Assembly: GCF_000427685.1 (NCBI RefSeq)
Contig: NZ_KE386573.1
Span: 1,782,938-1,846,937, forward strand
Source of the DNA: Haloplanus natans DSM 17983
GTDB taxonomy: Archaea > Halobacteriota > Halobacteria > Halobacteriales > Haloferacaceae
Reading direction: 5' to 3'
DNA length: 64,000 nucleotides
Under the pieces are notes generated by a model that was not told the origin of the DNA, ran no database searches, and worked only from the letters and a program-made list of their open reading frames with translations. Position 1 is the first letter of the stretch; each line of letters begins with the position of its first letter. Below are positions 1-64,000 of the stretch, one piece after another. A program made the position numbers and the translations under genes.

Positions 1-1100
1 CCGACGAGTTCCGCGGTCGGATACCGAGCGTACCGGATTGCGGCGTCTCGGACCGTCCACTCCCGGTCGTCCGCGAGGAACGTCGACAGGACGCCTCGAA
101 TACCCTCTACGCCGACCTCGCGGAGCGGCGCGTCGAGATCGTATTGCGCGTAGTCGTGGTTTAGATGATTCGACAGCCGAACCAGTCCGGTCTCCGGTTC
201 GATCAGGTCGAGCACCCGGTCGTGGAGCGCCCGGGCCTCGTCGTCCGTCGGAGCCACGTACGGCGTGATCGCCGGATACAGGTTGTACGACGACGGCGAC
301 CGGTCGACCGTCGCCGCCCGTTCCGCCACGTCGTCGGCGTAGTCCTCGAACCCATCGAGCGAGAGGTGAAACGAAAAGAGCGCCTCGGCGTGGCGGACGC
401 CGAACGTCCGGCCCCGGTCCGACTGGCCGGCCTGAAAGAGTACGGGTGTCCGCTGCGGCGTCGGCGCGCACAGGTGCGGGCCGGGTACGTCGACGTACTC
501 CCCCTCGTAGTCGACGAAGGAGACACGGTCCGGGTCGGCGTACACGCCCGCCTCCGCGTCCTCGCGGACTGCGTCGTCGGCCCAGCTATCCTCCCAGAGC
601 CGCCGACACGCCGCCACGTGTTCCGCGGCGCGGTCGTACCGCTCGTCGTGGGGGACGTACTCCCCGACCACGTTTGCGAACTCCAGCGACCCCGAGGAGG
701 TCACCACGTTCCAACCCAGGCGACCGTCCGAGAGGTCGTCGATGGTCGAGAACTTCTTCGCCAGCAGATACGGCGGGTAAAACGACGTGGACGCGGTCAC
801 GACGAGCCCTAACCGTTCTGTCGTCGCCGCGAGCGCCGAGAGCAACGGGAGCGGGTCGTTCTCCGGCACCTGCTCGCCCCGGCGGACCGTCGGCTCGACG
901 CTCCCCTGGTAGCGGTCGGCGACGTTGTACGCGTCGGCGAAAAACAGGGCGTCGAACCCCCCGCGTTCGAGCGTCGACGCGAGCCCCGTCCAGAAGTCGA
1001 GATGGCGGTAGCCGGCGGACTGCTCGTGATCCGACGCGCGCCACGCGTCCTCGACCGTCGGGGAGTGACTGCAGTTCGTGTACGCGATCAGATCGAACAT
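1..1100 (-). CDS. LLM-class flavin-dependent monooxygenase (NtaA/SnaA/DszA type), 3' end outside window
   Basis: The frame is open from ATG at 1100 to the window edge (about 366 residues visible), so the C-terminus is missing. The N-terminus MFDLIAYTNCSHSPTVEDAW, then GGFDALFFADAYNVADRY, the segment ASTSFYPPYLLAKKFSTIDD and the block SDGRLGWNVVTS are typical of the NtaA/SnaA/DmoA branch of bacterial-luciferase-like proteins. These are TIM-barrel enzymes that use FMNH2, supplied by a separate flavin reductase, to oxidise organosulfur, organonitrogen or similar substrates. PTPQRTPVLFQAGQSDRG is the usual flavin-phosphate region. The substrate cannot be read from sequence. The gene is divergent from the BCCT transporter, with about 140 bp of AT-rich promoter DNA between them. 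Confidence 0.87.
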   Translation of the reverse strand, partial: MFDLIAYTNCSHSPTVEDAWRASDHEQSAGYRHLDFWTGLASTLERGGFDALFFADAYNVADRYQGSVEPTVRRGEQVPENDPLPLLSALAATTERLGLVVTASTSFYPPYLLAKKFSTIDDLSDGRLGWNVVTSSGSLEFANVVGEYVPHDERYDRAAEHVAACRRLWEDSWADDAVREDAEAGVYADPDRVSFVDYEGEYVDVPGPHLCAPTPQRTPVLFQAGQSDRGRTFGVRHAEALFSFHLSLDGFEDYADDVAERAATVDRSPSSYNLYPAITPYVAPTDDEARALHDRVLDLIEPETGLVRLSNHLNHDYAQYDLDAPLREVGVEGIRGVLSTFLADDREWTVRDAAIRYARYPTAELV

Positions 1101-1241
1101 TGACGTTACGTCTCCGGTTCAGTCTGAGAGGTGTATAGTCGTTTCGACGAAGCGTATCGAAAAAAATTTGTCTTCGAAAAAGGATATCGGAAAGAATTAT
1201 TAACTTACGGTCCCGGACGGTAGAACACCCTCGGTTGATTC

Positions 1242-2849
1242 ATGTCCCGGCGCGACGCGTGGCTCGGCCTCGACGACGCATCGACCCCCGAACGTGTGTT
1301 GTTCGCCGCGACGGCGGTTTTCGCCGTGGCTCTCTCCGTCGCCGGCATCCGGTATCCCGACGCTGTCGGACGGACGCTCGCCGCGACGTTCTCCTTCGTG
1401 CTCGAACGCTTCGGCTGGTGGTTCATCCTCCTCAGCTTCGTCCTGAGCGTCGGCGTGACCGCCTTCTGTCTCTCCCGACACGGCCACCGACGCATCGGTG
1501 GACCGGACGCGGACCTCGAATTCGGCCTGGCCGGTTGGCTCGCGATGGTGTTCACCGTCGGCTACTCCATCTCCGTCCTGTTTTGGGGAGTCGCCGAACC
1601 CGTCCTCGTCGCGTCGAACCCGCCGTCCCCGTCGCCGGTCGCCGGCGTCCCGACCGAGTCGCTCGCGCTCGCGTTCATGTTCCTGCACGACATCCTGCCG
1701 GGGCTGGTCGCGTGGTATCTCCCCTTCGCCGTCGCCTTCGGCCTGATCGTCCGTCGCGAGGGGTCTTGGCGCGTGAGCGACGTGCTCGCGCCCCTGATGG
1801 ATCGTTCCCGGTACGCCGCGGTGTACTGGCTGGTCGACTTCGTCTCCCTGCTGGCCATCGTCGGCGGCCTCGCCACTTCCCTGGGCTTCATCGGACGACA
1901 GCTCTCCGCCATCGTCGGCGTGATCTACGGCGTCGAGTCGCGGGCAGTCACGCTCGGGCTGTTCGCCGTCGTCGCCGTCGTCTTCGTCGCCGACGTGTGG
2001 GTCGGTCTCCGTCGCGGCATCCGGAACGCAGCGCTTGTCGCCGTCGTCGCCAACCTCCTCCTGACCGTCGCCCTCCTGATCGTCGGGCCGACGCTCTTTA
2101 TCATCGAACTCGGGCTGGACGCGATGGGCGTCTGGCTCGGCAACCTCCCCCGTTTGATGCTGTACACCGACCCGGTGTCGGCGGGCAACTTCCCCCAGCA
2201 GTGGACGAGTTTCTGGTGGGCGTGGTGGGCCGCGTGGGGCGTCTTCGTCGGAAGCTTCGTCGCTCGCGTCTCGAGGGGCCGGACCGTCCGCGAGGTGTTC
2301 GTCGGCCTCTGTGTCGCCCCCGTCTCCGTCCTCCTCTTCCAACACAGCGTCCTCGGCGGGTTGGCGCTCGCACCCGGGCACCGGGGCGCCATCGAAGCGG
2401 CCTTGGAGAGCGGCGGTAACGCGGCCGCGTTGGCCGCCGCCATCGAGACGGTTCCCTACACGGACGCTATCGCCGCCCTCGCGGCCGTCGCGCTGGTCGG
2501 CTACATCGTCACGTCGCTGGACTCGGCGGTGTACATGCTCTCCGCCATCAACCTCGGCGAGCGCGAGCCGAACGCACGCAACCGCGCGGCGTGGGGACTG
2601 CTCATGGTCGGTGTCGGCGTGATGACGACGTTCGTCGGCGGCGGAACGCGGGTTCTCGAATCCTTCTCGACGACGTTCGCGCTCCCCTTTACGTTCCTCT
2701 ATCTGGTGGCACTCGGCGCGTTGTTCGTCCACGTCCGCGGGTCAGACGGGGCGGTCGCGCGGGAACGATCGCCGGCTCCTGAGCCCGATTCCGATCCGAA
2801 TCCGGATTCGGATCCCGACTCCGGACCGACGGCCGCACCCGACGATTAG
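1242..2849 (+). CDS. BCCT-family betaine/carnitine/choline-type transporter
   Basis: A 535-residue protein with about 12 hydrophobic segments. The family signature lies near residues 320-370: the tryptophan-rich stretch WTSFWWAWWAAWGVFVGSF followed by ARVSRGRTVREVFVG, which in BCCT carriers forms the substrate aromatic box and following helix. These carriers bring in quaternary ammonium compounds such as glycine betaine, a compatible solute useful to a halophile. The C-terminal tail is a hydrophilic Pro/Asp/Ser run (PDSDPNPDSDPDSG), perhaps a cytoplasmic sensor tail. The start follows a 41-bp stretch after TTATTAAC, which could hold the promoter. The stop overlaps that of the converging aminotransferase by 4 bp. 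The exact substrate is not determinable. Confidence 0.88.
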   Translation: MSRRDAWLGLDDASTPERVLFAATAVFAVALSVAGIRYPDAVGRTLAATFSFVLERFGWWFILLSFVLSVGVTAFCLSRHGHRRIGGPDADLEFGLAGWLAMVFTVGYSISVLFWGVAEPVLVASNPPSPSPVAGVPTESLALAFMFLHDILPGLVAWYLPFAVAFGLIVRREGSWRVSDVLAPLMDRSRYAAVYWLVDFVSLLAIVGGLATSLGFIGRQLSAIVGVIYGVESRAVTLGLFAVVAVVFVADVWVGLRRGIRNAALVAVVANLLLTVALLIVGPTLFIIELGLDAMGVWLGNLPRLMLYTDPVSAGNFPQQWTSFWWAWWAAWGVFVGSFVARVSRGRTVREVFVGLCVAPVSVLLFQHSVLGGLALAPGHRGAIEAALESGGNAAALAAAIETVPYTDAIAALAAVALVGYIVTSLDSAVYMLSAINLGEREPNARNRAAWGLLMVGVGVMTTFVGGGTRVLESFSTTFALPFTFLYLVALGALFVHVRGSDGAVARERSPAPEPDSDPNPDSDPDSGPTAAPDD

Positions 2850-3997
2850 AGGTAGCCGTGCTCGGCCAGCCGCTCGACGCCCTCCTGCAGTCGCTCCTGA
2901 CTCGCCGCGTAGGAGATGCGGGCGTAGCCGGGCGTCCCGAACGCGCTCCCGGGAACCGTCGCGACGTGGGCCTCCTCGATGGCGCCCTCGCACCACGCCT
3001 GGTCGTCCGAATCGACGGGGAGCATCATGTAGAACGCACCGTCACCGACGGAGACGTCGACGCCGTGGTCAGCCAGCAGGTCCGCGAGCATGTCCCGACG
3101 CTCGCGGAACGCCTCGCGCATCTCGACGACCGACTCCTCGGTGTTTCGCAGGGCCTCGACGCCCGCGTGCTGGACGAAGTTGACCGCACAGGAGACGGAG
3201 TGAGACTGGATCTTACCCGCCTGCGAGACGAAGTCCTCGGGCGCGGCGAAGTAGCCCAGCCGCCAGCCGGTCATCGCGTAGGCCTTCGAGAAGCCGTTGA
3301 CCGTGAGGGTGCGGTCGCCCATCCCCTCCAAACTGCCGAGACTCGTCTGCTCGACCCCGTACGTGATCTCGTCGTACATCTCGTCGGAGACGACGGTGAT
3401 GTCGTGTTCGACGGCGAGGTCACGGACGCCCTCGAGCGCCGCGTCGGAGTAGACGGCGCCCGTCGGGTTCGACGGCGAGTTGACGACGAGGAGTTCGGTG
3501 TCGTCGGAGACGGTGTCGGCCAGGTCGTCGAGCGCGGGTTCGAGCTGGAAGCCGTAGGGCGAGAGGTCGACGCGCGCGAGGTCGGCACCGGCCATCCTCG
3601 CCTGCGCCTCGTAGGAGACCCACGCCGGGTCGAGCAGCGCGACTTCGTCGCCCTCGTCGATCAGGGTGTGGAAGATTTCGTAGAGCGCCTGCTTGCCGCC
3701 GGGGGTGACGATCACGTTGCCCGCGTCGCAGTCGATGCCGTCCGCGCGAAGTTTCTCCGCGATGGCCTCGCGGAGTTCGGGGACGCCGTTCGAGGAGGTG
3801 TAGCTCGTGTGCCCGGCGTCGAGGGCGTCCGTGGCCGCCCGCTTGATGTTCTCCGGCGTGTCGAAGTCGGGTTCGCCGACCGAGAGGTCGACGACGTCGA
3901 TGCCGTCCGCCTCGAGTTCGTTGGCGAGGTTGCTGATCGCGAGGGTCGCACTCGGCTCGACGCGCCCGACACGCGCCGCGAAGTCGAAGTCCGTCAT
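2846..3997 (-). CDS. Class I pyridoxal-phosphate aminotransferase (aspartate aminotransferase family)
   Basis: A 383-residue fold-type I aminotransferase. SKAYAMTGWRLGY carries the Schiff-base lysine, NSPSNPTGAVY is the substrate/cofactor Asn-Pro loop, and DLSVGEPDFDTPENIKRAA is the N-terminal family signature. Close archaeal relatives transfer the amino group of aspartate or another amino acid to 2-oxoglutarate, but specificity varies in this family. The start at 3997 was chosen because ATGA overlaps the stop of ribH and because MTDFDFAARVGRVEPSAT fits the usual N-terminus; the longer open frame upstream runs antisense through ribH. It is the second gene of a ribH-aminotransferase pair and converges on the BCCT gene. 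Confidence 0.9.
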   Translation of the reverse strand: MTDFDFAARVGRVEPSATLAISNLANELEADGIDVVDLSVGEPDFDTPENIKRAATDALDAGHTSYTSSNGVPELREAIAEKLRADGIDCDAGNVIVTPGGKQALYEIFHTLIDEGDEVALLDPAWVSYEAQARMAGADLARVDLSPYGFQLEPALDDLADTVSDDTELLVVNSPSNPTGAVYSDAALEGVRDLAVEHDITVVSDEMYDEITYGVEQTSLGSLEGMGDRTLTVNGFSKAYAMTGWRLGYFAAPEDFVSQAGKIQSHSVSCAVNFVQHAGVEALRNTEESVVEMREAFRERRDMLADLLADHGVDVSVGDGAFYMMLPVDSDDQAWCEGAIEEAHVATVPGSAFGTPGYARISYAASQERLQEGVERLAEHGYL

Positions 3998-4398
3998 GGT
4001 AACGTGCGTACCATCTCGACCGCCGCGTTTACCGCTTCCGCTCCTTTCTCGACGCGCTCCCGGGCTTCGGCCCCGCTCATTCCCGGCCCGCTGACGCCGA
4101 AGGTGACCGGCGTGTCGCGGTCGAGACTCACCCGCGTCAGCGCCGCCGCCGTCGCGTCCGCGATGACGCGGTCGTGGTCCGTGTCGCCGGTAACGATAGC
4201 GCCAAGCACCGCCACCGCGTCGATGTCGTCCCGGCGGGCGAGCCGATCCGCGGCGAGTGGCGAGTCGTACGCCCCGGGCACTTCGACTAGCTCCGCCACC
4301 TCGGCGTCGGCATCGGCCGCCGCCGACCGAGCCGCCGCCGCCATCGGCTCGGTGACCGACGCGTTGAACTGCGCCACCACCAGCCCCAGTGTAACCAT
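3994..4398 (-). CDS. ribH: 6,7-dimethyl-8-ribityllumazine synthase
   Basis: A 134-residue protein of normal archaeal size. It condenses 5-amino-6-ribitylamino-uracil with dihydroxybutanone phosphate, the penultimate step of riboflavin synthesis. Visible family features are LVVAQFNASVTEPM at the N-terminus, the turn VPGAYDSPLAADRL that binds substrate, AVLGAIVTGDTDHDRVI with the catalytic histidine, and TPVTFGVSGPGMSGAEAR. The enzyme usually assembles into pentamers or 60-mers. The ATG at 4398 fits the family N-terminus, whereas the longer frame to 4491 adds a non-conserved extension. The stop TGA shares four bases with the start of the following aminotransferase, which indicates coupled translation. 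Confidence 0.92.
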   Translation of the reverse strand: MVTLGLVVAQFNASVTEPMAAAARSAAADADAEVAELVEVPGAYDSPLAADRLARRDDIDAVAVLGAIVTGDTDHDRVIADATAAALTRVSLDRDTPVTFGVSGPGMSGAEARERVEKGAEAVNAAVEMVRTLP

Positions 4399-4562
4399 AT
4401 CCGGCGCGTCGGCGCGGCACGAGAAAGGCCTTACTGTCCCTGGGGCGCGTCGGCCGGCCCCGTCGGCGGATGCCGTCCGGACCGTCGCCACGGGACGGCC
4501 GCAGCGACGCCCCGCCCCCGAAAGGGAAAGAGTTGTTACCGCCGAGGCGACAGACGGTATCG

Positions 4563-6344
4563 ATGCGTTTCGACGATCGCCGCCGCGCCCTCCGGGCGGT
4601 CCTCGCGATCACAGCCCTCGCCCTCGCCGTCCGCCTCGTCGGCCTCGGCACCCGAATCTTCCACTGGGACGAAGGCCGCGTCGGCTACTGGATCCTCCGC
4701 TATCACGAGTCCGGGCAGTTCGCGTATCGACCCATCGTCCACGGCCCTTTCCTCTTCGTCGTCAACGACTGGGTGTTCTCCGTGCCCGTCCTCGGCGCCA
4801 CCGACTTCAGCGCCCGCCTCATCGTCGCCCTCGTCGGCGGCCTGCTCCCCCTCTCGGCGTGGCTACTCCGTGACCGCCTGCGCGACGTGGAAGTGGTCGC
4901 GCTGGCCGTCGTCCTCGCGGTCAACCCCCTGCTCGTCTACTACTCGCGGTTCATGCGCAACGACGTCCTCGTCGGCGCCTTCGCCTTCGTCTCCCTCGCG
5001 TTTTTGATCCGGGCACTCGACCGGGGCGACGCCCGCCTCGTCTACCCCGCCGCCGCCGCGATGGGCCTCGCCTTCACCACCAAGGAAAACGCCGTCGTCT
5101 ACGTGCTCTGCTATCTCGGCGCTGGGGCGCTCCTGGTCGATCACCGCCTCTTTCGTGCCGCCCGCTCGGATCGGTCGGTCGTCCGCCTCGTTCTCGACGA
5201 CTGGCGGACGGCGGTCGTCGACCGACTGACGCGCTGGGGCGGCTCGGTCCCCCACGGAATCGGGCTCGGCGCCGCCCACACCCTCGGCGCTGTCGCCGTC
5301 TTCCTCGTCGTCGTCACGTTCTTTTACGCGCCCCGACCCGAACTCTGGGCGGCGCTCTCGACGCCGAGCCGCCTCCCCGGCGTCGTCGAGACGGCGACGG
5401 TCGGGTCGTGGAAGTCGTTCTACAGCCTCTGGGTCGCCGGCAGCCACCAGAACCACGACTACCTCCCCTTCCTGTATGACTACCTCGAAACCCTCCTCTT
5501 CGGCGCGCCCTTCGTCCTCCTCTTTGCCCTGGTCGGCTTCGTCGCCGACGGCTACGGCGAGGACGGCTACCGCGACATCGTCGCCTTCGCTGCCTACTGG
5601 GGCGCGGTGAGCGTTCTCGGCTACCCCGTCGCGACGGACATCCGGGCGCCGTGGGCCGCCGTCCACGCCGTGATTCCGCTCGCCGTGCCCGCTGCCGTCG
5701 GTGTCGCCGCCGCCACAACGCGGGTGCGGGAGGCACTCGACCGCTCGGCCGCCGACGACGCGGACGGCTCGGACGGCCCCCTCGCCGGGTGGACCCGCCC
5801 GGCCATCCTCGCCGCCCTCGTGCTCTCCGGCGCGGCGGTGGGCGTCGTCGGCGCCAACGCCACCTACGCCAACAGCGCGTCCGACGACGAAGCCGGCGAG
5901 GTGATCCAGTGGGCCCAGCCCGAAAACGACCTCAAGGACACGCTCGAACTCGTCCGCGGCGTCGCCCGCGTCACCGAGGGCACCGACGTGCTGTTCGTCG
6001 GCACGCACTCGCCGGGGAACCCGAGCGACGTGCGGTTTTACGTCGCGAACGAGTCGACGCTCCGGCAACCCCGTCCTGGCGGCCCGTCCTGGCACACCCG
6101 CCTCCCGCTCCCGTGGTATCTCGAACGCTACGGCGCGAGCGTGACGAGCACCGCCCCCGACGCGGCGCTCCCGGCCGATCCGCCGCCAGTCGTCATCGCC
6201 GCGGGCTGGGACGAGGACCGCGTGGCCCGGCAGGTGTCGGGCTACGAACGCCACCGCCACGACTTCCGGCTCTGGAGCGACGAAATCGTCGTGTTCGTCG
6301 ACCAGTCGGCGCTGGAGCGGGCGCGCGAGCGGGACGAAGTCTGA
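4563..6344 (+). CDS. Agl23-like membrane protein (flippase-activity-associated, TIGR03663 type)
   Basis: A 593-residue polytopic membrane protein. After a first hydrophobic helix comes FHWDEGRVGYWILRYHESG, then YRPIVHGPFLF and YYSRFMRNDVLVGAFAF, the blocks that mark the Agl23/TIGR03663 group of GT-C-like glycosyltransferase-fold proteins. The Asp-Glu pair after the first helix sits where GT-C enzymes place the catalytic or metal-binding acid. Haloarchaeal relatives are linked to lipid-linked glycan flipping in N-glycosylation, though the biochemical role is not firmly shown. The start ATG 4563 immediately precedes the arginine-rich MRFDDRRRALRAVL. It is divergent from ribH and no other glycosylation gene lies alongside. 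Confidence 0.82.
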   Translation: MRFDDRRRALRAVLAITALALAVRLVGLGTRIFHWDEGRVGYWILRYHESGQFAYRPIVHGPFLFVVNDWVFSVPVLGATDFSARLIVALVGGLLPLSAWLLRDRLRDVEVVALAVVLAVNPLLVYYSRFMRNDVLVGAFAFVSLAFLIRALDRGDARLVYPAAAAMGLAFTTKENAVVYVLCYLGAGALLVDHRLFRAARSDRSVVRLVLDDWRTAVVDRLTRWGGSVPHGIGLGAAHTLGAVAVFLVVVTFFYAPRPELWAALSTPSRLPGVVETATVGSWKSFYSLWVAGSHQNHDYLPFLYDYLETLLFGAPFVLLFALVGFVADGYGEDGYRDIVAFAAYWGAVSVLGYPVATDIRAPWAAVHAVIPLAVPAAVGVAAATTRVREALDRSAADDADGSDGPLAGWTRPAILAALVLSGAAVGVVGANATYANSASDDEAGEVIQWAQPENDLKDTLELVRGVARVTEGTDVLFVGTHSPGNPSDVRFYVANESTLRQPRPGGPSWHTRLPLPWYLERYGASVTSTAPDAALPADPPPVVIAAGWDEDRVARQVSGYERHRHDFRLWSDEIVVFVDQSALERARERDEV

Positions 6345-6376
6345 GCGGTCGCGGCACGATCCGGTCCCAGTCGATA

Positions 6377-6386
6377 GTATAAAACC
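6377..6386 (+). promoter_or_regulatory. TATA box of folCP
   Basis: AGTATAAAAC lies about 27 bp before the ATG at 6409, so the transcript is probably nearly leaderless. GGAG also lies directly upstream of the ATG. Confidence 0.55.
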
Positions 6387-6408
6387 GCGCCACACGGAAC
6401 CGTGGAGC

Positions 6409-8871
6409 ATGAACTACCACGCTGCAGCGGACTTTCTCTCCGACCTCCGGCGGTTCGCGCTCGATCCGGGCACGGGGTCGATCCGGGAACTCCTCGCTCA
6501 CCTCGACGACCCTCACGAGGGCGTCGAGTTCGTCCAGATCGCCGGCTCGAACGGCAAGGGAAGCACCGCGCGCATGACCGAATCCATCCTCCGCGAGGCG
6601 GGCTACCGGACGGGACTCTACACGTCGCCCCACTTCGACGACATCCGGGAACGGGTCCGCATCGACGGCCGGAAGATAACCGAATCCGCCGTCGTCGAGT
6701 TCGTCGAGGAGGTGCGGCCGTTCCTCGTGCGACGGGCAGTCGAGGGCGATCCGATCACCTCCTTCGAAGCGCTCACCGCCATGAGTCTCTGGTATTTCGG
6801 TCGCTCGGACGTGGACGTGGCGGTGCTCGAAGTGGGGATGGGTGGCCGACTCGACGCGACGAGCGTCGTCGACCCCGTCGCCGCCGCGGTGACGGCGGTG
6901 AGCCTCGAACACACCGACATCCTGGGCGACACCCTGGACGACATCGCGGCGGAGAAGGTGACCGTCGCCCCCGACGACGCGCCGCTGGTGACGGGCGCGA
7001 CCGACGAGGCGCTTGCGGCCGTCCGCCGGCACGCCACCGACACCCTCACCGTCGGCGTGGCCGCGGAGTCACCGGACGTGACCGTCCGCTACGACGGCGT
7101 CGTCAACCACACCGAAGCCGGCGTCGCCATCACGGCCGCGGACTGGGGCGTCGAGACGCGAGTGCCGATGCCTGGCGCGTACCAGGCGCGAAACGCCGGC
7201 GTCGCGGCCGTCCTCGCCCGACAGGTCGGCGCCGACCGCGTGACCGAGGCTCACCTCACCCGCGGCCTCCGGAACGCCCACTGGCCCGGCCGGTTCGAAG
7301 TCGTCGAGCGCGATCCGCTGGTCGTCCTCGACGGCGCGCACAACCCCGGCGCCTGCGAAGCGGTCGCGAAGACCCTCGCCGAGTACGACTACGATGCCCT
7401 CCACCTCGTCTTCGGCGCGATGCACGACAAGGACCACCGCTCGATGGTCGACGCGCTCCCGGCGGCCGCGTCGGTGCGGGCCTGTGCGCCGGCCCTGGAA
7501 CGCGCCGCGGACCCCGCGGTGCTCGCGGCGGCCTTCGAAACGACGGGCAACGGGTCGGTGACGACGGCCCCCACCGTCGCCGCCGCCCTCGACGATGCCC
7601 GCACCGCCGCCGATCCGGACGACTGCGTGCTCGTCGTCGGCTCGCTGTTCGCCGTCGCCGAAGCGCGCCGCCGGTGGTCGCGTCTCGCGGTCACCCGCGA
7701 GGTCGACACCGTCGACGACGCGCAGGCGGCCATCGACCGCGCCCACCCCGACGCCGTCGACGCCGCAGGGGCGGCGAGCGAGAGCGTCAGCGAGGTCCTG
7801 ACGGTCCCCCTCGACCGACGGGAGGCCCGGGCGCTCGACAGGGCCGCCGGCCGCGCCGGCGCCACGGCCGTCACCGCCGACTACCGGACCGGGCGCGAAC
7901 TCCGCGCGGCCGTCGTCGCGGGGACGACTGCCGAACACCGGGCGCTCCTCGCGGAACTCGACGACCGGGGGCAAGGGAGCGTGGCCGACACCCTCCGACC
8001 CCGGATCGATGCGACGGACGGGGAACCCCGGGAGCGAGAGCGGCCCTACCCCTGGACCGACCGCCCGTCGGTCATGGGCATCCTGAACGTCACGCCGGAC
8101 AGCTTCCACGACGGCGGCGAGTACTTCGACGAGTCGGCGGCGGTCGAACGGGCCGAGGCGATGATCGAGGCCGGCGCCGACGTGATCGACGTGGGCGGCG
8201 AGAGCACGCGCCCGGGCGCCGATCCCGTCCCCGTCGAGGAGGAGATCGGTCGCGTCCGACCCGTGATCGAGGCGCTCGCCGACCTCGACGTACTGGTGTC
8301 GATCGACACCCGCAAGGCCGCGGTGGGACGGGCCGCTCTGGAGGCCGGCGCCGACATCCTCAACGACGTGACGGGGCTGGAAGACCCCGAGATGCGTTTT
8401 CTCGCCGCCGAGTTCGACGTGCCGGTGATCGTCATGCACAGCATCGACGCGCCGGTCGTGCCCGGCAAGACCGTCACGTACGACGACGTGGTGTCGGACG
8501 TGATCGACGAACTCGCGGAGCGGGTGGCGCTCGCGGAGCGTGCGGGACTCGATCGCGAGCAGGTGATCGTCGACCCCGGCCTCGGCTTCGGCAAGAGCAA
8601 CGTCGAGAACTTCGCCCTCCTCGACCGCCTGCCCGAGTTCCGATCGCTCGGCTGTCCCATCCTCCTCGGCCACTCCCACAAGTCGATGTTTTCTCACGTC
8701 GGCCAGGCGTCGGGCGAGCGCCTCCCGGCGACGATCGCGGCGACGGCGCTGGCCGTCGACCGCGGCGCCGACATCGTGCGGGTCCACGACGTGCCCGAGA
8801 ACGTCGCCGCCGTGCGCACCGCCGTCGCCACCGGCGACGCCGCGGGCGTGCCCGACGACTGGCGCGCGTAG
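6409..8871 (+). CDS. folCP: Bifunctional folylpolyglutamate synthase / dihydropteroate synthase fusion
   Basis: An 820-residue fusion. Residues 1 to about 400 are a Mur-ligase-like FolC domain: the P-loop lies in IAGSNGKGSTARMTESIL, followed by TGLYTSPHFDDIRERVRI, MGGRLDATSVVDP and LDGAHNPGACEAVAKTLAE. Residues from about 545 onward are a DHPS TIM barrel: SVMGILNVTPDSFHDGG, IDVGGESTRPGADPVP, ILNDVTGLEDPEM and the lysine-containing GHSHKSMF. The middle 140 residues are a less recognisable linker domain. It joins pterin pyrophosphate to p-aminobenzoate and adds glutamates to folate. This fusion is known from haloarchaea that make folate rather than relying only on methanopterin-type cofactors. 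A second DHPS-like gene and mptE lie at 55.7-57.7 kb. Confidence 0.93.
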   Translation: MNYHAAADFLSDLRRFALDPGTGSIRELLAHLDDPHEGVEFVQIAGSNGKGSTARMTESILREAGYRTGLYTSPHFDDIRERVRIDGRKITESAVVEFVEEVRPFLVRRAVEGDPITSFEALTAMSLWYFGRSDVDVAVLEVGMGGRLDATSVVDPVAAAVTAVSLEHTDILGDTLDDIAAEKVTVAPDDAPLVTGATDEALAAVRRHATDTLTVGVAAESPDVTVRYDGVVNHTEAGVAITAADWGVETRVPMPGAYQARNAGVAAVLARQVGADRVTEAHLTRGLRNAHWPGRFEVVERDPLVVLDGAHNPGACEAVAKTLAEYDYDALHLVFGAMHDKDHRSMVDALPAAASVRACAPALERAADPAVLAAAFETTGNGSVTTAPTVAAALDDARTAADPDDCVLVVGSLFAVAEARRRWSRLAVTREVDTVDDAQAAIDRAHPDAVDAAGAASESVSEVLTVPLDRREARALDRAAGRAGATAVTADYRTGRELRAAVVAGTTAEHRALLAELDDRGQGSVADTLRPRIDATDGEPRERERPYPWTDRPSVMGILNVTPDSFHDGGEYFDESAAVERAEAMIEAGADVIDVGGESTRPGADPVPVEEEIGRVRPVIEALADLDVLVSIDTRKAAVGRAALEAGADILNDVTGLEDPEMRFLAAEFDVPVIVMHSIDAPVVPGKTVTYDDVVSDVIDELAERVALAERAGLDREQVIVDPGLGFGKSNVENFALLDRLPEFRSLGCPILLGHSHKSMFSHVGQASGERLPATIAATALAVDRGADIVRVHDVPENVAAVRTAVATGDAAGVPDDWRA

Positions 8872-8877
8872 CGCGCC

Positions 8878-8887
8878 GCGTTTAACC
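8878..8887 (+). promoter_or_regulatory. Putative TATA box of the NRDE gene
   Basis: GCGTTTAACC, just after the folCP stop, lies about 28 bp before the GTG at 8911. This supports a separate leaderless transcript for the next gene. Confidence 0.45.
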
Positions 8888-8910
8888 GCTCGGCCCCCCT
8901 ACGGTAGTGT

Positions 8911-9684
8911 GTGTGTACCCTGACGCTCGCGTGGCAGACCTTCCTCGACGCGCCGGTCGTCGTCGCCGCCAACCGTGACGAGCGGCGTGACCGGCCATCG
9001 GAGCCGCCAGGCCGGATCGAATCGAACCCCGGGGTCGTCGCCCCGCGCGACGCCCAGGCCGGCGGAACCTGGATCGGCTACAACGACGCCGGTGTGTTCG
9101 TCGGCATCACCAACCGCCCCGCCGAGGGGACGACGGCCGAGCGCTCTCGCGGCCTCCTCGTCGCCGACGCGTTGCGGGAACCGGACGCCACCGCCGCGGC
9201 CCGACTCGTCGAACGGTCGGTCGACACCCACGGCTACGACGGGTTCAACCTCGTCGTCGCCGACCGGAACGCCGCCTTCCTGTTCGAGTGGGACGGCCAC
9301 CTCCGGGTGACCCAACTCGACCCCGGCGTCCACGTCGTCGTCAACAGCGGCGCGGCGCTCGGGGGCGGCGGCGCCGTGACCGACTCCTTCGTCGTCCCCG
9401 ACGGCGACGCGCGCGCCGACCGGGCGGCCGGGCAGGCGGAGAACGCCCGCGCGGTCCGGACGGCGCTCACCCCCGAACCCGGCGAAGGGGCGACCGAATG
9501 GCTCGACCGCGCGGCGACGGTTCTCGCCGACCACGAGTTCGGCGTCTGTATCCACGGGAACGGCTACGGCACCCGGTCGTCGTCGCTGATCCGCCTCGGC
9601 GACGAGTCGACGTATCGGTTCGCGCCCGGCCCCCCCTGCGAGACGGCGTACGAGGCGGTCCAAACCGACGAAGGTCAAGTTTAA
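8911..9684 (+). CDS. NRDE-family (TANGO2-like) protein
   Basis: A 257-residue protein of the NRDE family, named after the Asn-Arg-Asp-Glu motif, here in PVVVAANRDERRDRPSEPPG. It starts with GTG, giving MCTLTLAW; the cysteine at position 2 is conserved in the family and becomes N-terminal after Met removal, as in N-terminal-nucleophile hydrolases. GGTWIGYNDAGVFVGITNRP and GLLVADALREPDA are further family blocks. The eukaryotic TANGO2 relatives are linked to Golgi organisation and haem or lipid handling; the archaeal role is unknown. It follows folCP after 39 bp with its own likely promoter. Confidence 0.88.
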   Translation: MCTLTLAWQTFLDAPVVVAANRDERRDRPSEPPGRIESNPGVVAPRDAQAGGTWIGYNDAGVFVGITNRPAEGTTAERSRGLLVADALREPDATAAARLVERSVDTHGYDGFNLVVADRNAAFLFEWDGHLRVTQLDPGVHVVVNSGAALGGGGAVTDSFVVPDGDARADRAAGQAENARAVRTALTPEPGEGATEWLDRAATVLADHEFGVCIHGNGYGTRSSSLIRLGDESTYRFAPGPPCETAYEAVQTDEGQV

Positions 9685-9687
9685 ACC
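9678..9687 (+). promoter_or_regulatory. TATA box for the HTH gene and its leader ORF
   Basis: AGTTTAAACC overlaps the stop codon of the NRDE gene. Its centre is about 27 bp before the ATG at 9710, which would make the 11-codon leader ORF leaderless. Confidence 0.5.
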
Positions 9688-9709
9688 CGCGCCACCGATT
9701 TGTGGAGGT

Positions 9710-9745
9710 ATGATCCGGACCGTAGACCCGGAGGTGGGTCGATGA
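9710..9745 (+). other. Possible 11-codon leader ORF coupled to the HTH gene
   Basis: The frame MIRTVDPEVGR is followed by TGA. GGAGGT abuts the ATG, and the stop overlaps the next start as ATGA (9742-9745). It could be a translated leader or simply the leaderless end of the transcript with internal initiation at 9742, where the SD-like GGAGGTGG precedes the start. This is seen in sequence; expression is inferred. Confidence 0.3.
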
Positions 9746-10092
9746 GCGCGGCCGACGATGTCGACCTGTCCGCCGACGAACGCGCGGCGCTCGAACTCGT
9801 CCTCGAGACGCGCGGTATCCACCAGAGCGACCTCTGGAAGGAACTCGACGTGTCGTCGCGGAAAGGGAGCCGCCTCGCCGAATCGCTCGTCGAGGCGGAC
9901 CTGATCCAACGCGAGGAGACCGTCTACAACGGACACAACACCTACTTCCTGATGCCGACCGCCGGTGACCTGGAGTTCGCCCTCCTGATGGCCGGCGACA
10001 TGCTCTCGCCCTTTATCGGCGAGGAGGAAGTCGACCCCCGGAGCGACGCCTTCTCGCAGTGGCTGATGAATCTGGCGTACGAGGAGTACTGA
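9742..10092 (+). CDS. Small HTH (winged-helix) DNA-binding protein
   Basis: A 116-residue protein. Residues about 10-65 form a winged helix: ERAALELVLETRGIHQSDLW, recognition-helix region SSRKGSRLAESLVEADLIQ, then a wing around REETVYNGHNTYFLMPT. The remaining C-terminal helix region (LEFALLMAGDMLSPFIGEEE) is a haloarchaeal extension of unknown role. Start 9742 was chosen for the SD-like GGAGGTGG and the fit of the N-terminus; the open frame extends to 9700 without family support. It resembles haloarchaeal Lrp/MarR-like regulators; the target genes are unknown. It converges on psmA with about 155 bp between stops. Confidence 0.75.
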   Translation: MSAADDVDLSADERAALELVLETRGIHQSDLWKELDVSSRKGSRLAESLVEADLIQREETVYNGHNTYFLMPTAGDLEFALLMAGDMLSPFIGEEEVDPRSDAFSQWLMNLAYEEY

Positions 10093-10248
10093 GACGGTTC
10101 GTCGTGCGTCGGTATCGGTCGTCGTCGGTGACGACCGAACCCAGCGGGCACCGACCCACAACGGCGCCCGAGGGGCGTCACACCGGCGCGGGCACGGTCG
10201 ACCGTCGAAAACGGAGATCCGAGACCGGAGACCGCAGGGTCGGCGTCG

Positions 10249-11010
10249 CTACTCCTCGTCCTCGTCCTCGTCGTCCTCGCTGGGGAGGAGTTCGAGGTCG
10301 GCGAGGTGGGTCTCGATCTCGTCGTTCGTGAGTTCGTGGAACGCCTCGGAGTCGATGCTGATCGTCGCCACGTCGACGCCGGCGGGTTCGAGGGTGTCGT
10401 CGTTGGTCGTAGCGAGGGCGCGTAGCGCGAGGGCGATCCCCCCGTCGAGGTCGAGGCCGTCCTCGTAGTTCTCTTCGAGGTACTCCTGGAGTTCGCCCCG
10501 GTTGGCGCCGATGGAGACCGCCTTCCACTCGTAGGGCGTCCCCGAGGGGTCGGTCTCGTAGAGGCGGGGCTCGCCGTCCTCGATGCCGCCGATGAGGAGG
10601 GCAACGCCGAAGGGGCGCGCACCGCCGACCTGCGTGTACTGCTGGATGTGGTCGGTGACCTCCTTCGTGAGCGTCTCGATGCCGATCGGCTCGCTGTACC
10701 GGAGGCGGTTGATCTGGGCCTGCCGGCGGGCGAAATCGATCAGCTGTCGGGCGTCGGCGACGTGACCCGCGGAGGCGATGCCCGCGTGGTCGTCGGCCTT
10801 GTGAATCTTCTCGACGCTCGTCGGTTCCATCAGCGGCGACCGGGAGCGCTTGTCCGCCGCCAGCACCACGCCCTCCTCGGTCCGAATGCCGATGCTCGCT
10901 GTTCCTCGCTTGACGGCCTCCCGCGCGTATTCGACCTGGTAGAGGCGGCCATCCGGCGAAAAGATCGTTATCCCGCGGTCGTATGCCTGCTGTTGGGCTT
11001 GTCCCTGCAT
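10249..11010 (-). CDS. psmA: 20S proteasome alpha subunit
   Basis: A 253-residue alpha-type subunit. The alpha-specific N-terminal helix and signature GITIFSPDGRLYQVEYA is intact, followed by VKRGTASIGIRTEEGVVLAA and the pore/ring-interface lysine context ADKRSRSPL. The C-terminus is an acidic run (LLPSEDDEDEDEE) typical of haloarchaea. It forms the outer rings of the protease barrel and gates entry for ATPases such as PAN. The last codons of rnp2 end only 4 bp before its start, so psmA was the last gene of an rnp3-rnp2-psmA row. Insertion of the 10-kb element has now separated it from the front of that operon. Confidence 0.95.
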   Translation of the reverse strand: MQGQAQQQAYDRGITIFSPDGRLYQVEYAREAVKRGTASIGIRTEEGVVLAADKRSRSPLMEPTSVEKIHKADDHAGIASAGHVADARQLIDFARRQAQINRLRYSEPIGIETLTKEVTDHIQQYTQVGGARPFGVALLIGGIEDGEPRLYETDPSGTPYEWKAVSIGANRGELQEYLEENYEDGLDLDGGIALALRALATTNDDTLEPAGVDVATISIDSEAFHELTNDEIETHLADLELLPSEDDEDEDEE

Positions 11011-11014
11011 TGTA

Positions 11015-11173
11015 TCACGTTGACTCTAACTCGAGATCGAGTGCGGCCGCGCCCGTGAAGTCCCCCGGCCCGGATACGTCCACGTTGCCGTCGCGAACGT
11101 AGCCACGCCGACGGTCGTTCTCGAACACGACGCGTCTCTCGGCCCGCACTCCGGCCCGGCGTCCTAAATACCT
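11015..11173 (-). pseudogene. rnp2: Displaced 3' part of rnp2 (RNase P Pop5), left of the integrated element
   Basis: Reading minus from the recombination core, the frame gives R-Y-L-G-R-R-A-G-V-R, continues through VVFENDRRRGYVRDGN and ends ALDLELEST with TGA at 11015-11017. These 49 codons after the shared R-Y-L are exactly in frame with the truncated rnp2 at 21161-21511, whose protein reads VRACEERYL before it diverges. Joining the two at the direct repeat gives a 163-residue protein with the tail expected for haloarchaeal Pop5. The fragment has no start of its own apart from an internal GTG and lies 4 bp upstream of psmA. It is an intact domain awaiting excision rather than a decayed gene: no stop or frameshift is visible. 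Confidence 0.85.
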
Positions 11174-11178
11174 TTCTT
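11165..11178. repeat. Left attachment-site core of the integrated element
   Basis: TAAATACCTTTCTT matches TAGATACCTTTCTT at the right end in 13 of 14 bases (11 contiguous: ATACCTTTCTT). The core falls on the codons for Arg-Tyr-Leu of Pop5. Homology between the flanks stops on either side, as expected for a site-specific recombination crossover. Confidence 0.8.
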
Positions 11179-11267
11179 TCCGCGGACCACGGGACCAGTA
11201 AAGCCCGAAATACCGCCCCTCAAACCCTAAAACACTAATCTACCAAACTCATACGACACCACCAGTT

Positions 11268-11399
11268 ATGAACCTTCCGACCCCCATCGACGTGAAATAC
11301 GACTGTGGTAAATGGATCGGAGCCACCACCGACGACGACATACCCGAAACTTGTCCTGAATGTGGTGCAGAGAAAACGCGGGCAGTCCCCCGAAAATAG
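11268..11399 (+). CDS. Small CPECG-type putative zinc-binding protein, 43 aa
   Basis: ATG 11268 to TAG 11397. The protein begins MNLPTPIDVKYDCGK and ends ETCPECGAEKTRAVPRK. The C-terminal CPECG knuckle together with the upstream Cys-Gly could hold one zinc ion, although only three cysteines are present. Such micro-proteins are abundant in haloarchaea and mostly uncharacterised. It is the first gene inside the left end of the element and diverges from the rnp2 fragment/psmA. No function can be assigned. Confidence 0.55.
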   Translation: MNLPTPIDVKYDCGKWIGATTDDDIPETCPECGAEKTRAVPRK

Positions 11400-11658
11400 A
11401 AAAATCGGGCCGGCCTGTAACTATCTACAAAACCACCGGGATTTACTGTTATTGAATAAACACCTATACCCGGAGACAGCAGGTCGTTTTCTCCCCAACC
11501 ATACTGCTGTCTTCCATTTACTTTCCAAACCGACACGGCCCTGATGATACTTGCCTCGCTGGTCGAATCTAAATGGTGCCGACACTCGCTCGTAGAGTTC
11601 CGACGTAGCAGGGACAAAATTCCGAGAATCGCCCTGTAAGTCGGCGGCTTAGTTTCTA

Positions 11659-11769
11659 CTCAGAAAACGCCGCCCGCCTATCAAACAGACCGACTCGAAC
11701 GCCTTCGCTACCCGTTCCGTAGACTTTGTAGAAACCCTCAAGAGGAGATGGGTTTCAGTAGGCGTGCTG
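11659..11769. repeat. Dispersed repeat copy 1 (long form)
   Basis: The core CTCAGAAAACGCCGCCCGCC is followed by ATCAAACAGACCGA, a variable stretch and then AAGAGGAGATGGGTTTCAGT, AGGCGTG. The same order is found in copy 3 at 13247-13357 with about 85-90% identity by eye. It is non-coding, and copies 2 and 4 share the front part. Confidence 0.7.
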
Positions 11770-11844
11770 AATAGAGGGCGCGTATGCAACATCATACCCA
11801 ATCGAGTTTTACAATAACATTATCATCAATTCTCTCATAATACA

Positions 11845-11854
11845 GAATTATTAG
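11845..11854 (+). promoter_or_regulatory. TATA-like box of the first pilin-like gene
   Basis: GAATTATTAG lies about 29 bp before the GTG at 11879, fitting a leaderless transcript. Confidence 0.4.
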
Positions 11855-11878
11855 TGTTGCTATCGGCTAATCTATAGT

Positions 11879-12418
11879 GTGAGGAGAATCACTTCGTCAC
11901 GGGCCGTGTCACCCGTCATAGCCACGATTTTGATGGTTGCTATCGTGGTGATACTCGCTGTGACCGTCTCGGTGTTTGCACTTGAATTTACTGGCGAGAT
12001 TAATCAGCCTGCTCCTACTGTTGCCCAATCAAGTGGCGAACTCGTCTATGACCTGCCCGGAAGTAATGACCAAATCGTTCGACTTACTCACCTTGCAGGC
12101 GACAGGTTAGATGTATCTGAGTTGGAAATTGCCGTGGATGCAACCGATGCCTGTGGGAAGCAATCCCGGATTGTTAACCTCCCAACAAACACGCTTGGGT
12201 CAGCAAATTACAACGGTGACGACATTTTCGATTACTATAGTCCGGACGGAGGGCAACTTGACACGAGTGCAGATGGTATTTGGAGTGCTGGCGAAACTGC
12301 TACTTTCCGACTTGCAAGCACTGAATGTGAACTAAATAAGAGTGACACGCTTACTATTCGCGTCGTCCACCTCCCGACGAACTCGGTCGTAATCAAAGAA
12401 ACACTGACCGCGACGTAG
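11879..12418 (+). CDS. Type IV pilin-like protein on the element (Arch-pilin N-terminal domain)
   Basis: A 179-residue protein with a GTG start. The N-terminus is a class III signal: short basic leader MRRITSSR, then AVSPVIATILMVAIVVILAV. PibD-type peptidase would cut before AVSPV and the hydrophobic helix would polymerise into a pilus or anchor the protein. The rest is a beta-rich extracellular domain with two cysteine pairs (DACGKQ, STECELN) that could form disulfides. Codon use is AT-richer than in core genes. Haloarchaeal proviruses and plasmids sometimes carry such pilin-like proteins; whether this one is a pilus subunit, an entry receptor or an exclusion factor is open. It has no pilus ATPase partner nearby. 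Confidence 0.75.
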   Translation: MRRITSSRAVSPVIATILMVAIVVILAVTVSVFALEFTGEINQPAPTVAQSSGELVYDLPGSNDQIVRLTHLAGDRLDVSELEIAVDATDACGKQSRIVNLPTNTLGSANYNGDDIFDYYSPDGGQLDTSADGIWSAGETATFRLASTECELNKSDTLTIRVVHLPTNSVVIKETLTAT

Positions 12419-12718
12419 CAGGCCTTCGAACGGTCAGAGGCCCTGATGGTATGAAACGTACTGCTTGTGCGCCTGACGCTCGCTGTGCCGAATCAACCCA
12501 CACAGAAAGTGCAAATATTACCCCACCACCTGCTGACTTCATCCTCTGTATCTCGTACCGCCGTCTCATCAGCATATCAAGGTTCTAACGATCCGTTCCG
12601 TAGAAGTTGTTCTCAGAAAACGCCGCCCGCCCATCGAACAGACCACACCTCTACTAACCCTCCTGCGTGACTCTTGGAGACAACAGGTGTGTGAGGATCA
12701 TTCCGTAGCACCAAGCGG
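12419..12718. other. Gene-free stretch with second repeat copy
   Basis: No gene is supported. It contains repeat copy 2 and the fragment CCTGCGTGACTC...AACAGG, which recurs after copy 4 and before copy 3. Confidence 0.45.
12611..12644. repeat. Dispersed repeat copy 2 (short form)
   Basis: TCTCAGAAAACGCCGCCCGC followed by CCATCGAACAGACC. It is nearly identical over 34 bp to copy 1; the downstream part differs. Confidence 0.7.
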
Positions 12719-12871
12719 TTACTCAGGACTCACAATATCGTTGCACACCGGACATTCAGCCCATATGCCGGTCGTTCCATCGTCTTTCTCGTATTCCACC
12801 AAGATATGGACGGTGAAAATACCCTCCTCACATTTGGGGCATCGTCCGTGTTGCGAAGTATCGGTGGTCAT
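12719..12871 (-). CDS. Small putative zinc-binding protein, 50 aa, CPKC/CPVC
   Basis: ATG at 12871, TAA at 12719. The protein runs MTTDTSQHGRCPKCEEGIF, a middle with EYEKDDGTTG, and IWAECPVCNDIVSPE. Two CPxC knuckles about 30 residues apart form a rubredoxin-like or treble-clef zinc site. Small haloarchaeal proteins of this layout are common and were only recently given family status; their roles are unknown. A TATA-like GTTTATACAG lies about 65 bp upstream on the minus strand. It is divergent from the other zinc protein at 13010, sharing a 138-bp promoter region. Confidence 0.65.
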   Translation of the reverse strand: MTTDTSQHGRCPKCEEGIFTVHILVEYEKDDGTTGIWAECPVCNDIVSPE

Positions 12872-13009
12872 CAGGGGGAAGGAAGGGTGCGTGTGACACT
12901 TTCCCTTCCAATCGGCAGTAGACTGATACGCTGTATAAACTTTGTGCGGTATGTTAGCATAAACGAACTGTCGCCAATACTAATTCACTTGCACCACGAT
13001 CCTCGAATT

Positions 13010-13162
13010 ATGAGCTTCCGGACAGTACTCACTCACCTGCTCGGTGATACTGAGCCGAGTGTCGTAATTGAGTGCCGTCAATGTGGGACGACTGTTACTC
13101 CCGAGACGGAAACTTGTCCTGAGTGCGGCACAACTGAGTTCTGCCGGTACGAGATTCTATGA
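13010..13162 (+). CDS. Small zinc-ribbon protein, 50 aa, CRQCG/CPECG
   Basis: ATG at 13010, TGA at 13160-13162. It begins MSFRTVLTHLLGDTEPS, then IECRQCGTTVTPETETCPEC ending GTTEFCRYEIL. The two knuckles CxxCG and CPECG 13 residues apart are a complete zinc ribbon. Similar short proteins with the MSFRTVL-type N-terminus occur widely in haloarchaea. The start was chosen for this N-terminus; the frame is open further upstream to 12806 but that part lacks protein character. The role is unknown, possibly a nucleic-acid or protein adaptor. Confidence 0.7.
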   Translation: MSFRTVLTHLLGDTEPSVVIECRQCGTTVTPETETCPECGTTEFCRYEIL

Positions 13163-13465
13163 TGATCTCAACTACTGCGTAGCCCTCCGAGGATTAACAG
13201 GGTGGAAGTACCCGAATGTCCACGATACCCGTTTCATAGGGGTTGTCCTCAGAAAACGCCACCTGTCCCATCAAACAGACCGATTCAAGCGCCTTCGATA
13301 CCTGTCTCGTAGACCTTGTTGAACCTCACAAGAGGAGATGAGTTTCAGTAGGCGTGTTAAATATAGGACGTATATTCAGCAAGACTGTGTGCTTGACGGA
13401 GATTGCTCGATACAAGGAAGACACCTACTGATCAGCTTGTACACTCGTTCCAAAAAAGATGAAGG
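13163..13465. other. Gene-free stretch with third repeat copy
   Basis: No gene is supported. The first 85 bp (TGATGATC...GGGGTTGTCC) resemble the sequence after repeat copy 4, and the rest is the long-form repeat copy 3. Confidence 0.45.
13247..13357. repeat. Dispersed repeat copy 3 (long form)
   Basis: CCTCAGAAAACGCCACCTGT, CCCATCAAACAGACCGATTC, then AAGAGGAGATGAGTTTCAGT and AGGCGTG. It has the same order and spacing as copy 1. Confidence 0.7.
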
Positions 13466-13696
13466 TCACACAGTTTCGGCTGTAATGTATTCGCCGCAGT
13501 AGACTTCAACCTGAGAGTTGCTGTAAGCGAATGAGACGTGTATATTGCTCCAATCTTCGCAAATTGTGTTGAGTGCATCAGGGTCTATTGACCCGTAGAG
13601 AGGTGGAAGATCATCAACAGCGGTATTTTCGACAATACTTACGAGATTAATAACTGCGTGGCCGGTATGCTCATCCGAAGCAATCTCATAATCCAT
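13466..13696 (-). CDS. HalOD1 output-domain protein, 76 aa
   Basis: A stand-alone HalOD1 domain: AVINLVSIVENTAVDDLPPL, then YGSIDPDALNTICED and a C-terminal strand pair IHVSFAYSNSQVEVYCGEYI. HalOD1 (haloarchaeal output domain 1) is a small domain usually fused to, or encoded beside, signalling proteins such as bacterio-opsin-activator-like regulators. Here nothing is fused and no histidine kinase is close. It is AT-richer than chromosomal homologues would be, in line with residence on the element. Function beyond signalling is unknown. Confidence 0.72.
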   Translation of the reverse strand: MDYEIASDEHTGHAVINLVSIVENTAVDDLPPLYGSIDPDALNTICEDWSNIHVSFAYSNSQVEVYCGEYITAETV

Positions 13697-14292
13697 TATT
13701 CTATTAAGACCGCCTAACTGAATAGTTCCTCTGCTTTTTCATATCAATCATAACATCGATGAACGACCGTCGTCTTAACTGAGGAAGATTTCAATAAGCA
13801 TCTCCGTAGGAGTTGTTCTCAGAAAACGCCACCCGCCCATCAGACCAACCACGCCCTACTACCTTACTGCGTGACCCCGAGGTTAACAGGAGTGGAAGTA
13901 CCCGAGCGTCCACGCTACCCATTCCGTGAGAGTTGTCCGGAAGAAAACCGGATAGCTTGTGCTGACTTTTCCACACGACGATGAACCGCCGGTTGCCATT
14001 CAAGCTCAACAACCATACTCTCCCCCAAATGATTGCGCTCTAGGGGGAAGATATGAGCCTCCACACAGAAAACCCGGCGCGCACTCCATCAAGGGCCGCG
14101 ATGGTGTTCCTACTGGTTACAAACCCGCTGTACACCACTCGTTCTCGTAGAAACAGAACAGGCTACTCATAGAGGGCTACTCAGCTTGCTATGCCTGACT
14201 TAATGTAGGTGACTACTTGCCCTCCTCACTAAGCTTCCTCACATATAGAATAGAAGGGGGTTTATATACTTGATTTCGAGTGACTGCACCCC
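13697..14292. other. Long gene-poor gap with fourth repeat copy
   Basis: No convincing gene on either strand over about 600 bp. It holds repeat copy 4 at 13816-13850, followed by TTACTGCGTGACC...AACAGGAGTGGAAGTACCCG, which also precedes copy 3. A 39-codon frame from ATG at about 14053 has no protein-like features. Confidence 0.45.
13816..13850. repeat. Dispersed repeat copy 4 (short form)
   Basis: TTCTCAGAAAACGCCACCCG followed by CCCATCAGACCAACC. The A for G change in CGCCACC is shared with copy 3. Confidence 0.7.
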
Positions 14293-14994
14293 TCAGTATG
14301 CAGGTGGCCCTTGTTCTGCTACCAAGTTTTCTCTGGCATGGTCAGCAACTTCACTCTCAAACTTGGACATTTTATAGTTTTTACTCTTATTTGGCGATTC
14401 ATTCTCAACTATTCTCTGAACTTGATAAAAGAATTTGTTAACAGTTTTGTCAGTACAGTTGTAGCTGACGCACGCTTCCCTGTACGCTTCATCACGTCCC
14501 TCTCCACGGTTATTCGGATGGCACTTCCGCCTTCCATCTTTGAACAATACGTATCCACAGACCGCTAACGCGACCCACTCTTTATTCCGACCAAATTTCG
14601 AGAGATTTAGAGCGGTAAAGATGCGAACTGCCCTATTTTGTTGTCCCTTATTAAGTTCAACTCTATCTGCCACCATTCTCATCTGCGTCTCGTTGAGATG
14701 GAACGTTTCATAGCGTCTATTCTGCCATTTTCCTCCATTCTGTAATCCGCCATTCACTCGATCAAGATGTTTGTATGTAGATTCTTTATGGGAATATCGC
14801 CAGTCAGATGGTGAATCCCAATATTCACCGTCGACAGTAGGAGTCTCTTGCCAGTTGATTATTGTCGCATTGTTTGTATCACAGTTTGATAAATCCGTAC
14901 AGGTTTTTTCGTCGCTCTCAACGGTTTCCGGTTCAGGTGGCAACGGCGGAGAATCATCGCCTAGGTCGCCACTAATGAGATCTTTTGCAAACAT
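14293..14994 (-). CDS. Hypothetical protein, 233 aa, acidic tail plus helical C-terminal domain
   Basis: I do not recognise a characterised family. Residues 1-100 are hydrophilic and look disordered. Residues about 100-225 appear helical: LNETQMRMVADRVELNKGQQ, ALNLSKFGRNKEWVALAVCG, and a Cys/His-containing KCHPNNRGEGRDEAYREAC before NKFFYQVQRIVE. The helical part loosely resembles the cyclin-like fold of archaeal TFB, but the match is weak and by eye only. A minus-strand TATA-like CTTAAATACG (about 15050-15060) precedes the ATG at 14994. As the largest hypothetical of the element besides the integrase, it is the best candidate for a replication or maintenance factor, which is inference only. 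Confidence 0.6.
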   Translation of the reverse strand: MFAKDLISGDLGDDSPPLPPEPETVESDEKTCTDLSNCDTNNATIINWQETPTVDGEYWDSPSDWRYSHKESTYKHLDRVNGGLQNGGKWQNRRYETFHLNETQMRMVADRVELNKGQQNRAVRIFTALNLSKFGRNKEWVALAVCGYVLFKDGRRKCHPNNRGEGRDEAYREACVSYNCTDKTVNKFFYQVQRIVENESPNKSKNYKMSKFESEVADHARENLVAEQGPPAY

Positions 14995-14999
14995 TAGAA

Positions 15000-15600
15000 A
15001 TTACACAGACGGAATGTATCCGTCCTCCTCAAGCTATAGACACATACATCGTATTTAAGACTGCTTGATATTGCGGCTTTTCTGTCATTTTTGTAGTAGA
15101 TATTCTGAATCAAAGTTGTACTCCTCCATCGGAAGAAATCCCATTGTAACTTCTCCAAAATCTGCTCGCGCATTTTCGGCCTTACCACTCTACACCGCGT
15201 ATCGCCGACTGATGATGTGCTAACTTCCTCCTTGATCAGCATACGGAAAGAATAGAATCGTGTTAGAAAGTACCGTGGTAGACGGACGCTTACCTTATAT
15301 GTTATACATAGAGTGTTACACCTATGTTACTCATGCAAGTGTTACTCTGTATGAGTTACTCAGAAAACCAACCGCATTACAGGTAATAGTTAGTTCATGT
15401 AACCGTTGTATGAACCAAGTGAGAAACACAAGTGGAACACTAAGCGTAACTCTGTATGTTAAACATAAGAGAACACTAAGAGAAACACGAATGGAGGACA
15501 CGTAAGGGATAACCCCTTCCCCCCTCCTCTCCTCAACCATTAGACACAGACATAGTATATAAAGACACCTGTGAAATTTCTTCTAGCATCCGAGCGCAGG
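15000..15600. other. AT-rich non-coding region
   Basis: Apart from short weak frames this 600-bp stretch has no gene. It contains the promoter of the hypothetical at 14994 and the repeat-rich tract 15310-15500. Confidence 0.5.
15310..15500. repeat. Iteron-like short repeats and a 23-bp imperfect palindrome
   Basis: TGTTAC or AGTTAC units recur at about 15313, 15324, 15339 and 15353. GTTCATGTAACCGTTGTATG (from 15392) is the first part of a 23-bp near-palindrome ending AAC. GAACACTAAG occurs twice (about 15434 and 15471), AGAAACAC twice and ACTCTGTATG twice. Such clusters are typical of replication origins, partition sites or operators. No replication initiator is identified, so the assignment is open. 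Confidence 0.5.
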
Positions 15601-15846
15601 TTACGAAGGCAGACCTGTCTTGCTCCTCATTCGCAGGTCGTCGAGTAGATCGTTGAGTGCGTCGGCGGGGACGTATTCTCCCGGCGGCGTTTCCTGTGAA
15701 CCCACTCGGTATTCATTCATCCGAGCTTGGAACGCTTCGGCGGCGCTCTCGGATTCTCCGGGTAGGTTGGCTACCTTCTCAGGCACTCGTAGTCCGGCTG
15801 TGTCGGGGTTCATGTTCTCAGGGTGCTGTGAATCGGGTGCGACCAT
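15601..15846 (-). CDS. Hypothetical acidic protein, 81 aa
   Basis: ATG at 15846 (a TTG at 15864 would add six residues). The sequence begins MVAPDSQHPENMNPDTAGLR and ends DALNDLLDDLRMRSKTGLPS; it is mostly helical and charged, without cysteines or membrane segments. It lies about 50 bp downstream of the winged-helix gene on the same strand, so the two are probably one transcript. Its size and position next to a regulator are compatible with a partner or antitoxin-like role, but there is no motif to support that. Confidence 0.5.
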   Translation of the reverse strand: MVAPDSQHPENMNPDTAGLRVPEKVANLPGESESAAEAFQARMNEYRVGSQETPPGEYVPADALNDLLDDLRMRSKTGLPS

Positions 15847-15894
15847 TGCGAGGTGTGTACGCAAGCCGTGGCGTCCTGCAAAGCCCTCGGTAGG

Positions 15895-16140
15895 TCACTC
15901 GTTGGGAAGATCTGGTCGCCACCATACAACAGCTCGACCACCGACCTTCTTCCGCTTGAGATCACCGCGTTCTTCGAGAGCGGTTAATTTGTTATGCGCA
16001 GTACGCCGGACTACTCCCAACTCCTCGGCTATCTCCGACGCCGTCCGGGGTTCGTGGTCGGTGAATACTGCGAAAGCATCGTCAGGTGATACCTCCTCGG
16101 TGTATGTTCCTTTCTCGCTCCGGCTCCTCTCGTCGCTCAT
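15895..16140 (-). CDS. Winged-helix transcriptional regulator, 81 aa
   Basis: MSDERSRSEKGTYTEEVSPD leads into a compact wHTH: DDAFAVFTDHEPRTASEIAE, recognition region ELGVVRRTAHNKLTALEERG and the wing DLKRKKVGGRAVVWWRP. The C-terminal WWRP end is a frequent feature of small haloarchaeal wHTH proteins. ATG 16140 is preferred; an upstream ATG at 16161 adds seven residues. Divergent from the SWIM gene, with nested inverted repeats in the shared promoter that would suit binding by a dimer. Probably the element's own repressor or switch protein, by position. Confidence 0.72.
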   Translation of the reverse strand: MSDERSRSEKGTYTEEVSPDDAFAVFTDHEPRTASEIAEELGVVRRTAHNKLTALEERGDLKRKKVGGRAVVWWRPDLPNE

Positions 16141-16169
16141 TAGAATAGGATACTCCGGCAACCGCGATT

Positions 16170-16230
16170 AGTGTTCTGCCTATTCCTACGAACACTACCG
16201 GAATACTTATCTCCTGTTCCCTCGTAGGAA
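16170..16230. promoter_or_regulatory. Nested inverted repeats in the divergent wHTH/SWIM promoter
   Basis: AGTGTTC (16170-16176) pairs with GAACACT (16190-16196), and TTCCTACGA (16183-16191) pairs with TCGTAGGAA (16222-16230). The arms are perfect. They lie 30-90 bp upstream of the wHTH start and 75-135 bp upstream of the SWIM start, a good place for an operator. Confidence 0.5.
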
Positions 16231-16304
16231 TTGGTGAGAAGAACGGTTCCCTTGGGGCGCGTGAAAGCGTCCGGGTGGTAGTGACACCCGGAGCCGGCTT
16301 CTCA

Positions 16305-16784
16305 ATGGACGAAAAGCCAATGGCAACTAACGAAAGCGGAAAAGAAAAGACTGCTGTTGAGTACCTGAACTTCGGCGCGAAGACGGCCAAGCGCGTGACG
16401 TGGGAAGCGTGGTCATTCCGCTTGGTCGGCCCGCTCCAAGTCTTAGTCACGAACGAATCCTACGGGGTCGAGAAGGACGCACACGCCTACGTAGTGGCCG
16501 TCGAGGACGTGGGTGGAACGATTGTACCCCGAGAGTGCGAATGCCCTGCTGACCGCTTCAGGGACGACTACGCGTGCAAGCACCGCGCCGCCCTTGCCAC
16601 CGTAGCTGGCCCGGTGGTGATGAATGCAGCGGCGGAGTTCCCTGAGAAATCACTTGAAGGCCCCGACTCCGTCGACCCCACTCCGGTAACGGATGGTGGA
16701 CACCGCGAGGATCAGAATTGTGACTGCGAGAGCTTAGGGGATCTCCCCTGCTGGCCTTGCTACCAGTCTGAGCGCAACAAGTAA
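16305..16784 (+). CDS. SWIM zinc-finger protein, 159 aa
   Basis: Residues about 15-60 are a small beta-rich domain (AWSFRLVGPLQVLVTNESYG). Then comes the SWIM pattern CxCxnCxH, here ECECPADRFRDDYACKHRAA. SWIM domains bind zinc and occur in DNA- or protein-binding factors, including recombination helpers and transposon proteins. The C-terminus adds further cysteines (NCDCESLGDLPCWPCYQSER), perhaps a second metal site. Possible starts are 16275, 16305 and 16320; 16305 was chosen as the most balanced. Haloarchaeal genomes have many such proteins, often on plasmids. Confidence 0.72.
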   Translation: MDEKPMATNESGKEKTAVEYLNFGAKTAKRVTWEAWSFRLVGPLQVLVTNESYGVEKDAHAYVVAVEDVGGTIVPRECECPADRFRDDYACKHRAALATVAGPVVMNAAAEFPEKSLEGPDSVDPTPVTDGGHREDQNCDCESLGDLPCWPCYQSERNK

Positions 16785-16808
16785 ATCAGCCAACAGAGAT
16801 AGAACATT

Positions 16809-17273
16809 ATGTGTTTCAACGAACCAAGTGAGAAGGCATTAGCCCTCAATAACGGCTATATCCGTGTGTTCAAGAATGACAAGTCCGAGACTGTGTGGGC
16901 ATATGACCCTGTTAGAGGAACGTACTGCGGTGAGTTCGATGACGGCTTGCATTCAACTCCCCAATCGGTGCTATGGCCGAGTGAATTTAGCAACAGGACG
17001 GGCTGGCTTGACGTTCGAGAGCCACCACATCTGATTTACGAACCAGAGGGTACGTATGATGATTTCATCTCCGGTACGGAAAGGGAGTATCGGACTCACT
17101 TAGTCCGTGACGGGAAGATTCTTTGCAAAAATAAGATGACTGTTCCGCACCCCGATTCAGAGGACTTGACTCCGGTGTCTGAATTCTCGGAAGAGGAGCT
17201 TCTACGCCTATCCGGACAGATGTGTTCAAACTGTCCGGACATAGACCATATTCTCTCGGAGGAGGAAAAATAG
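16809..17273 (+). CDS. Hypothetical protein, 154 aa
   Basis: It begins 24 bp after the SWIM gene and is probably co-transcribed. The protein starts MCFNEPSEKALALNNGYIRV and ends with a cysteine pair MCSNCPDIDHILSEEEK. The middle has many aromatic and acidic residues (GTYCGEFDDGLHSTPQ). No family is recognised. It lacks a signal peptide or membrane segment. The CxxC near the end could complement the SWIM protein in a metal-binding complex, which is speculative. Confidence 0.55.
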   Translation: MCFNEPSEKALALNNGYIRVFKNDKSETVWAYDPVRGTYCGEFDDGLHSTPQSVLWPSEFSNRTGWLDVREPPHLIYEPEGTYDDFISGTEREYRTHLVRDGKILCKNKMTVPHPDSEDLTPVSEFSEEELLRLSGQMCSNCPDIDHILSEEEK

Positions 17274-17657
17274 AGTCGGGCTAACGACGGTCGGCGGGCT
17301 GGTGGTGATGGAAGTGGCGGCGGGGGTTTCCTGAGCAAATCACTCGTGTCTGCGAATTTGCTTGTGATCAATTAAACCCGTAGGCGTGGAAGGCCCACCG
17401 CGTAGTTGCCGGTACGGCTACGATTCTGATTGATCCGCAGGTAGAAGTGTGCGGGTAATTTCAGTTGGAGAATAGATACTACTAATGTATAGTGTCATCC
17501 CACCCTCAATTCTCAAAGACAATAATTTGGCCATCGAATTTATTCCAACTGCCGCCGAAAATGCTGGTAGCGCCGAATAAGAACGCGTAACGGCCCCCCG
17601 GACGCGATATGCCAGAAACAGGCCGTGGCCGTTCTGGTACTTCGGCGACTAAAAACA
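17274..17657. other. Gene-free gap before the second pilin-like gene
   Basis: No gene is visible. It contains a diverged inverted relative of the dispersed repeat (about 17314-17338, GCGGCGGGGGTTTCCTGAG) and the promoter region of the downstream pilin-like gene. Confidence 0.4.
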
Positions 17658-18119
17658 ATGCAACTGAAACAACTACTTACCGAAGATAGGGCAGTCAGTC
17701 CCGTCATCGGCGTGATTCTAATGGTCGCAATAACCGTTATTCTCGCCGCTGTGATCGGGACGTTCGTGCTCGGCCTGGGAGATCAGGTCAGCGAAAGCGC
17801 ACCGCAAGCCAGCTTCAGCTTCGACTTTTCCTCCGGTGGTACCAATGCCGACGTTTTCGATGGTGAACCAGGTGACAATGTCACAATCACGCACGAGGGT
17901 GGCGAGACACTCGAAGCGAGTAATATCGGGGTAGAGGGAAGTATTAGTAGTGGTGGTGTAACCGGCGGAGTGGCTAATGGCAACTGGCCCACCACTATTG
18001 AGGCAGGTAGTTCCTCAGAATGGGAAGGTGTCGACGCTGGCGAGACTATTCGTGTGATTTGGACGAATCCGGCCGGTGGCGCGACAAACACAATCGCGAA
18101 GGCGACTGCACCGCAGTAA
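17658..18119 (+). CDS. Type IV pilin-like protein 2 on the element
   Basis: A 153-residue protein. ATG 17658 gives the leader MQLKQLLTEDR followed by AVSPVIGVILMVAITVILAA, a textbook archaeal pilin N-terminus cut before AVSPV. The mature domain is Gly/Ser/Thr-rich (SSGGTNADVFDGEPGDNVTI) and beta-rich, with EAGSSSEWEGVDAGETIRVI near the end, as in many haloarchaeal DUF1628-type pilins. It is closer to the common haloarchaeal type than the first pilin-like gene at 11879. It is followed after 48 bp by the HTH/LAGLIDADG-like gene, which has its own TATA box. Confidence 0.8.
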   Translation: MQLKQLLTEDRAVSPVIGVILMVAITVILAAVIGTFVLGLGDQVSESAPQASFSFDFSSGGTNADVFDGEPGDNVTITHEGGETLEASNIGVEGSISSGGVTGGVANGNWPTTIEAGSSSEWEGVDAGETIRVIWTNPAGGATNTIAKATAPQ

Positions 18120-18138
18120 CGACTCGCGACGGCGACGA

Positions 18139-18148
18139 CATTTTATCC
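18139..18148 (+). promoter_or_regulatory. TATA box of the gene at 18168
   Basis: CATTTTATCC lies about 25-28 bp before the double ATG at 18168/18171, indicating a leaderless transcript. Confidence 0.45.
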
Positions 18149-18167
18149 GAAAAACACACCTACTCAG

Positions 18168-18959
18168 ATGATGGACCGCTGGCCGCTTACTGAACAGTCA
18201 CTCGCTCGCACCTACCGCTCATCGTATGATGACGCATATGAGGCGATTCTCGACTACCGCAGGGTGCAGTCCTATCAGGAATCTCATCCTGATGCAGGGA
18301 GTTACAAAGTCGCAAATGCGTTGGAATTGCCTCGCGGTCGGATTCGAGGATGGATGGATGAGACAACACCAGATGCTCTGAGTGGTGTTCGTCGAGCCCA
18401 AAAATTGGGGTGGTTCGACGTTGATTCCAATGATCCTGCTGACCCACTTTTGAGAGCATTCATTCAACTTTTGGCGGGCGTCTACGCAGGGGGATCAATT
18501 CGATCTTCGGGATGGATGCCCCATTGGACAATTAACGGGCCAATTAATCGAATTAAACAGTCTCTCGACACACTTGGTATGGAGTACCGACAGATACATA
18601 TTCAGGATGCACAACGGGCAACCGAACTCGTCCCACGTACTGACGGTAGTCTTCTTGCTCGATCTCTTTCCGTATTGGGCGCTCCAACCCAATCAAAAAA
18701 CAAATCCTCTATTGATTCCCTTCCCGCATATCTGTTTGAACTCCCACTTGAAATTCGTCGGGAGTTCGCAGGCGTCTACGTTGCATACCGACAGAGCGGC
18801 GACAGCCAAACAATCAGTTTGCAAGAAAATAGAGCTGACTCGTATCACCGTAATCTTGCGAAACTCATCACCAGCGTTATTGATGATCCTGATTCTGTGA
18901 CCGTCGGTGAGAGAGGAATCTATATTTCTGCGGATGTTCGCGATAGTTTATTTCTATAA
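18168..18959 (+). CDS. Hypothetical protein, 263 aa, HTH plus possible LAGLIDADG-like fold
   Basis: Residues about 20-70 look like a helix-turn-helix: YDDAYEAILDYRRVQSYQ, DAGSYKVANALELPRGRIRG, WMDE. From about residue 95, FIQLLAGVYAGGSIRSSGWM and later REFAGVYVAYRQSGDSQTI resemble the paired helix-plus-strand units of LAGLIDADG homing endonucleases and WhiA-like proteins. The catalytic acids of the dodecapeptides are not preserved, so it would be a DNA-binding relative rather than a nuclease. The assignment is by eye and uncertain. It follows the pilin-like gene, a pairing worth checking in other genomes. Confidence 0.55.
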   Translation: MMDRWPLTEQSLARTYRSSYDDAYEAILDYRRVQSYQESHPDAGSYKVANALELPRGRIRGWMDETTPDALSGVRRAQKLGWFDVDSNDPADPLLRAFIQLLAGVYAGGSIRSSGWMPHWTINGPINRIKQSLDTLGMEYRQIHIQDAQRATELVPRTDGSLLARSLSVLGAPTQSKNKSSIDSLPAYLFELPLEIRREFAGVYVAYRQSGDSQTISLQENRADSYHRNLAKLITSVIDDPDSVTVGERGIYISADVRDSLFL

Positions 18960-19054
18960 TTACGACTCATCACCAGCAATCAATTTTGCCAAATATCTCT
19001 CGGTCTAAGGCTTCTAAGGGATTCAGAACTCGTCCCTGATTACGATTGTTCCGT

Positions 19055-19189
19055 TCATCCCCCGGCAGATTCTCGTCTTAGATACTCTGATAAATCTCGC
19101 ACACCCGTCGTGACGCAGTAGTTGCGAATTTGCTCGGCTTCCCACAAGGTCGCGGCCCGTTTTCTCCGGACAACATCCGTGGGAATCAC
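19055..19189 (-). CDS. Possible small protein, 44 aa
   Basis: GTG at 19187-19189, TGA at 19055-19057. The peptide starts VIPTDVVRRKRAATLWEAEQ and ends DLSEYLRRESAGG, an amphipathic helical, protein-like pattern. The alternative is a decayed fragment of a longer gene, since a stop codon lies shortly upstream in the same frame. No family is recognised. Low confidence. Confidence 0.3.
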   Translation of the reverse strand: MIPTDVVRRKRAATLWEAEQIRNYCVTTGVRDLSEYLRRESAGG

Positions 19190-19594
19190 CAAGTCGCCTA
19201 TTACGACAGCGCGAAATTCTCACAACGAGTGGGACGACTTACTTGGGATCTCGACCGGGCGGGACTGACGAGGTCGCAACCGGAGGGGAACAACTGTAAT
19301 CACCATTGTCAATAGTTTTATATACAATCTCTGTGTCTCTAAGATAGAGAGAAGAGAATCCGGCTTTTTGCGGTGTAAGTTGCGGTGCTAACGGGTAGAA
19401 CGACCGATACACATATATAGAATGTATGTGTTTACGAACTGCGGAGAGAGGGTTGTTCTGCAAACTTACTGATTACTGAGCCGGAGGTAACTCTCTCTGA
19501 TAAAAAGTGGAAGGCGCGAGCGAGTTGTATCACGCGGCGAATAAGGAGCTTGGACACCCGGAAGACCATCGGCGGATTCGGGCGTAACTGAGTG

Positions 19595-19619
19595 TTGGCG
19601 GGCGGCGTTTTCTGAGAGA
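19595..19619. repeat. Dispersed repeat copy 5, inverted and partial
   Basis: TTGGCGGGCGGCGTTTTCTG AGAGA is the reverse complement of the repeat core TCTCAGAAAACGCCGCCCGC. It sits right before the small gene at 19627. Confidence 0.6.
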
Positions 19620-19626
19620 AGCAACA

Positions 19627-19785
19627 ATGTCTACTGAGAAGTTTAGCCTGTTTAGCGGTGCCTTTGATCGACAGTCGAGTGACGATGATCTGCGAGAGTC
19701 GTTAGAGCTTATTGCGAAGCGAGAGACGGATATGGGTCAGGTAGCCCGATGGTGGCTGATAGGACTTAATCACCGCGCTCGTTAA
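19627..19785 (+). CDS. Small hypothetical protein, 52 aa
   Basis: ATG at 19627, TAA at 19783-19785. It reads MSTEKFSLFSGAFDRQSSDD, then LRESLELIAKRETDMGQVAR and ends WWLIGLNHRAR. The residue pattern (charged helix, tryptophans near the end) looks protein-like. Its last 20 bp overlap the 3' end of the integrase gene on the other strand. No family is recognised. Small genes next to an integrase sometimes encode excision factors; nothing here proves that. Confidence 0.5.
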   Translation: MSTEKFSLFSGAFDRQSSDDDLRESLELIAKRETDMGQVARWWLIGLNHRAR

Positions 19786-21106
19786 GCATCCCGTAGATAA
19801 CGTCTTTAATTGACGTAGATTCGTTTTCAGTAAAGTTTCGGAGCATACTTTTCATAGCCGCTCGTTCTTCGTCGCTTAGATCGGGTTCAACAAGTTCTTC
19901 AATCATCATATTGTGAACCTGATCTTTGGTAGCTTTCGCGTCGGCGGCGACAAGTTCGCCACAGGCGGAGCAAGCGCGGGCGTTCGGTTTTAGTGTACGA
20001 CCGCAGACGGGGCATATTCCGGGGGTGATAGGGCTTTCATCGTCTTCGTCTCGGATACCTATTTTTTCCTCGGTGCTTTTAATGTAATCTTCGTTAGAGA
20101 TGTGCTGGTAGGTAGTTGCCATTACGTTGCTGTCTTTCGAGTGTCCTAACAGGAATTTGATCTCGTCGTCGTCAAACCCGTGGTCGCGCTTCATCACCGT
20201 GACAAAGTAGTGGCGCATTTTGTGGGGTTTGACTGATTTTTTGATACCTGCTTGTTCCGCGTATTTCTTGAGTCCCCGGCGGATGCTCCGCTCGGTGATG
20301 GGTCGATCAAGACGAGTTTGGCTGTTTGAGGGGTCGCCTATGAACACGTAGGTTTCGGGTTCGTCGCCGCGAGGGTGGTACTGTAACCAGTCCTGGATGT
20401 AGCGTCGAGCGCCGAGTAGGGGGCGTTTGAGTCCTCGTTTGTCAGCACCTTTGAGTCCGTATTCTTCGTCGTTGAGGTAGTAGACGCCGTTTTCTGCGTC
20501 TATGTCTTTCACGCGAAGCGTGGTGAGGGCGTGTAGGCGCTGTCCGGTGAAGATCAGCATTTCGAGGATAGCCCGCCAGCGTGGGTCGGGCATTTCGTCT
20601 CGGAGGGCAGAGATTTCTTCGCGGGTAAACATATCCCGGTCGTCGTAGGCGGGGGTGTTCGCCTTTTTGAACATATCTATGTCGCCGTGTTTGACACCGA
20701 GATCGTCGTGGTATTGGTAGAAGCATTTGGCCGCACAGAGGAATTTGTTGACTGTTTGCCGACTGTATCCACCTTCTTTGCTGTTCGGATGAAACCCGGT
20801 GTCCATGTCGGCGGCCAGCGTGTTGAGTTGTTCTGCGTCAGCAGTCAGGTAGTCGATGCCGTCAAGGTCACGCCAGCGGAGTAGGACGCTAATGTATTGG
20901 TAGATGGTTCCGGGGGCGTACTCTTTGTGTTCGCCGTTGGGTGCGATGTATTTGTCGCGCGGGTTTCTTGAGTCGAGCGCGTTGGCAAGGCCGATAAGTC
21001 GTCGTGCGAGGTCGGGATCGAGGTCGCCGTTTTGGGAGTTATCCCGTATTTTTTGGATTTCTCGGTCGAGTCTGACGGCGGGATTGTCGGCGTTGTCGAT
21101 GACCAT
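19766..21106 (-). CDS. Tyrosine recombinase/integrase with C-terminal zinc ribbon
   Basis: A 446-residue protein. Residues about 1-150 form the SAM-like core-binding domain (YAPGTIYQYISVLLRWRDLD). The catalytic domain shows Arg about 190 in GQRLHALTTLR, His295-x-x-Arg298 in KPHKMRHYFVTVMKRDHG, His322 in FLLGHSKDSNVMATTYQH and the nucleophile Tyr333. After it comes an extra zinc ribbon CPVCGRTLKPNARACSACGE (about 365-384) and a helical tail. It would integrate and excise the element at the repeats in rnp2. The gene starts 54 bp from the right core and reads in the same direction as rnp3-rnp2, so read-through from the host operon could also express it. It is complete, not split by integration. 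Confidence 0.92.
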   Translation of the reverse strand: MVIDNADNPAVRLDREIQKIRDNSQNGDLDPDLARRLIGLANALDSRNPRDKYIAPNGEHKEYAPGTIYQYISVLLRWRDLDGIDYLTADAEQLNTLAADMDTGFHPNSKEGGYSRQTVNKFLCAAKCFYQYHDDLGVKHGDIDMFKKANTPAYDDRDMFTREEISALRDEMPDPRWRAILEMLIFTGQRLHALTTLRVKDIDAENGVYYLNDEEYGLKGADKRGLKRPLLGARRYIQDWLQYHPRGDEPETYVFIGDPSNSQTRLDRPITERSIRRGLKKYAEQAGIKKSVKPHKMRHYFVTVMKRDHGFDDDEIKFLLGHSKDSNVMATTYQHISNEDYIKSTEEKIGIRDEDDESPITPGICPVCGRTLKPNARACSACGELVAADAKATKDQVHNMMIEELVEPDLSDEERAAMKSMLRNFTENESTSIKDVIYGMLNERGD

Positions 21107-21130
21107 TACGATTATTACTTCTGGTCATAC

Positions 21131-21140
21131 CTATTTAAAG
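21131..21140 (-). promoter_or_regulatory. TATA box of the integrase gene
   Basis: CTTTAAATAG on the minus strand, centred about 30 bp before the ATG at 21106, points to a leaderless integrase transcript starting inside the element. Confidence 0.5.
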
Positions 21141-21160
21141 AAATCGGTTTTACAGGACGC

Positions 21161-21511
21161 TTAGGGCTTTAGATACCTTTCTTCACAGGCACGGACCGTT
21201 CCGGAGACGCCGCGGACCCACAGACCGATCGGGTGGCCGTTCACCTCGCTCACGCAGGCCAGCGCCGCCCGCGCCGGCCCCACCTCGCCCCGACGGACGC
21301 GCACCACCGCCTCGCCGACCCCGGCGCCGAACTCGAAGCGGAGGACTCGGAGGTCGGCGTCGGCGCTCCCCGGATCGCCGAGCAAGTTGCCCGCCGCGTA
21401 CCACACCGCCCGCTGGAAATCGCCGCGTGTGAGATCCGCGTCCGGCCACGCCTCCAGCCCGACGGCGAGGTAGCGCCACCGCGGCTGCAGGTGTTTGGGC
21501 AGGTGTTTCAT
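21161..21511 (-). CDS. rnp2: RNase P subunit Pop5, C-terminally truncated by the element
   Basis: A 116-residue protein. MKHLPKHLQPRWRYLAVGLE is the Pop5/Rpp14 N-terminus, followed by FQRAVWYAAGNLLGD, LRFEFGAGVGEAVVRVRRGE and GLWVRGVSGTVRACEERYL. After Leu114 the sequence switches to element DNA, adding Lys-Pro and stopping. The missing 49 residues are at 11015-11164. Pop5 pairs with Rpp30 (rnp3) and binds the catalytic core of RNase P RNA to help remove tRNA 5' leaders. The alpha-beta core is complete, so the shortened protein may still work. The start is coupled to rnp3 by an ATGA overlap. Confidence 0.85.
   Translation of the reverse strand: MKHLPKHLQPRWRYLAVGLEAWPDADLTRGDFQRAVWYAAGNLLGDPGSADADLRVLRFEFGAGVGEAVVRVRRGEVGPARAALACVSEVNGHPIGLWVRGVSGTVRACEERYLKP
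21170..21183. repeat. Right attachment-site core of the integrated element
   Basis: TAGATACCTTTCTT, one mismatch against the left core. The bases to its right belong to rnp2 codons for Cys-Glu-Glu, and the bases to its left to the element. Confidence 0.8.
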
Positions 21512-22197
21512 CCGTCGTGTCGCCCCCGTTCGACGCCCGGCCCGACGAACGACTCGGACTGTCGGTGGCGGTTTCGCTCGGCGAGTTCGCCCCACTCGTG
21601 AAGTCCCGTCCGGACCGTCTCGGGGTCGAATCCGACCGCCTCGCCGACGGCGACCAGTTCCCGCGGTGCCCGGAGTTCGAGGTGGGTGGCCGGATTGGCG
21701 CTGACGACGAAAGGAGCGTCCGCGTCGGCGACGAGTTCGCGGAGTTTTCGCAGGTCCCGGAGCGCCCGCACGCGCTTCCCGCCCGTGGCTCGGAGGACCG
21801 GCCCGAAGTCAAACTCGATCCGGACGCCGTTCTCGGCGGCGCAGTTGGCGAGGACGTGGTTCACGTCGCCGTCGCCCGCCATCGGCCGCGTGAGTACGTC
21901 CACACGCTCCTGTTCGACGGCGAAGCGGTTGAGGCGGTCGGTTCCCCCGCGGACCGAGAGGAGGGTGTGCTCGGAGCGCAGGCCGCCGACGGCGCCGCTG
22001 GCGCGCTCCGGGTCGGGGGCGACCACCTCGACGGCGTCGACGGCGTCGATGCCCGACGCCTCACGGACCGCGGCGTAGTCGGGCGTCGCGTCCCGCGACC
22101 GGATCACGACGCCGTCGTAGCCCGTTCGGGCCGCCGTCGCGGCGAACCGGGCCGCCGTCGTCGAGCCGTCGGGGTGGGCGTGGACCGCCTCGTACAT
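21508..22197 (-). CDS. rnp3: RNase P subunit Rpp30
   Basis: A 229-residue TIM-barrel-type RNase P protein. It begins MYEAVHAHPDGSTTAARFAA; typical blocks are GYDGVVIRSRDATPDY, VDVLTRPMAGDGDVNHVLAN, the acidic strand ENGVRIEFDFGPVLRATGGK and DAPFVVSANPATHLELRAPR. With Pop5 it activates the catalytic domain of the RNA. ATG 22197 fits the family start. It overlaps rnp2 by four bases and follows the lipoprotein gene after 51 bp on the same strand, at the end of the lysine operon row. Confidence 0.92.
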   Translation of the reverse strand: MYEAVHAHPDGSTTAARFAATAARTGYDGVVIRSRDATPDYAAVREASGIDAVDAVEVVAPDPERASGAVGGLRSEHTLLSVRGGTDRLNRFAVEQERVDVLTRPMAGDGDVNHVLANCAAENGVRIEFDFGPVLRATGGKRVRALRDLRKLRELVADADAPFVVSANPATHLELRAPRELVAVGEAVGFDPETVRTGLHEWGELAERNRHRQSESFVGPGVERGRHDG

Positions 22198-22248
22198 GCT
22201 TCGGTCCACTCGCTCCGGGCGCTTGGGGGTTGCGCTTGCGGCCGCCAG

Positions 22249-22623
22249 TCAGCACTCGTCGAGGACGCCGGCCCCGACGCCCGCCGACGCGTCGACGGCG
22301 ACGAACAGCGCGTTATCCGTACAGCCGTTCATCGAGAAATCGACGGCCGTCTGCGTCGCGCCGTCGAGGGTCACATCGACCGCGTACTCGCCCGCAGCGA
22401 CGACGTTCTCGTACTCCCGTTCGGTCCCCGCGGATACCTCGAAGCGCTCCTCGGCGACCAGTTCGCCGTCGGAGAGGAACTCCACGTCGACGGCGTGGCG
22501 TCGGTCGTCGCGGTTGTCGATCCGAACGTCGACGTGGCCGGATCGCAGGGCGTCGAGACAGCCCGCGAGGGCGAAGGGCACCGAGCCGACGGCTCGACAC
22601 AGGGTGCGGCGCGTGGGGACCAT
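22249..22623 (-). CDS. Putative lipoprotein, 124 aa
   Basis: The N-terminus MVPTRRTLCRAVGSVPFALA is followed by GC: a twin-arginine pair and a lipobox ALAGC, so it is probably Tat-exported and lipid-anchored at Cys22. The remainder is beta-rich (VDVRIDNRDDRRHAVDVEFL, REYENVVAAGEYAVDVTLDG) with two further cysteines that could form a disulfide. It resembles many short haloarchaeal lipoproteins with an Ig-like fold, without known function. It is transcribed between dapE and rnp3, 32 bp after dapE, and is probably part of the long operon by position only. Confidence 0.7.
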   Translation of the reverse strand: MVPTRRTLCRAVGSVPFALAGCLDALRSGHVDVRIDNRDDRRHAVDVEFLSDGELVAEERFEVSAGTEREYENVVAAGEYAVDVTLDGATQTAVDFSMNGCTDNALFVAVDASAGVGAGVLDEC

Positions 22624-22655
22624 ACGTCGAGCCAGTGGTGCCAGTAGGAAAAGTT

Positions 22656-23771
22656 TCAGCCCAGCAACGACCCGAGCGCCGCCGAGAGCGCCGTCGCCGC
22701 GCGCTCCACTTCCGCAACGCGGACGTACTCGCGGTCGGCGTGGGCGACGGGACCCTCGTCGTCGGCGAGGACGCCCGGCCCGAAGACGACGGTCGGCGCC
22801 GGCGCGAAGTAGGACGCCTCGGTCGCGGCGGTGAAGGGGCGGACGGCGCCGGCCGCGCCGTCGGTGACGCGGTCGGCCGCGGCGGACAGGTGCCGGACGA
22901 TCGGCTTCTCCGTGTCCGTCGCGAACGCTTCGAGGAAGGGCGTCGGGCGCTCGGTCGGCGCAAAGTCCACGCCGACGGGGTCGGGCGTGGCGTCGTCGAC
23001 GGCGCGTTCGAGGGCGGCGGCGAAGCCATCGGCCGTCTCCGGCGGGACGCTCCGCCGGTCTACGGTGATCGCACAGTCGGCGGGCACCTGATTGGTCGCC
23101 TCGCCGCCGTGGACGACCGTCGGCGTCAGCGTCGCCGGGCCGAGGTCGGGATGGGGGTCGCGGTCCGCGTCGAAATCCCGGATCGCCGCCAGCGCCCCCT
23201 CCGCGGCGGCGACGGCGTTGACGCCCGACTCGGGTTCGGCCGCGTGGGCGTTCCGGCCCGAGAGGCGAATCGTCCCCTCGAATCGACCCTTCGCGGCGGT
23301 ACAGACGTCGAGTCCGGTCGGCTCGCCGACGACGTAGGCGTCGGCGGTCGGTGCCGAGAGGTCGGGGAGGACCGAGAGGTCGAGCGCCGCGGCGCCCGTC
23401 GAGTACACCTCCTCGTCGGGCGTGACCGCGAGGGTGAGTCGGCCGTCGTCGCCGTCGAACGAGAGAAACGCCGACAGGATGGCCGCGAGCGGCCCCTTCG
23501 CGTCGCAGGAGCCACGGCCGTGGATCACGCCGTCCTCGCGGGCGTAGGGAACCGGCGGGGACACCGTGTCGATGTGGGTGTTGAGCACGACGTGGGGCTT
23601 CCCCGACCCTTTCGTGGCGAGCGTGTTGCCCGCGTGGTCGACGATGGGGTCGGCGCCGTGGTCGGCGAGGGTGTCGACCAGGAACTCACGCATCTCCGTC
23701 ACGTCCGCGTGGGAGTCGATGCGGACGCCGGCGTCGAGGAAGTCGACGGGATCGAACCCTCCGTCGCTCAC
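22656..23771 (-). CDS. dapE: Succinyl-diaminopimelate desuccinylase (M20 family)
   Basis: A 371-residue M20 metallopeptidase-fold hydrolase. VVLNTHIDTVSPPVPYARED and IHGRGSCDAKGPLAAILSAF supply the two-zinc ligands His and Asp; VTPDEEVYSTGAAAL carries the catalytic and metal-binding glutamates. A lid domain starts after GRFEGTIRLSGRNAHAAEPE. It would cleave N-succinyl-LL-diaminopimelate to LL-diaminopimelate. ArgE/carboxypeptidase relatives look similar, but the position after dapF-lysA-dapD makes DapE the clear choice. ATGA overlap with dapF; last enzyme gene of the lysine operon. Confidence 0.87.
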   Translation of the reverse strand: MSDGGFDPVDFLDAGVRIDSHADVTEMREFLVDTLADHGADPIVDHAGNTLATKGSGKPHVVLNTHIDTVSPPVPYAREDGVIHGRGSCDAKGPLAAILSAFLSFDGDDGRLTLAVTPDEEVYSTGAAALDLSVLPDLSAPTADAYVVGEPTGLDVCTAAKGRFEGTIRLSGRNAHAAEPESGVNAVAAAEGALAAIRDFDADRDPHPDLGPATLTPTVVHGGEATNQVPADCAITVDRRSVPPETADGFAAALERAVDDATPDPVGVDFAPTERPTPFLEAFATDTEKPIVRHLSAAADRVTDGAAGAVRPFTAATEASYFAPAPTVVFGPGVLADDEGPVAHADREYVRVAEVERAATALSAALGSLLG

Positions 23772-24658
23772 GGCTGTGGGACCTCCAGATCGATCGCGAA
23801 CTCGCGTTCGACAGGGCCGGTGAGCGTCGCCGGGGCGTCCGAGGGGACGACGATGACGAGGTCACCGCCGGGCGGCGACACCCGGACTGGTCCCTCTGTG
23901 TCGAGGCGGCCGGTGCGCTTCGCGGCGGCGACGACCGCCACCGCCCCCGTCCCGCAGGCGAGCGTCTCCCCCTCGACGCCGCGCTCGAAGGTGCGCTGGC
24001 TGAAGGCGGCCGGGTCGCCGGGCGCACCGTCGCGGATGTCGGCCTCGTCGCCCACCTCGACCCGCGCGGCGAGCGTGACGTTCGCCCCCTCGGGGAAGAC
24101 GGCGGCGTGACGGACCGGCGGTGCGACGGTCCCCAGATCCACGGCGTCCACGTCGTCGACGAACGCGACGGCGTGAGGGACGCCCGTGTTCACGGCGGTG
24201 ACGGGCAGGCCCGCGACCGACTCCTCGATCAGCGGGCCGTCGCGGTCGGGCGAGAGCGGCACCTCGGCCGGATCGAACGACGGGACCCCCATCTCGACGG
24301 TGACGCCCTCGCTCTGGACGACGGCGCGGCGGTCGCCCGCGGGCGTCTCGATCAGGACTTCGCGGGCGCCCGTCTCACGGGCGGCCCAGACGGCGGTGAC
24401 GCGGGCGCCGTTGCCACACATGGCGGCGGTCGACCCGTCGGGCTGGACGAGCGTCATCGTCACCCGGACGGGCGACGCCGTGGGGTCGAGGTCCAGAAAG
24501 AGAACGCCGTCGGCGCCGGTTCGCTCGCCACCGACACCCGTCTCGCGGTCACAGTGAGTGCGCGCGAACGCCGCGCGGTCGACCACCGGCGCACTGGCCG
24601 GGAGGACGAGGAAGTCGTTCTCGGTGCCGTGGTACTTCTCGGCCGTGACCGTCGTCAT
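23768..24658 (-). CDS. dapF: Diaminopimelate epimerase
   Basis: A 296-residue cofactor-independent racemase. It converts LL- to meso-diaminopimelate. The two catalytic cysteines lie in AAMCGNGARVTAVWAARETG and LACGTGAVAVVAAAKRTG; the N-terminus has MTTVTAEKYHGTENDFLVLP, and VNTGVPHAVAFVDDVDAVDL is the usual Asn-Thr-Gly block. Length is normal for archaeal homologues. It lies between lysA and dapE with 4-bp overlaps at both ends. Confidence 0.92.
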   Translation of the reverse strand: MTTVTAEKYHGTENDFLVLPASAPVVDRAAFARTHCDRETGVGGERTGADGVLFLDLDPTASPVRVTMTLVQPDGSTAAMCGNGARVTAVWAARETGAREVLIETPAGDRRAVVQSEGVTVEMGVPSFDPAEVPLSPDRDGPLIEESVAGLPVTAVNTGVPHAVAFVDDVDAVDLGTVAPPVRHAAVFPEGANVTLAARVEVGDEADIRDGAPGDPAAFSQRTFERGVEGETLACGTGAVAVVAAAKRTGRLDTEGPVRVSPPGGDLVIVVPSDAPATLTGPVEREFAIDLEVPQP

Positions 24659-25983
24659 TCGTCCACCTCCAGATCGGTGACGTGTCCGATCGTCTCGCGC
24701 TCGCGGGCGATCCGAACGCCGTCGCCGATTCCGCCGGCTTCGCCGTTACCGGACTGCGTCCGGTTGCCCGAGGAGCGTCGCTCCTCGCTGGCTTCGCGAG
24801 GCGTCTCCGACGCCTCGCAGACGACTTCGGCGGGTCGTGGCCGGGAGTTGTAGGTGCTCGCCATCTCGTAGCCGTAGGCGCCGGCGTTGCCGATGGCGAG
24901 CAAGTCGCCCCGGCGTGGCGTGGGCATCGATCGCTCCTCGCAGAACAGGTCCGCCGTCTCGCAGACGGGGCCGGCGACGGTGACCGGGCGTTCGGGTCGC
25001 TCGTCGGTCAGGTTGCGGATGGCGTGGTAGGCGTCGTACATGGCCGGACGCAGGAGCGTCGTCATGCCGGCGTCGACGCCGGCGACGACTGGCACGGTCC
25101 CCTCGCCGTCGCCGACGGCCTTGACAGTGTTCACGCGCGTCAGGAGGACACCCGCGTCGGCGACGAGGTAGCGACCGGGTTCGATGGCGAGTCGGGCGTC
25201 CACGTCGCCGAGTGCCTCGCGGGTAGCCGCGGCCACCGCGTCGAGGTCGAGGGGCGGTTCGTCCTCACGATACGGGACACCGAAGCCGCCGCCCACGTCG
25301 ACGAACTCCAGGTCACCCACCTCGCGCGCCAGATCACCCATCCGGGCGACGAGTTCGCGGTGGGCGGCCAGGTCGTCGCCGGAGATTCCGCTCCCGGCGT
25401 GGGCGTGGATGCCCACCACGTCGAAGTCGGCTCGGGCGCCCGCGAGGAGTTCCGGGGCGCGGTCGTAGGGCACGCCGAACTTGGCGTGGCCGCCGGTCGT
25501 CACCTTCTCGTGGTGGCCGGCGCCGACGCCGGGGTTGACGCGAAGGGCGAGTCGGCCGTCGAAGCCGCGTTCGCGGAGGCGGGAAACGGTGTCCCGGGCG
25601 CCGGCGACGACGGTGAGGTCCGTCCCCGCCCGCCAGCGATCGAGGACGACATCGAGATCCTCGGCCGGTGGGTTGACCGCGGTGTACTGCACCGCGTCGT
25701 AGCCGGCGTCGATGGCGCGCACCACCTCGCCAGCGGACGCACATTCGGCGCCGAGACCGGCGTCACGGACGGTTTCCAGCACCGCCCGGCCGGTGTGGGC
25801 CTTGACGGCGTAGCTCACCGCGGCGTCGGGGAACGCACCGCGGAGGCGCCGTGCGTTCTCCCGCACCCGGTCGAGGTCTGTGACGTAGAGCGGGGTGCCG
25901 TACTCGTCGGCCAGATCGGTGAGGTCGGCGGCCGACCAGTCGGCGAGGCGTCGCACGGTCGGGCCGGCCGCCTCGCCGCTCAT
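24655..25983 (-). CDS. lysA: Diaminopimelate decarboxylase, with an inserted palindromic cassette
   Basis: A 442-residue fold-type III PLP enzyme making lysine from meso-diaminopimelate. AVSYAVKAHTGRAVLETVRD has the Schiff-base lysine; HAHAGSGISG and LAIEPGRYLVADAGVLLTRV are phosphate and substrate sites; GPVCETADLFCEERSMP carries the active-site cysteine of the partner subunit. Near the C-terminus, between NSRPRPAEVV and the final strand, is a hydrophilic insert including EERRSSGNRTQSGNGE, encoded by three consecutive short palindromes (24749-24817). The same peptide pattern recurs in dapB and birA. The insert lies in an exposed tail and keeps the frame. Confidence 0.92.
   Translation of the reverse strand: MSGEAAGPTVRRLADWSAADLTDLADEYGTPLYVTDLDRVRENARRLRGAFPDAAVSYAVKAHTGRAVLETVRDAGLGAECASAGEVVRAIDAGYDAVQYTAVNPPAEDLDVVLDRWRAGTDLTVVAGARDTVSRLRERGFDGRLALRVNPGVGAGHHEKVTTGGHAKFGVPYDRAPELLAGARADFDVVGIHAHAGSGISGDDLAAHRELVARMGDLAREVGDLEFVDVGGGFGVPYREDEPPLDLDAVAAATREALGDVDARLAIEPGRYLVADAGVLLTRVNTVKAVGDGEGTVPVVAGVDAGMTTLLRPAMYDAYHAIRNLTDERPERPVTVAGPVCETADLFCEERSMPTPRRGDLLAIGNAGAYGYEMASTYNSRPRPAEVVCEASETPREASEERRSSGNRTQSGNGEAGGIGDGVRIARERETIGHVTDLEVDE
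24749..24817. repeat. Palindromic cassette inside lysA (three hairpins)
   Basis: CCGGAC-TGC-GTCCGG (24749-24763), spacer TTGCC, CGAGGAGC-GTC-GCTCCTCG (24769-24787), then CGAGGCGTC-TCC-GACGCCTCG (24797-24817). All arms are perfect with 3-nt loops. The first two have the same order as cassettes in dapB, birA and at 31371-31418. Confidence 0.75.
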
Positions 25984-26813
25984 TCCCGCAGCGCCTCCTC
26001 CCGCTTCGTCGCGTCGCGCGTGTCGGCCTCGATGTCCATGGCGACGACCGCGGGCTTGTACGCGCCGCCCGCGAACAGGTCGTGGTCGCCGATCGAGGAC
26101 TCCACCATCCGGGTGAACGCCCGCCGCTCCGGGGGCAGGTGGCCGTAGCAGACCTCCTCCTCGACGAGGTCGTAGACGGGGATGCGCGGCGAGAGCAGCG
26201 TGTTCTCGCCCACGACCGTGTTCTCGCCCACGACGAACCCGCTCGTCACCCGACAGCCAGCACCGAGGGAGGCGCCGTCCTCGACGATCACCGGCGCGTC
26301 CTCGACGGGTTCGAGGACGCCACCGATGAGCGTGTTGGCACCGAGTTTGACGTTCGCGCCGATCTGGGCACAGGAGCCGACGGTGTCACAGGAGTCGACG
26401 AGGGTGCCGTCGCCGACGTACGCGCCCACGTTGACGAAGGAGGGACTCATCATGATGCAGTCCGAGCCCAGATAGGCGCCCCGGCGGATGGTCGTGCCGT
26501 CGGGCGTGTTGCGGGTGCCGCGCTCGCCCAGGTCGGCCGTCTCACGGAGGGGAAGCACGTCGTGGTAGTCGACGCCGCCGTAGGAGCGAGCCTCGGTGGC
26601 CCGGAGGCCGAAGTTGAGCAGGATACCCCGCTTTACCCACTCGTTGGCCTCCCAGCCGTCGCGTCCCTTCTCGGCTGCGCGGACCTCGCCCGCCTCTAGC
26701 GCGTCGAGGAAGGCATCGAGCGTGTCGTAGTCGTCGGCCGTCGCCGTCTCGGCGTCGACGGCGTCGTCGTCGTAGCGCTGCCACAGATCGGATACGTCGG
26801 ATTCCAGTGTCAT
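25980..26813 (-). CDS. dapD: Tetrahydrodipicolinate N-succinyltransferase
   Basis: A 277-residue protein. The N-terminal helical part is followed by a left-handed beta-helix of hexapeptide repeats (RRGAYLGSDCIMMSPSFVNV, GAYVGDGTLVDSCDTVGSCA, QIGANVKLGANTLIGGVLEP). It transfers succinyl from succinyl-CoA to tetrahydrodipicolinate. EDGASLGAGCRVTSGFVVGE and PRIPVYDLVEEEVCYGHLPP are family C-terminal blocks. An acetyltransferase variant (DapH) would be shorter and differ here, and the neighbouring dapE supports the succinylase route. Overlaps dapB and lysA by four bases each. Confidence 0.9.
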   Translation of the reverse strand: MTLESDVSDLWQRYDDDAVDAETATADDYDTLDAFLDALEAGEVRAAEKGRDGWEANEWVKRGILLNFGLRATEARSYGGVDYHDVLPLRETADLGERGTRNTPDGTTIRRGAYLGSDCIMMSPSFVNVGAYVGDGTLVDSCDTVGSCAQIGANVKLGANTLIGGVLEPVEDAPVIVEDGASLGAGCRVTSGFVVGENTVVGENTLLSPRIPVYDLVEEEVCYGHLPPERRAFTRMVESSIGDHDLFAGGAYKPAVVAMDIEADTRDATKREEALRE

Positions 26814-27601
26814 ATCGTGTCCTCGAAGTCGTACTCGCCGGCCGGGCGGCCGACGAGCCAGTCGGCGGCATCGAGCGCCCCGGCGGCGAAGACGCCCCGG
26901 GATTCCGCGCGATGCGTAAGCGTCAGTACCTCGTGATTCCCTGCAAGTAGTAGTTCGTGTTCGCCGGTCACGTCGCCGGCGCGGCGGGCGTGGACGCCCA
27001 CCTCACCCTCCTCGCGGGGCTGTTCGCCCTCGCGGCCGTGGACTCGCTCGCTCCCGTCGGACTCCGTCCGACTCCCCGAGGAGCGTTGCTCCTCGCGAAT
27101 CTCGTCGACGTCCTCCAGAATCGAGAGCGCCGTCCCCGAGGGGGCGTCCCGCTTGCGGTTGTGGTGTGTCTCCGTGAGTTCGGCGTCGTAGTCGGGGAGC
27201 GCCCCGACGGCTTCGCGGATCGCCCGCCGGAGCGCCATCACGCCACGCGCGAAGTTCGACGCGCGGAGGACGGGCACCGACTCGGCGGCGTCGGCGAGCA
27301 CCTCCAACTGTGACTCGGGAAACCCCGTCGTGCCGACGACGGCGGCGACGCCCGCCTCGGCACAGGCCTCGACGTACCGCGTACTGGGGTCGGGGAGGGT
27401 AAAATCGACCAGCACGTCGGGGTCGCGGTCGTCGAGCAGACGGGGGAGTTCCGCCTCGTCTTCCACCTCGTGGCCCGCGACGGCGCCGACCGACGTGCGG
27501 TTGACCGCGAGGACGACCGCCATCCCCTCGCGGTCGGTGGCGGCCTCGATGACCTCGCGGCCCATGTGGCCGCCGGCGCCCGTGACGGCCACCTCGATCA
27601 C
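26810..27601 (-). CDS. dapB: 4-hydroxy-tetrahydrodipicolinate reductase, with an inserted palindromic cassette
   Basis: A 263-residue protein. IEVAVTGAGGHMGREVIEAA is the NAD(P)-binding Rossmann motif; VDFTLPDPSTRYVEACAEAG and VVGTTGFPESQLEVL follow; ETHHNRKRDAPSGTALSILE holds the catalytic His-His and Lys. After DEIR an insert appears, EEQRSSGSRTESDGSERV, made by palindromes at 27056-27095; then the normal sequence resumes with VGVHARRAGDVTGEHELLLA. The insert sits in the loop between the substrate helix and the next strand, a place where length varies in the family. Second gene of the operon, with ATGA overlaps on both sides. Confidence 0.92.
   Translation of the reverse strand: MIEVAVTGAGGHMGREVIEAATDREGMAVVLAVNRTSVGAVAGHEVEDEAELPRLLDDRDPDVLVDFTLPDPSTRYVEACAEAGVAAVVGTTGFPESQLEVLADAAESVPVLRASNFARGVMALRRAIREAVGALPDYDAELTETHHNRKRDAPSGTALSILEDVDEIREEQRSSGSRTESDGSERVHGREGEQPREEGEVGVHARRAGDVTGEHELLLAGNHEVLTLTHRAESRGVFAAGALDAADWLVGRPAGEYDFEDTI
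27056..27095. repeat. Palindromic cassette inside dapB (two hairpins)
   Basis: GTCGGAC-TCC-GTCCGAC (27056-27072), spacer TCCC, CGAGGAGC-GTT-GCTCCTCG (27077-27095). Stems are perfect and differ in bases from lysA while keeping the symmetry. Confidence 0.75.
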
Positions 27602-28500
27602 GCTTCGGCCTCCAGCGGGTCGAGGTCGGCGAGGACGGCTTCGAGGTCCGGCCGAAGCTCCTCCGAGAGGCGCGTAAGTGGCAGGCGGACGTGACCGGGG
27701 CCGTAGCCGCGGATCGCCATCGCCTCGTTGACGGGAACCGGGTTGGTCTCCCAGAACAGGGCGCGCATCAGCGGGCCGAGTTCGTGGTGTCGCTCGCGGG
27801 CGGTATCGTAGTCGCCGTCGAGCGCCGAGTGGACCAGATCGACCGTCCGCGCGGGTTCGACGTTGGCGACGACGCTGATGGTGCCCGTCCCGCCCACGGA
27901 GAGCGTCGGCAGGATGAGACCGTCGTCGCCGGCGAGCACGTAGAACTCCTCGTCACGGGTGCGCTCGACGACTTCCGACACACGGTTCAGGTCGCCGCTA
28001 GCGGCCTTGTAGCCCAGGATGTTCGGGTGCGAGGCGAGTTCGACGGTCGTGTCCACCTCGATGTTCCGTCCCGTCCGGCCGGGGACGTTGTAGACGATCT
28101 GGGGCAGGTCCACCTCGTCGGCGATGGTTCGGTAGTGGTCGTACATCCCCGCCGGTTCGGGCTTGTTGTAGTACGGCGAGATGAGGAGGAGGGCGTCGGC
28201 GCCGGCCTCGGCGGAGCGACGGGAAAGGGAGAGGGCTTCGGCGGTGTTGTTCGATCCGGACCCGGCGATGATGGGCACCTCGTCGCCGACGGCGTCGACG
28301 ACGGCTTCCACCACCTCGATGTGTTCGTCGTGGCTGAGCGTCGCGCTCTCGCCGGTGGAGCCGACGGGCACGAGGCCGTCGACGCCGCCGTCGACGAGTC
28401 GTCGGGCGTCGGCGCGAAGCGTTTCGAAGTCGATGCTGCCGTCCTCGTAAAACGGCGTGGTCATGGCGGGGTAGACTCCGCGGAACTCGGTGAGTGTCAT
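27598..28500 (-). CDS. dapA: 4-hydroxy-tetrahydrodipicolinate synthase
   Basis: A 300-residue TIM-barrel class I aldolase joining pyruvate and aspartate semialdehyde. VPVGSTGESATLSHDEHIEV is the family start block, IVYNVPGRTGRNIEVDTTVE has the catalytic tyrosine and threonine loop, and NILGYKAASGDLNRV carries the Schiff-base lysine. First gene of the lysine operon; its substrate comes from asd at 37364. Upstream lies a 360-bp intergenic region. In the minus direction a TATA-like box is not obvious close to the start, so the promoter position is uncertain. Confidence 0.93.
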   Translation of the reverse strand: MTLTEFRGVYPAMTTPFYEDGSIDFETLRADARRLVDGGVDGLVPVGSTGESATLSHDEHIEVVEAVVDAVGDEVPIIAGSGSNNTAEALSLSRRSAEAGADALLLISPYYNKPEPAGMYDHYRTIADEVDLPQIVYNVPGRTGRNIEVDTTVELASHPNILGYKAASGDLNRVSEVVERTRDEEFYVLAGDDGLILPTLSVGGTGTISVVANVEPARTVDLVHSALDGDYDTARERHHELGPLMRALFWETNPVPVNEAMAIRGYGPGHVRLPLTRLSEELRPDLEAVLADLDPLEAEA

Positions 28501-28861
28501 ATGCGTGCGTGGGGTATCGGCGCTGTTAGTCGTGTCGGAACGGTGCGACGGACGAGCCGTCCGGTCGGAGTGCGCCCGAGACGGGGTCGCTACCCCCGCC
28601 TGGAGCGCCGGTTACCGACCGCGTTTTTTCAGAAAAGTCGCGAGGCCACGCGTCGCTGGCGAGGGGCGGACGCCGCCGGCGACGCGAGGCGCGTTCACAG
28701 TTTCCGTCGCGGTGTCGAGCAATTTATACTTTGGGTTTCGGGTCGACGGTACCGTTCGGAGTCGGGCGTCAGCGAGGCTCATAGTGTTTATTGTAACTGG
28801 TTACCGGTGGGTCGCCGGACCGTCTTGGTGACTCACCGGTACTGACTTGCGATAAACACTA
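28501..28861. other. Intergenic region between dapA and tfs
   Basis: No gene. It contains the upstream region of dapA and, at its far end, hairpin element A (28781-28862). AGCAATTTATACTTTGGG near 28725 is a possible TATA box. Confidence 0.45.
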
Positions 28862-28862
28862 T
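28781..28862. repeat. Approximately 80-bp hairpin repeat, copy A
   Basis: The ends ATAGTGTTTATTG and CGATAAACACTAT are inverted (12 of 13 bases), and inside TACCGGTGGGT and ACTCACCGGTA pair. A related sequence is at 54130-54205 in the opposite direction. It ends at the stop codon of tfs and may act as its terminator. Confidence 0.65.
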
Positions 28863-29179
28863 CAGTGGTCGTCTTCGCGCCACTTGTGTTCGCACTCGGT
28901 ACAGACGAAAAACCGGGTCTCGGACTCGTCGGCCGCGCGGATCTGTTGCATATACCAGTAGGCCTCGTCGTTGTCACACTCGGGACAGTTTGCACTCGTC
29001 GTCGGCAGGCCGCTGGAGCCGCCCCCGGACTCGATGATCTCCGACTCCTCCTGGGCCTGTGTGGTGACCATCTCGGTTTCCGTCGCCGCGTCACGCGGCG
29101 TCTCGTGTCCACACTGCGTACAGACCCACACGCCGTCGTCCGTCTGCATCATCGATCCACATTCGTCGCAGAACTTCAT
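28862..29179 (-). CDS. tfs: Transcription factor S (TFS)
   Basis: A 105-residue protein with two zinc ribbons: N-terminal MKFCDECGSMM...WVCTQCGHET and C-terminal SANCPECDNDEAYWYMQQIR, ADESETRFFVCTECEHKWRE. The acidic pair in AADE at the tip of the second ribbon is the cleavage-stimulating site, as in TFIIS. TFS rescues stalled RNA polymerase by stimulating RNA cleavage. Length and layout are standard. Transcribed alone, with the hairpin repeat directly after its stop. Confidence 0.93.
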   Translation of the reverse strand: MKFCDECGSMMQTDDGVWVCTQCGHETPRDAATETEMVTTQAQEESEIIESGGGSSGLPTTSANCPECDNDEAYWYMQQIRAADESETRFFVCTECEHKWREDDH

Positions 29180-29265
29180 GGTGACTCGAAGCCTGACTCC
29201 GGACGGTCTTTAACCCACGGATGTGCCGGTTTCGTGTAGGTCAGTCCCGATATCCAAAACGGCGG

Positions 29266-29523
29266 CTACGCGTCGCCGTCGGACTGCCCGGGTTCGCCCA
29301 CGGACTCGATCGGGAGGACGTTCTGGAGTTCGGCGAACAGTTCGTCCGGGCCGTGGAGGGCGTCGCTCCCGACTTCGGAGACGAGTTCGCCGAGGTTGGC
29401 CTCGCCGTCGGCGAAGGTGACGGTGACGTCGACGTACTCGGCGGCCGCGTCGTCGCGGGTGACGGGGTAGTCGAGTCGCTCGAACAGGGACTCGACCCGA
29501 CTCAGTTTTACGCGTTCGCTCAT
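29266..29523 (-). CDS. DUF5789-like conserved haloarchaeal protein, 85 aa
   Basis: It starts MSERVKLSRVESLFERLDYP and continues with DDAAAEYVDVTVTFADGEAN and LGELVSEVGSDALHGPDELF. This layout (short helix, two strands, helices ending in acidic residues) is that of the haloarchaeal DUF5789 proteins, whose function is unknown. The start at 29523 fits; the frame is open slightly further upstream. It lies 86 bp upstream of tfs on the same strand, so the two may be transcribed together. Confidence 0.72.
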   Translation of the reverse strand: MSERVKLSRVESLFERLDYPVTRDDAAAEYVDVTVTFADGEANLGELVSEVGSDALHGPDELFAELQNVLPIESVGEPGQSDGDA

Positions 29524-29642
29524 GGCCGGGCGTACGACCCCTCGGCACTTAGAGGTGGGCATAGGACGTGCTGGCGGCGTGTACGAACCGTCGAACTGCC
29601 GTCTCGCGTCGCCACGTCGGCGATGGCACGGCGGAAGCCGTC

Positions 29643-30194
29643 TCAGCGAATGGTAAACCGCAGCAGGACGTGGGCGTCTTCGCCGACGAGTTCGCTCGGT
29701 TCCCGGCCACCCGCCCCGTCTTTATCCACCTCCGTCGGATTCCAGACGAGACGGATCGTCACCCCCTCCAAGTCGCCGTTCGCCCCGAAGCGGATCGACT
29801 CGCCCACGTCCCAAGTGTCGCCGACGCCGACCTGATCGTCACCCTCACTGAGCTTTTCGCCGACGGTTGCGTAGCTGGGGTTCGGTGCGGTGTCGGAACC
29901 TCCGAGGTCGACCGGCCTGCTCGCGACGAGCAACAGCCGGTCGGTACGGAGGGAGTCCCCGTGAGCGAGGGTGACGGTGACCACGTCATCCGAGGGCCCG
30001 TTCTCCGCTTTTTGATGATCGAACGCGGCCGTCGGCGGTTCGGCGACCACATCGGCGAGTGTTCCGAAAGCGACAAACAGTGTCGTTCCGAGTAGAACGA
30101 CCAGTGCGACCATCAGAATCGTCGACACACCCGAGGTGACGGCTCGGTCCCTCCCGCCGACCGCGAGCGTCTTCGGTTGGCGTCGGCGGGTCAT
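29643..30194 (-). CDS. Type IV pilin-like/secreted protein with N-terminal helix, 183 aa
   Basis: A basic leader MTRRRQPKTLAVGGRDR precedes AVTSGVSTILMVALVVLLGT, a hydrophobic helix resembling archaeal pilins (AVSPV in the usual form, here AVTSGV). The mature part is a small beta-rich domain with HGDSLRTDRLLLVASRPVDL and FGANGDLEGVTIRLVWNPTE. The degenerate cleavage region means processing by the prepilin peptidase is likely but unproven. It stands alone, without pilus assembly genes nearby, as is common for haloarchaeal pilins. Confidence 0.7.
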   Translation of the reverse strand: MTRRRQPKTLAVGGRDRAVTSGVSTILMVALVVLLGTTLFVAFGTLADVVAEPPTAAFDHQKAENGPSDDVVTVTLAHGDSLRTDRLLLVASRPVDLGGSDTAPNPSYATVGEKLSEGDDQVGVGDTWDVGESIRFGANGDLEGVTIRLVWNPTEVDKDGAGGREPSELVGEDAHVLLRFTIR

Positions 30195-30345
30195 AGCGTC
30201 ATTCGAATAACTCGGTATTCCCCGGAAGCGGTCTTAACGATTACGGCCCCGATCCGAGCGGCCACGTTCACAAGGAGCGCCGGCTGTCAGGCGGATTGGC
30301 GGTCGAACGTGAGTGGTGCGGCCGCTGCCGGAAGGGCGGAAGGTA

Positions 30346-31119
30346 TCACTCGAAGTCGGGGTCGCGCTTCTCGACGAACGCCGCCATGCCCTCTCGCTGA
30401 TCGTGGGTGCCGAACAGGCCGCTCCAGGCTCGCCGCTCCACGTTCAGCCCCGATTCGATGCCACCCTCGTGGAAGGCGTTGAGCGACTCCGTGGCGGCGT
30501 AGAGGGCGTGTCGGGGTTTCGCTGCCAGCTCGGCCGCCATCTCGTCGACGTAGTCGTAGAGTTCGTCGTGGGCGACCAGGTCGCCGACGAGACCCCGCTC
30601 GTGGGCGTCCTGTGCGTCGAGGCGCTCGCCGAAGAGGATCAGCCGGCGTGCCGTCTCGTCGGGGACGAGTCGCTGGAGGAGCTGCGTGCCGCCCCAGCCG
30701 GGGATGATACCGAGGTCGATTTCGGTCTGACCGATGACGGCTCGTTCGCTCGCCACCCGGAGGTCACAGGCGAGCGCGAACTCGCAGCCGCCGCCGAAGG
30801 CGTAGCCGTTGATGGCCGCGATGGTGACGCCGGGATAGGAGAGGATGTCACGGACGACCTGCTGGCCGCGTTCGGCGTAAGCGAGCGCCTCGGGCGTCGA
30901 GAACTCCTTCATGTAGTCGATGTCGGCGCCGGCGATGAACGCGTCGTCGCCCGCCCCCGTCAGGACCAGGACGCGCGCATCCTCGCTCTCGGCCTCGGCG
31001 ATGGCGTCGCCGATTTCGTCGAGCGTCTCGCTGTTCATGGCGTTCAACGCGTCGGGACGGTCGACCGTGAGTCGGGCGACGCCGTCGGTAACGTCGAGCG
31101 TAACGGTGTTCCAAGACAC
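30346..31119 (-). CDS. Enoyl-CoA hydratase/isomerase family protein
   Basis: A 257-residue crotonase-fold protein. The two oxyanion-hole segments are FIAGADIDYMKEFSTPEAL and INGYAFGGGCEFALACDLRV, and the catalytic glutamates are in GQTEIDLGIIPGWGGTQLLQ, matching true hydratases. It hydrates 2-enoyl-CoA in fatty-acid or amino-acid degradation, although substrate range cannot be told. C-terminal FGTHDQREGMAAFVEKRDPD is normal. It is not next to other beta-oxidation genes; the 375-bp inverted-repeat element lies directly upstream. Confidence 0.9.
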   Translation of the reverse strand: MSWNTVTLDVTDGVARLTVDRPDALNAMNSETLDEIGDAIAEAESEDARVLVLTGAGDDAFIAGADIDYMKEFSTPEALAYAERGQQVVRDILSYPGVTIAAINGYAFGGGCEFALACDLRVASERAVIGQTEIDLGIIPGWGGTQLLQRLVPDETARRLILFGERLDAQDAHERGLVGDLVAHDELYDYVDEMAAELAAKPRHALYAATESLNAFHEGGIESGLNVERRAWSGLFGTHDQREGMAAFVEKRDPDFE

Positions 31120-31170
31120 GCCGAGTGCGACGACGGCCAGGAGCGTAAACGTTCGGGGTCGGTCGCGAGG

Positions 31171-31545
31171 GTACTGTTTAGATTAGCGTACTTGGATTGG
31201 GGACACCTCGAAAGCCCCCGGCGTCTCGGCTCCCAGGACTCGCTGCGCTCCTCACTGCGTTGCGGTGCTTGCGTCGTCCGGGTTCGCCGAGACGCCGGCC
31301 CCTTTCAGTCCCACCCGCATCGGCTGGCCAACCGGCCGCCGCCGGGCGGGACTGAAAGGGGCGACTCGTCATCGGGCGGCGGAGCCGCCCGATTGCCCGA
31401 GGGAGCTTTGCTCCCTCGCTGCTGGAGGAAGGCGGCCAACGCAAGGACCGCAGGCCGGAGGCCGAGGACCGCAGCGAGGCCCCCGACTCCAGCGAGTCGG
31501 GGCTTTCGAGGTGTCCCCAATCCAGGTACGCTAATCTAAACAGTA
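31171..31545. repeat. 375-bp non-coding element with 48-bp terminal inverted repeats and five inner hairpins
   Basis: 31171-31218 and 31498-31545 are inverted copies with one mismatch (starting GTACTGTTTAGATTAGCGTA). Inside are CCGGCGTCTCGG/CCGAGACGCCGG (31218/31287), CCCCTTTCAGTCCC/GGGACTGAAAGGGG (31299/31348), ATCGGGCGGC-GGA-GCCGCCCGAT (31371), CGAGGGAGC-TTT-GCTCCCTCG (31398) and CCCCGACTC-CAGC-GAGTCGGGG (31481). No protein-like frame accounts for these. Between an enoyl-CoA hydratase and an HD protein that diverge from it. It could be a MITE or a structured RNA. Confidence 0.8.
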
Positions 31546-31561
31546 CCGTACCGAGCGGACT

Positions 31562-31572
31562 GAGATATATAG
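31562..31572 (+). promoter_or_regulatory. TATA box of the HD gene
   Basis: GAGATATATAG lies about 29 bp before the ATG at 31596, just outside the inverted-repeat element. Confidence 0.5.
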
Positions 31573-31595
31573 CCGAGGCCGCCGAAGGTGTCGCC

Positions 31596-32819
31596 ATGTC
31601 GACGATCAAGGACAGCGTCCACGACCACATCGAGGTGACGGGCGTCGCCGAGGAGTTGCTCGACACGCCGGCGATGCAACGGCTCCGGCGGGTTCGCCAA
31701 CTCGGAACCGTCTCGTTGGTGTATCCGTCGGCGAATCACACCCGCTTCGAGCACAGCCTCGGCGTCTACCACCTCGCGAGCGAGGCGCTCGATCACCTCG
31801 GCGTGGCCGGGCGGACGGCCACGCGGGTCCGCGCGGCCGCCCTCCTCCACGACGTGGGTCACCCTCCCTTCAGCCACAACGTCGAGGAACTCCTCCATCG
31901 CCACACGGGGAAGTACCACGACGACGTGGCCGACCTCCTCGCGAGCGGACGAGTGGGCGCCGTCCTCCGCGATCACGACATCGATCCGGACGATATCGCC
32001 GAACTCGTCGCCGGCAAGGGTCGGTACGGCCAACTCGTCTCCGGCGAACTCGACGTGGACCGCATGGACTACCTCGTGCGCGACGCTCACCACACTGGCG
32101 TTCCCTACGGCACCATCGACCACGGTCGGCTGATCCGGGAACTCGCCTTTGTCGACGGCGAACTCGTCCTCGCCGAAGGGAACGTCCAGACCGCCGAGAG
32201 CCTCCTGCTCGCACGCGCGCTGATGAACCCGACCGTCTACCAACACCACGTCGCCCGCATCGGCAAAGCGATGTTGCGCCGGGCCACGGAGCGCCTACTC
32301 GACGAGGACGAGTACGACGCCGCGACGATCCGCCGGTGGGACGACGCCGACCTGCTGGTGACGCTTCGACGCACCGACGCGACGGTCGACTTCGCCGATC
32401 GACTCTCGACGCGCGACCTGTTCAAGCGGGCTGTGTGGGCCGAACTCCCCGACGTGCCCGAAGCGTTGCTTGACGCCGACCACGAGCGCATCCGGGCCCT
32501 CGAAGCCGACGTGGCCGCGGCGGCCGACCTCGACGCCGACTCGGTCGTCGTCGACGTGCCGCCGCCGCCGGAGATCCGCGAATCGTCGTCGCGGGTGGTC
32601 GTCAACGGCGAAATCAGGCGCTTGGATCGGCAGTCACCGCTGGTGAGCGCGCTCCGGGTCGCCGGCCGCAACCAGTGGCGCTTCGGCGTCTACGCTCCCG
32701 CCGGCGCCGTCGACCGGGTCGGGCGCGCGGCCGTCCGGACCCTCGGTCTCGACGTGGACGGCGCCCCCATCTCGGAGGTTCGGGGCGGCCTCGACGCCAC
32801 CCTCGACGAGTTCGGGTGA
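31596..32819 (+). CDS. HD-domain phosphohydrolase (COG1078 type)
   Basis: A 407-residue protein. HTRFEHSLGVYHLASEALDH and AALLHDVGHPPFSHNVEELL give the HD metal ligands (His, His-Asp), with GELDVDRMDYLVRDAHHTGV contributing the further Asp. Relatives include dNTP triphosphohydrolases such as SAMHD1-like and EF1143 proteins, so hydrolysis of (d)NTPs is likely but unproven. The C-terminal 150 residues form a variable domain (PPPPEIRESSSRVVVNGEIR). It is transcribed alone, with the amidohydrolase gene following after 41 bp. Confidence 0.87.
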   Translation: MSTIKDSVHDHIEVTGVAEELLDTPAMQRLRRVRQLGTVSLVYPSANHTRFEHSLGVYHLASEALDHLGVAGRTATRVRAAALLHDVGHPPFSHNVEELLHRHTGKYHDDVADLLASGRVGAVLRDHDIDPDDIAELVAGKGRYGQLVSGELDVDRMDYLVRDAHHTGVPYGTIDHGRLIRELAFVDGELVLAEGNVQTAESLLLARALMNPTVYQHHVARIGKAMLRRATERLLDEDEYDAATIRRWDDADLLVTLRRTDATVDFADRLSTRDLFKRAVWAELPDVPEALLDADHERIRALEADVAAAADLDADSVVVDVPPPPEIRESSSRVVVNGEIRRLDRQSPLVSALRVAGRNQWRFGVYAPAGAVDRVGRAAVRTLGLDVDGAPISEVRGGLDATLDEFG

Positions 32820-32860
32820 GGGAAGGTACGTTCAAGAGTCGCGCACACCTCAGTTGGTGT

Positions 32861-33874
32861 ATGGAGGTCGAAGGTACCGTCCTTCGTGGCCGCACGCTCG
32901 GGCCGATCGAGGGACGTGTCGTCGTCGAGGACGGCCACATCGTCGCCGTCGAGGAGGCGACCACCGAGTCCGACGCCATCGTCTGTCCGGCCTTCGTCAA
33001 CGCCCACACCCACCTCGGCGATTCCATCGCCAAGGAGGCCGGCGCCGGCCTCTCGCTCGACGACCTCGTCGCGCCGCCGGACGGCCTCAAACACCGACTC
33101 CTTCGTACCGCGTCGGCAGACGAGACGGTCGCGGCCATGCGCCGCTCGCTCCGATTCATGGAACGTTCGGGCACCGCGGCGACCGTCGAGTTCCGCGAGG
33201 GTGGCGTCGCGGGCGTCGACGCGGTTCGGCGGGCGCTCGACGGGCTAGCTATCGAGGCCATCGTCCTCGGACGGGAGACGACGGCGGCGATGGTGGCCGG
33301 GGACGGGTTCGGCGCCAGCGGCGCCCGCGACGACGACTTCACCGCCGAACGCGCCGCGACCCGCGAGGCGGGCAAGCCGTTCGGTATCCACGCTGGCGAG
33401 CGTGACGCCGCGGATCTGACCCCCGCCCTCGACCTCGATCCGACCTTCCTCGTCCACGTCGTCCACCCCGAACCCGGTCATCTCGACCGGATCGAACGAG
33501 AGGGGATCCCCGTCGTCGTCTGCCCGCGGTCGAACCTCGTCACCGGCGTCGGGGTGCCCCCCATCGCCGACCTGCGGGACCGGACGACGGTGGCGCTCGG
33601 CACCGACAACGTCATGCTCAACAGCCCGTCGATGTTCCGCGAGATGGAGTTCGCGTCGAAGGTGGGGGACCTACCGGCCGACGACGTGTTGCGGATGGCG
33701 ACGGTCAACGGCGCCGAACTGGTGGGCCTGAACTGCGGGGTGATCGAACCCGGTCGAGCGGCGAAACTACTCGTCCTCGACGGCGACTCGGACAACCTCT
33801 CGGGGGCTCGGGACCCCGTTCGCGCCGTGGTTCGGCGGGCGGGTGTCGACGACGTGACACGCGTCATCCTGTAG
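32861..33874 (+). CDS. Amidohydrolase-family protein (deaminase-like)
   Basis: A 337-residue metal-dependent hydrolase. VCPAFVNAHTHLGDSIAKEA has the HxH metal ligands; FGIHAGERDAADL and FLVHVVHPEPGHLDRI give the next histidines; VALGTDNVMLNSPSMFREME has the catalytic Asp. This set fits cytosine/guanine/adenosine-type deaminases and TRZ/ATZ hydrolases. The substrate cannot be assigned. The ATG 32861 gives MEVEGTVLRGRTLGPIEGRV, the usual N-terminal beta-sandwich strand, while the longer frame upstream overlaps the HD gene in another frame. Confidence 0.85.
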   Translation: MEVEGTVLRGRTLGPIEGRVVVEDGHIVAVEEATTESDAIVCPAFVNAHTHLGDSIAKEAGAGLSLDDLVAPPDGLKHRLLRTASADETVAAMRRSLRFMERSGTAATVEFREGGVAGVDAVRRALDGLAIEAIVLGRETTAAMVAGDGFGASGARDDDFTAERAATREAGKPFGIHAGERDAADLTPALDLDPTFLVHVVHPEPGHLDRIEREGIPVVVCPRSNLVTGVGVPPIADLRDRTTVALGTDNVMLNSPSMFREMEFASKVGDLPADDVLRMATVNGAELVGLNCGVIEPGRAAKLLVLDGDSDNLSGARDPVRAVVRRAGVDDVTRVIL

Positions 33875-33892
33875 ATGCCGCGCTCGTGTGAA

Positions 33893-33903
33893 GAGTTATA
33901 CAC
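33893..33903 (+). promoter_or_regulatory. TATA box of the universal stress protein gene
   Basis: GAGTTATACAC lies about 27 bp before the ATG at 33925, consistent with a leaderless mRNA. Confidence 0.5.
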
Positions 33904-33924
33904 TGACGTGTGTTACTATCCGAC

Positions 33925-34383
33925 ATGGGCACCTACGACCGGATTCTCGTCCCGACCGACGGCTCCGATGGCGTGGAGCGGGCGATCCGACACGCCGCCG
34001 AGGTGGCCGCGAGCAACGGCGCCACGCTCCACGGGCTCTACGTCCTGAGCACCGACGCGTACGCGGGACTGGCGATGGAATCCTCGTGGGAGAGCGTCGA
34101 CCGCCTCCTCCGCGAGGATGCGGAACGAGCGGTCGAACGGGTGCGCGACATCGCTACGGAGGCGGACGCGACCATCCCGGTCGAGACGGCGGTGGTGGAG
34201 GGCAAGCCCAGCCACGAAATCGTCCGCTACGCCGAACGCGAGGACTGTGACCTCGTCGTGATGGGCACCCACGGCCGCGGCGGCATCGACCGTCTCCTCC
34301 TCGGCAGCGTCGCGGAGTCCGTCATTCGGGCGTCGTCGATTCCGGTGACGGCGGTTCCCGTCGGGGCCGAAGGGGAGGCGTAA
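33925..34383 (+). CDS. Universal stress protein (UspA family)
   Basis: A 152-residue single Usp domain. MGTYDRILVPTDGSDGVERA is the first strand and helix, and VVMGTHGRGGIDRLLLGSVA with ESVIRASSIPVTAVP is the ATP-binding G-2x-G-9x-G-S motif region, so it is of the nucleotide-binding type. Such proteins are numerous in haloarchaea; their regulatory partners are mostly unknown. The ATG at 33925 is preferred over 33910 since MGTYDRIL is the family start and the TATA box fits a leaderless transcript. Confidence 0.92.
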   Translation: MGTYDRILVPTDGSDGVERAIRHAAEVAASNGATLHGLYVLSTDAYAGLAMESSWESVDRLLREDAERAVERVRDIATEADATIPVETAVVEGKPSHEIVRYAEREDCDLVVMGTHGRGGIDRLLLGSVAESVIRASSIPVTAVPVGAEGEA

Positions 34384-34384
34384 G

Positions 34385-35347
34385 TCAGGCGGGGCGCAGG
34401 TGTTCGCAGTCGCCGGCGTGGACGGTCCGGTCCCCGTCGTCAGTGCGGACGACGAGCGCCCCCGGGAACTCGATGTCGACCGCCTCGCCCTCGACGACGC
34501 CGCCGGGCGTGTCGACCCGTACCTCACGGCCGAGGGTGACGGCGTACTCGCGCCACGTGGGGAGCACGTCGTCGGGGTCGAGGGCGTGGAACTCCTCGAC
34601 CATCCGCTGGCAGAAGCGACGACGGTCGGCGCCGTCGGCCGCGGGCCGACTCCCCGAGCGTGGCTCCTCGTCCACTTCCACTCGCACGCTCGTCGCCGTC
34701 TCCGGTAGCTCCGCCGCCGGCACGTCGACGTTCGCCCCGATGCCGACGATCAGCCACGAGATGCGGTCGGCCTCGCCTTCCATCTCGGTCAGGATGCCGG
34801 CGAGTTTCCGTTCCGATCCGGCCACCAACACGTCGTTCGGCCACTTGATCACGGCGTCGACGCCCGCCTCGCGGAAGGTTTGGGTGACGGCGACGGCCGC
34901 CGCGAGCGTGCAGATCGGCGCGTGGGCCGGCGGCCGATCCGGACGGACGAGGAGGCTGGCGTAGACGCCACCGGCGGGCGACGACCACGGACGATCGAGG
35001 CGGCCGCGCCCGCCGGTTTGCTCGCCCGCGACGACCAGAACGTCCGTCGCCCTTTCGGCCGCCAGTTCCCGCGCCCGGTCGTTCGTACTCGGGAGTCGGT
35101 CGTGGTAGTCGACGGCGTAGGGCGCGTCGAGGCCGAACGCGATGGCGTCGCCGCCGTAGTCGGGGACGGTGCGCACGACGTAGCCGTCGGCGCTGCTCTC
35201 GATGTCGAACCCCGCCTCGCGGAGCGCCTCGACGTGTTTCCAGACGGCCGCCCGGGAGACGCCGAGGTCGTCGGCGAGCGTCGGGCCGGAGACCGGCCCC
35301 TCGGCGTCGGCGAGCGTTCGGAGGAGCGAGCGACGACGGTCGCTCAT
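34385..35347 (-). CDS. birA: Biotin-[acetyl-CoA-carboxylase] ligase with DNA-binding domain
   Basis: A 320-residue protein. Residues 1-60 are a winged helix ([40 protein letters not shown]), so it may also regulate biotin-related genes. The ligase core has [20 protein letters not shown], the biotinyl-AMP loop, then [20 protein letters not shown] and [21 protein letters not shown] loop has [19 protein letters not shown], encoded by a decayed palindromic cassette (34634-34670). It overlaps the biotin carboxylase/carrier gene by four bases (ATGA), so it is made together with its substrate. Confidence 0.92.
34634..34670. repeat. Palindromic cassette inside birA (degenerate)
   Basis: GTCGGCC-GCG-GGCCGAC (34634-34650), spacer TCCC, then CCGAGC-GTG-GCTCCTCG, in which only GAGC/GCTC still pair. 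The order and spacer match the dapB cassette. Confidence 0.65.
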
Positions 35348-37146
35348 TCGAGGACGATCAACGGATCGCCCATGTCGACGCTCTCGCCCTCGCTCACCAG
35401 CACCTCGCTGACCGTGCCGCCGCCCTGGGCGACGATGTCGTTTTCCATCTTCATGGCCTCGAGGACGAGCACCACGTCGCCGGCCGCCACCTCGTCGCCG
35501 GGAGCCACGTCGACCGAGAGGATCGTGCCCTGCATCTCGGCGGTGATCCGCTCGCCGTCGCCGGCGACGACGGTGCCGCCGTCGTCGTCGCTCGTGGCGG
35601 CATCGGGGCGTTGCATCCCGCCGCCCCCGCGTCCGCCGCCGTCACCGCCACCCGTCGGGATGGCGGGCGCGCCGCGTTCCTCCAGGTTCACCTCGAATCG
35701 CTTCCCGTTCACCTCGACCGTGAAGTCGCGCTCGGTCACTTCCTCGTCGTCACCACCGTCGTCGGTCTCGTCGGGACCCCAGCGCTCGACTGCCCGTTCG
35801 ATGCGCTCGGGATCGAGTTCCTCGTCGAGATAGTTCGTCGTGTGGGTGCCCTCGGTGAACCGTTCGTCGGTCACCATCAGCCGGTGGAAGGGGATGACGG
35901 TGTGAAAACCCTGAATATCGAACTCGCGGAGGGCGCGTTCGGCGCGGGCGAGACACTCCTCGCGGTCGCTTGCGTCGACGATCAGCTTCGCGATCATGGA
36001 GTCGTAGTCGCCGCCGATGTCGTCGCCCTGTCGAACCGCGTCGTCGACGCGGACGCCGATACCCCCGGCGGGATCGTACGTCGTCAGCGTGCCCGTCGCC
36101 GGCGCGAAGTCGCGTGCGGCGTTCTCGGCGTTGATCCGGAACTCCATCGCGTGGCCCTCGATCTCGACCTCGTCCTGGCTGAAGCTGATCTCGTTGCCCG
36201 CGGCGACGCGAAGCTGTTCTTTCACGATGTCGATGCCCGTGATCTCCTCGGTGACGGGGTGTTCGACCTGGATGCGCGTGTTGACCTCGAGGAAGTAGAA
36301 CTCGCCATCCTCGACGAGGAACTCGACGGTGCCGGCGTTGGTGTAGTTGGTCTCGCCGACGCCGCGGCGGGCCGCCTGTCCGATCCGGTCGCGCAGGTCG
36401 TCCGAGAGCGCCGGGCTCGGTCCCTCCTCGATCACCTTCTGGTGGCGACGCTGGAGCGAGCAGTCCCGTTCACCGAGGTGGCGGACGTTGCCGTGCTGGT
36501 CCGCGACGATCTGCACCTCGATGTGGCGCGGCGCTTCGAGGAAGCGTTCGAGGTAGACGGAGTCGTTGTCGAAGTACGCCTCACCCTCGCGTTTGGCCGC
36601 GGCGAGTTGGTCCTCGATTTCGTCCGGGCTCTCGACTATCTTCATCCCCCGCCCGCCGCCGCCACCTTCGGCCTTGATGGCGATCGGGTAGCCGTTCTCC
36701 TCGCCGAAGGCTTCGACTTCGGCGGGGTCCTCGACGGGATCGGTCGTCCCGGGGACGACCGGCACACCGGCGGCGGTCATCACCTTGCGTGCCTTCGTCT
36801 TCTCGCCGAGACGCTCCATCGCCTTCGAGGGCGGCCCGATCCACGTGCACTCGCTCTCCTCGACACGCGCCGCGAACTCGGCGTTCTCGGCCATGAATCC
36901 GTAGCCGGGGTGGATGGCGTCGGCGTCGGCCTTCCGTGCCGCGTCGAGCACCGCCTCCTGATCGAGATAGGAGTCCGCCGCCCGCGCCGGCCCGACGTTG
37001 TACGCCTCGTCGGCGTAGCGGACGTGGCCCGCGTGCTTGTCGGCCTCGCTGTAGATGGCGACGGTTCGAACGCCCAGTTCTTCGCAGGCGCGCATGACAC
37101 GCACCGCGATCTCGCCCCGGTTGGCGACGAGAACCTTCCTGAACAT
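35344..37146 (-). CDS. accC: Acyl-CoA carboxylase biotin carboxylase / biotin carrier subunit
   Basis: A 600-residue fusion. Residues 1-450 are biotin carboxylase: [23 protein letters not shown]-grasp loop [39 protein letters not shown]-like block, and [20 protein letters not shown]. Residues about 525-600 are a biotinyl domain with the target lysine in [20 protein letters not shown]. In haloarchaea this alpha subunit works with a carboxyltransferase (pccB-like) to make malonyl- or methylmalonyl-CoA; no beta subunit is in the window. [12 protein letters not shown] supports ATG 37146 over the slightly longer frame. A Gly/Ala/Pro-rich linker (about 490-520) joins the domains. Confidence 0.92.
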
Positions 37147-37331
37147 GTCCCCTTGTACGAACATATGCCCCGTTAGTGTATCGGTCGGTGGGGTGGCTCG
37201 GCACGCCCGTCACAAGCCCGTGACGATCCGTCTCCGAGACCCGGTGAGACGATTACGAAGACAACTTTCGGGGCGACGACTGTTCGTCCGGTCAGTTCTC
37301 GACGAGCGCCCCCGTGCCACTGAATCCAAAC

Positions 37332-37341
37332 GGCCTTATGC
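37332..37341 (+). promoter_or_regulatory. Putative TATA box of asd
   Basis: GGCCTTATGC lies about 27 bp before the ATG at 37364; the transcript is likely leaderless. Confidence 0.4.
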
Positions 37342-37363
37342 GAGAGAGCCGCACGGCTAAGTA

Positions 37364-38398
37364 ATGTCAGTACGAGTCGGCATCCTCGGTGCGACCGGCG
37401 CAGTCGGACAGCGATTCATCCAGCTTCTCGACGGCCACCCGACGTTCGAACTCGCGGCGCTCACCGCCAGCGAGGAGAGCGCGGGCAAGCCATACCGCGA
37501 GGCGGCGAAGTGGCGCGTCGATTCGCCCATCCCCGTCGACGTGGCCGAGATGACGGTCCGTCGCACCGACCCCGAGGCGGTGCCGGACGACGTCGATCTG
37601 CTCTTCTCGTCGCTCCCCTCGAGCGTCGCCGTCGACGTCGAGGAGGACTTCGCCCGCGCGGGCTATGTCATCTCCTCGAACTCCTCGAACGACCGCCTCG
37701 CGGAGGACGTACCGCTGACGATTCCGGAGATCAACCCCGACCACCTCGACCTGATCGAGGTCCAGCGCGACGAACGCGGGTGGGACGGCGCGCTCGTGAA
37801 GAACCCGAACTGCTCGACGATCACGATGATTCCGCCGCTGGCGGCGCTGGACGGGTTCGGTCTCGAACGCGTCAACGTCTCCACCCTGCAGGCCGTCTCC
37901 GGCGCGGGCTACTCCGGTGTCACCTCCATGGAGATAATCGACAACGTCCTCCCCCACATCGGCGGCGAGGAGGACAAGATGGAGACGGAGTCCCGCAAAC
38001 TCCTCGGCGAGTTCGACGGCGCGGAGATTGGGTGGCACGACGTGGAGGTCGCGGCGTCCTGTAACCGCGTTCCGACGCTCGACGGCCACCTCGAGAACGC
38101 CTTCGTCGACCTCGCGGACGAACCCGACGTGGACGAAGTGGAGGAGGCGATGCGGGAGTTCCCCGGTATCGACCTGCCGAGCGCCCCCAACCAACTCATC
38201 CACGTCTTCGACGAACCCGAACGCCCCCAGCCCCGGATGGACCGGATGCGCGGTCAGGGCATGCAGATCTGTGTCGGCGGCGTGCAGTCCACCCGCCGCG
38301 GTGTCAAGTTCAACTGCCTCGCGCACAACACCGTCCGCGGCGCCGCGGGCGCCAGCGTCCTGAACGGCGAACTGCTCCACGAGAACGGCTACCTGTAG
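37364..38398 (+). CDS. asd: Aspartate-semialdehyde dehydrogenase
   Basis: A 344-residue protein. VGILGATGAVGQRFIQLLDG is the NADP-binding motif; VKNPNCSTITMIPPLAALDG carries the catalytic cysteine; SGAGYSGVTSMEIIDNVLP and CNRVPTLDGHLENAFVDLAD include the substrate loop and active-site residues of the archaeal/fungal type. It reduces aspartyl phosphate to the semialdehyde, the branch point for lysine (dapA), threonine and methionine. It is not in the dap operon, 9 kb away, which allows separate regulation. Confidence 0.94.
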   Translation: MSVRVGILGATGAVGQRFIQLLDGHPTFELAALTASEESAGKPYREAAKWRVDSPIPVDVAEMTVRRTDPEAVPDDVDLLFSSLPSSVAVDVEEDFARAGYVISSNSSNDRLAEDVPLTIPEINPDHLDLIEVQRDERGWDGALVKNPNCSTITMIPPLAALDGFGLERVNVSTLQAVSGAGYSGVTSMEIIDNVLPHIGGEEDKMETESRKLLGEFDGAEIGWHDVEVAASCNRVPTLDGHLENAFVDLADEPDVDEVEEAMREFPGIDLPSAPNQLIHVFDEPERPQPRMDRMRGQGMQICVGGVQSTRRGVKFNCLAHNTVRGAAGASVLNGELLHENGYL

Positions 38399-38441
38399 CG
38401 TGGCGCCGTAAACGGGGGATCTCTTTTTCGCTCGCGACGCG

Positions 38442-38618
38442 TCAATCCATCAGCCGCGCTTCGGTGAAGGAGATATAGGCGAAAAAGGAGAGCGCGAGCA
38501 ACAGCATCCCCGCCATCATGAACACGCCTTCGTAGATGTACTTCAGGATCAGCAACACGGCGGAGACGAGGATGGTCCGAAAGAGGAGGGCGCTCAACAG
38601 GACGTTGAGTTCGGGCAC
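38442..38618 (-). CDS. Small membrane protein, about 58 aa
   Basis: The protein has two or three hydrophobic helices: NVLLSALLFRTILVSAVLLI, then EGVFMMAGMLLLALSFFAYI, ending SFTEARLMD. GTG 38618 is a plausible start, while the frame is open back to a TTG at 38678, so the exact start is unsure. No family is recognised. It converges on asd and diverges from the CFI-box gene with a 93-bp interval. Confidence 0.45.
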   Translation of the reverse strand: MPELNVLLSALLFRTILVSAVLLILKYIYEGVFMMAGMLLLALSFFAYISFTEARLMD

Positions 38619-38711
38619 GTTCGTCCCATGTTGGTGTGCGAACAACAAAAAGCCGCCGACGGTCGGCGCAGAAACCAATGGCTCATAACCCCACCGGATC
38701 GTGTGTTACCC

Positions 38712-39344
38712 ATGAGCACTGAGGACGGGTCGGACGCGGAGACGGACACAGAGGCGGCGGACACCGACGACGAGCGTCCGCTGTCGGAGGTCGGCGTCGG
38801 CGACGGCCGCGAGAAACACCTCCACGTGGTAACCGAGAGCGGCAAGGAGATCGATCACGAGGAGGTGTACCTCCGCCACACCGAGACGGAGTATCTCGTC
38901 TCGCCCGACGTCGACTTTCCGCCGGCGGAAACGACCCGCTATCGAAAGGAGAACATCGACCGCGTGAAGGTCACCCAGCACCACTCGAACTGTTTCATCA
39001 CGACGGCGACGGCGGGCGAGGGGCCGACACTCGACTCGCTCCGAGGCTTCCGGGCCGACGTGATGGCGCCCTCCCGGACCGGACGGGCACTGCTTCGGAT
39101 CTACGAAGCGACGAGTCCGCCCATCGCGGCGACGCTCGCTCGTCATCCGGAGTCGACGGCGACCCGCCTCGTCCGCGGGCTTGTCGACCGCTGTGGCGGC
39201 CTCGCCGACCGGCGGCGAGCGGCGTCGGGAGACGGGGAGCGGGCGGCCCTGTCGCTCGCGCTGATCACGCTCTACGTCGTCGGCGTCTGTCTCGGGGTGC
39301 TCGCTCACGGCTGGCTTCGCACCCGCGAACGGTGGCTTAGCTGA
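38712..39344 (+). CDS. CFI-box domain membrane protein, 210 aa
   Basis: Residues 1-45 are an acidic, disordered N-terminus. Residues 45-90 are a small domain (EKHLHVVTESGKEIDHEEVY). Around residue 100 comes CFITTATAGEGPTLDSLRGF, RADVMAPSRTGRALLRIYEA, TSPPIAATLARHP, which matches the CFI-box known from secreted or membrane proteins and sometimes used as a C-terminal sorting signal. Here it is followed by a final transmembrane helix (ALSLALITLYVVGVCLGVLA). Function unknown. The 3' end overlaps the converging gene by 8 bp. Confidence 0.62.
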   Translation: MSTEDGSDAETDTEAADTDDERPLSEVGVGDGREKHLHVVTESGKEIDHEEVYLRHTETEYLVSPDVDFPPAETTRYRKENIDRVKVTQHHSNCFITTATAGEGPTLDSLRGFRADVMAPSRTGRALLRIYEATSPPIAATLARHPESTATRLVRGLVDRCGGLADRRRAASGDGERAALSLALITLYVVGVCLGVLAHGWLRTRERWLS

Positions 39345-39906
39345 AGAAGCGCTGGACGTTCTCCAGCGGGTCGAATCCGGAGCCATTCTCGACGACGACG
39401 TCGAAGGGACGGCCCTCGGCGACTTCTCGGAGCGATTCGGCGAGGGCGTCGGGGTCGTCCTCCTCGTGGAGTCTGATCGCGTGTGAGCGCGACCCGTCGG
39501 CCGGGTAGACGGTGAGCTTCGGCCGTCCCACGAAGCCGCCGCGATGGAGGAGCACGCGGTCGATCCCCCGGTAGTTCAGCCAGTGGACGGTGTCGGCCTG
39601 GAGGAGGACTTCGTCGATGCCGTGGACCTCGTACACGTCCTGCATCGCGCCCGCCTCTCTGCGGTGTTTTTTGAATCCGAGCCCGAACATCGGCGTGATG
39701 TAACTGTACTCCACGATGTGGAGGCCGTCGTCCGCGAAGAACATGTCGACGAGCCGAAGGGGGAAGGAGCCGGCCATGCCGAAGTGAACGTGGAGTTCGG
39801 TCTCGATGTCGGTCGAGGGCAGGTCGTCGTACTCGTCGTATGCGACATCTTCGACCCCCGGATCCTCGAACTCCACCGTGCCGGTGTCGTCGGTTTCAGA
39901 CGCCAT
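39337..39906 (-). CDS. Conserved hypothetical protein, 189 aa
   Basis: A soluble, acidic protein with an alternating strand pattern: ETELHVHFGMAGSFPLRLVD, MFFADDGLHIVEYSYITPMF, HWLNYRGIDRVLLHRGGFVG and LTVYPADGSRSHAIRLHEED. This looks like a pleckstrin-homology-like barrel, but the match is by eye. No catalytic motif is seen. It overlaps the upstream membrane-protein gene by 11 bp, so the two are probably translated together and may form a complex; the function is not known. Confidence 0.6.
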   Translation of the reverse strand: MASETDDTGTVEFEDPGVEDVAYDEYDDLPSTDIETELHVHFGMAGSFPLRLVDMFFADDGLHIVEYSYITPMFGLGFKKHRREAGAMQDVYEVHGIDEVLLQADTVHWLNYRGIDRVLLHRGGFVGRPKLTVYPADGSRSHAIRLHEEDDPDALAESLREVAEGRPFDVVVENGSGFDPLENVQRFFS

Positions 39907-40339
39907 CCGCGCCCTCCAGTTCGGTTCGATAACCCATGTATGCAAAGAGGAACGCACCGAGTATAAAGAAGGCGCCGGCAGCGCGATTGACTTCGAGGAT
40001 AGCGTAGATACCGATGGCGAGCCCGAGAACAGCGGTGGCGACGGACGCACGGAGGCGCAGGGAGTACGACTCCGTCGATCCGTCGACGCCGGTACCGGCC
40101 TCGGCATGGTCGCGACCGACCCGCCGTTCCCCGATGTAGGTCACGATCATCAGCGCAAGGCTCGCGACGACGATGGCGGTCCGCGCCCCGGGCGAGAGTT
40201 CGGTCCCGAGAACCCGTTGAAGGACGAGTGGGATACCGATGGCGATCAGCCCACCGAGATAGACGAAGAGCCGATAGGCCACCAAGAACCGAAAGAGAGT
40301 CCCGAAACCACGGTCTGGCGACTGCGTCTGGGATGACAT
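39896..40339 (-). CDS. Four-helix membrane protein, 147 aa
   Basis: Hydrophobic segments are LFRFLVAYRLFVYLGGLIAI, TAIVVASLALMIVTYIGE, ASVATAVLGLAIGIYAILEV and GAFFILGAFLFAYMGYRTEL. A hydrophilic loop (GRDHAEAGTGVDGSTESYSL) separates the second and third. No family is recognised. Together with the overlapping downstream gene it forms a two-gene unit, 49 bp downstream of the Nramp transporter on the same strand, so possibly one transcript. Confidence 0.6.
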   Translation of the reverse strand: MSSQTQSPDRGFGTLFRFLVAYRLFVYLGGLIAIGIPLVLQRVLGTELSPGARTAIVVASLALMIVTYIGERRVGRDHAEAGTGVDGSTESYSLRLRASVATAVLGLAIGIYAILEVNRAAGAFFILGAFLFAYMGYRTELEGADGV

Positions 40340-40388
40340 ACCGTCCCGTTGACGACGCCAATAAATAAAAACGGTTGGTCGGTGAGCG

Positions 40389-42122
40389 TTACGAGAGGAA
40401 GCCGCGGGCCGCCTCTGCTCCTTCGACGGTCCCCGAGGCGTTCATCTTCGCGGTCGCCGACCGGTACATCGTGTAGATCTGCACGACGAGTGCGAAGACC
40501 CACAGCGCGTAGCCGGCCGGGCCACTGCCCACGACGCCGACCGTCGTGTTGAACGCCGGGAAGTTCAGGCCGTAGGCTTCCGGCGAGGTGAGCACGCCAC
40601 CGATCAGCAGGACGGTGAAGTACCCGAAGAAGCCGGTTGCCCACCACATCGCGACGATGCGACCCCAGCCGGGCTGGGTGTGCTCCGGCAGGCGCGTCGT
40701 GTTCAGGATGGTCACGAGCGCGTTGTACGGCCACATCATCGCACCGGCGATGGCGGCACCGATGACTAGCAGGATCCACGGCTGCTGGAACTGCGCGACG
40801 ATGATGAGGATGCCCCACAGCGTGAACAGCGTGAGCAGGCCGAGGAAGACCCGCGAGAGGTCCCAACCGGCCGCGCGTCCGTAGCCCTCGAAGATGATGT
40901 CCACGCTGTTGCGGACGAACGCTTCGAGGATGGCGTACTGCGTGCTGAACAGGGCGATGAAGATCACCACGTACATCAGCTGCTGTTGGATCCCACCGAG
41001 TTCCGGGATGATCACGTTGAGCCACATGTTGATGGCTCCCTGATCCGTCCCGGCGGCGTACTCGACGGAGATGGTCATCGCGACCGTCGCGACGACGAGC
41101 AGGCCGACGACGAACGTCAGGAAGTGTTCCTGCTGGGTGACCTTCCACCACTGCTTCCAGCGAACGAGGTTCTTCTCGGAGGGTTCGAACGTGTAGCCAC
41201 CGTGAATCTCTTCGGGCTCGGCACCGCGAAGCGGGTTCTTCACGCGGCCCTGGTAAGAGCCCATGCCGTACCCCTTCTCGCGGGCCCAGACGCCCTGTGC
41301 GAGGTTGACGTATCCGCCGGCACCTGCGTACGCGAGGCCGCCGAGGAACGTCGCGATGTCCATGTTCTGCGGGAGCGCGCCGAAGTTGACGGCGCCCGCA
41401 GGGATATTGGCGAACTGGCCGATCGAGCCCCCAATGAAGGCCAGGATGACCGCGCCGAGGATGGCGATGACCATCAGGACGATCTGTGCCTTCTCGATGG
41501 CGTTGTACACGATGGGCCCCGCCTGGTAACTGAGCCAGATGATGACCATCGTCGCGACGCCGATGGGCGCCCAGTTCTCGGTCGGGAGGATCCCCGTCCA
41601 TGCGGCGAACACCTTCGATGCGCCGGCCGCCCAGCCGGGCCAGCCGACGTGGAAGAAGCCGGCGACGAGGAAGAACCACGGCCAGAAGCTGTTGAGGCGG
41701 TCGAAGCCGCGGAAGATGCTCTCCCCGGTGGCAATCGTCCACCGCTGGAGCTCCGTGTTGATGAAGAACTGGGTGATCACGCCGACCCAGAAGGCCCAGT
41801 ACAGACCCCAGCCGTTCTGGGCGACGAGCGTCGGCCAGAACATCGTCTCACCGCTCCCGAGCGATGCACCGAGCATAATCGCGCTCGGCCCAACGATGTG
41901 AGACACCTTCGGCACTTTGGGCATGTCGTACTTCCGGAAGCCCCATTTGCCGTCGGTGCTCGGATACTCGCTGGTCTCGGGTGCAACTTCGAGCGAGTCG
42001 TAGTCGACATCACGATACACCGTCGCACGATACTGTTTCCCGACTTCGGCCGTCGTGAAGATGTCGTCTTCGGTCAGGCCGCCGTCGGTTTCTACTTTTG
42101 GTTCGTCGTGGTCGTCTGTCAT
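40389..42122 (-). CDS. Nramp-family divalent-metal-type transporter
   Basis: A 577-residue protein with 11-12 membrane helices. SHIVGPSAIMLGASLGSGET is the first conserved Nramp helix; the usual Asp-Pro-Gly is here Ser-Gly-Glu (GSGET), so the metal-binding site differs from classical Mn/Fe Nramp and may transport another substrate. The block AGAGGYVNLAQGVWAREKGY is another family region. A long cytoplasmic N-terminal extension (70 residues) and a loop (NPLRGAEPEEIHGGYTFEPS) are haloarchaeal features. AT-rich upstream DNA holds ATTTATGATA near 42205 on the minus strand as a likely TATA box. Confidence 0.78.
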   Translation of the reverse strand: MTDDHDEPKVETDGGLTEDDIFTTAEVGKQYRATVYRDVDYDSLEVAPETSEYPSTDGKWGFRKYDMPKVPKVSHIVGPSAIMLGASLGSGETMFWPTLVAQNGWGLYWAFWVGVITQFFINTELQRWTIATGESIFRGFDRLNSFWPWFFLVAGFFHVGWPGWAAGASKVFAAWTGILPTENWAPIGVATMVIIWLSYQAGPIVYNAIEKAQIVLMVIAILGAVILAFIGGSIGQFANIPAGAVNFGALPQNMDIATFLGGLAYAGAGGYVNLAQGVWAREKGYGMGSYQGRVKNPLRGAEPEEIHGGYTFEPSEKNLVRWKQWWKVTQQEHFLTFVVGLLVVATVAMTISVEYAAGTDQGAINMWLNVIIPELGGIQQQLMYVVIFIALFSTQYAILEAFVRNSVDIIFEGYGRAAGWDLSRVFLGLLTLFTLWGILIIVAQFQQPWILLVIGAAIAGAMMWPYNALVTILNTTRLPEHTQPGWGRIVAMWWATGFFGYFTVLLIGGVLTSPEAYGLNFPAFNTTVGVVGSGPAGYALWVFALVVQIYTMYRSATAKMNASGTVEGAEAARGFLS

Positions 42123-42476
42123 AATCTCCCCTTGATTCGCGGGATCATACTTCGTGGGTCATGCTACCATCGTCTGTGCGATCCATGTTATCCAGGTTTG
42201 TCATATCATAAATAATCATCGATGCGTGACAGAGGTATTACCATTATGACGGGATAGACCGACTCACGGAGGCAAAAACGTCGAATACGCACGACTCAAG
42301 GCACGAAAGAGAGCGGCGTCATCAGCCGCAACGTGTCAATCGAATTGTTTTAACTCCGCCCCGGCGACCCATCGGTATCGGCGTTCGCGGGGCCGTCGCG
42401 TACGGAGTGCGCTAGCTGTGTATCGGTGACTGCTAACCTGGCTTGACGAACGGGTAGGACTGATCTATGATAAACC
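42123..42476. other. Intergenic region
   Basis: Upstream region of the Nramp gene and downstream of the cyclophilin-like gene. I see no gene, tRNA or repeat in it. Confidence 0.4.
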
Positions 42477-42860
42477 CTATGAGCGCTCCACGACACGAAC
42501 CGTCGCGTCGGTCCCCGAAGGGAGGGCAGACAGGGGGGTCGTGTCGGCGAGGCGCGCGACGACGTTCACGGGCGAAGCCGCCCGCGGCTCCGATCCGGAA
42601 CTCGCCGGCGTCGGTCCCCAAAACAGGCATAGAGCCGGTCCCTGAGGCCAGTAAGCGACCGTCCCCGGTTCGACTTCGGCGCGGGCGTTCGGTTCGAGGG
42701 CCACGTCCACGGGCACGTCGAAATAGAGTTCGTCGCCCCACCGGGCGGCCTGCCCCTCGACGGGCAGGGCACCGGCGAGCGCCCGGCGCGTCTCTGGACT
42801 CTCCGAAACCCACGAGGCGCCCATCTCCGTCCCGTCGACCGTGACGACTAGATCCGACAT
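42477..42860 (-). CDS. Cyclophilin-like fold protein (DUF3830-like)
   Basis: A 127-residue beta-barrel-type protein. MSDLVVTVDGTEMGASWVSE, GQAARWGDELYFDVPVDVAL, EVEPGTVAYWPQGPALCLFW and GPTPASSGSEPRAASPVNVV match the small cyclophilin-like proteins (TM1367/DUF3830) in which isomerase residues are missing. Function unknown. ATG 42860 gives the family start. Located 57 bp downstream of the large oxidoreductase on the same strand. Confidence 0.68.
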   Translation of the reverse strand: MSDLVVTVDGTEMGASWVSESPETRRALAGALPVEGQAARWGDELYFDVPVDVALEPNARAEVEPGTVAYWPQGPALCLFWGPTPASSGSEPRAASPVNVVARLADTTPLSALPSGTDATVRVVERS

Positions 42861-42916
42861 GAGCGTGCCGTCGTCACGAACCGGCATATATCCCGGGGAG
42901 ACGGTGGGTCGACCGA

Positions 42917-45900
42917 TCAGTTCAGCGCGTCGGCGAGCTTCTCGACCGGATGGGGTGGGTGGTCGTCGTACTCGTCGCCGAGCTGGGAGCGACAGGAGGC
43001 GCCGGGGGCGGTCACCACGTCACCCGGGCTCGACTCGACTTCCTCGAACAGGAGGTTCCCGATGGCCTGCGAGATGTCGTAATGCTCCTCGTGGTAGCCG
43101 AAGGAGCCGGCCATCCCACAGCAGGTCGTGTTGAGCGTGTCCACCTCGTAGCCCGCACCCTGGAGGGCGCCGACGGCGTGGTGGTCCTTGTTCGTCGCCT
43201 TCTGGTTGCAGTGGCCGTGGTACGAGAGCGACTTCCGCGGCGTGCCGAAGTCCGCCACCTCGGACAGTCCCGTTACGTCGGCGTACTCCATGATTCCGTA
43301 GGCGGCGTCGGAGACGGCCTCCGCGGCCGGGCCGGAGAGCAGGTCGCGGTACTCGTCCTGGAACATGACGGCGTCGGACGGCTCGATGAACACGACCGAC
43401 CAGCCGTTCTCGACGTCTTCGCGCAGCGCCGAGACGTTCGCCTCGGCCCGCTCACGGCAGAGGTCGAGCATACCCGACGAGAAGGCCGCGCGCCCGGACG
43501 GCGCCACGTCGTCGGGGATGCGGACGAACACGTCCGCGGCCTCGAGCACTTCGATAGCCGCCTTCCCCGCCTCGGGGTAGATGTAGTTCGTGTAGGTGTC
43601 CGGAAACAGAAGCACCTGATCGCGCGCGTCGCTCGGGGCGACCTGGCAGCGACCACGGCGCTCGAACCACGCTTCGAGGCTCTCGCCCGCGAAGGTGGGG
43701 AGTTCGCGCTCCCGGGAGATGCCGAGTGCCTCCTCCATTACCGCGCGCGCACCCGGAATCTTGGGGGCGACGTTCGAGAGCGGCGCGAACATCGATCCGA
43801 CCTTCGATAGCGTGTCGATGTTGGCGAAGACACGCTCTCGCAGGCTGATGCCCTCTTCCTGGTGGTACTGGTGTTTGACCTCCGTCTTCAGCTTCGCCAT
43901 GTCGACGCCGGTCGGACAGTCGCTCTTACAGCCCTTACAGCCGACACAGAGGTCCATGACCTCCTCCTGGAAGCGATCGGAGTAGATTTCGTCCTCGTCG
44001 AGTTCGCCGCTGATGGCGGCACGAAGCATGTTCGCGCGGCCGCGCGTCGTCTGAATCTCCTCCTCGGACGCCCGGTAGGTCGGACACATGACCTCCGAGT
44101 CGGTCTGTCGGCAGGTCCCACAGCCGTTACACAGTTCGACGAGGTGGGAGAACCCACCCTCGTCCTCGAAGTCGAGCGTCGTCTGGGGCTCGACCGACTG
44201 GTACTCCGCGCCGTAGCGGAGGTTCTCGCGCATATCGGCGCCGACGCCGCGATCCGAGTCGGGACCGATATCCTCGGGGCCGTCGCGGTAGACGACGTTG
44301 CCCGGATGCATGTGCCAGTCGGGGTCGAACGCCGTCTTCAGCTCCTTGAACGCCGCCCACAGGTCCGGCCCGTACATTTTGGGGTTGAACTCCGTCCGTG
44401 CCATGCCGTCGCCGTGTTCGCCGGAAAAGGAGCCGTAATGTTCGAGCACGAGGTCCGTCACGTCCTCCGTGATGGAGTGCATCTTCTCGATGCCCTCGTC
44501 GTCTTTGAGGTTGAGGATGGGCCGGATGTGGAGTGTGCCGCTCCCGGCGTGGGCGAAGTAGGCGGCGGAGGTACCGTGATCCTCGAGGACCTCCTCGAAC
44601 TCGAAGACGTATTCGGCCAGTTCCTCCGGCGGCACCGTCGCGTCCTCGATGAACGGGTACGGCTTGGGGTCGCCTTTCATCCCCATCAGCAGGGGAATAG
44701 CGGCCTTCCGGAGCTTCCAGATGTCGGCCTGATCCTCCTCGGTGTAGGCCTCGATGGCGTGGAAGGCGTCGCCGTTCTCGACGAAGTAGTCGTTGGTCTC
44801 TCCGATTGCCTCCTCGAAGTCGTCGACGAGTTCGGAGTCGAACTCCAGCATCAGCGCCGCCTTCGTCCCCTCCGGAATCATCTCGACGTACTGGGCGTAC
44901 TCCGTCGAGTCGGCGGCGAGTTGGAACACCTCGTCGTCCATCAACTCCACGGCACCCACGTCGAACTGGAGGGCCTCCGGGACCGCTTCCATCGTCTCCA
45001 CGAGGTCGTCGAAACAGTAGAGGACGAGCGCCGTCTCCTCGGGCAGGGTGACGAGGGACACCTCGGCCTCGACGATGACGCCGAGGGTCCCCTCCGCGCC
45101 GACGAACAGTTTTGAGAGGTTGATGACCTCCTCGCCGGCCTCGTTCTCGTAGATGACCTTCTGGAGGTTGTAGCCCGACACCGAGCGCTTGAGGTCGGGG
45201 TACTTTTCATCGATCTCGTCTTCGTGTTCCTCGACCAGACGGCGGGTCGTCTCGTAGATCCGCGCTTCGAGGTCGTCGCCGTCGACTTTTCGGTCCCACT
45301 CGTCGCTGTCGAGGACGATCTCTTCGGTGTGGATGAGCGACCCGTCCGCGAGCACCATGTCCAGTTCCTCCGTGTAGGCGTCGGTGATGCCGTAGCGGAC
45401 GGAGTGAGCGCCCGTGGAGTTGTTACCGATGCCGCCCACGATCGTCGACCGGTTCGACGAGGCCGGGTCGGGCGCGAACTTCAGCCCGAACTGTTCGAGG
45501 TGGTTGTCGAGGTGGTCCTGCACGACGCCGGGCTGGACGACCGCGCGCTGGCCGTCCGGATCCACGTCGACGATGTCGTCCATGTAGCGCGTGAAGTCGA
45601 CGACGACACAGCCCGGTCCGACCGTCTGCCCGCCGAGCGAGGAGCCGGTCCCACGGGGCAGGATCGGCACGCCGTGTTCGGCGGCCGTCTCGACCGTATG
45701 CTGCACGTCCTCGATCGTCTGCGGCAACACGACGCCCGCCGGCTTCGCCTGATAGATGCTCCCGTCCGTCGCGTACAGCACCTGTGCGTACTCGTCGAAG
45801 GAGACGTCACCACGGACCCCGGCCCGGAGGTCCTCGGCGAGCGCCTGGTACCCCTCCGCGTCCGGGTGTTCGTGCCCCAGCGAATCCGCGGAGGTCTCTA

Positions 45901-45928
45901 ACCCCGTTGATCGATCATCAATGGCCAT
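42917..45928 (-). CDS. FAD-binding and [4Fe-4S] D-lactate-type dehydrogenase
   Basis: A 1003-residue fusion. Residues 50-290: PCMH FAD domain (GVPILPRGTGSSLGGQTVGP, SSNRSTIVGGIGNNSTGAHS). Residues to about 560: FAD-oxidase C-terminal domain (YFAHAGSGTLHIRPILNLKD, GSFSGEHGDGMARTEFNPK). Then ferredoxin-like CNGCGTCRQTDSEVMCPTYR and CVGCKGCKSDCPTGVDMAKL, and a CCG-type region with YHGHCNQKATNKDHHA and TCCGMAGSFGYHEEHYDISQ. The set equals GlcD/Dld plus GlpC in one chain, passing electrons from D-lactate or another 2-hydroxyacid to quinone. It is found in haloarchaea growing on lactate. No lactate permease is adjacent. Confidence 0.88.
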   Translation of the reverse strand: MAIDDRSTGLETSADSLGHEHPDAEGYQALAEDLRAGVRGDVSFDEYAQVLYATDGSIYQAKPAGVVLPQTIEDVQHTVETAAEHGVPILPRGTGSSLGGQTVGPGCVVVDFTRYMDDIVDVDPDGQRAVVQPGVVQDHLDNHLEQFGLKFAPDPASSNRSTIVGGIGNNSTGAHSVRYGITDAYTEELDMVLADGSLIHTEEIVLDSDEWDRKVDGDDLEARIYETTRRLVEEHEDEIDEKYPDLKRSVSGYNLQKVIYENEAGEEVINLSKLFVGAEGTLGVIVEAEVSLVTLPEETALVLYCFDDLVETMEAVPEALQFDVGAVELMDDEVFQLAADSTEYAQYVEMIPEGTKAALMLEFDSELVDDFEEAIGETNDYFVENGDAFHAIEAYTEEDQADIWKLRKAAIPLLMGMKGDPKPYPFIEDATVPPEELAEYVFEFEEVLEDHGTSAAYFAHAGSGTLHIRPILNLKDDEGIEKMHSITEDVTDLVLEHYGSFSGEHGDGMARTEFNPKMYGPDLWAAFKELKTAFDPDWHMHPGNVVYRDGPEDIGPDSDRGVGADMRENLRYGAEYQSVEPQTTLDFEDEGGFSHLVELCNGCGTCRQTDSEVMCPTYRASEEEIQTTRGRANMLRAAISGELDEDEIYSDRFQEEVMDLCVGCKGCKSDCPTGVDMAKLKTEVKHQYHQEEGISLRERVFANIDTLSKVGSMFAPLSNVAPKIPGARAVMEEALGISRERELPTFAGESLEAWFERRGRCQVAPSDARDQVLLFPDTYTNYIYPEAGKAAIEVLEAADVFVRIPDDVAPSGRAAFSSGMLDLCRERAEANVSALREDVENGWSVVFIEPSDAVMFQDEYRDLLSGPAAEAVSDAAYGIMEYADVTGLSEVADFGTPRKSLSYHGHCNQKATNKDHHAVGALQGAGYEVDTLNTTCCGMAGSFGYHEEHYDISQAIGNLLFEEVESSPGDVVTAPGASCRSQLGDEYDDHPPHPVEKLADALN

Positions 45929-46301
45929 GCGTCGCACACCGGACTCGCCGAATATAACTCCTACGTTAGTGGACCGACCCCTCTCCCCGCCGTCCTTCGA
46001 TTATCATGAACGTTCGGGCGTAATTGTTGCCGGAATCGATAGCAATTGACACGGCCGATCGGCCGCGAATCCACCGACATCGAGGGATGGCTCCGGGGCG
46101 TGAGGGGCGCCACGCGACGGCGGGACTGATACGCGCGTCGATCCCGGCCGTGTCGTTCGGATCGGTCACGCCCCCGACTTCGACGGTGTCGTCGGGCGTG
46201 CGGTCCGTCAGCCCCGACGTATCAGCATCTATCCGGCGCCACGCCGTCGGCGGACCCCATCAACCATCTTTTTGTCTCCGCGCGGGCGAGCGTGAGACGC
46301 A
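45929..46301. other. Intergenic region, no supported gene
   Basis: About 370 bp between the divergent dehydrogenase and VOC genes. A minus-strand frame around 46040-46230 reads protein-like for 60 residues (DDTVEVGGVTDPNDTAGIDA) but lacks a start; it may be a gene remnant. Confidence 0.4.
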
Positions 46302-46670
46302 ATGAATCTGATTCACGTCTGTCTGAACGTCGCGGACGCGGACGAATCCATCGCGTTCTACGAACAGTTCGGCTTCGAGGAGTCGTGGTCGTTCGAGACG
46401 CCCGACGGCGAGACGGAGAACCGCTACGTCGCGGACCCCGACGGCGTCGAACTCCAGCTCTCCGAAACCGAGGGCGAGACCGAGTTCGAACAGGGTACCG
46501 CGTGGGACCACCTCGCGCTCGGCGTCGACGACGTTGACGCCACCTTCGAGGAGATCGATCACTACGGCGTCGTTGAGGAACCGGGCGACCAGCCCGCCGC
46601 GGGCGCCCGTACGGCGTTCGTTCGGGACCCGGACGGCCACGTCGTCGAACTCGTCGAACCGCTCGAATAA
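46302..46670 (+). CDS. VOC-family (glyoxalase I-like) protein
   Basis: A 122-residue vicinal-oxygen-chelate domain with two beta-alpha-beta-beta-beta units. MNLIHVCLNVADADESIAFY begins with the metal-binding His and WDHLALGVDDVDATFEEI carries the second, while Glu in LQLSETEGETE and in HVVELVEPLE complete the likely site. This looks like lactoylglutathione-lyase-type proteins. As halophilic archaea lack glutathione, the true substrate differs. Transcribed alone, before the DsbA-like gene (72 bp apart). Confidence 0.85.
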   Translation: MNLIHVCLNVADADESIAFYEQFGFEESWSFETPDGETENRYVADPDGVELQLSETEGETEFEQGTAWDHLALGVDDVDATFEEIDHYGVVEEPGDQPAAGARTAFVRDPDGHVVELVEPLE

Positions 46671-46742
46671 GCTCGACCGGGTCGTGCGCGCGGCGCTCAC
46701 ACCCGGCGAAGCGTCTTTTTGCTTCCGACGCCTCGCTCCTGT

Positions 46743-47456
46743 ATGACAGGCGATCCACTCCCGGCGAGCCGAACGACCCGCCGGGCCGTCCTCGCGAGCG
46801 GGGGCGCCCTCCTCGGTACGGGCTGTCTCGGGGGAGCCGGAGGAGACGGGAGCGGAGACGGGACCGACGACGGTGGCGGTGGCGCTCCGCCCCTCGCCGA
46901 CCACCCCGTCGGTCAGAACCTCGCCGCCCAGCCCCGTCTCGGCCCCGATCCCGCCGAGGCGACCGGTGTCATCGTCGCGTTCGAGGACCCCTCCTGTCCC
47001 CGGTGTGCGGCCTTCGAGAGCGTGACCGTCCCGAAGATCAGATCGGAACTCGTCGACCCCGGCGACGCGGCCTACGTCGTCCGGACGGTGCCGCTCGTCT
47101 ACCCGTGGGGCGAGCCGGCGATCCAGGCGCTCGAAGCGACATACGCGCGCGACGCCGACGCCTTCTGGGCGCTGCTGACCCACTACTTCGACGAACAGGA
47201 CGCCTTCGACACCGGAAACGTCCTCGACCGGACGGCGACGTTTCTGTCCGCCGAGACGAGCGTCGACGCCGCGGCCGTCGTCGACGACGCCGAAGAGGCG
47301 GCGTACGACGACGCCGTCGGGACCGACCTCGCCGCGGCCGAGGCGGCGGGGGTGAGTGGCACGCCCACCGTCTTCCTCTTTCGCGACGGACAGTACCGAA
47401 CGCGGGTGACGGGATCGGTGAGCTTCAACCTCGTACAGCAGTCGCTGGGGCTGTGA
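46743..47456 (+). CDS. DsbA-family thioredoxin-fold lipoprotein
   Basis: A 237-residue protein. Tat-type N-terminus ASRTTRRAVLASGGALLG then TGCLGG, a lipobox with lipid attachment at the Cys. After a Gly/Asp-rich linker comes the thioredoxin-like domain: VIVAFEDPSCPRCAAFESVT with the redox CPRC, and GVSGTPTVFLFRDGQYRTRV with the cis-proline loop. It would form or exchange disulfides outside the cell. It is translationally coupled (GTGA) to a membrane protein with a Cys pair, which could reoxidise it in the way DsbB/VKOR serves DsbA. Confidence 0.85.
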   Translation: MTGDPLPASRTTRRAVLASGGALLGTGCLGGAGGDGSGDGTDDGGGGAPPLADHPVGQNLAAQPRLGPDPAEATGVIVAFEDPSCPRCAAFESVTVPKIRSELVDPGDAAYVVRTVPLVYPWGEPAIQALEATYARDADAFWALLTHYFDEQDAFDTGNVLDRTATFLSAETSVDAAAVVDDAEEAAYDDAVGTDLAAAEAAGVSGTPTVFLFRDGQYRTRVTGSVSFNLVQQSLGL

Positions 47457-48028
47457 TCTCCCTCCCCCTCCGCCGCGACGACTGGCGACTGATGGGTCGC
47501 ACGGCACGGCTCGTCCTCGGCGTCCCGGCGTACGCCCTCCTTGGCGTCGTCGCCGCCGCCGTCGCGCTCACCGGGTTCGTCCTCTCGCAGAACCTTCCGT
47601 TCGTGGGCGACGTGCTCGCCGGTCCCGTGCCGGCGTCGGCGCTGTTGGAACTCTACCCCTTCGTCGGCATCTCCTACGGCCCGGTGACGGGGACGGTCGT
47701 CGTGCTCGTCTCCCTCCTCGTCGGCGTCGACATCGCCCTCGTCGCCTACCACGTCCGCGAACACCGGCTCTCCGCGGAGGGGAGCGGCGGGAGCCTGATC
47801 GGCGTCCTCCTCGGGACCCTCGGCGCGGGCTGTGCGGCCTGTGGATCGGCCATCCTCGCGGGCGTCCTCTCGCTGTTCGGCGCGGCGGGGCTCGTGACGC
47901 TTCTCCCGCTCGACGGTCTGGAGTTCGCCATCCTGGCGCTCGCGGCGCTCGTTCTCTCGATTCACTGGTTGGCCGACGGGATGCGTGGGGGCGAGATCCG
48001 TGGCTGTCCGGTCGACCTGCAAAAATGA
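47453..48028 (+). CDS. Membrane protein with conserved CxxC-containing helix, partner of the DsbA-like protein
   Basis: GTG at 47453 overlaps the stop of the previous gene. The 191-residue protein has helices LVLGVPAYALLGVVAAAVAL, GTVVVLVSLLVGVDIALVAY, then GVLLGTLGAGCAACGSAILA and LSLFGAAGLVTLLPLDGLEF. The Cys-Ala-Ala-Cys in a helix entrance resembles the redox pair of DsbB/VKOR-like proteins or a metal site. A Trp/His-rich segment (SIHWLADGMRGGEIRGCPVD) closes the protein. Family unnamed to me. The coupling to a thioredoxin-fold lipoprotein suggests a redox or copper-type function, by inference. Confidence 0.65.
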   Translation: MISLPLRRDDWRLMGRTARLVLGVPAYALLGVVAAAVALTGFVLSQNLPFVGDVLAGPVPASALLELYPFVGISYGPVTGTVVVLVSLLVGVDIALVAYHVREHRLSAEGSGGSLIGVLLGTLGAGCAACGSAILAGVLSLFGAAGLVTLLPLDGLEFAILALAALVLSIHWLADGMRGGEIRGCPVDLQK

Positions 48029-48045
48029 GGCGTTCGGAGACCGAA

Positions 48046-48960
48046 CTAGAGGATGCCGGCCGCGCGGGCCTTGGCGACGATGTCCTGGGCCATCTTGTTG
48101 GTGGCCTCGTCGACCATCTGGCCGTCGACGGAGACGGCGCCCTTCCCTTCTTCCATCGCCTCGGCGTAGGCGTCGACGATGCGCTCGGCGCGGTCGGCGA
48201 CCTCGGGATCGGGTGCGAACACTTCGTTGCCGATCTCGATCTGGCTCGGGTGGATGGCCCACTTGCCGTCGCAGCCGATCATGTTAGCGCGCTCCGCGGA
48301 CGTGCGGAAGCCCTCGGGGTCGTCGATGTCGGCGTACGGGCCGTCCATGCAGGGCAGGCCGGCGCTTTTCGCGGCGGAGTTACACTCCGAGAGCGCGTGG
48401 TGCCAGTAGTGGCCGGGGTACTCGGGGAACTGCCCGATGTCGAGGCCGGGCGTCCCCATCGCGGCCGAGTAGTCGCCGGGGCCGAAGATGATCGAGGAGA
48501 GTCGGTCGGAGGCGTGGGCGATCTCGTAGACGTTGTGGATGCCGTCGCCGTCCTCGATCTGGGGTTCGAGGCCGATCCGTCCGATCTCCAGACCGTTGTT
48601 CTCCTCGACCTGTTCGAGCAGGTTCTCCACCGTGTGGATGTCGCTCGGACCCGCGACCTTCGGGATGATGATGTCGTCGATCCCCTCGCCGACGGCGCCG
48701 ACGACCTCGATGATGTCGTCGTACCACCACTGGGTGTCGATACCGTTCATCCGGTACGACAGGATCTTGTCGGACCAGTCGTGTTCTTCCACCGCTTCGA
48801 TCAGCGGCTGACGGGCCTCGACTTTCGCGTTGGGCGCGACGGAGTCCTCCAGGTCGAGGAAGACTTCGTCCGCGTCGCTCCGGGAGGCGCTCTCCATGAA
48901 GTCGGGATCACTGGCCGGCGTTGCAAGCTGCGTGCGCCGGAGTTCGACGTTGTCAGACAT
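48046..48960 (-). CDS. HpcH/HpaI-CitE-like lyase (citramalyl-/methylmalyl-CoA lyase type)
   Basis: A 304-residue TIM-barrel protein. SDADEVFLDLEDSVAPNAKV is the CitE signature with metal-binding acids, SYRMNGIDTQWWYDDIIEVV contains the substrate arginine, and IGLEPQIEDGDGIHNVYEIA gives the second metal Glu. The usual ending CDGKWAIHPSQIEIGNEVF is typical of CoA-lyases. Haloarchaeal relatives act as beta-methylmalyl-CoA or malyl-CoA lyases in the methylaspartate cycle and related acetyl-CoA assimilation. The exact substrate is open. Transcribed alone, convergent with the redox membrane protein, 17 bp between stops. Confidence 0.82.
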   Translation of the reverse strand: MSDNVELRRTQLATPASDPDFMESASRSDADEVFLDLEDSVAPNAKVEARQPLIEAVEEHDWSDKILSYRMNGIDTQWWYDDIIEVVGAVGEGIDDIIIPKVAGPSDIHTVENLLEQVEENNGLEIGRIGLEPQIEDGDGIHNVYEIAHASDRLSSIIFGPGDYSAAMGTPGLDIGQFPEYPGHYWHHALSECNSAAKSAGLPCMDGPYADIDDPEGFRTSAERANMIGCDGKWAIHPSQIEIGNEVFAPDPEVADRAERIVDAYAEAMEEGKGAVSVDGQMVDEATNKMAQDIVAKARAAGIL

Positions 48961-49171
48961 GATTTCTACCACCCACAAAAGCCCCTCGCTGACAAATAAA
49001 GATTCCTTAGTATCCGTGTTTTCGGGGGCTGACGTACGCGTTTTCGTTTACTGTCGACAACGGTCGGACCCGCCGGCCGTACCGGCGTCTCGGCGGTCGG
49101 CCCACCGGGACGACATCCGACCGTCCGCCGGATCGAACGCGACGACACCCGCTCCCGACTCGCAGACTGAA

Positions 49172-49181
49172 CGCTTTTAGG
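49172..49181 (+). promoter_or_regulatory. TATA box of gatE
   Basis: CGCTTTTAGG lies about 28 bp before the ATG at 49205; GAGGT follows at 49193, so the gene could be leaderless or use a weak SD. Confidence 0.4.
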
Positions 49182-49204
49182 CTCGCCGGGTAGAGGTACG
49201 CCCA

Positions 49205-51073
49205 ATGAGCGAGTACGACTACGAGGCGCTCGGCCTCGTCGCGGGGCTGGAGATCCACCAGCAACTCGACACCGCGACGAAGTTGTTCTGTGCGTGCCCG
49301 ACCGAGCGTCGGGAGCCCGAGGAGGCGAGTCGGCGGTTTACACGCTATCTCCACCCGACGAAAAGCGAACTCGGCGAACTCGACGAGGCCGCGGTCGAGG
49401 AGAGCATGGTCGACCGCGAGTTCGAGTATCTCGCCTTCGACACCACCTGTCTGGTCGAGGAGGACGACGAACCGCCAGGTCGGATCGACGACGAGGCGCT
49501 GGACGTGGCCCTCCAGATCGCCGCGCTCCTCGATATGACCGCCGTAGATCAGGCCCACGTCATGCGGAAAATCGTCGTCGACGGCTCGAACACCTCCGGC
49601 TTCCAGCGCACGTCGCTGGTGGGTCAGGACGGCGAAATCAGTACGAGCGAGGGACCCGTCGGCATCGAGGACCTCCTTCTGGAAGAGGAGAGCGCCGGCC
49701 GCGTCGAAGAAATCGAGGACGGCGTCCGCTTCAGCCTCGATCGACTCGGCATCCCGCTGGTCGAAATCGGCACGAAACCCGACATCTCGTCGCCCGAACA
49801 GGCCCGCGAAGCCGCCGAGCGTATCGGGATGCTCCTGCGCTCGACGGGATCGGTCAAACGCGGCCTCGGCACCATCCGCCAGGACGTGAACGTCTCCATC
49901 GCCGAGGGTGCCCGCGTCGAGATCAAGGGCGTCCAGGCGCTCGATCAGATCGAGGCGATCGTCCGCCTCGAAGTGGGGCGGCAGGTCGAACTCCTCGACA
50001 TCGCCGAGGAACTCGACGACCGCGACGCCGCGGTCGGCGACACGCAGGACGTGACCGCGGTGTTCGAGGACACCGAAAGCGGCGTGATCGGCGGCGCACT
50101 GTCTTCGGGCGGTCGCGTCACCGCCGTCCCGCTCTACGGCTTCGACGGCCTCGTCGGCCGCGAGATTCAGCCCGATCGCCGCCTCGGTACCGAGTTCTCC
50201 GATCACGCCAAACGCCACGGTGCGGGCGGGGTCTTCCACACCGACGAGTTGCCCGCCTACGGCGTCACGGAAGCGGAAGTCGAGGCGCTCCGCGATGCCG
50301 TGGGCGCCGGCCCCGACGACGCCGTCGTCCTCGTCGCCGACGACCCCGACACCGCCGAACTCGCTATCGACGCCGTCGCGGACCGCGCCGAGACGGCCAT
50401 CGAGGGCGTCCCGGAAGAGACCCGGGACGCGACCCAGGAGGGGACGACCCGCTATCTCCGCCCGCTCCCCGGCGCGGCGCGGATGTACCCCGAGACGGAC
50501 GTGCCCCCAGTCGAACTCGACCCCACCGACGTGGAACTCCCCGAACTCCTCACGGAGAAAGTCGACCGCTACCAGCGGGTGTACGACCTGGACGCCGGCC
50601 TCGCCGAACAGGTGGCGTACGGCCGCCGGATGCCGCTGTTCGAATCCGTCGTCGAAGCGGGCGTCGACGCCACCTTCGCCGCGGGCGTACTGGAGGGAAC
50701 GTTGACCGAACTCCGCCGGGACGACGTGCCGGTCGAAGCCCTCATCGACGACCACTTGCGGGACGTGCTTCTCCTGGTCGAGGACGGCGACCTGGCGAAA
50801 GAGGGGGTCGAAGAGGTGCTCACCACCCTCGCCGAGAACCCGGCCCTCACCGCCGAGGCGGCGGTCGAAGAGGCCGGCCTCGCCGGCGTCTCGGAGGACG
50901 AAGTGCGCGACGCGGTGGCCGACGTGGTCGAACGCAACGCCGACCAGGTCGAACGCGAGGGGATGGGCGCGTTCTCCGCGCTCATGGGCGAGTGTATGGG
51001 CGCGCTCCGCGGCAAGGCCGACGGCGAAATCGTCAGCGACGTACTGCGCGAGGAGATCGGAAAGCGGACGTAA
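49205..51073 (+). CDS. gatE: Glu-tRNA(Gln) amidotransferase subunit E
   Basis: A 622-residue archaeal GatE. LVAGLEIHQQLDTATKLFCA is the start of the kinase/GatB-like domain, FQRTSLVGQDGEISTSEGPV and VSIAEGARVEIKGVQALDQI are catalytic and metal-site segments, and a GAD-type insertion (about 270-400, VTAVFEDTESGVIGGALSSG) is the mark of GatE over GatB. The C-terminal helical/YqeY domain ends LMGECMGALRGKADGEIVSD. With GatD it converts Glu-tRNA(Gln) to Gln-tRNA(Gln). gatD is not in the window. Confidence 0.95.
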   Translation: MSEYDYEALGLVAGLEIHQQLDTATKLFCACPTERREPEEASRRFTRYLHPTKSELGELDEAAVEESMVDREFEYLAFDTTCLVEEDDEPPGRIDDEALDVALQIAALLDMTAVDQAHVMRKIVVDGSNTSGFQRTSLVGQDGEISTSEGPVGIEDLLLEEESAGRVEEIEDGVRFSLDRLGIPLVEIGTKPDISSPEQAREAAERIGMLLRSTGSVKRGLGTIRQDVNVSIAEGARVEIKGVQALDQIEAIVRLEVGRQVELLDIAEELDDRDAAVGDTQDVTAVFEDTESGVIGGALSSGGRVTAVPLYGFDGLVGREIQPDRRLGTEFSDHAKRHGAGGVFHTDELPAYGVTEAEVEALRDAVGAGPDDAVVLVADDPDTAELAIDAVADRAETAIEGVPEETRDATQEGTTRYLRPLPGAARMYPETDVPPVELDPTDVELPELLTEKVDRYQRVYDLDAGLAEQVAYGRRMPLFESVVEAGVDATFAAGVLEGTLTELRRDDVPVEALIDDHLRDVLLLVEDGDLAKEGVEEVLTTLAENPALTAEAAVEEAGLAGVSEDEVRDAVADVVERNADQVEREGMGAFSALMGECMGALRGKADGEIVSDVLREEIGKRT

Positions 51074-51199
51074 CGCGGCCGCGAAACGCTGAAGTTCCCT
51101 CGGCAAGAATAACTGTAGAATGACATTTAGAGAATCGTACCACACGATGTCGACGCATCGACCTGGAATCGGCTCGACGGTTCGGGAGCGGTGGTGATC

Positions 51200-51559
51200 G
51201 TGGCGTCCGACAGCCTCGATACGCGGACGGTGGTGCTGTTGCTCGTTGCGGCCCTGATCCTGTTGCCGTTGCTGACGATGGGGCTCGGCGGCGGAATGAT
51301 GGGCGGTGGTACGTGGGGTGGCCACATGTGGAACGACGGGGGTACCCCCGGATGGTGGCTGCTCGTCGGTCTGTTGGGTCGTGTGCTCACCCTCCTCGTC
51401 GTCGTAGGTGTGGGCTACCTCCTCTATCGCGCGCTGACGGAGTCCGGCGACGGGGCCGACGACGCGATGGACGAACTCCGTCTCGCGTACGCCCGCGGCG
51501 ACCTGAACGACGAGGAGTACGAACGGCGGCGGGAACGGTTGGAGAGCGACGGCGGCTGA
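51200..51559 (+). CDS. Membrane protein with C-terminal SHOCT domain
   Basis: About 119 residues. A hydrophobic helix TVVLLLVAALILLPLLTMGL, a Gly/Met/Trp-rich loop (GGGMMGGGTWGGHMWNDGGT), a second helix (RVLTLLVVVGVGYLLYRALT) and the SHOCT domain MDELRLAYARGDLNDEEYER. SHOCT is a short helical oligomerisation domain. Starts GTG at 51191 or 51200; 51200 was chosen since GGTG precedes it. Methionine and His-Met in the loop could bind copper, but this is inference. Confidence 0.7.
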   Translation: MASDSLDTRTVVLLLVAALILLPLLTMGLGGGMMGGGTWGGHMWNDGGTPGWWLLVGLLGRVLTLLVVVGVGYLLYRALTESGDGADDAMDELRLAYARGDLNDEEYERRRERLESDGG

Positions 51560-51781
51560 TCAGGTGGCCTGGGGCGCCGGTGTCTCCCACTCGACTCCCT
51601 GTCTCTCGAAGCGGATGCCACCGGACTCGCTTGCGGCTATCGTCACCGATCAGCCGTGGGCGTCGGCGACATCCTCGCTGCCCGCATCGGTGAAGAGAGC
51701 CGGCGGTAGATCAGGCGTGTGTCGGCAGACGGTCCGGAGGAGTCGGGACCAGTCCCGCCGTGAGCGTCCGTGGGACCGACA

Positions 51782-52441
51782 TCACGCCCCGTTCGACAAC
51801 GGCTCGAACGACAGCCACGTCGACGACCCACCGAGAAAGCCCTGCGAACGGAGTTCGGGGCCGTCCTCGCCCTCCCGAACGTCGATGCGGCCGTCACAGA
51901 ACTGCGAGATGGTTCGGAGTTCCCGTTCGTCGTGCATCGCCGGGTCGACGAGAAAGACACCCAGGCCACCAACCTTGCTCACGCGGCCGACGAGGGTGTG
52001 GACGAACCGGGAGACCGTCTGGAGTTCCGTCAGCGACAGCACGGTCGAGATGGAAAAGAGGCCGGTGCGGACGGACTCGATGCCCTCGCTGTGGAAGTCG
52101 CTGTACAGCTTCGAGTATCGCATCCCGATGCCGGTCAGGTCCTGGGCACTGGAGACGGTTAGAACGCGGGCGGGAACGCCGCTGTCGTCGCTGTCGAGAC
52201 AGTCGACGATTCCCATGCGGTCGGGGCTCACCTCGATGCCCACCGCCTCGCACTCCGCCGTGATGTCCGCCGCCGTCGTGTTCGTCGTCAGGATGATGAC
52301 GCCCTCGTCGTCGTCGCCAGCGAGCATACGGTAGGCGAGTTCCTTGGTACCGACGTGGGACGGGCCGGCGACGAGGATGCTCGTTCCCCGTCGAACCGAG
52401 TCGAGCGGCAAGCCGTCGAAGGCGTATTCGGGCTCACTCAT
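51782..52441 (-). CDS. RecA-superfamily ATPase-like protein (KaiC/DUF7504-like)
   Basis: A 219-residue protein. ILVAGPSHVGTKELAYRMLA is a degenerate Walker A (Gly-x4-Gly-Thr-Lys) and the strand GLGVFLVDPAMHDERELRTI fits a weakened Walker B. The layout DEGVIILTTNTTAADITAEC and SKLYSDFHSEGIESVRTGLF is shared with haloarchaeal RecA/KaiC-like proteins coded next to two-component-like regulators. Its start overlaps the stop of the receiver-GAF gene by 8 bp (ATGAGTGA), so they are probably partners in signalling. Confidence 0.72.
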   Translation of the reverse strand: MSEPEYAFDGLPLDSVRRGTSILVAGPSHVGTKELAYRMLAGDDDEGVIILTTNTTAADITAECEAVGIEVSPDRMGIVDCLDSDDSGVPARVLTVSSAQDLTGIGMRYSKLYSDFHSEGIESVRTGLFSISTVLSLTELQTVSRFVHTLVGRVSKVGGLGVFLVDPAMHDERELRTISQFCDGRIDVREGEDGPELRSQGFLGGSSTWLSFEPLSNGA

Positions 52442-53318
52442 CGTCGCCCTCCGTCGCCTCGCGGAGCCGTCGACGCAACTCGAGTCCGTCCATCACCTCG
52501 TCGGCCAACAGCGAGAGCAAAGTCCGCTCGCGCGCCGCGAACGACCGCGATTCGCCGTCGAACAGGCAGAAGACGCCGACCGCGTCGCCGTCGTCGGTCC
52601 GTATCGGCGCCCCGGCGTAGAACCGAATCCCGGACGCGGAGAGTTCGTCGTTGTCGCGGAACCGCGGGTCCTCGCGCGTGTCGTTGATCACCGTCGGACC
52701 CTCGTCGAGGATGGCGTACGTACAGATGGTGTCCTCGCGGTCCAGACGGTCGACATCCGTCCCCTGACAGGCGAGGAAGCGTTCGTGGTGGTCCTCGACG
52801 AAGCCGACGGTGGCCGCATCCACGTCGAACAGGGCGCGTGCGACCTGCGTAAGTCGGTCGAGGCTGGCGTCGAGGGCGTCCGTGTCGTCGACGTACGCTT
52901 CGACGGCGTCGAGGCGGCGGTCCTCGTCGTCCGGAAGCGGATACGCCGTCTGGCTCCGGTTGTCGATGCTGAACGACAGGAGGTCGACGAGTTCGTCGTG
53001 GGCGCTGGCGGTGTCCTTGTCGACGTACTCGACGACGGTGCCGGAGAGCGCGTCGGTGTCGATGGCCGCGAAGTCGGCGTCGGTAAACAGGACGCCGGTA
53101 ACGTCGGGGTGGATCTCGCGTGCGTACGCGACGAGTTCCAGCCCCGTCCCGTCGGGGAGATCGTACTCGGTGATCACCCCGGAGACGGCGTCGGCGGCGA
53201 GGACGCCCCGCGCCTCGTCGAGCGACCCGCAGATCGTGGCGTCGAAGCCGGCGTCGACGAGGATATCCCGCGTCTCCTGCCGTTCGTCCGCCGCCGGATC
53301 GACACAGAGAACCTTCAT
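52434..53318 (-). CDS. Receiver-like plus GAF domain protein
   Basis: A 294-residue protein. Residues 1-115 resemble a response-regulator receiver (MKVLCVDPAADERQETRDIL, GVITEYDLPDGTGLELVAYA, VDKDTASAHDEL), but the phospho-acceptor Asp position is Glu (VITEYD), so it may be a constitutive or non-phosphorylated pseudo-receiver. Residues 150-290 are a GAF domain (LTQVARALFDVDAATVGFVE, SASGIRFYAGAPIRTDDGDA, VGVFCLFDGESRSFAARERT). GAF domains bind small ligands or sense redox/light. No kinase domain is present; output is probably through the RecA-like neighbour. Confidence 0.82.
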   Translation of the reverse strand: MKVLCVDPAADERQETRDILVDAGFDATICGSLDEARGVLAADAVSGVITEYDLPDGTGLELVAYAREIHPDVTGVLFTDADFAAIDTDALSGTVVEYVDKDTASAHDELVDLLSFSIDNRSQTAYPLPDDEDRRLDAVEAYVDDTDALDASLDRLTQVARALFDVDAATVGFVEDHHERFLACQGTDVDRLDREDTICTYAILDEGPTVINDTREDPRFRDNDELSASGIRFYAGAPIRTDDGDAVGVFCLFDGESRSFAARERTLLSLLADEVMDGLELRRRLREATEGDDE

Positions 53319-53416
53319 ACCCCACTCTAACCGGCTCGGAGTATAAATCCGCGACATCGACGCGAGTCGCTCCCGAGACAGCAACGCACTTGTCCCCGGC
53401 CGACGACGCTCGATCG

Positions 53417-53860
53417 ATGACGGTCTTCCTCGACGACATCGGACGCTGGGATGGCGACTCGCACGGCTCCTACGAAGTGACGGCGGCGGAGATCGTCGAG
53501 TTCGCCGAGCAGTACGACCCGCAGTGGTTCCACACCGACCCCGACCGCGCGGCCGACTCCATCTACGGCGACCTGATCGCCAGCGGCTGGCACACCGCAT
53601 CGATGTCGATGCGGCTGTTCGTCGACGGCTTCCTCGCCGAGACGGCGACACTCGGGGCCAAGGGGTTGGACCACCTCCGCTGGCCCCGACCGGTCGTCCC
53701 GGGCGACGAACTCACGATTCACTCGGCGATCCACGGCATCGAGGAAGGCGACGGAACCGACGACTACGGCGTCGTCCGCTGGGGCGTCGAAACGACCGCC
53801 AACGACGGCGCGAAGACCGTCCTCGACATCGAAGCGCTCGTACTGGTCGCGAGGGAGTAG
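53417..53860 (+). CDS. MaoC-family (hotdog-fold) dehydratase-like protein
   Basis: A 147-residue single hotdog domain. The hydratase-2 motif appears as FAEQYDPQWFHTDPDRAADS with Asp and His, followed by YGDLIASGWHTASMSMRLFV and GLDHLRWPRPVVPGDELTIH. It would hydrate an enoyl-CoA, as in fatty-acid or PHA metabolism; in haloarchaea similar genes support PHA synthesis or mesaconyl-CoA-type steps. Substrate not determined. ATG 53417 gives MTVFLDDIGRWDGDSHGSYE. Confidence 0.85.
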   Translation: MTVFLDDIGRWDGDSHGSYEVTAAEIVEFAEQYDPQWFHTDPDRAADSIYGDLIASGWHTASMSMRLFVDGFLAETATLGAKGLDHLRWPRPVVPGDELTIHSAIHGIEEGDGTDDYGVVRWGVETTANDGAKTVLDIEALVLVARE

Positions 53861-53968
53861 GCGCCGATTCCCGCTCGCTGGGAACGGGTATCGCCGATTC
53901 CGAGTATCGTGGAATCGGCGTCGTCACTACGTCCTCCCCGTTCCCACCTCCAGACGAGGTGACACAGG

Positions 53969-54127
53969 ATGAGCGTTCGTTCCCTCGAAGCGCAGACGTT
54001 CGGCGAACCGCTAACCGCTTCCGAGCGCGTCGCCGCCGGCCTCGCGGCACTCGTCGGCGCTGCCGGCCACCTCGCGCTCGTGACGGCCGCACTACTGTTT
54101 TTCGCCGTCGTCCTCGGCGTCCTCTGA
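53969..54127 (+). CDS. Small membrane protein, 52 aa
   Basis: ATG 53969 after the SD-like GAGGTGA (53956-53962). The protein starts MSVRSLEAQTFGEPLTASER and ends with one long hydrophobic helix (GHLALVTAALLFFAVVLGVL) preceded by an Ala/Gly-rich one. GC-rich codon use matches the core genome. No known family. The hairpin repeat copy B follows just after the stop, much as copy A follows tfs. Confidence 0.55.
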   Translation: MSVRSLEAQTFGEPLTASERVAAGLAALVGAAGHLALVTAALLFFAVVLGVL

Positions 54128-54129
54128 TA

Positions 54130-54205
54130 CGGATCATCGTAACGGTTCATCGGTGGCTCGCCGGCTCGTCCCGTCGACCCACCGATGCTGACTTACAATA
54201 AACCG
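54130..54205. repeat. Approximately 80-bp hairpin repeat, copy B
   Basis: The inner inverted pair TCGGTGG.../...CCACCGA is clear. Read on the minus strand it shares GTTTATTGTAA, CGGTGGGTCG and the general spacing with copy A at 28781-28862; the outer arms have drifted. It lies between the 52-aa gene and trmJ, whose stops face each other, so it may be a bidirectional terminator. Confidence 0.6.
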
Positions 54206-54220
54206 TACGACGCCGCCGGC

Positions 54221-54988
54221 TCACCACCGATCCGGCTCGTCGTACTCGGCCAGGAGCTCCGACCGATGTTCGAGTTGTTCCGTCGCCCGTCGTAACACGC
54301 CGAGCAGCGTGTGTATCTCCCGATCCGTCGGGTGGGCCCGTCCCACGAGCCGGCGGATCAGCCGCCGTGTCTTCTCCCGTTTTACCTCCTTGTAGCCGCT
54401 GGACTCTAGGAACGCCCCGACGTAGTCGTGGAAGCGCTCGATATCCGGCTCCGCCGCCCGCTCGTGTTCCACGTCCGGGAGTTGCGTCTCCTCGACGGTC
54501 AGCTCCCGGAGTTCGTAGCAGAGGATGGTGGCCGCCTGTCCGAGGTTCAAGACCGGATAGTCCGCGCTCGCAGGGATCGAACACACCTCGTCCAGCCGGG
54601 CGAGTTCCGCGTTGTCGAGGCCGCGGCCCTCGCGCCCGAACACCAGCGCCGTCGGCGCGTCGACGGTTCGCAGACTCTCCGCCAGTTCCCGCGGCGTCTT
54701 GAACGGGAACCGGACGTGTCGGCGGCTGTCCTCGCCGGTGATGGCCGTACAGCCGACGGTGTGGTACGTCTCGACGACCTCGTCGAAGGTTACTTCTTCG
54801 GCGTTCGGGAGCACGTCCTCGCGGGCGTGGCCGGCGAAGCCGTACGCCTCGCCGTCCGGGTCGAGTTCGGGCGGATCGACGAGTTTGAGATCGGTCAGTC
54901 CGAAGTTCTTCATCGCGCGAGCGATAGTGCCGACGTTACCCGGCGTCTCGGCGTCGACGACGACCACGACCGGCCGTTCGCGGCTCAT
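54221..54988 (-). CDS. trmJ: SpoU/TrmJ-type tRNA 2'-O-methyltransferase
   Basis: A 255-residue SPOUT methyltransferase. RPVVVVVDAETPGNVGTIAR and AMKNFGLTDLKLVDPPELDP are motif 1, TALVFGREGRGLDNAELARL motif 2, and SIPASADYPVLNLGQAATIL motif 3 with the knotted SAM site. The C-terminal helical extension (FHDYVGAFLESSGYKEVKRE) is TrmJ-like, so the target is probably nucleotide 32 of tRNA. Its start overlaps the upstream conserved gene by four bases (ATGA). Confidence 0.88.
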   Translation of the reverse strand: MSRERPVVVVVDAETPGNVGTIARAMKNFGLTDLKLVDPPELDPDGEAYGFAGHAREDVLPNAEEVTFDEVVETYHTVGCTAITGEDSRRHVRFPFKTPRELAESLRTVDAPTALVFGREGRGLDNAELARLDEVCSIPASADYPVLNLGQAATILCYELRELTVEETQLPDVEHERAAEPDIERFHDYVGAFLESSGYKEVKREKTRRLIRRLVGRAHPTDREIHTLLGVLRRATEQLEHRSELLAEYDEPDRW

Positions 54989-55551
54989 CGTGACGGGTAG
55001 TCCGTCCCGAGGTCGACGCCGTCGAGGTCGATCTCCTCGACGTCCTCGACATCCTCGTTCTCCCGCATACTGATCCGGCGACCCTCGAAGTTCTCGTTCA
55101 GGCGTCGGTGGATCTCCTCCGGATCCGGCAGGTCCGGCATGTTTTCGGGGTCCGTCTCGACGTGATCCAGGCCCCCGTATCCGTCCGGGGCGCGCCCGCC
55201 GTCGGCGAACCACTGGTGAAAGCGGTCGCGGAAGGTCGCCTCGCCACGGTAGGCGGTGCCGCCGGCCTCGCGGTACCAGTAGAGAAAGTCGGCTTCGTGG
55301 GTGCCACACAGGAGGAGTTCGTCCCCGGGTTCGCCGTAGACGATGGCCGCCTGTCGGCACTGCTCGACCGCCTCTTCGCCGTGGACCAGATAACAGGCGT
55401 CACAGGGCTCCTCGACGAGGTAGGTGAGCCGGACGAGGCGGTCCCGTGGCTCCTCGGGAATCTCGTCGAGGGGCTTGAATTCGCCGTCCTCGGTGAACAC
55501 CTCGGACTCCTCGAAGCGCCAGCCACGAAGCCCGATGCTGACCTTAGCCAT
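54985..55551 (-). CDS. Conserved haloarchaeal protein, 188 aa, with Cys/His residues
   Basis: MAKVSIGLRGWRFEESEVFT begins the protein. LTYLVEEPCDACYLVHGEEA and QCRQAAIVYGEPGDELLLCG, THEADFLYWYREAGG supply Cys-x2-Cys and Cys/His residues for a zinc site. The C-terminal third is acidic and disordered. Family unknown to me, but it is always GC-rich and typical of core genes. The coupling to trmJ suggests an RNA-related job. A TATA box (CTTTTTATCC, 55574-55583) and a perfect 20-bp palindrome sit directly upstream. Confidence 0.72.
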   Translation of the reverse strand: MAKVSIGLRGWRFEESEVFTEDGEFKPLDEIPEEPRDRLVRLTYLVEEPCDACYLVHGEEAVEQCRQAAIVYGEPGDELLLCGTHEADFLYWYREAGGTAYRGEATFRDRFHQWFADGGRAPDGYGGLDHVETDPENMPDLPDPEEIHRRLNENFEGRRISMRENEDVEDVEEIDLDGVDLGTDYPSR

Positions 55552-55554
55552 TGT

Positions 55555-55583
55555 CGCTCGGTAGCGACCGAGCGGATAAAAAG
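55555..55583 (-). promoter_or_regulatory. TATA box and adjoining 20-bp palindrome of the 188-aa gene/trmJ unit
   Basis: CTTTTTATCC (55574-55583, minus) lies about 27 bp from the ATG at 55551. CGCTCGGT-AGCG-ACCGAGCG (55555-55574) fills the space between TATA box and start codon, so it covers the probable transcription start. Confidence 0.55.
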
Positions 55584-55656
55584 AGCGTGTTACCGGTCGG
55601 CGCCACCCGTCCGACCGGCACACCGTTCGGAGTTCGGTCGTTCTACCGACCGGTCC

Positions 55657-55664
55657 GCATATAG
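55657..55664 (+). promoter_or_regulatory. TATA-like box of the DHPS-like gene
   Basis: GCATATAG lies about 27 bp before the ATG at 55687, fitting a leaderless mRNA. Confidence 0.45.
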
Positions 55665-55686
55665 TCGTCGCGTCCCCAGAGAGACC

Positions 55687-56826
55687 ATGCGCAACGTGGA
55701 CGCCGCTGGCCTCGGCATCGGCGACGACTACCCCCCACGGATCATGGGGGTGTTGAACGTGAGCAAGGAGTCGCCGTACTCGCCGAGCGTGTTCGACGAT
55801 CCGGGCGAGGCGGCGACGTACGTCGACGAGGAACTCATCGACGAGGGCGCAGACATCGTCGACGTGGGTCTGGAGTCCGCGAACAAGCGCTTCGAGGTGC
55901 TCACCGCCCAGGAGGAACTCGACCGCCTCGACACCGCCGTCGCGGCGATGGAGAGCGTCTCCGGCGACGCCGTCTTCTCCATCGAGACGCGCTATCACGA
56001 AGTGGCCGAGGCGGCCCTCGACGCCGGCTTCGACATGGTCAACGACATCTGCGGGTTCGCCGACCCCGAGATGCCGCGGGTCTGTGCCGAACGCGACGTG
56101 GCCGTCGCGAAGATGGCGAGCCCACCCGATCTCGAACGTCCCGGCGCCGTCGAGGCCGTCGACGACATCTACGACGCCCTGCAACGCGAGGGACTCACCG
56201 ACAAGACCATCGTCGATCCCGCCTTCGGCGGGTGGAGCGAGGCGAAGACGCTCGAAGACGACCGCGAGACGTTCCGTCGACTCCGGGAGTTTCGCGCCCT
56301 CGACCGCCCGATCCTCGTCTCGATCAACCGGAAGAACTTCCTTCGGGACCTCGCCGGGCGGTCGACCGAGGCGGCTCTCCCCGTCAGCCTCGCCGCCACG
56401 GCGATGGCCGTCGAACGCGGTGCGCACGTGGTCCGCACCCACGACGTGGCCGAGACGCGGGACGCCGCCCTGATCGGCAAGGCGTTCACGCGCGACCGCT
56501 TGAAGACGGCCGATGGCGTGGCTGTGGAAGAACTCGACGTGACGAGCGTCGGGGAGATGCGCCGACACCTCGACCGAGTCGGTGGCGAGGCGTCGGCCGC
56601 GGGCCGGGGCGTCGTGCGAACCTTCGAGCTCTCGGGGCTCTCGCCCGGCGAACGCGAGACGGTCACCGACGCCGCCCGGTCGACACCCGTCGTCGTCGCC
56701 GGCGACGGCGCGACCCGACTGCTCGCCGGAACGCCCGCGGACCTGTCGGCCGTCGTCGAGGCGGCGGCCGGCCGGTCCGATGCACTCGACGCCGCCCTAT
56801 CCGTCATCGCGGACGGCGTGGCGTAA
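55687..56826 (+). CDS. Dihydropteroate-synthase-like protein
   Basis: A 379-residue protein. Residues 15-280 form a TIM barrel resembling DHPS: PPRIMGVLNVSKESPYSPSV, DEGADIVDVGLESANKRFEV, FDMVNDICGFADPEMPRVCA and DKTIVDPAFGGWSEAKTLED. The usual pterin and pABA residues (for example the GxDSTRPG loop) are altered, GLESANKR in place of GGESTRPG, so it may act on a different pterin or aromatic amine. An extra C-terminal domain of 90 residues follows. The mptE gene lies 220 bp further on the same strand, which points to archaeal pterin chemistry. Confidence 0.8.
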   Translation: MRNVDAAGLGIGDDYPPRIMGVLNVSKESPYSPSVFDDPGEAATYVDEELIDEGADIVDVGLESANKRFEVLTAQEELDRLDTAVAAMESVSGDAVFSIETRYHEVAEAALDAGFDMVNDICGFADPEMPRVCAERDVAVAKMASPPDLERPGAVEAVDDIYDALQREGLTDKTIVDPAFGGWSEAKTLEDDRETFRRLREFRALDRPILVSINRKNFLRDLAGRSTEAALPVSLAATAMAVERGAHVVRTHDVAETRDAALIGKAFTRDRLKTADGVAVEELDVTSVGEMRRHLDRVGGEASAAGRGVVRTFELSGLSPGERETVTDAARSTPVVVAGDGATRLLAGTPADLSAVVEAAAGRSDALDAALSVIADGVA

Positions 56827-57047
56827 CCGAGTCGGCGTGGGAGTGACTCCTACAACCGACGGTATCGGTGGCGGATGGGTGTCGATGTCCGAACCCATCG
56901 CCGTCCAGTCGGGCGTCTCTCGCCCTACGGTCCTCCTGTAGAGTAAGAGAAAGCTTATGCCGGACGCCTCGCAAGTGCCGCCGTGGAAGCCGGGGCGGCA
57001 CTCGGGTAGGGGTACTTGGTGTCGTGCCGGCTACTGTGGTCTCATTG

Positions 57048-57725
57048 ATGAACTATCGGACCTGGCGCCCGGTGTACGAACGGATCCTGAGTGACTTCGG
57101 TTACGGCCGGGTGGCGGACGAACAGGCCCGCGACCGACTCGCCGACCTCGTGACCGCTTTCGACGAGTCGCGACTCCCCCGGATCGACGACGCAACCGTC
57201 GCCGTCGCCGGCGCGGCCCCGTCGCTCGAAGCCGAGGTCGATGTCGCCGCCGACGCGGACGTCGTCGTCGCCGCCTCGGCGGCGGCCGCCCGCCTCCCAG
57301 AGGTCGGCGTCACCGTCGATCTGATGGTGACCGACCTCGATAAGACGCCCGACACCGCCCGCGCGCTGACCCAGGCGGGCGTCCCCGTCGCGGTCCACGC
57401 CCACGGCGACAACGTCCCCGCCGTCGAGCGGTGGGTGCCGCGGTTCGACGGCGCGTACGTCCTGCCGACGACGCAGGCCGAACCTCGCGGCCCCGTCCGT
57501 AACTACGGCGGGTTCACCGACGGCGACCGAGCCGCGTTCCTCGCCGACGCCTTCGGTGCCGCAACCCTCCGATTTCCAGGGTGGGACTTCGACGACGGGA
57601 GCGTCGGCGCGGAGAAACGGTCGAAACTCGTGTGGGCCGAGCGGCTGCTCCACTGGCTCGAACGTCGCCGTGGCGAGCGATTCGACGTGCTCGACGGTCG
57701 ACGGAATCGGATCGACCCGCTCTAA
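57048..57725 (+). CDS. mptE: 6-hydroxymethyl-7,8-dihydropterin pyrophosphokinase, archaeal MptE type
   Basis: A 225-residue protein. MNYRTWRPVYERILSDFGYG is the MptE/DUF115 start, DATVAVAGAAPSLEAEVDVA has the Gly-rich loop, VTVDLMVTDLDKTPDTARAL the metal-binding acids, and VAVHAHGDNVPAVERWVPRF a conserved His-Gly-Asp block. It transfers pyrophosphate from ATP to hydroxymethyl-dihydropterin, giving the substrate for dihydropteroate synthases. It therefore links the DHPS-like gene before it with folCP at 6.4 kb. Converges on the SipW-cluster gene. Confidence 0.88.
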   Translation: MNYRTWRPVYERILSDFGYGRVADEQARDRLADLVTAFDESRLPRIDDATVAVAGAAPSLEAEVDVAADADVVVAASAAAARLPEVGVTVDLMVTDLDKTPDTARALTQAGVPVAVHAHGDNVPAVERWVPRFDGAYVLPTTQAEPRGPVRNYGGFTDGDRAAFLADAFGAATLRFPGWDFDDGSVGAEKRSKLVWAERLLHWLERRRGERFDVLDGRRNRIDPL

Positions 57726-57759
57726 CTAGGCTATCGGAGCGGGCCGACGGACGCCCCGA

Positions 57760-58857
57760 TCAGTTGGAAGTCGCGTCGCCGCTGGAGCTACCGCCGGATT
57801 CGCTACCGCTGGAATCGCTGCTTTCGGAGTCGCCATCGCCGGAATCGCTGCTTCCGGAACCGGTACCGCCGGAATCTCCATCGTTCGAACTCCCGCCGTC
57901 CGAGTCACCGTCGCTCGATCCACCGGCGGCGTCACTGCCGCTGGAATCGCTTCCGGAGCTGTCCGATCCACCGTCACTCGAACTGTCCCCGTCCGATCCG
58001 CCGTCGCTCGATCCACCGGCGTCACCGCTGGAGTCACTGGCATCCGAGCCACCGGACGCGTCGCCGCCATCGCTGGAACTATCCCCGGCGTCGCTTCCGT
58101 CGGGACCGGTCGTGCTGTCGCCGGCGTCGCCGTCCGAACCGCCGGTGTCGGCGCCACTACGGTCGCCCGATCCGTCCGCGTCACTGGATTCGGAACCGTC
58201 GTCCGATCCGCCGGCGTCGCCGTCGCCGTTCGACGGGTCGGCGTCGGCGCCCGAGTCGTCCGTCCCGCCGGTATCGCTCGACGCGTCGGTGCCGGTACCG
58301 TCGCCGTCGTTCGGGGCGTCGGGAGCGTCGCCGGTGTCGTCACCGCTCGCGCCGTCCGATTCGCCGTCGGTGTCGCCGCTCCCGCCAGCGTTGGAGGAAT
58401 CGTCGGTCGACGCGTCGTCGACGACACCCTGGCTGGTGTCGACATCGTCGTCCGATCCACCAGCGTCGGGGCCATCAGCCCCCTCGGCACTCGCCGGGAC
58501 TGGCCCGCCGGTAGCCGTCGGCCCCGGTTCGGTGCCGTCGACCGAGCCGCTGCCCTTGGAATTCGACGACCCCGGTCGAGGCGCCTCCACCGCGGTGGCG
58601 TCACCACTGCCGGCCGCCGTGACGGCTGTCGCTTTACCGGGGACGGCGGAGCCGTTCCCGGTCGTGCCGGCGACGGAGACGGGTGCGGGTGGCGCGACGA
58701 CCGGTTCGATCACCGGCAGGTCGGAAACGTCGACGGTGGCGTCGACACTACCCGTATCGCTGAACACCGCGACGGTGTAGACGCCGCCGAACGCGGCCGC
58801 GAACGTCAGCCAGCAGACGACCACGACGGACAGGGCGGCGCGACGCTCGGGTGTCAT
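57760..58857 (-). CDS. Exported protein with SipW-type signal and long Ser/Asp/Gly repeat domain
   Basis: A 365-residue protein. The N-terminus MTPERRAALSVVVVCWLTFA is followed by AAFGGVYTVAVFSDTGSVDA; the FSDTG after the helix is the usual SipW-substrate cleavage region. A short beta-like segment (DLPVIEPVVAPPAPVSVAGT) follows. Residues about 100-362 are almost only Ser, Asp and Gly with some Thr/Asn (DAGGSDGDSSSDGGSDSSGS-like), resembling serine-aspartate stalks of surface adhesins and calcium-binding matrices. It is the last gene of the cluster, ATGA-coupled to the signal peptidase. Confidence 0.8.
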   Translation of the reverse strand: MTPERRAALSVVVVCWLTFAAAFGGVYTVAVFSDTGSVDATVDVSDLPVIEPVVAPPAPVSVAGTTGNGSAVPGKATAVTAAGSGDATAVEAPRPGSSNSKGSGSVDGTEPGPTATGGPVPASAEGADGPDAGGSDDDVDTSQGVVDDASTDDSSNAGGSGDTDGESDGASGDDTGDAPDAPNDGDGTGTDASSDTGGTDDSGADADPSNGDGDAGGSDDGSESSDADGSGDRSGADTGGSDGDAGDSTTGPDGSDAGDSSSDGGDASGGSDASDSSGDAGGSSDGGSDGDSSSDGGSDSSGSDSSGSDAAGGSSDGDSDGGSSNDGDSGGTGSGSSDSGDGDSESSDSSGSESGGSSSGDATSN

Positions 58858-59969
58858 CGACTCGCTCCGCTCGGCTCCGTGGCGGTTGGCGTGAGCGACT
58901 CCGGGGCCAGCGCGGCGTCGGTGTGCTCATCAGCGTCGGTCGTCGCGTCGCTCTCGGCCGGCGCCTCACAGGCGTACGTCACCGATCCGTCGAGGACGAC
59001 GTACCGGTCGCGGTCGTCGCGCAGGACGGGCCGACCGAGCGTCGCGGCGATGCCACTCAGGTCACCGGGCGACGGTACCTCGACGGTCGGGCCGGGCGAC
59101 CGGCCGGCGTCGACGTGCACCGTGGGTGCGGACGCCAACCGGTCGGCCGCCGACTCGTCGGCGGATGCGAACAGTCGGATACCGACCGCGAGGGCGAACA
59201 GCGCCGCGCCGGCGACGGCGAGTGTCACGGAGAGGGTCGTCGTCGTCTGAAAGGCGGCGTAGCCGGCGTAGACGGTGAACGCGCCGAGCGCGATGCTCGT
59301 CAACGTCAGATCCGCCGGCGTGACGACGACCTGATCGTCGGGGGCCGGGTCGGTCGCTGCGTCGTCGGCTTCGGCGGCCGCCGAGGCGCTCGGGGCGGCC
59401 GGGTCGTTCGCGTCCGCCGTCGGCGCTGCCGTCACCTCGTCGGGTCGCCCCGCCCGAAGCAGGCTGGTGACCTCGGAGGCGACCAGCAGTCCGAGTGGGA
59501 GCACCACGAGGGTGACGAAGCCGGCGGGCGTTCCGACGAACTGGACGACGTGCCCGATCAGGGGGATGGTGAAGACGACCCGGCCGACCAGCCGGTCGGG
59601 GGTCACGGGCGTCAGATCGGCGTCCTCGTTCGCGTCACCTTTGGTGCGGAACGATGGCGGAGCGTCCGCCGGTCGCTCCACGTCGATCACCCGGTGGGTG
59701 ATCGGGATGGCGTCGCCGGACCGCTGTTCGAAGACGATCACGTCGCCGACGGCGACCGAGCGGGCCGGAACGCTGTCGACGATGACCACGTCACCCGGCG
59801 CGATGGCCGGCGTCATGCTCGCCGTCAGGACCACGTAACTCGCCTCGGCGCCCACGGTCGCAGGGACCGCGTACACGACGAAGGGGGCGATCAGGGCCAA
59901 CAGGACGACGACGAGCAGCGCTCGTCCAACCGTCGGGGGGCGCACGATCTGCCGCATATCGTATTTCAT
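58854..59969 (-). CDS. SipW-like (ER/archaeal type) signal peptidase I
   Basis: A 371-residue membrane protein. After a first helix (ALLVVVLLALIAPFVVYAVP) comes the catalytic Ser in SYVVLTASMTPAIAPGDVVI, and the general-base position is His in AIPITHRVIDVERPAD, which is the mark of the archaeal/SipW type rather than the Lys of bacterial LepB. FRTKGDANEDADLTPVTPDR is the third box with conserved Asp residues. Several C-terminal helices and a hydrophilic region follow (ALAPESLTPTATEPSGASR). It should cleave the exported proteins coded around it. Overlaps both neighbours by four bases. Confidence 0.9.
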   Translation of the reverse strand: MKYDMRQIVRPPTVGRALLVVVLLALIAPFVVYAVPATVGAEASYVVLTASMTPAIAPGDVVIVDSVPARSVAVGDVIVFEQRSGDAIPITHRVIDVERPADAPPSFRTKGDANEDADLTPVTPDRLVGRVVFTIPLIGHVVQFVGTPAGFVTLVVLPLGLLVASEVTSLLRAGRPDEVTAAPTADANDPAAPSASAAAEADDAATDPAPDDQVVVTPADLTLTSIALGAFTVYAGYAAFQTTTTLSVTLAVAGAALFALAVGIRLFASADESAADRLASAPTVHVDAGRSPGPTVEVPSPGDLSGIAATLGRPVLRDDRDRYVVLDGSVTYACEAPAESDATTDADEHTDAALAPESLTPTATEPSGASR

Positions 59970-61177
59970 GATTCCTCGTTCCGCGTCGGTTCGGGGGCGT
60001 CGCCCCCGTTCGATTCGTTCACGGCCGGCACGCCGGCACTCGGACCCGGTGGGCCGCGTTCGGGTGGCACACCGGCGGGCGGGCCGTCGGCCTCATCGCC
60101 CTCGTCGTCGCCACACGCGAGCGCGACGACGGCGTCGAAGGTGCCAGTCGAGTCGTTCCAGTCGTCGAGTTTGGCGCCCACGCCCTCGCAGGCACACCCG
60201 GCGAAGTTCTGGGGCACGTCGAGGAGTGTCCCGCCCGCCGAGGAGACGGTGACTGTCGTCGCGCCGCCGGCGTCGAACCGCCGGAACTCCGGACCCGCCT
60301 TGACGACGACGTACTGGATCGGCTCGGGCGACGTGACCGTCACGACGAACGCCTCGTCGACGGTTCCGGTCACGTCCGCGTCCGTTTCGGGGTCGCGGAC
60401 CATCCAGGTGATCGCGTCGGGGGCGACTGGCGTCGACGTACACAGCGAGACGTTGCTGATGGCGAAGCCCTCGCCGTCCTCGTCACCCTCGTCCCCGCCC
60501 GTCGGCTCGCAGGCCGGGAACGCGAACGAGGGGTTCTCGCCCGCCACCGGGCGCCGCGGCGTCGGGACGTGGCGCGTCTGTTCGGCGTAGGCGTCGATGG
60601 TGACGGCCAGCGGCGACGCCGCTTTCAGCGCCCGGACCGTGCCGGGGTCGTCGGCGAGCGCCCTCGGTGCCCAGACGGCGACGGTGAGACAGACCGCACC
60701 CTCGGCGCCGGGAGTCACGGGCTCGCCGTCGCCGACGAGGTCCGTGAGGAGGACCCCGCCCCCGTCGGTGCCGGAGAGGTAGTCGAGCAGGCCGCCGAGC
60801 GAGCCGGCGTACGCCCTCTCGCCGTCGACGGTCAGGCGCGCGTCGAGGGCGTCCTGGCGCGGGTCACCGGGGCAGGCCCGGATCCACACCCAGGCGGGGT
60901 TGGACTCGTCGCCGAGGCCGAGACAGACCGTCTCCTCGTCGCGGTGTTCGAAGCCGTAGCCGTCGACGCTGAACGCGAGCGCCGTCCGCCGGGCGTCGGC
61001 GTCGTCGAGTGCGAGCGTCACGGAACCAGCAGTCATGCGGTTGTCCGCGAGGGTTTCGCGGTCGGTCAGGAACGCGGCGGCGCCGCGACCGGTCAGCGCC
61101 CCGACGGCCCCGACGGTCGAGATGGCGGCCAGAAGGCGCCGGCGGTTCAGCCGGACGCCCCCGTCACGGTCGCTCAT
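59966..61177 (-). CDS. Camelysin/TasA-like exported protein (SipW-dependent), 403 aa
   Basis: Twin-arginine N-terminus GVRLNRRRLLAAISTVGAVG followed by AAAFLTDRETLADNRMTAGS; the phrase F-x-D-x-E-x4-N-x2-T-AGS-x-x-L is the start of camelysin/TasA-like mature proteins. A first beta domain (VWIRACPGDPRQDALDARLT, PGAEGAVCLTVAVWAPRALA) and a second with Cys pairs (SNVSLCTSTPVAPDAITWMV, NFAGCACEGVGAKLDDW) follow. The C-terminal tail is Pro/Glu/Gly-rich. Likely a fibre or surface component. ATGA overlap with the signal peptidase gene. Confidence 0.78.
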   Translation of the reverse strand: MSDRDGGVRLNRRRLLAAISTVGAVGALTGRGAAAFLTDRETLADNRMTAGSVTLALDDADARRTALAFSVDGYGFEHRDEETVCLGLGDESNPAWVWIRACPGDPRQDALDARLTVDGERAYAGSLGGLLDYLSGTDGGGVLLTDLVGDGEPVTPGAEGAVCLTVAVWAPRALADDPGTVRALKAASPLAVTIDAYAEQTRHVPTPRRPVAGENPSFAFPACEPTGGDEGDEDGEGFAISNVSLCTSTPVAPDAITWMVRDPETDADVTGTVDEAFVVTVTSPEPIQYVVVKAGPEFRRFDAGGATTVTVSSAGGTLLDVPQNFAGCACEGVGAKLDDWNDSTGTFDAVVALACGDDEGDEADGPPAGVPPERGPPGPSAGVPAVNESNGGDAPEPTRNEES

Positions 61178-62010
61178 GCGCCGCCTCCGAAGGGGTTCGC
61201 CGTGTCGTCACACGTCGTCGCCGCGAAGGCGATGTCGAGGCGGGCGGCGTCGCTCTGGATGACGTTCGCCACCGACGGATCGATACGCCAGCGGAGCGCG
61301 AGACACCGCTGCGTGCCCGCGTCGATGCAGGCGTCGTCGACGAGGCCGAAATTGAGGGCGACACCGTCGGCGAGCGCGTCGCTCACCTCGGCAAGCGTGC
61401 CGGCGGCGACGACGGCCTCCTCGGTGAAATCGCGGCGGCCGTTGCAGCCGCCGACGCCGAGCCGACCGGTGTCGTACCAGCATTCTACGTCGATGTGGTG
61501 TTGGAGTTCGCCGGCGTCCGCAGTCGTGTCGTCGGTCGTGGTGTCGCCCGCGACCCGCTCTGGCTCGACCAGCGAGTTCTCCGCGAAGTCGTAGGCGGAG
61601 ATGCTGAGCCAGACGCGCGCGGCGGCGTCCTCGGCCCGCAGACCGACCAACAGGAGGCCGTCGTCGCCCGGCTGAGCGTCGGGGATGGAGAGCACCGGTC
61701 CCGTGGCGACGGCGTCCGAGCCGGTCACGTTCACGAACCGACTCGCGTCGCCCGATTCGTTGAACGAGTCCGAGGAGTTTGTCAGCGGCGGTGCGCCGGC
61801 GAAGCGGTTACTCTCCTCGAGGAGCGAACCGTTGTACCGCTCGTACCACGCCACCCGTAGGTCCGGCCCGGTCGACTGGGCGTACGTGTACTGTGTGAAC
61901 GACGGGTCTTGGCCGAGGGCGCCGGCGACCCGCGGCGTGGCCGCGAGGAGGCCAGCGCCACCGATGGCGGCCAGGAGCTTCCGTCGTGTGAATCGTGAAT
62001 CGTGTGTCAT
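61174..62010 (-). CDS. Exported protein with Tat signal, camelysin/TasA-like cluster member, 278 aa
   Basis: Tat signal SRFTRRKLLAAIGGAGLLAA. After the cleavage region, the mature part begins QYTYAQSTGPDLRVAWYERY, then repeats of beta-strands: LRAEDAAARVWLSISAYDFA, ADAGELQHHIDVECWYDTGR, RCLALRWRIDPSVANVIQSD, SDAARLDIAFAATTCDDTAN. The phrase NVIQSD with aromatic/acidic neighbours is shared with the 5'-truncated protein at 62977 (HANQIQSDGLTFDVGFYAEQ), so these are paralogues. Likely a subunit or cap of the same surface structure. Confidence 0.7.
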   Translation of the reverse strand: MTHDSRFTRRKLLAAIGGAGLLAATPRVAGALGQDPSFTQYTYAQSTGPDLRVAWYERYNGSLLEESNRFAGAPPLTNSSDSFNESGDASRFVNVTGSDAVATGPVLSIPDAQPGDDGLLLVGLRAEDAAARVWLSISAYDFAENSLVEPERVAGDTTTDDTTADAGELQHHIDVECWYDTGRLGVGGCNGRRDFTEEAVVAAGTLAEVSDALADGVALNFGLVDDACIDAGTQRCLALRWRIDPSVANVIQSDAARLDIAFAATTCDDTANPFGGGA

Positions 62011-62127
62011 TGTGTCTGTCCGTGGGGAGTCGAACCGCCGTACGCCGTGTGGGTTCGTCGCTGTATGCGCGGCGATAGGGGTTAGGTATAGCTTCCGTAC
62101 CCGGTGCCCGCGGGTGGTAGGATCACC
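62011..62127. other. Interval inside the SipW cluster
   Basis: 117 bp without a gene, the only sizeable gap in the cluster. It may hold a promoter for the downstream four genes or a processing site. Confidence 0.35.
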
Positions 62128-62940
62128 CTACCCACCCGAATCGACCGACTGCGACGTGGTGTTCGCGGTCGGCGTCTGGCCCTCGTCGTCGAACGGGTTC
62201 CAGGCGTCGGGGTCGTGGCGACACTGGACGGCCCCGAACCGGCTGGCGAAGGCGACGCTGTCGGTGATCGCGCGGTTGTGATTCGGGCCGTCGAGCGGCA
62301 GGCACCAGTCGAGGACGACGGTCAGCGTCGTCCCCGTGTCGGCGCAGGTCGGCCCGTCGTCGTCACGGGTCAGGAGTACGCCCGTCGCGGCCGTCGTCGC
62401 CAGTCCCGCGAGCGTCCCCTCGTAGACGACGCGGTCGCCGTCAGGGGAATCCCGTTCCTCGCCGTCGATTCGGACCGTCACCGAAACGAGGTCCTGCAGT
62501 TCGCCCGCGTCGGCCGTCCCGTCACCCGCCGCGATCTCTTCCGGACGGCGGTCGTTCTCCGCCGCGCCGAGGAGATCGACCGCGAGCCAGAGCCGCGAGG
62601 GGTTCTCGCAGACGTACAGCGTCGTGGTGATCGTTCCGCAGTCGCCGGGTTTCACGTCCGCGAGGTCGACGACCGGGACGGCCGACCCGTCGACGAGGCC
62701 CGGGGTGTCACAGTCGACGGGATCGTCCCCGCCCGGCGCGGCGCCGAGAACCGTGTCGTTGTACGTCGACGTGTAGCCGAGTTTGAGGTCGAGGCTGCCG
62801 GCGGTCGTGACGTTGGGGACGCGTTCGCGGTCGCTGATGTAGCCGACCGAACCGAGGCCGGCCCCGGCGCTGCCCACTCCGACGGCGCCGAGGGCAAACA
62901 GTATCTGTCGCCGCGACAGCGGCGGAGAGAGAGGACTCAT
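62128..62940 (-). CDS. Camelysin/TasA-like exported protein, 270 aa
   Basis: Tat-like SRRQILFALGAVGVGSAGAG followed by SVGYISDRERVPNVTTAGSL and DLKLGYTSTYND: YISDRE-x6-T-AGSLDLKL equals the classical SipW-substrate mature start. Beta-rich body: CGTITTTLYVCENPSRLWLA, ADAGELQDLVSVTVRIDGEE, TTLTVVLDWCLPLDGPNHNR. ADAGELQ also occurs in the 278-aa neighbour and the protein at 62977 has a similar order. ATG 62940 was chosen since the signal fits; the frame extends upstream to 62967. Separated by 36 bp from the next gene. Confidence 0.78.
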   Translation of the reverse strand: MSPLSPPLSRRQILFALGAVGVGSAGAGLGSVGYISDRERVPNVTTAGSLDLKLGYTSTYNDTVLGAAPGGDDPVDCDTPGLVDGSAVPVVDLADVKPGDCGTITTTLYVCENPSRLWLAVDLLGAAENDRRPEEIAAGDGTADAGELQDLVSVTVRIDGEERDSPDGDRVVYEGTLAGLATTAATGVLLTRDDDGPTCADTGTTLTVVLDWCLPLDGPNHNRAITDSVAFASRFGAVQCRHDPDAWNPFDDEGQTPTANTTSQSVDSGG

Positions 62941-62976
62941 CGTCACTCCAGAGCGAGCGATCGGCACCGATGCCGA

Positions 62977-64000
62977 TCACCCGACGACCGTCACGACCTC
63001 CGTTCCGGTCTGCCCGCTCGTCTCGCCACGGTAGGTGAGGGTGATGGTGATCGACCGACCGCTCATGTCGACGCCCGCGCCGCCCGCGTCGCGGAACCCG
63101 GTCAGCGTAGCGGCCGCGACCTCACCGGCGGCCAGGATCGGCTCCTGGTCCGCGCCGTCGTTGTATCCGTCGCTCCCGAGGGCGATGGTGCCAGGGAGCG
63201 CGACGCCGCCGGCCACGTCCGTGTAGCCGGGTGTCGAGGCGGCGACGTACACCTCGTAGCCGTACGGACTCCCGGTGTCGGCCACGTCGTCGCTCAACAG
63301 CGTGAGCGACGGATCGGCGGGTGCGACGGTGATCCCCGTCAGCGCGACCGACTCGGCGAGGCCGTTCTCCACGTCGAACCCGATGGCAGTGGGGGCCGTT
63401 CCGGCGGAGTCGGTCGTCGACGAGTCGAGCAGGCTGATGGCCGCCGCGTTCCGAATCTCGACGGCCGCGCCCGTGTCGCTGCCGTCGTTGTGGCGGCACT
63501 GTTCGGCGTAGAAGCCCACGTCGAAGGTGAGGCCGTCGCTCTGGATCTGGTTCGCGTGGTCGACGGGGAGTTCCCACCGGACCCCCAGGTAGTACGTCGT
63601 CGAGTTCTCGAAACAGGCTCGACCGACGGCGCCGCCGTCGATCGCCCCTTCGCCGTCGAGGGGTATCCCGTTCCCCGTCGACAGGAGCGCGAGCACCTGT
63701 CCGAGGGTCGGGTTCGCCGTCGGATCGGCGTTGCCGCCGAGCAGGACGGGTTCGTCGGCGTCGATTTCGGCGTCGCCGTCGACGTCGTACCAGACGGTGA
63801 CCCGAATCTCGTCGAGGAGTTCCACGTCGTTGTCGAGGTCGGTCGCCACTTCGTCGGCGGGGCCGATGGTGTCGGGGTCCGACCCTTCGGGTTCGGTGTG
63901 GCCGTTCTCCCGGGCCTCGATCAGGCCACCGTTCAGCCAGATGTAGCCGGGGTTGTCGAACAGGTGGAGGCTGAACGAAATCGCCCCCTGGTCGCCGGGT
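62977..64000 (-). CDS. Camelysin/TasA-like large exported protein, 5' end outside window
   Basis: The frame is open to the window edge, so the signal peptide is missing; about 341 residues are visible. The start reads PGDQGAISFSLHLFDNPGYI, WLNGGLIEARENG, which is the proline-glycine-aspartate domain common in SipW-dependent proteins, then VTVWYDVDGDAEIDADEPVL, RACFENSTTYYLGVRWELPV and HANQIQSDGLTFDVGFYAEQ. The C-terminal half is an Ig-like region (ITLTYRGETSGQTGTEVVTV). Probably the first or second gene of the operon and the main structural candidate. Confidence 0.78.
   Translation of the reverse strand, partial: PGDQGAISFSLHLFDNPGYIWLNGGLIEARENGHTEPEGSDPDTIGPADEVATDLDNDVELLDEIRVTVWYDVDGDAEIDADEPVLLGGNADPTANPTLGQVLALLSTGNGIPLDGEGAIDGGAVGRACFENSTTYYLGVRWELPVDHANQIQSDGLTFDVGFYAEQCRHNDGSDTGAAVEIRNAAAISLLDSSTTDSAGTAPTAIGFDVENGLAESVALTGITVAPADPSLTLLSDDVADTGSPYGYEVYVAASTPGYTDVAGGVALPGTIALGSDGYNDGADQEPILAAGEVAAATLTGFRDAGGAGVDMSGRSITITLTYRGETSGQTGTEVVTVVG

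Follow-up and report, generated by a model that had tools for sequence, protein, structure and literature searches.

What makes a protein-coding gene or an intergenic region usable as an integration site in archaea? The question is raised by a 64-kb stretch of the Haloplanus natans DSM 17983 genome (the window, meaning the whole of the DNA analysed), in which an insert separates codons 1–114 of rnp2, the gene for the RNase P protein Pop5, from its old 3' end in front of the proteasome gene psmA. Most archaeal att sites lie in tRNA genes and some fall within protein-coding genes or between genes, that of Halorubrum virus BJ1 being in an HMG-CoA reductase gene and that of psiM100 at an AT-rich intergenic site (PMC8371274); most att sites of haloarchaeal tailed proviruses are likewise in tRNA genes (PMC8651126). 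A first-pass annotation of the window had proposed that a 10-kb integrated element splits rnp2, and that a protein-coding RNase P gene is an unusual target. We found no description of an rnp2/psmA integration site in the open-access literature, in a search that took in few subscription papers.

The integrated element itself is borne out by base composition, by the repeats at its ends and by an uninterrupted site in relatives (Table 1). It is AT-rich, with ~50% GC over ~10 kb of otherwise ~69% GC DNA, and the profile over 11–21 kb drops to 45–56%. The direct repeat AAGAAAGGTATYTA, or AAGAAAGGTAT[T/C]TA, is present at both junctions with 13 of 14 positions identical, as had been claimed; elsewhere in the 64-kb window there is no match with two or fewer mismatches (chance expectation 0.04). 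The 12-mer GAAAGGTATYTA occurs genome-wide at the two element ends and once on a 14-kb contig, a copy that we considered as a free attP and rejected as a chance match within a coding gene; nor was a free attP found in the viral contigs searched. Two relatives of the same genus (G062 and G046) carry an uninterrupted rnp2 of 163 codons ending 4 nt before psmA, and joining the two sides of the window element at the repeat gives the same 163-residue Pop5 in frame, just as the annotation had proposed.

Table 1. Features of the rnp2–psmA locus and of the element within it (positions in the window)
Feature	Position	Strand	Basis or remark
psmA	10249..11010	-	PF00227; sole 20S proteasome alpha-subunit gene found in the genome at the threshold used
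Displaced rnp2 3' end	11015..11178	-	RYLGRRAGVR...LELEST-stop, 4 nt before psmA ATG; now putative psmA promoter/leader region
Integrated element, repeat to repeat	11165..21183	.	GC drop, terminal direct repeats, uninterrupted site in G046/G062
BRE/TATA-like GAAAGGTATTTA	11165-11176	-	inside psmA-side repeat
Attachment repeat, psmA side, AAGAAAGGTATTTA	11165..11178	-	host-type T; same sequence in uninterrupted relatives
43-aa zinc-ribbon-like protein	11268..11399	+	psmA-proximal end; likewise in G118 provirus and G106 element
Type IV pilin-like protein 1	11879..12418	+	PF07790, E 1e-15
233-aa protein	14293..14994	-	family of haloviruses and haloarchaeal genomes; phrog_12649 E 1.4e-12
87-aa protein	15601..15864	-	common to G118 provirus, 54% over 50 aa
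Winged-helix regulator	15895..16161	-	profile matches
SWIM zinc-finger protein	16275..16784	+	PF04434
154-aa protein	16809..17273	+	no family match (Pfam, PHROGs)
Type IV pilin-like protein 2	17652..18119	+	PF07790, E 4e-25
263-aa halovirus-related protein	18168..18959	+	phrog_14115 E 1.6e-67
Tyrosine integrase, 446 aa, C-terminal zinc ribbon	19766..21106	-	PF00589 E 1.9e-22, PF02899, zinc-ribbon matches
Attachment repeat, rnp2/integrase side, AAGAAAGGTATCTA	21170..21183	-	element-type C at position 12
rnp2 (Pop5), present form	21161..21511	-	116 aa: complete conserved domain, element-encoded KP, stop

An assembly error is unlikely because the same junction architecture recurs in two further genomes discussed below (G118 and G106); the window also lies well inside its contig, we found no point in support of an artefact, and we give that explanation next to no weight. 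Alternatively, rnp2 might already have been apart from psmA in this lineage, so that the element inserted at a psmA promoter lying between genes. The two genes are indeed unlinked in 9 of the 11 scorable genomes of the window's genus, several of these being without an element, which only some contain. Yet the nearest relatives include an uninterrupted gene: in a tree of rnp2 and psmA, G046 is sister to G106 within the clade of the window genome (supports 91/90 and 96/98, the latter for the clade that holds G046). Moreover, the two sides join in frame, the displaced tail is 85–87% identical to those of G046, G062 and G106, and the sequence on the rnp2 side is of host type up to the repeat. Prior separation is accordingly a reading that we think improbable, and integration into a continuous rnp2 fits the locus.

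Integration into rnp2 thus stands as part of the earlier description, but Pop5 is not functionally split. As had been reported, the present gene reads ...CEERYL, two foreign codons (K-P) and a stop, and the minus frame before psmA runs on to a normal stop. Residues 13–114 cover 104 of the 104 positions of the Pfam Rpp14/Pop5 model (PF01900), and the alignment with the solved archaeal (Pyrococcus) Pop5 proteins, of 120 aa, extends up to residue 114. The tail evolves faster than the domain, with dN/dS of ~0.75 as against 0.31 (ratio of medians, 71 equal-length genes). By these comparisons the displaced part is the fast-evolving haloarchaeal tail alone, which makes it misleading to speak of an essential gene being split, and the haloarchaeal Pop5 tail is predicted to be dispensable. 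It could be argued from the 49 displaced native residues that the insertion destroys rnp2 and leaves the cell reliant on a different Pop5 or an altered RNase P. The complete Pfam domain, the equal extent of the solved proteins, the single Pop5 copy in the window genome, where no second was found, and the occurrence of truncated Pop5 in 12 genomes (~113–118 aa where measured) all speak against this, and we consider it very improbable.

A strongly conserved BRE/TATA-like sequence, GAAANNTATWTR, lies at the repeat itself, ~150–160 bp before psmA, and this coincidence is the likely reason for the choice of site. Of 91 distinct uninterrupted rnp2 genes, drawn from many haloarchaeal genera, 90 have GAAANNTATWTR at codons 111–114. 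It is kept even though the encoded residue varies among R, K, N and S at position 112 and among L, M and I at position 114, the peptides EERYL, EEKYL, EENYL, EERYM and EERYI all lying over the conserved DNA. Codon choice is extreme, with TTA encoding 53 of the 56 leucines found at codon 114 as against 3/816 in codons 1–108, and TAT at codon 113 in 90 of the 91 genes as against a background of 35/190; these genes are phylogenetically non-independent, but the contrast is large. Genomes in which the two genes have come apart provide a natural experiment that separates the coding constraint on Pop5 from the promoter constraint on psmA. In all 12 of them (the window genome, G118, G106, G101, G096, G090, G111, G074, G024, G083 and the Natrialbaceae Salinadaptatus halalkaliphilus, L154, and Natrialba swarupiae, L164), GAAA-NN-TATTT[A/G] stays with psmA, 147–160 bp before the ATG where measured, and the rnp2 copy is without it (12/12).

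These observations bear on whether the block is conserved for Pop5 or its mRNA and not for psmA transcription, the integrase merely using a conserved coding site. In favour of this, most genomes have the block within coding sequence, the residues E111 and Y113 are themselves conserved, and att sites in protein-coding genes have precedents (PMC8371274). Such a constraint is nevertheless hard to reconcile with the codon choice, with amino acids that vary while the A/T bases stay, or with a motif that after unlinking is found with psmA and gone from rnp2, and we regard it as unlikely. The simplest reading, and very probably the right one, is that the conserved site serves psmA as its BRE/TATA core promoter from within rnp2. 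The earlier emphasis on an RNase P gene as the target therefore holds for the position of the site, inside rnp2, but the targeted feature is most likely this promoter DNA and not the Pop5 protein.

As expected of an archaeal core promoter, the BRE/TATA-like sequence is conserved upstream of psmA. Transcription from archaeal core promoters starts ~25 nt downstream of the BRE/TATA, and psmA transcription would then be predicted to start ~25 nt downstream of GAAAGGTATTTA (core motif GAAANNTATTTA). A second block conserved at the level of bases, GAGAGACG..GTCGTGTTCG, lies ~30 nt downstream of the promoter-like motif, where the start of the psmA transcript would be expected; the literature searched yielded no mapped start for psmA. 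Leaderless mRNAs are common in haloarchaea, and the distance from motif to ATG implies a psmA leader of ~120 nt, which we count against a promoter at this position.

The first-pass annotation had treated the target as a single oddity, which it is not: the site has been reused by a tailed virus of another genus and by an integrase-less element in a relative. A scan of named genomes gave no close relative of the window integrase, and none above 45% was found among 392 genomes of the order, in which the element arm pattern was also confined to the window genome (this sample was without G118 and G106). A search of the family gave G118, a Halobellus-like genome that groups with Halobellus rufus in the tree of rnp2 and psmA, and thereby a positive answer as to other integrases with this target. 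Here rnp2 and psmA are ~60 kb apart, and the insert, with ends GAGGAAAGGTATCT and AAGAAAGGTATTT, starts with an integrase 66% identical to that of the window. It is a tailed (Caudoviricetes) provirus of ~58 kb with genes for terminase, portal, head protease, baseplate, tape measure and family B DNA polymerase, and the 11.3 kb compared are identical to a 57.7-kb IMG/VR provirus (IMGVR_UViG_2914819717). Beyond the integrase and a small zinc-ribbon-like protein, the two elements have little in common. G106, from the window's genus, holds a 1.1-kb insert without an integrase, both end sequences of which align with those of the window and G118 elements; it encodes a trypsin-like protein with a match (E 3.9e-26) to PDC-S45, a candidate defence family. 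All three elements encode a zinc-ribbon-like protein of 41–43 aa near the psmA end. Since uninterrupted G046 is the sister of G106, there have been either separate insertions or one precise excision.

We think it probable, from the repeats and from what the two genes retain, that the element inserts by means of its tyrosine integrase at attB = GAAAGGTATTTA, the putative psmA core promoter within rnp2 codons 111–114, and leaves both genes functional. Strand exchange would take place within GAAAGGTAT, the block that host and element share. Towards rnp2, host sequence runs as far as GGTAT and is followed by the element-type C; towards psmA, GTAT comes after the element's GGAAAGAAAG and is followed by the host-type TT[A/G]. 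The element-side arm CTAAAGCCCTAAG aligns with those of G118 (CTCAAACGCTGAG) and G106 (CTCAGGCACTGAG) and brings in a stop two codons past the repeat-overlapping Leu codon, giving YLKP-stop in the window, YLKR-stop in G118 and HLRH-stop in G106. Pop5 would thereby keep its whole conserved domain and gain two residues and a stop, while at psmA the host-type TATTTA and leader would stay and the element would supply a BRE-like ...GGAAAGAAAG upstream. In the well-defined cases, the window and G118, psmA does keep TATTT[A/G] and acquires from the element a stretch that is A-rich and BRE-like. With the Pop5 domain and the presumed psmA promoter both retained, neither essential gene appears lost, and because both should stay functional the site would be repeatedly usable by different elements in different genera. 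An integration site of this kind, a probable promoter that lies within the 3' coding part of a different essential gene, bears on the question of usable non-tRNA sites with different cargo and in different genera, and its before, after and unlinked states are all present in nature. The window's genus has one 20S alpha match per genome, most others having two, and an insertion at the promoter of a genome's sole proteasome alpha gene could affect proteasome expression.

The tyrosine recombinase that had been noted at one end of the element is an intact integrase at the rnp2 end, with the R..HxxR..H..Y catalytic set complete; R190, H295, R298, H322 and Y333 are invariant with the G118 relative. 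It would catalyse the recombination, and the small zinc-ribbon protein at the far end, possibly a recombination directionality or regulatory factor, would help excision. In the cargo, the 233-aa protein is weakly related to one encoded by the G118 provirus, and its family occurs in 12 other genomes of the family sample. Ten proteins of the window element were scanned against PHROGs without a match to terminase, portal, capsid or tail proteins, so the structural genes of a tailed (Caudoviricetes) provirus are absent among these ten; the proteins scanned, which covered part of the small frames, gave no match to pleolipovirus spike or other structural genes either. Viral contigs searched with two cargo proteins gave no relatives and phage records no match to the cargo DNA; in plasmid records the cargo DNA matched only by short pilin stretches and by 445 bp common to a Haloplanus rubicundus plasmid.

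The element resembles classical non-suicidal integrase elements (PMC8371274) in its intact integrase, short direct repeats and non-tRNA target, and differs in that its target is where a core RNase P gene meets the promoter-like element of psmA and that elements of two or more kinds use this one site. With haloarchaeal tailed proviruses (PMC8651126), as represented by G118, it has in common its closest integrase (66%), the att site, similar ends and the far-end zinc-ribbon protein, whereas it is 10 kb long and gave no structural matches among the ten proteins scanned. Integration into tRNA genes also leaves a highly conserved essential DNA target functional, but here a dispensable tail appears to be cut off and the promoter kept without restoration of the gene end, and the 64-kb window contains no tRNA. 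In SSV-type elements the att site lies inside the integrase gene, which is split on integration. The window element likewise has an archaeal-element tyrosine recombinase, but its gene lies unbroken between the repeats as a single 446-aa frame. The sequence features of the element are those of the classical tyrosine-integrase type, with an attB that is unusual, is reused and appears to contain a promoter.

Outside the window's genus, rnp2 and psmA are spaced ~120–260 bp apart in the family sample (compared by eye, with G100 and G125 left out), G118 being the exception. Within the genus, ~70–570 bp of other sequence lies between them in G111, G090 and G074 and ~1.1 kb with a host-like gene in G101, while psmA is inverted in G096, where it adjoins rnp2, and in G024 and G083, where it is ~20 kb away. 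Three clear element insertions are known at the site, and the element-free unlinked genomes may have arisen through decay of an insertion or through ordinary rearrangement. Distant relatives of the integrase (34–45%) have no tRNA gene within ~1.4 kb in 28 of 29 cases; two lie directly at the start of an RPA-like gene and a third at that of Rpb4, a suggestive pointer to the targeting of promoters or 5' ends. More speculatively, there might be a haloarchaeal integrase family specialised on essential genes at their core promoters or 5' ends, the BRE in the element arm rebuilding or retuning the promoter.

Within uninterrupted genomes, a second block with conservation at the level of individual bases, GAGAGACG..GTCGTGTTCG, is found at rnp2 codons 123–128, beyond the BRE/TATA-like sequence that is the candidate psmA promoter. 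This block is also retained in the psmA leaders of genomes where rnp2 and psmA are no longer adjacent, and it is possibly a start-site or leader element. Among the unlinked genomes, two Natrialbaceae, Salinadaptatus halalkaliphilus (L154) and Natrialba swarupiae (L164), have a truncated rnp2 with the promoter-like sequence retained at psmA. At the search threshold used, there is one 20S alpha-subunit gene per genome in the genus of the window (including psmA on contig C7 of the window genome) and two in most other genera of the family.

The same rnp2/psmA site is occupied in a relative of the same genus (G106) by a 1.1-kb element without an integrase; its mobilisation may depend on a related integrase acting in trans. 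The trypsin-like protein of this small element matches the candidate anti-phage family PDC-S45. The window element carries a recurring dispersed sequence, the final copy of which is inverted and one copy of which is less exact, together with two type IV pilin-like genes; pilins similar to their products are borne by haloarchaeal plasmids.

At loci L052, L058 and L060, distant relatives of the window integrase adjoin the 5' end of another gene, lying upstream of the integrase; this gene is RPA-like in two genomes and Rpb4 in one, which suggests that 5'-end or promoter targets are possibly recurrent in this integrase family. A second integrase in the window genome, 40% identical to that of the element, lies at a different site. 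Additionally, the 14.3-kb contig C4 of this genome (L192) contains frames resembling a UvrD-type helicase and an ATPase, and is possibly a plasmid or virus.

Coordinates of the features described
Feature	Position	Strand	Remark
GAGAGACG..GTCGTGTTCG	window ~11110-11150	-	~30 nt downstream of TATA-like sequence
CTCAGAAAACGCC[G/A]CCCGCC	window 11659-11678, 12611-12631, 13248-13263, 13817-13837		inverted copy 19597-19617
Pilin-like genes	window 11879-12418, 17652-18119		
1.1-kb element	L174 (G106), 1180-2540		
Second integrase	G000:C7:1303910-1305097
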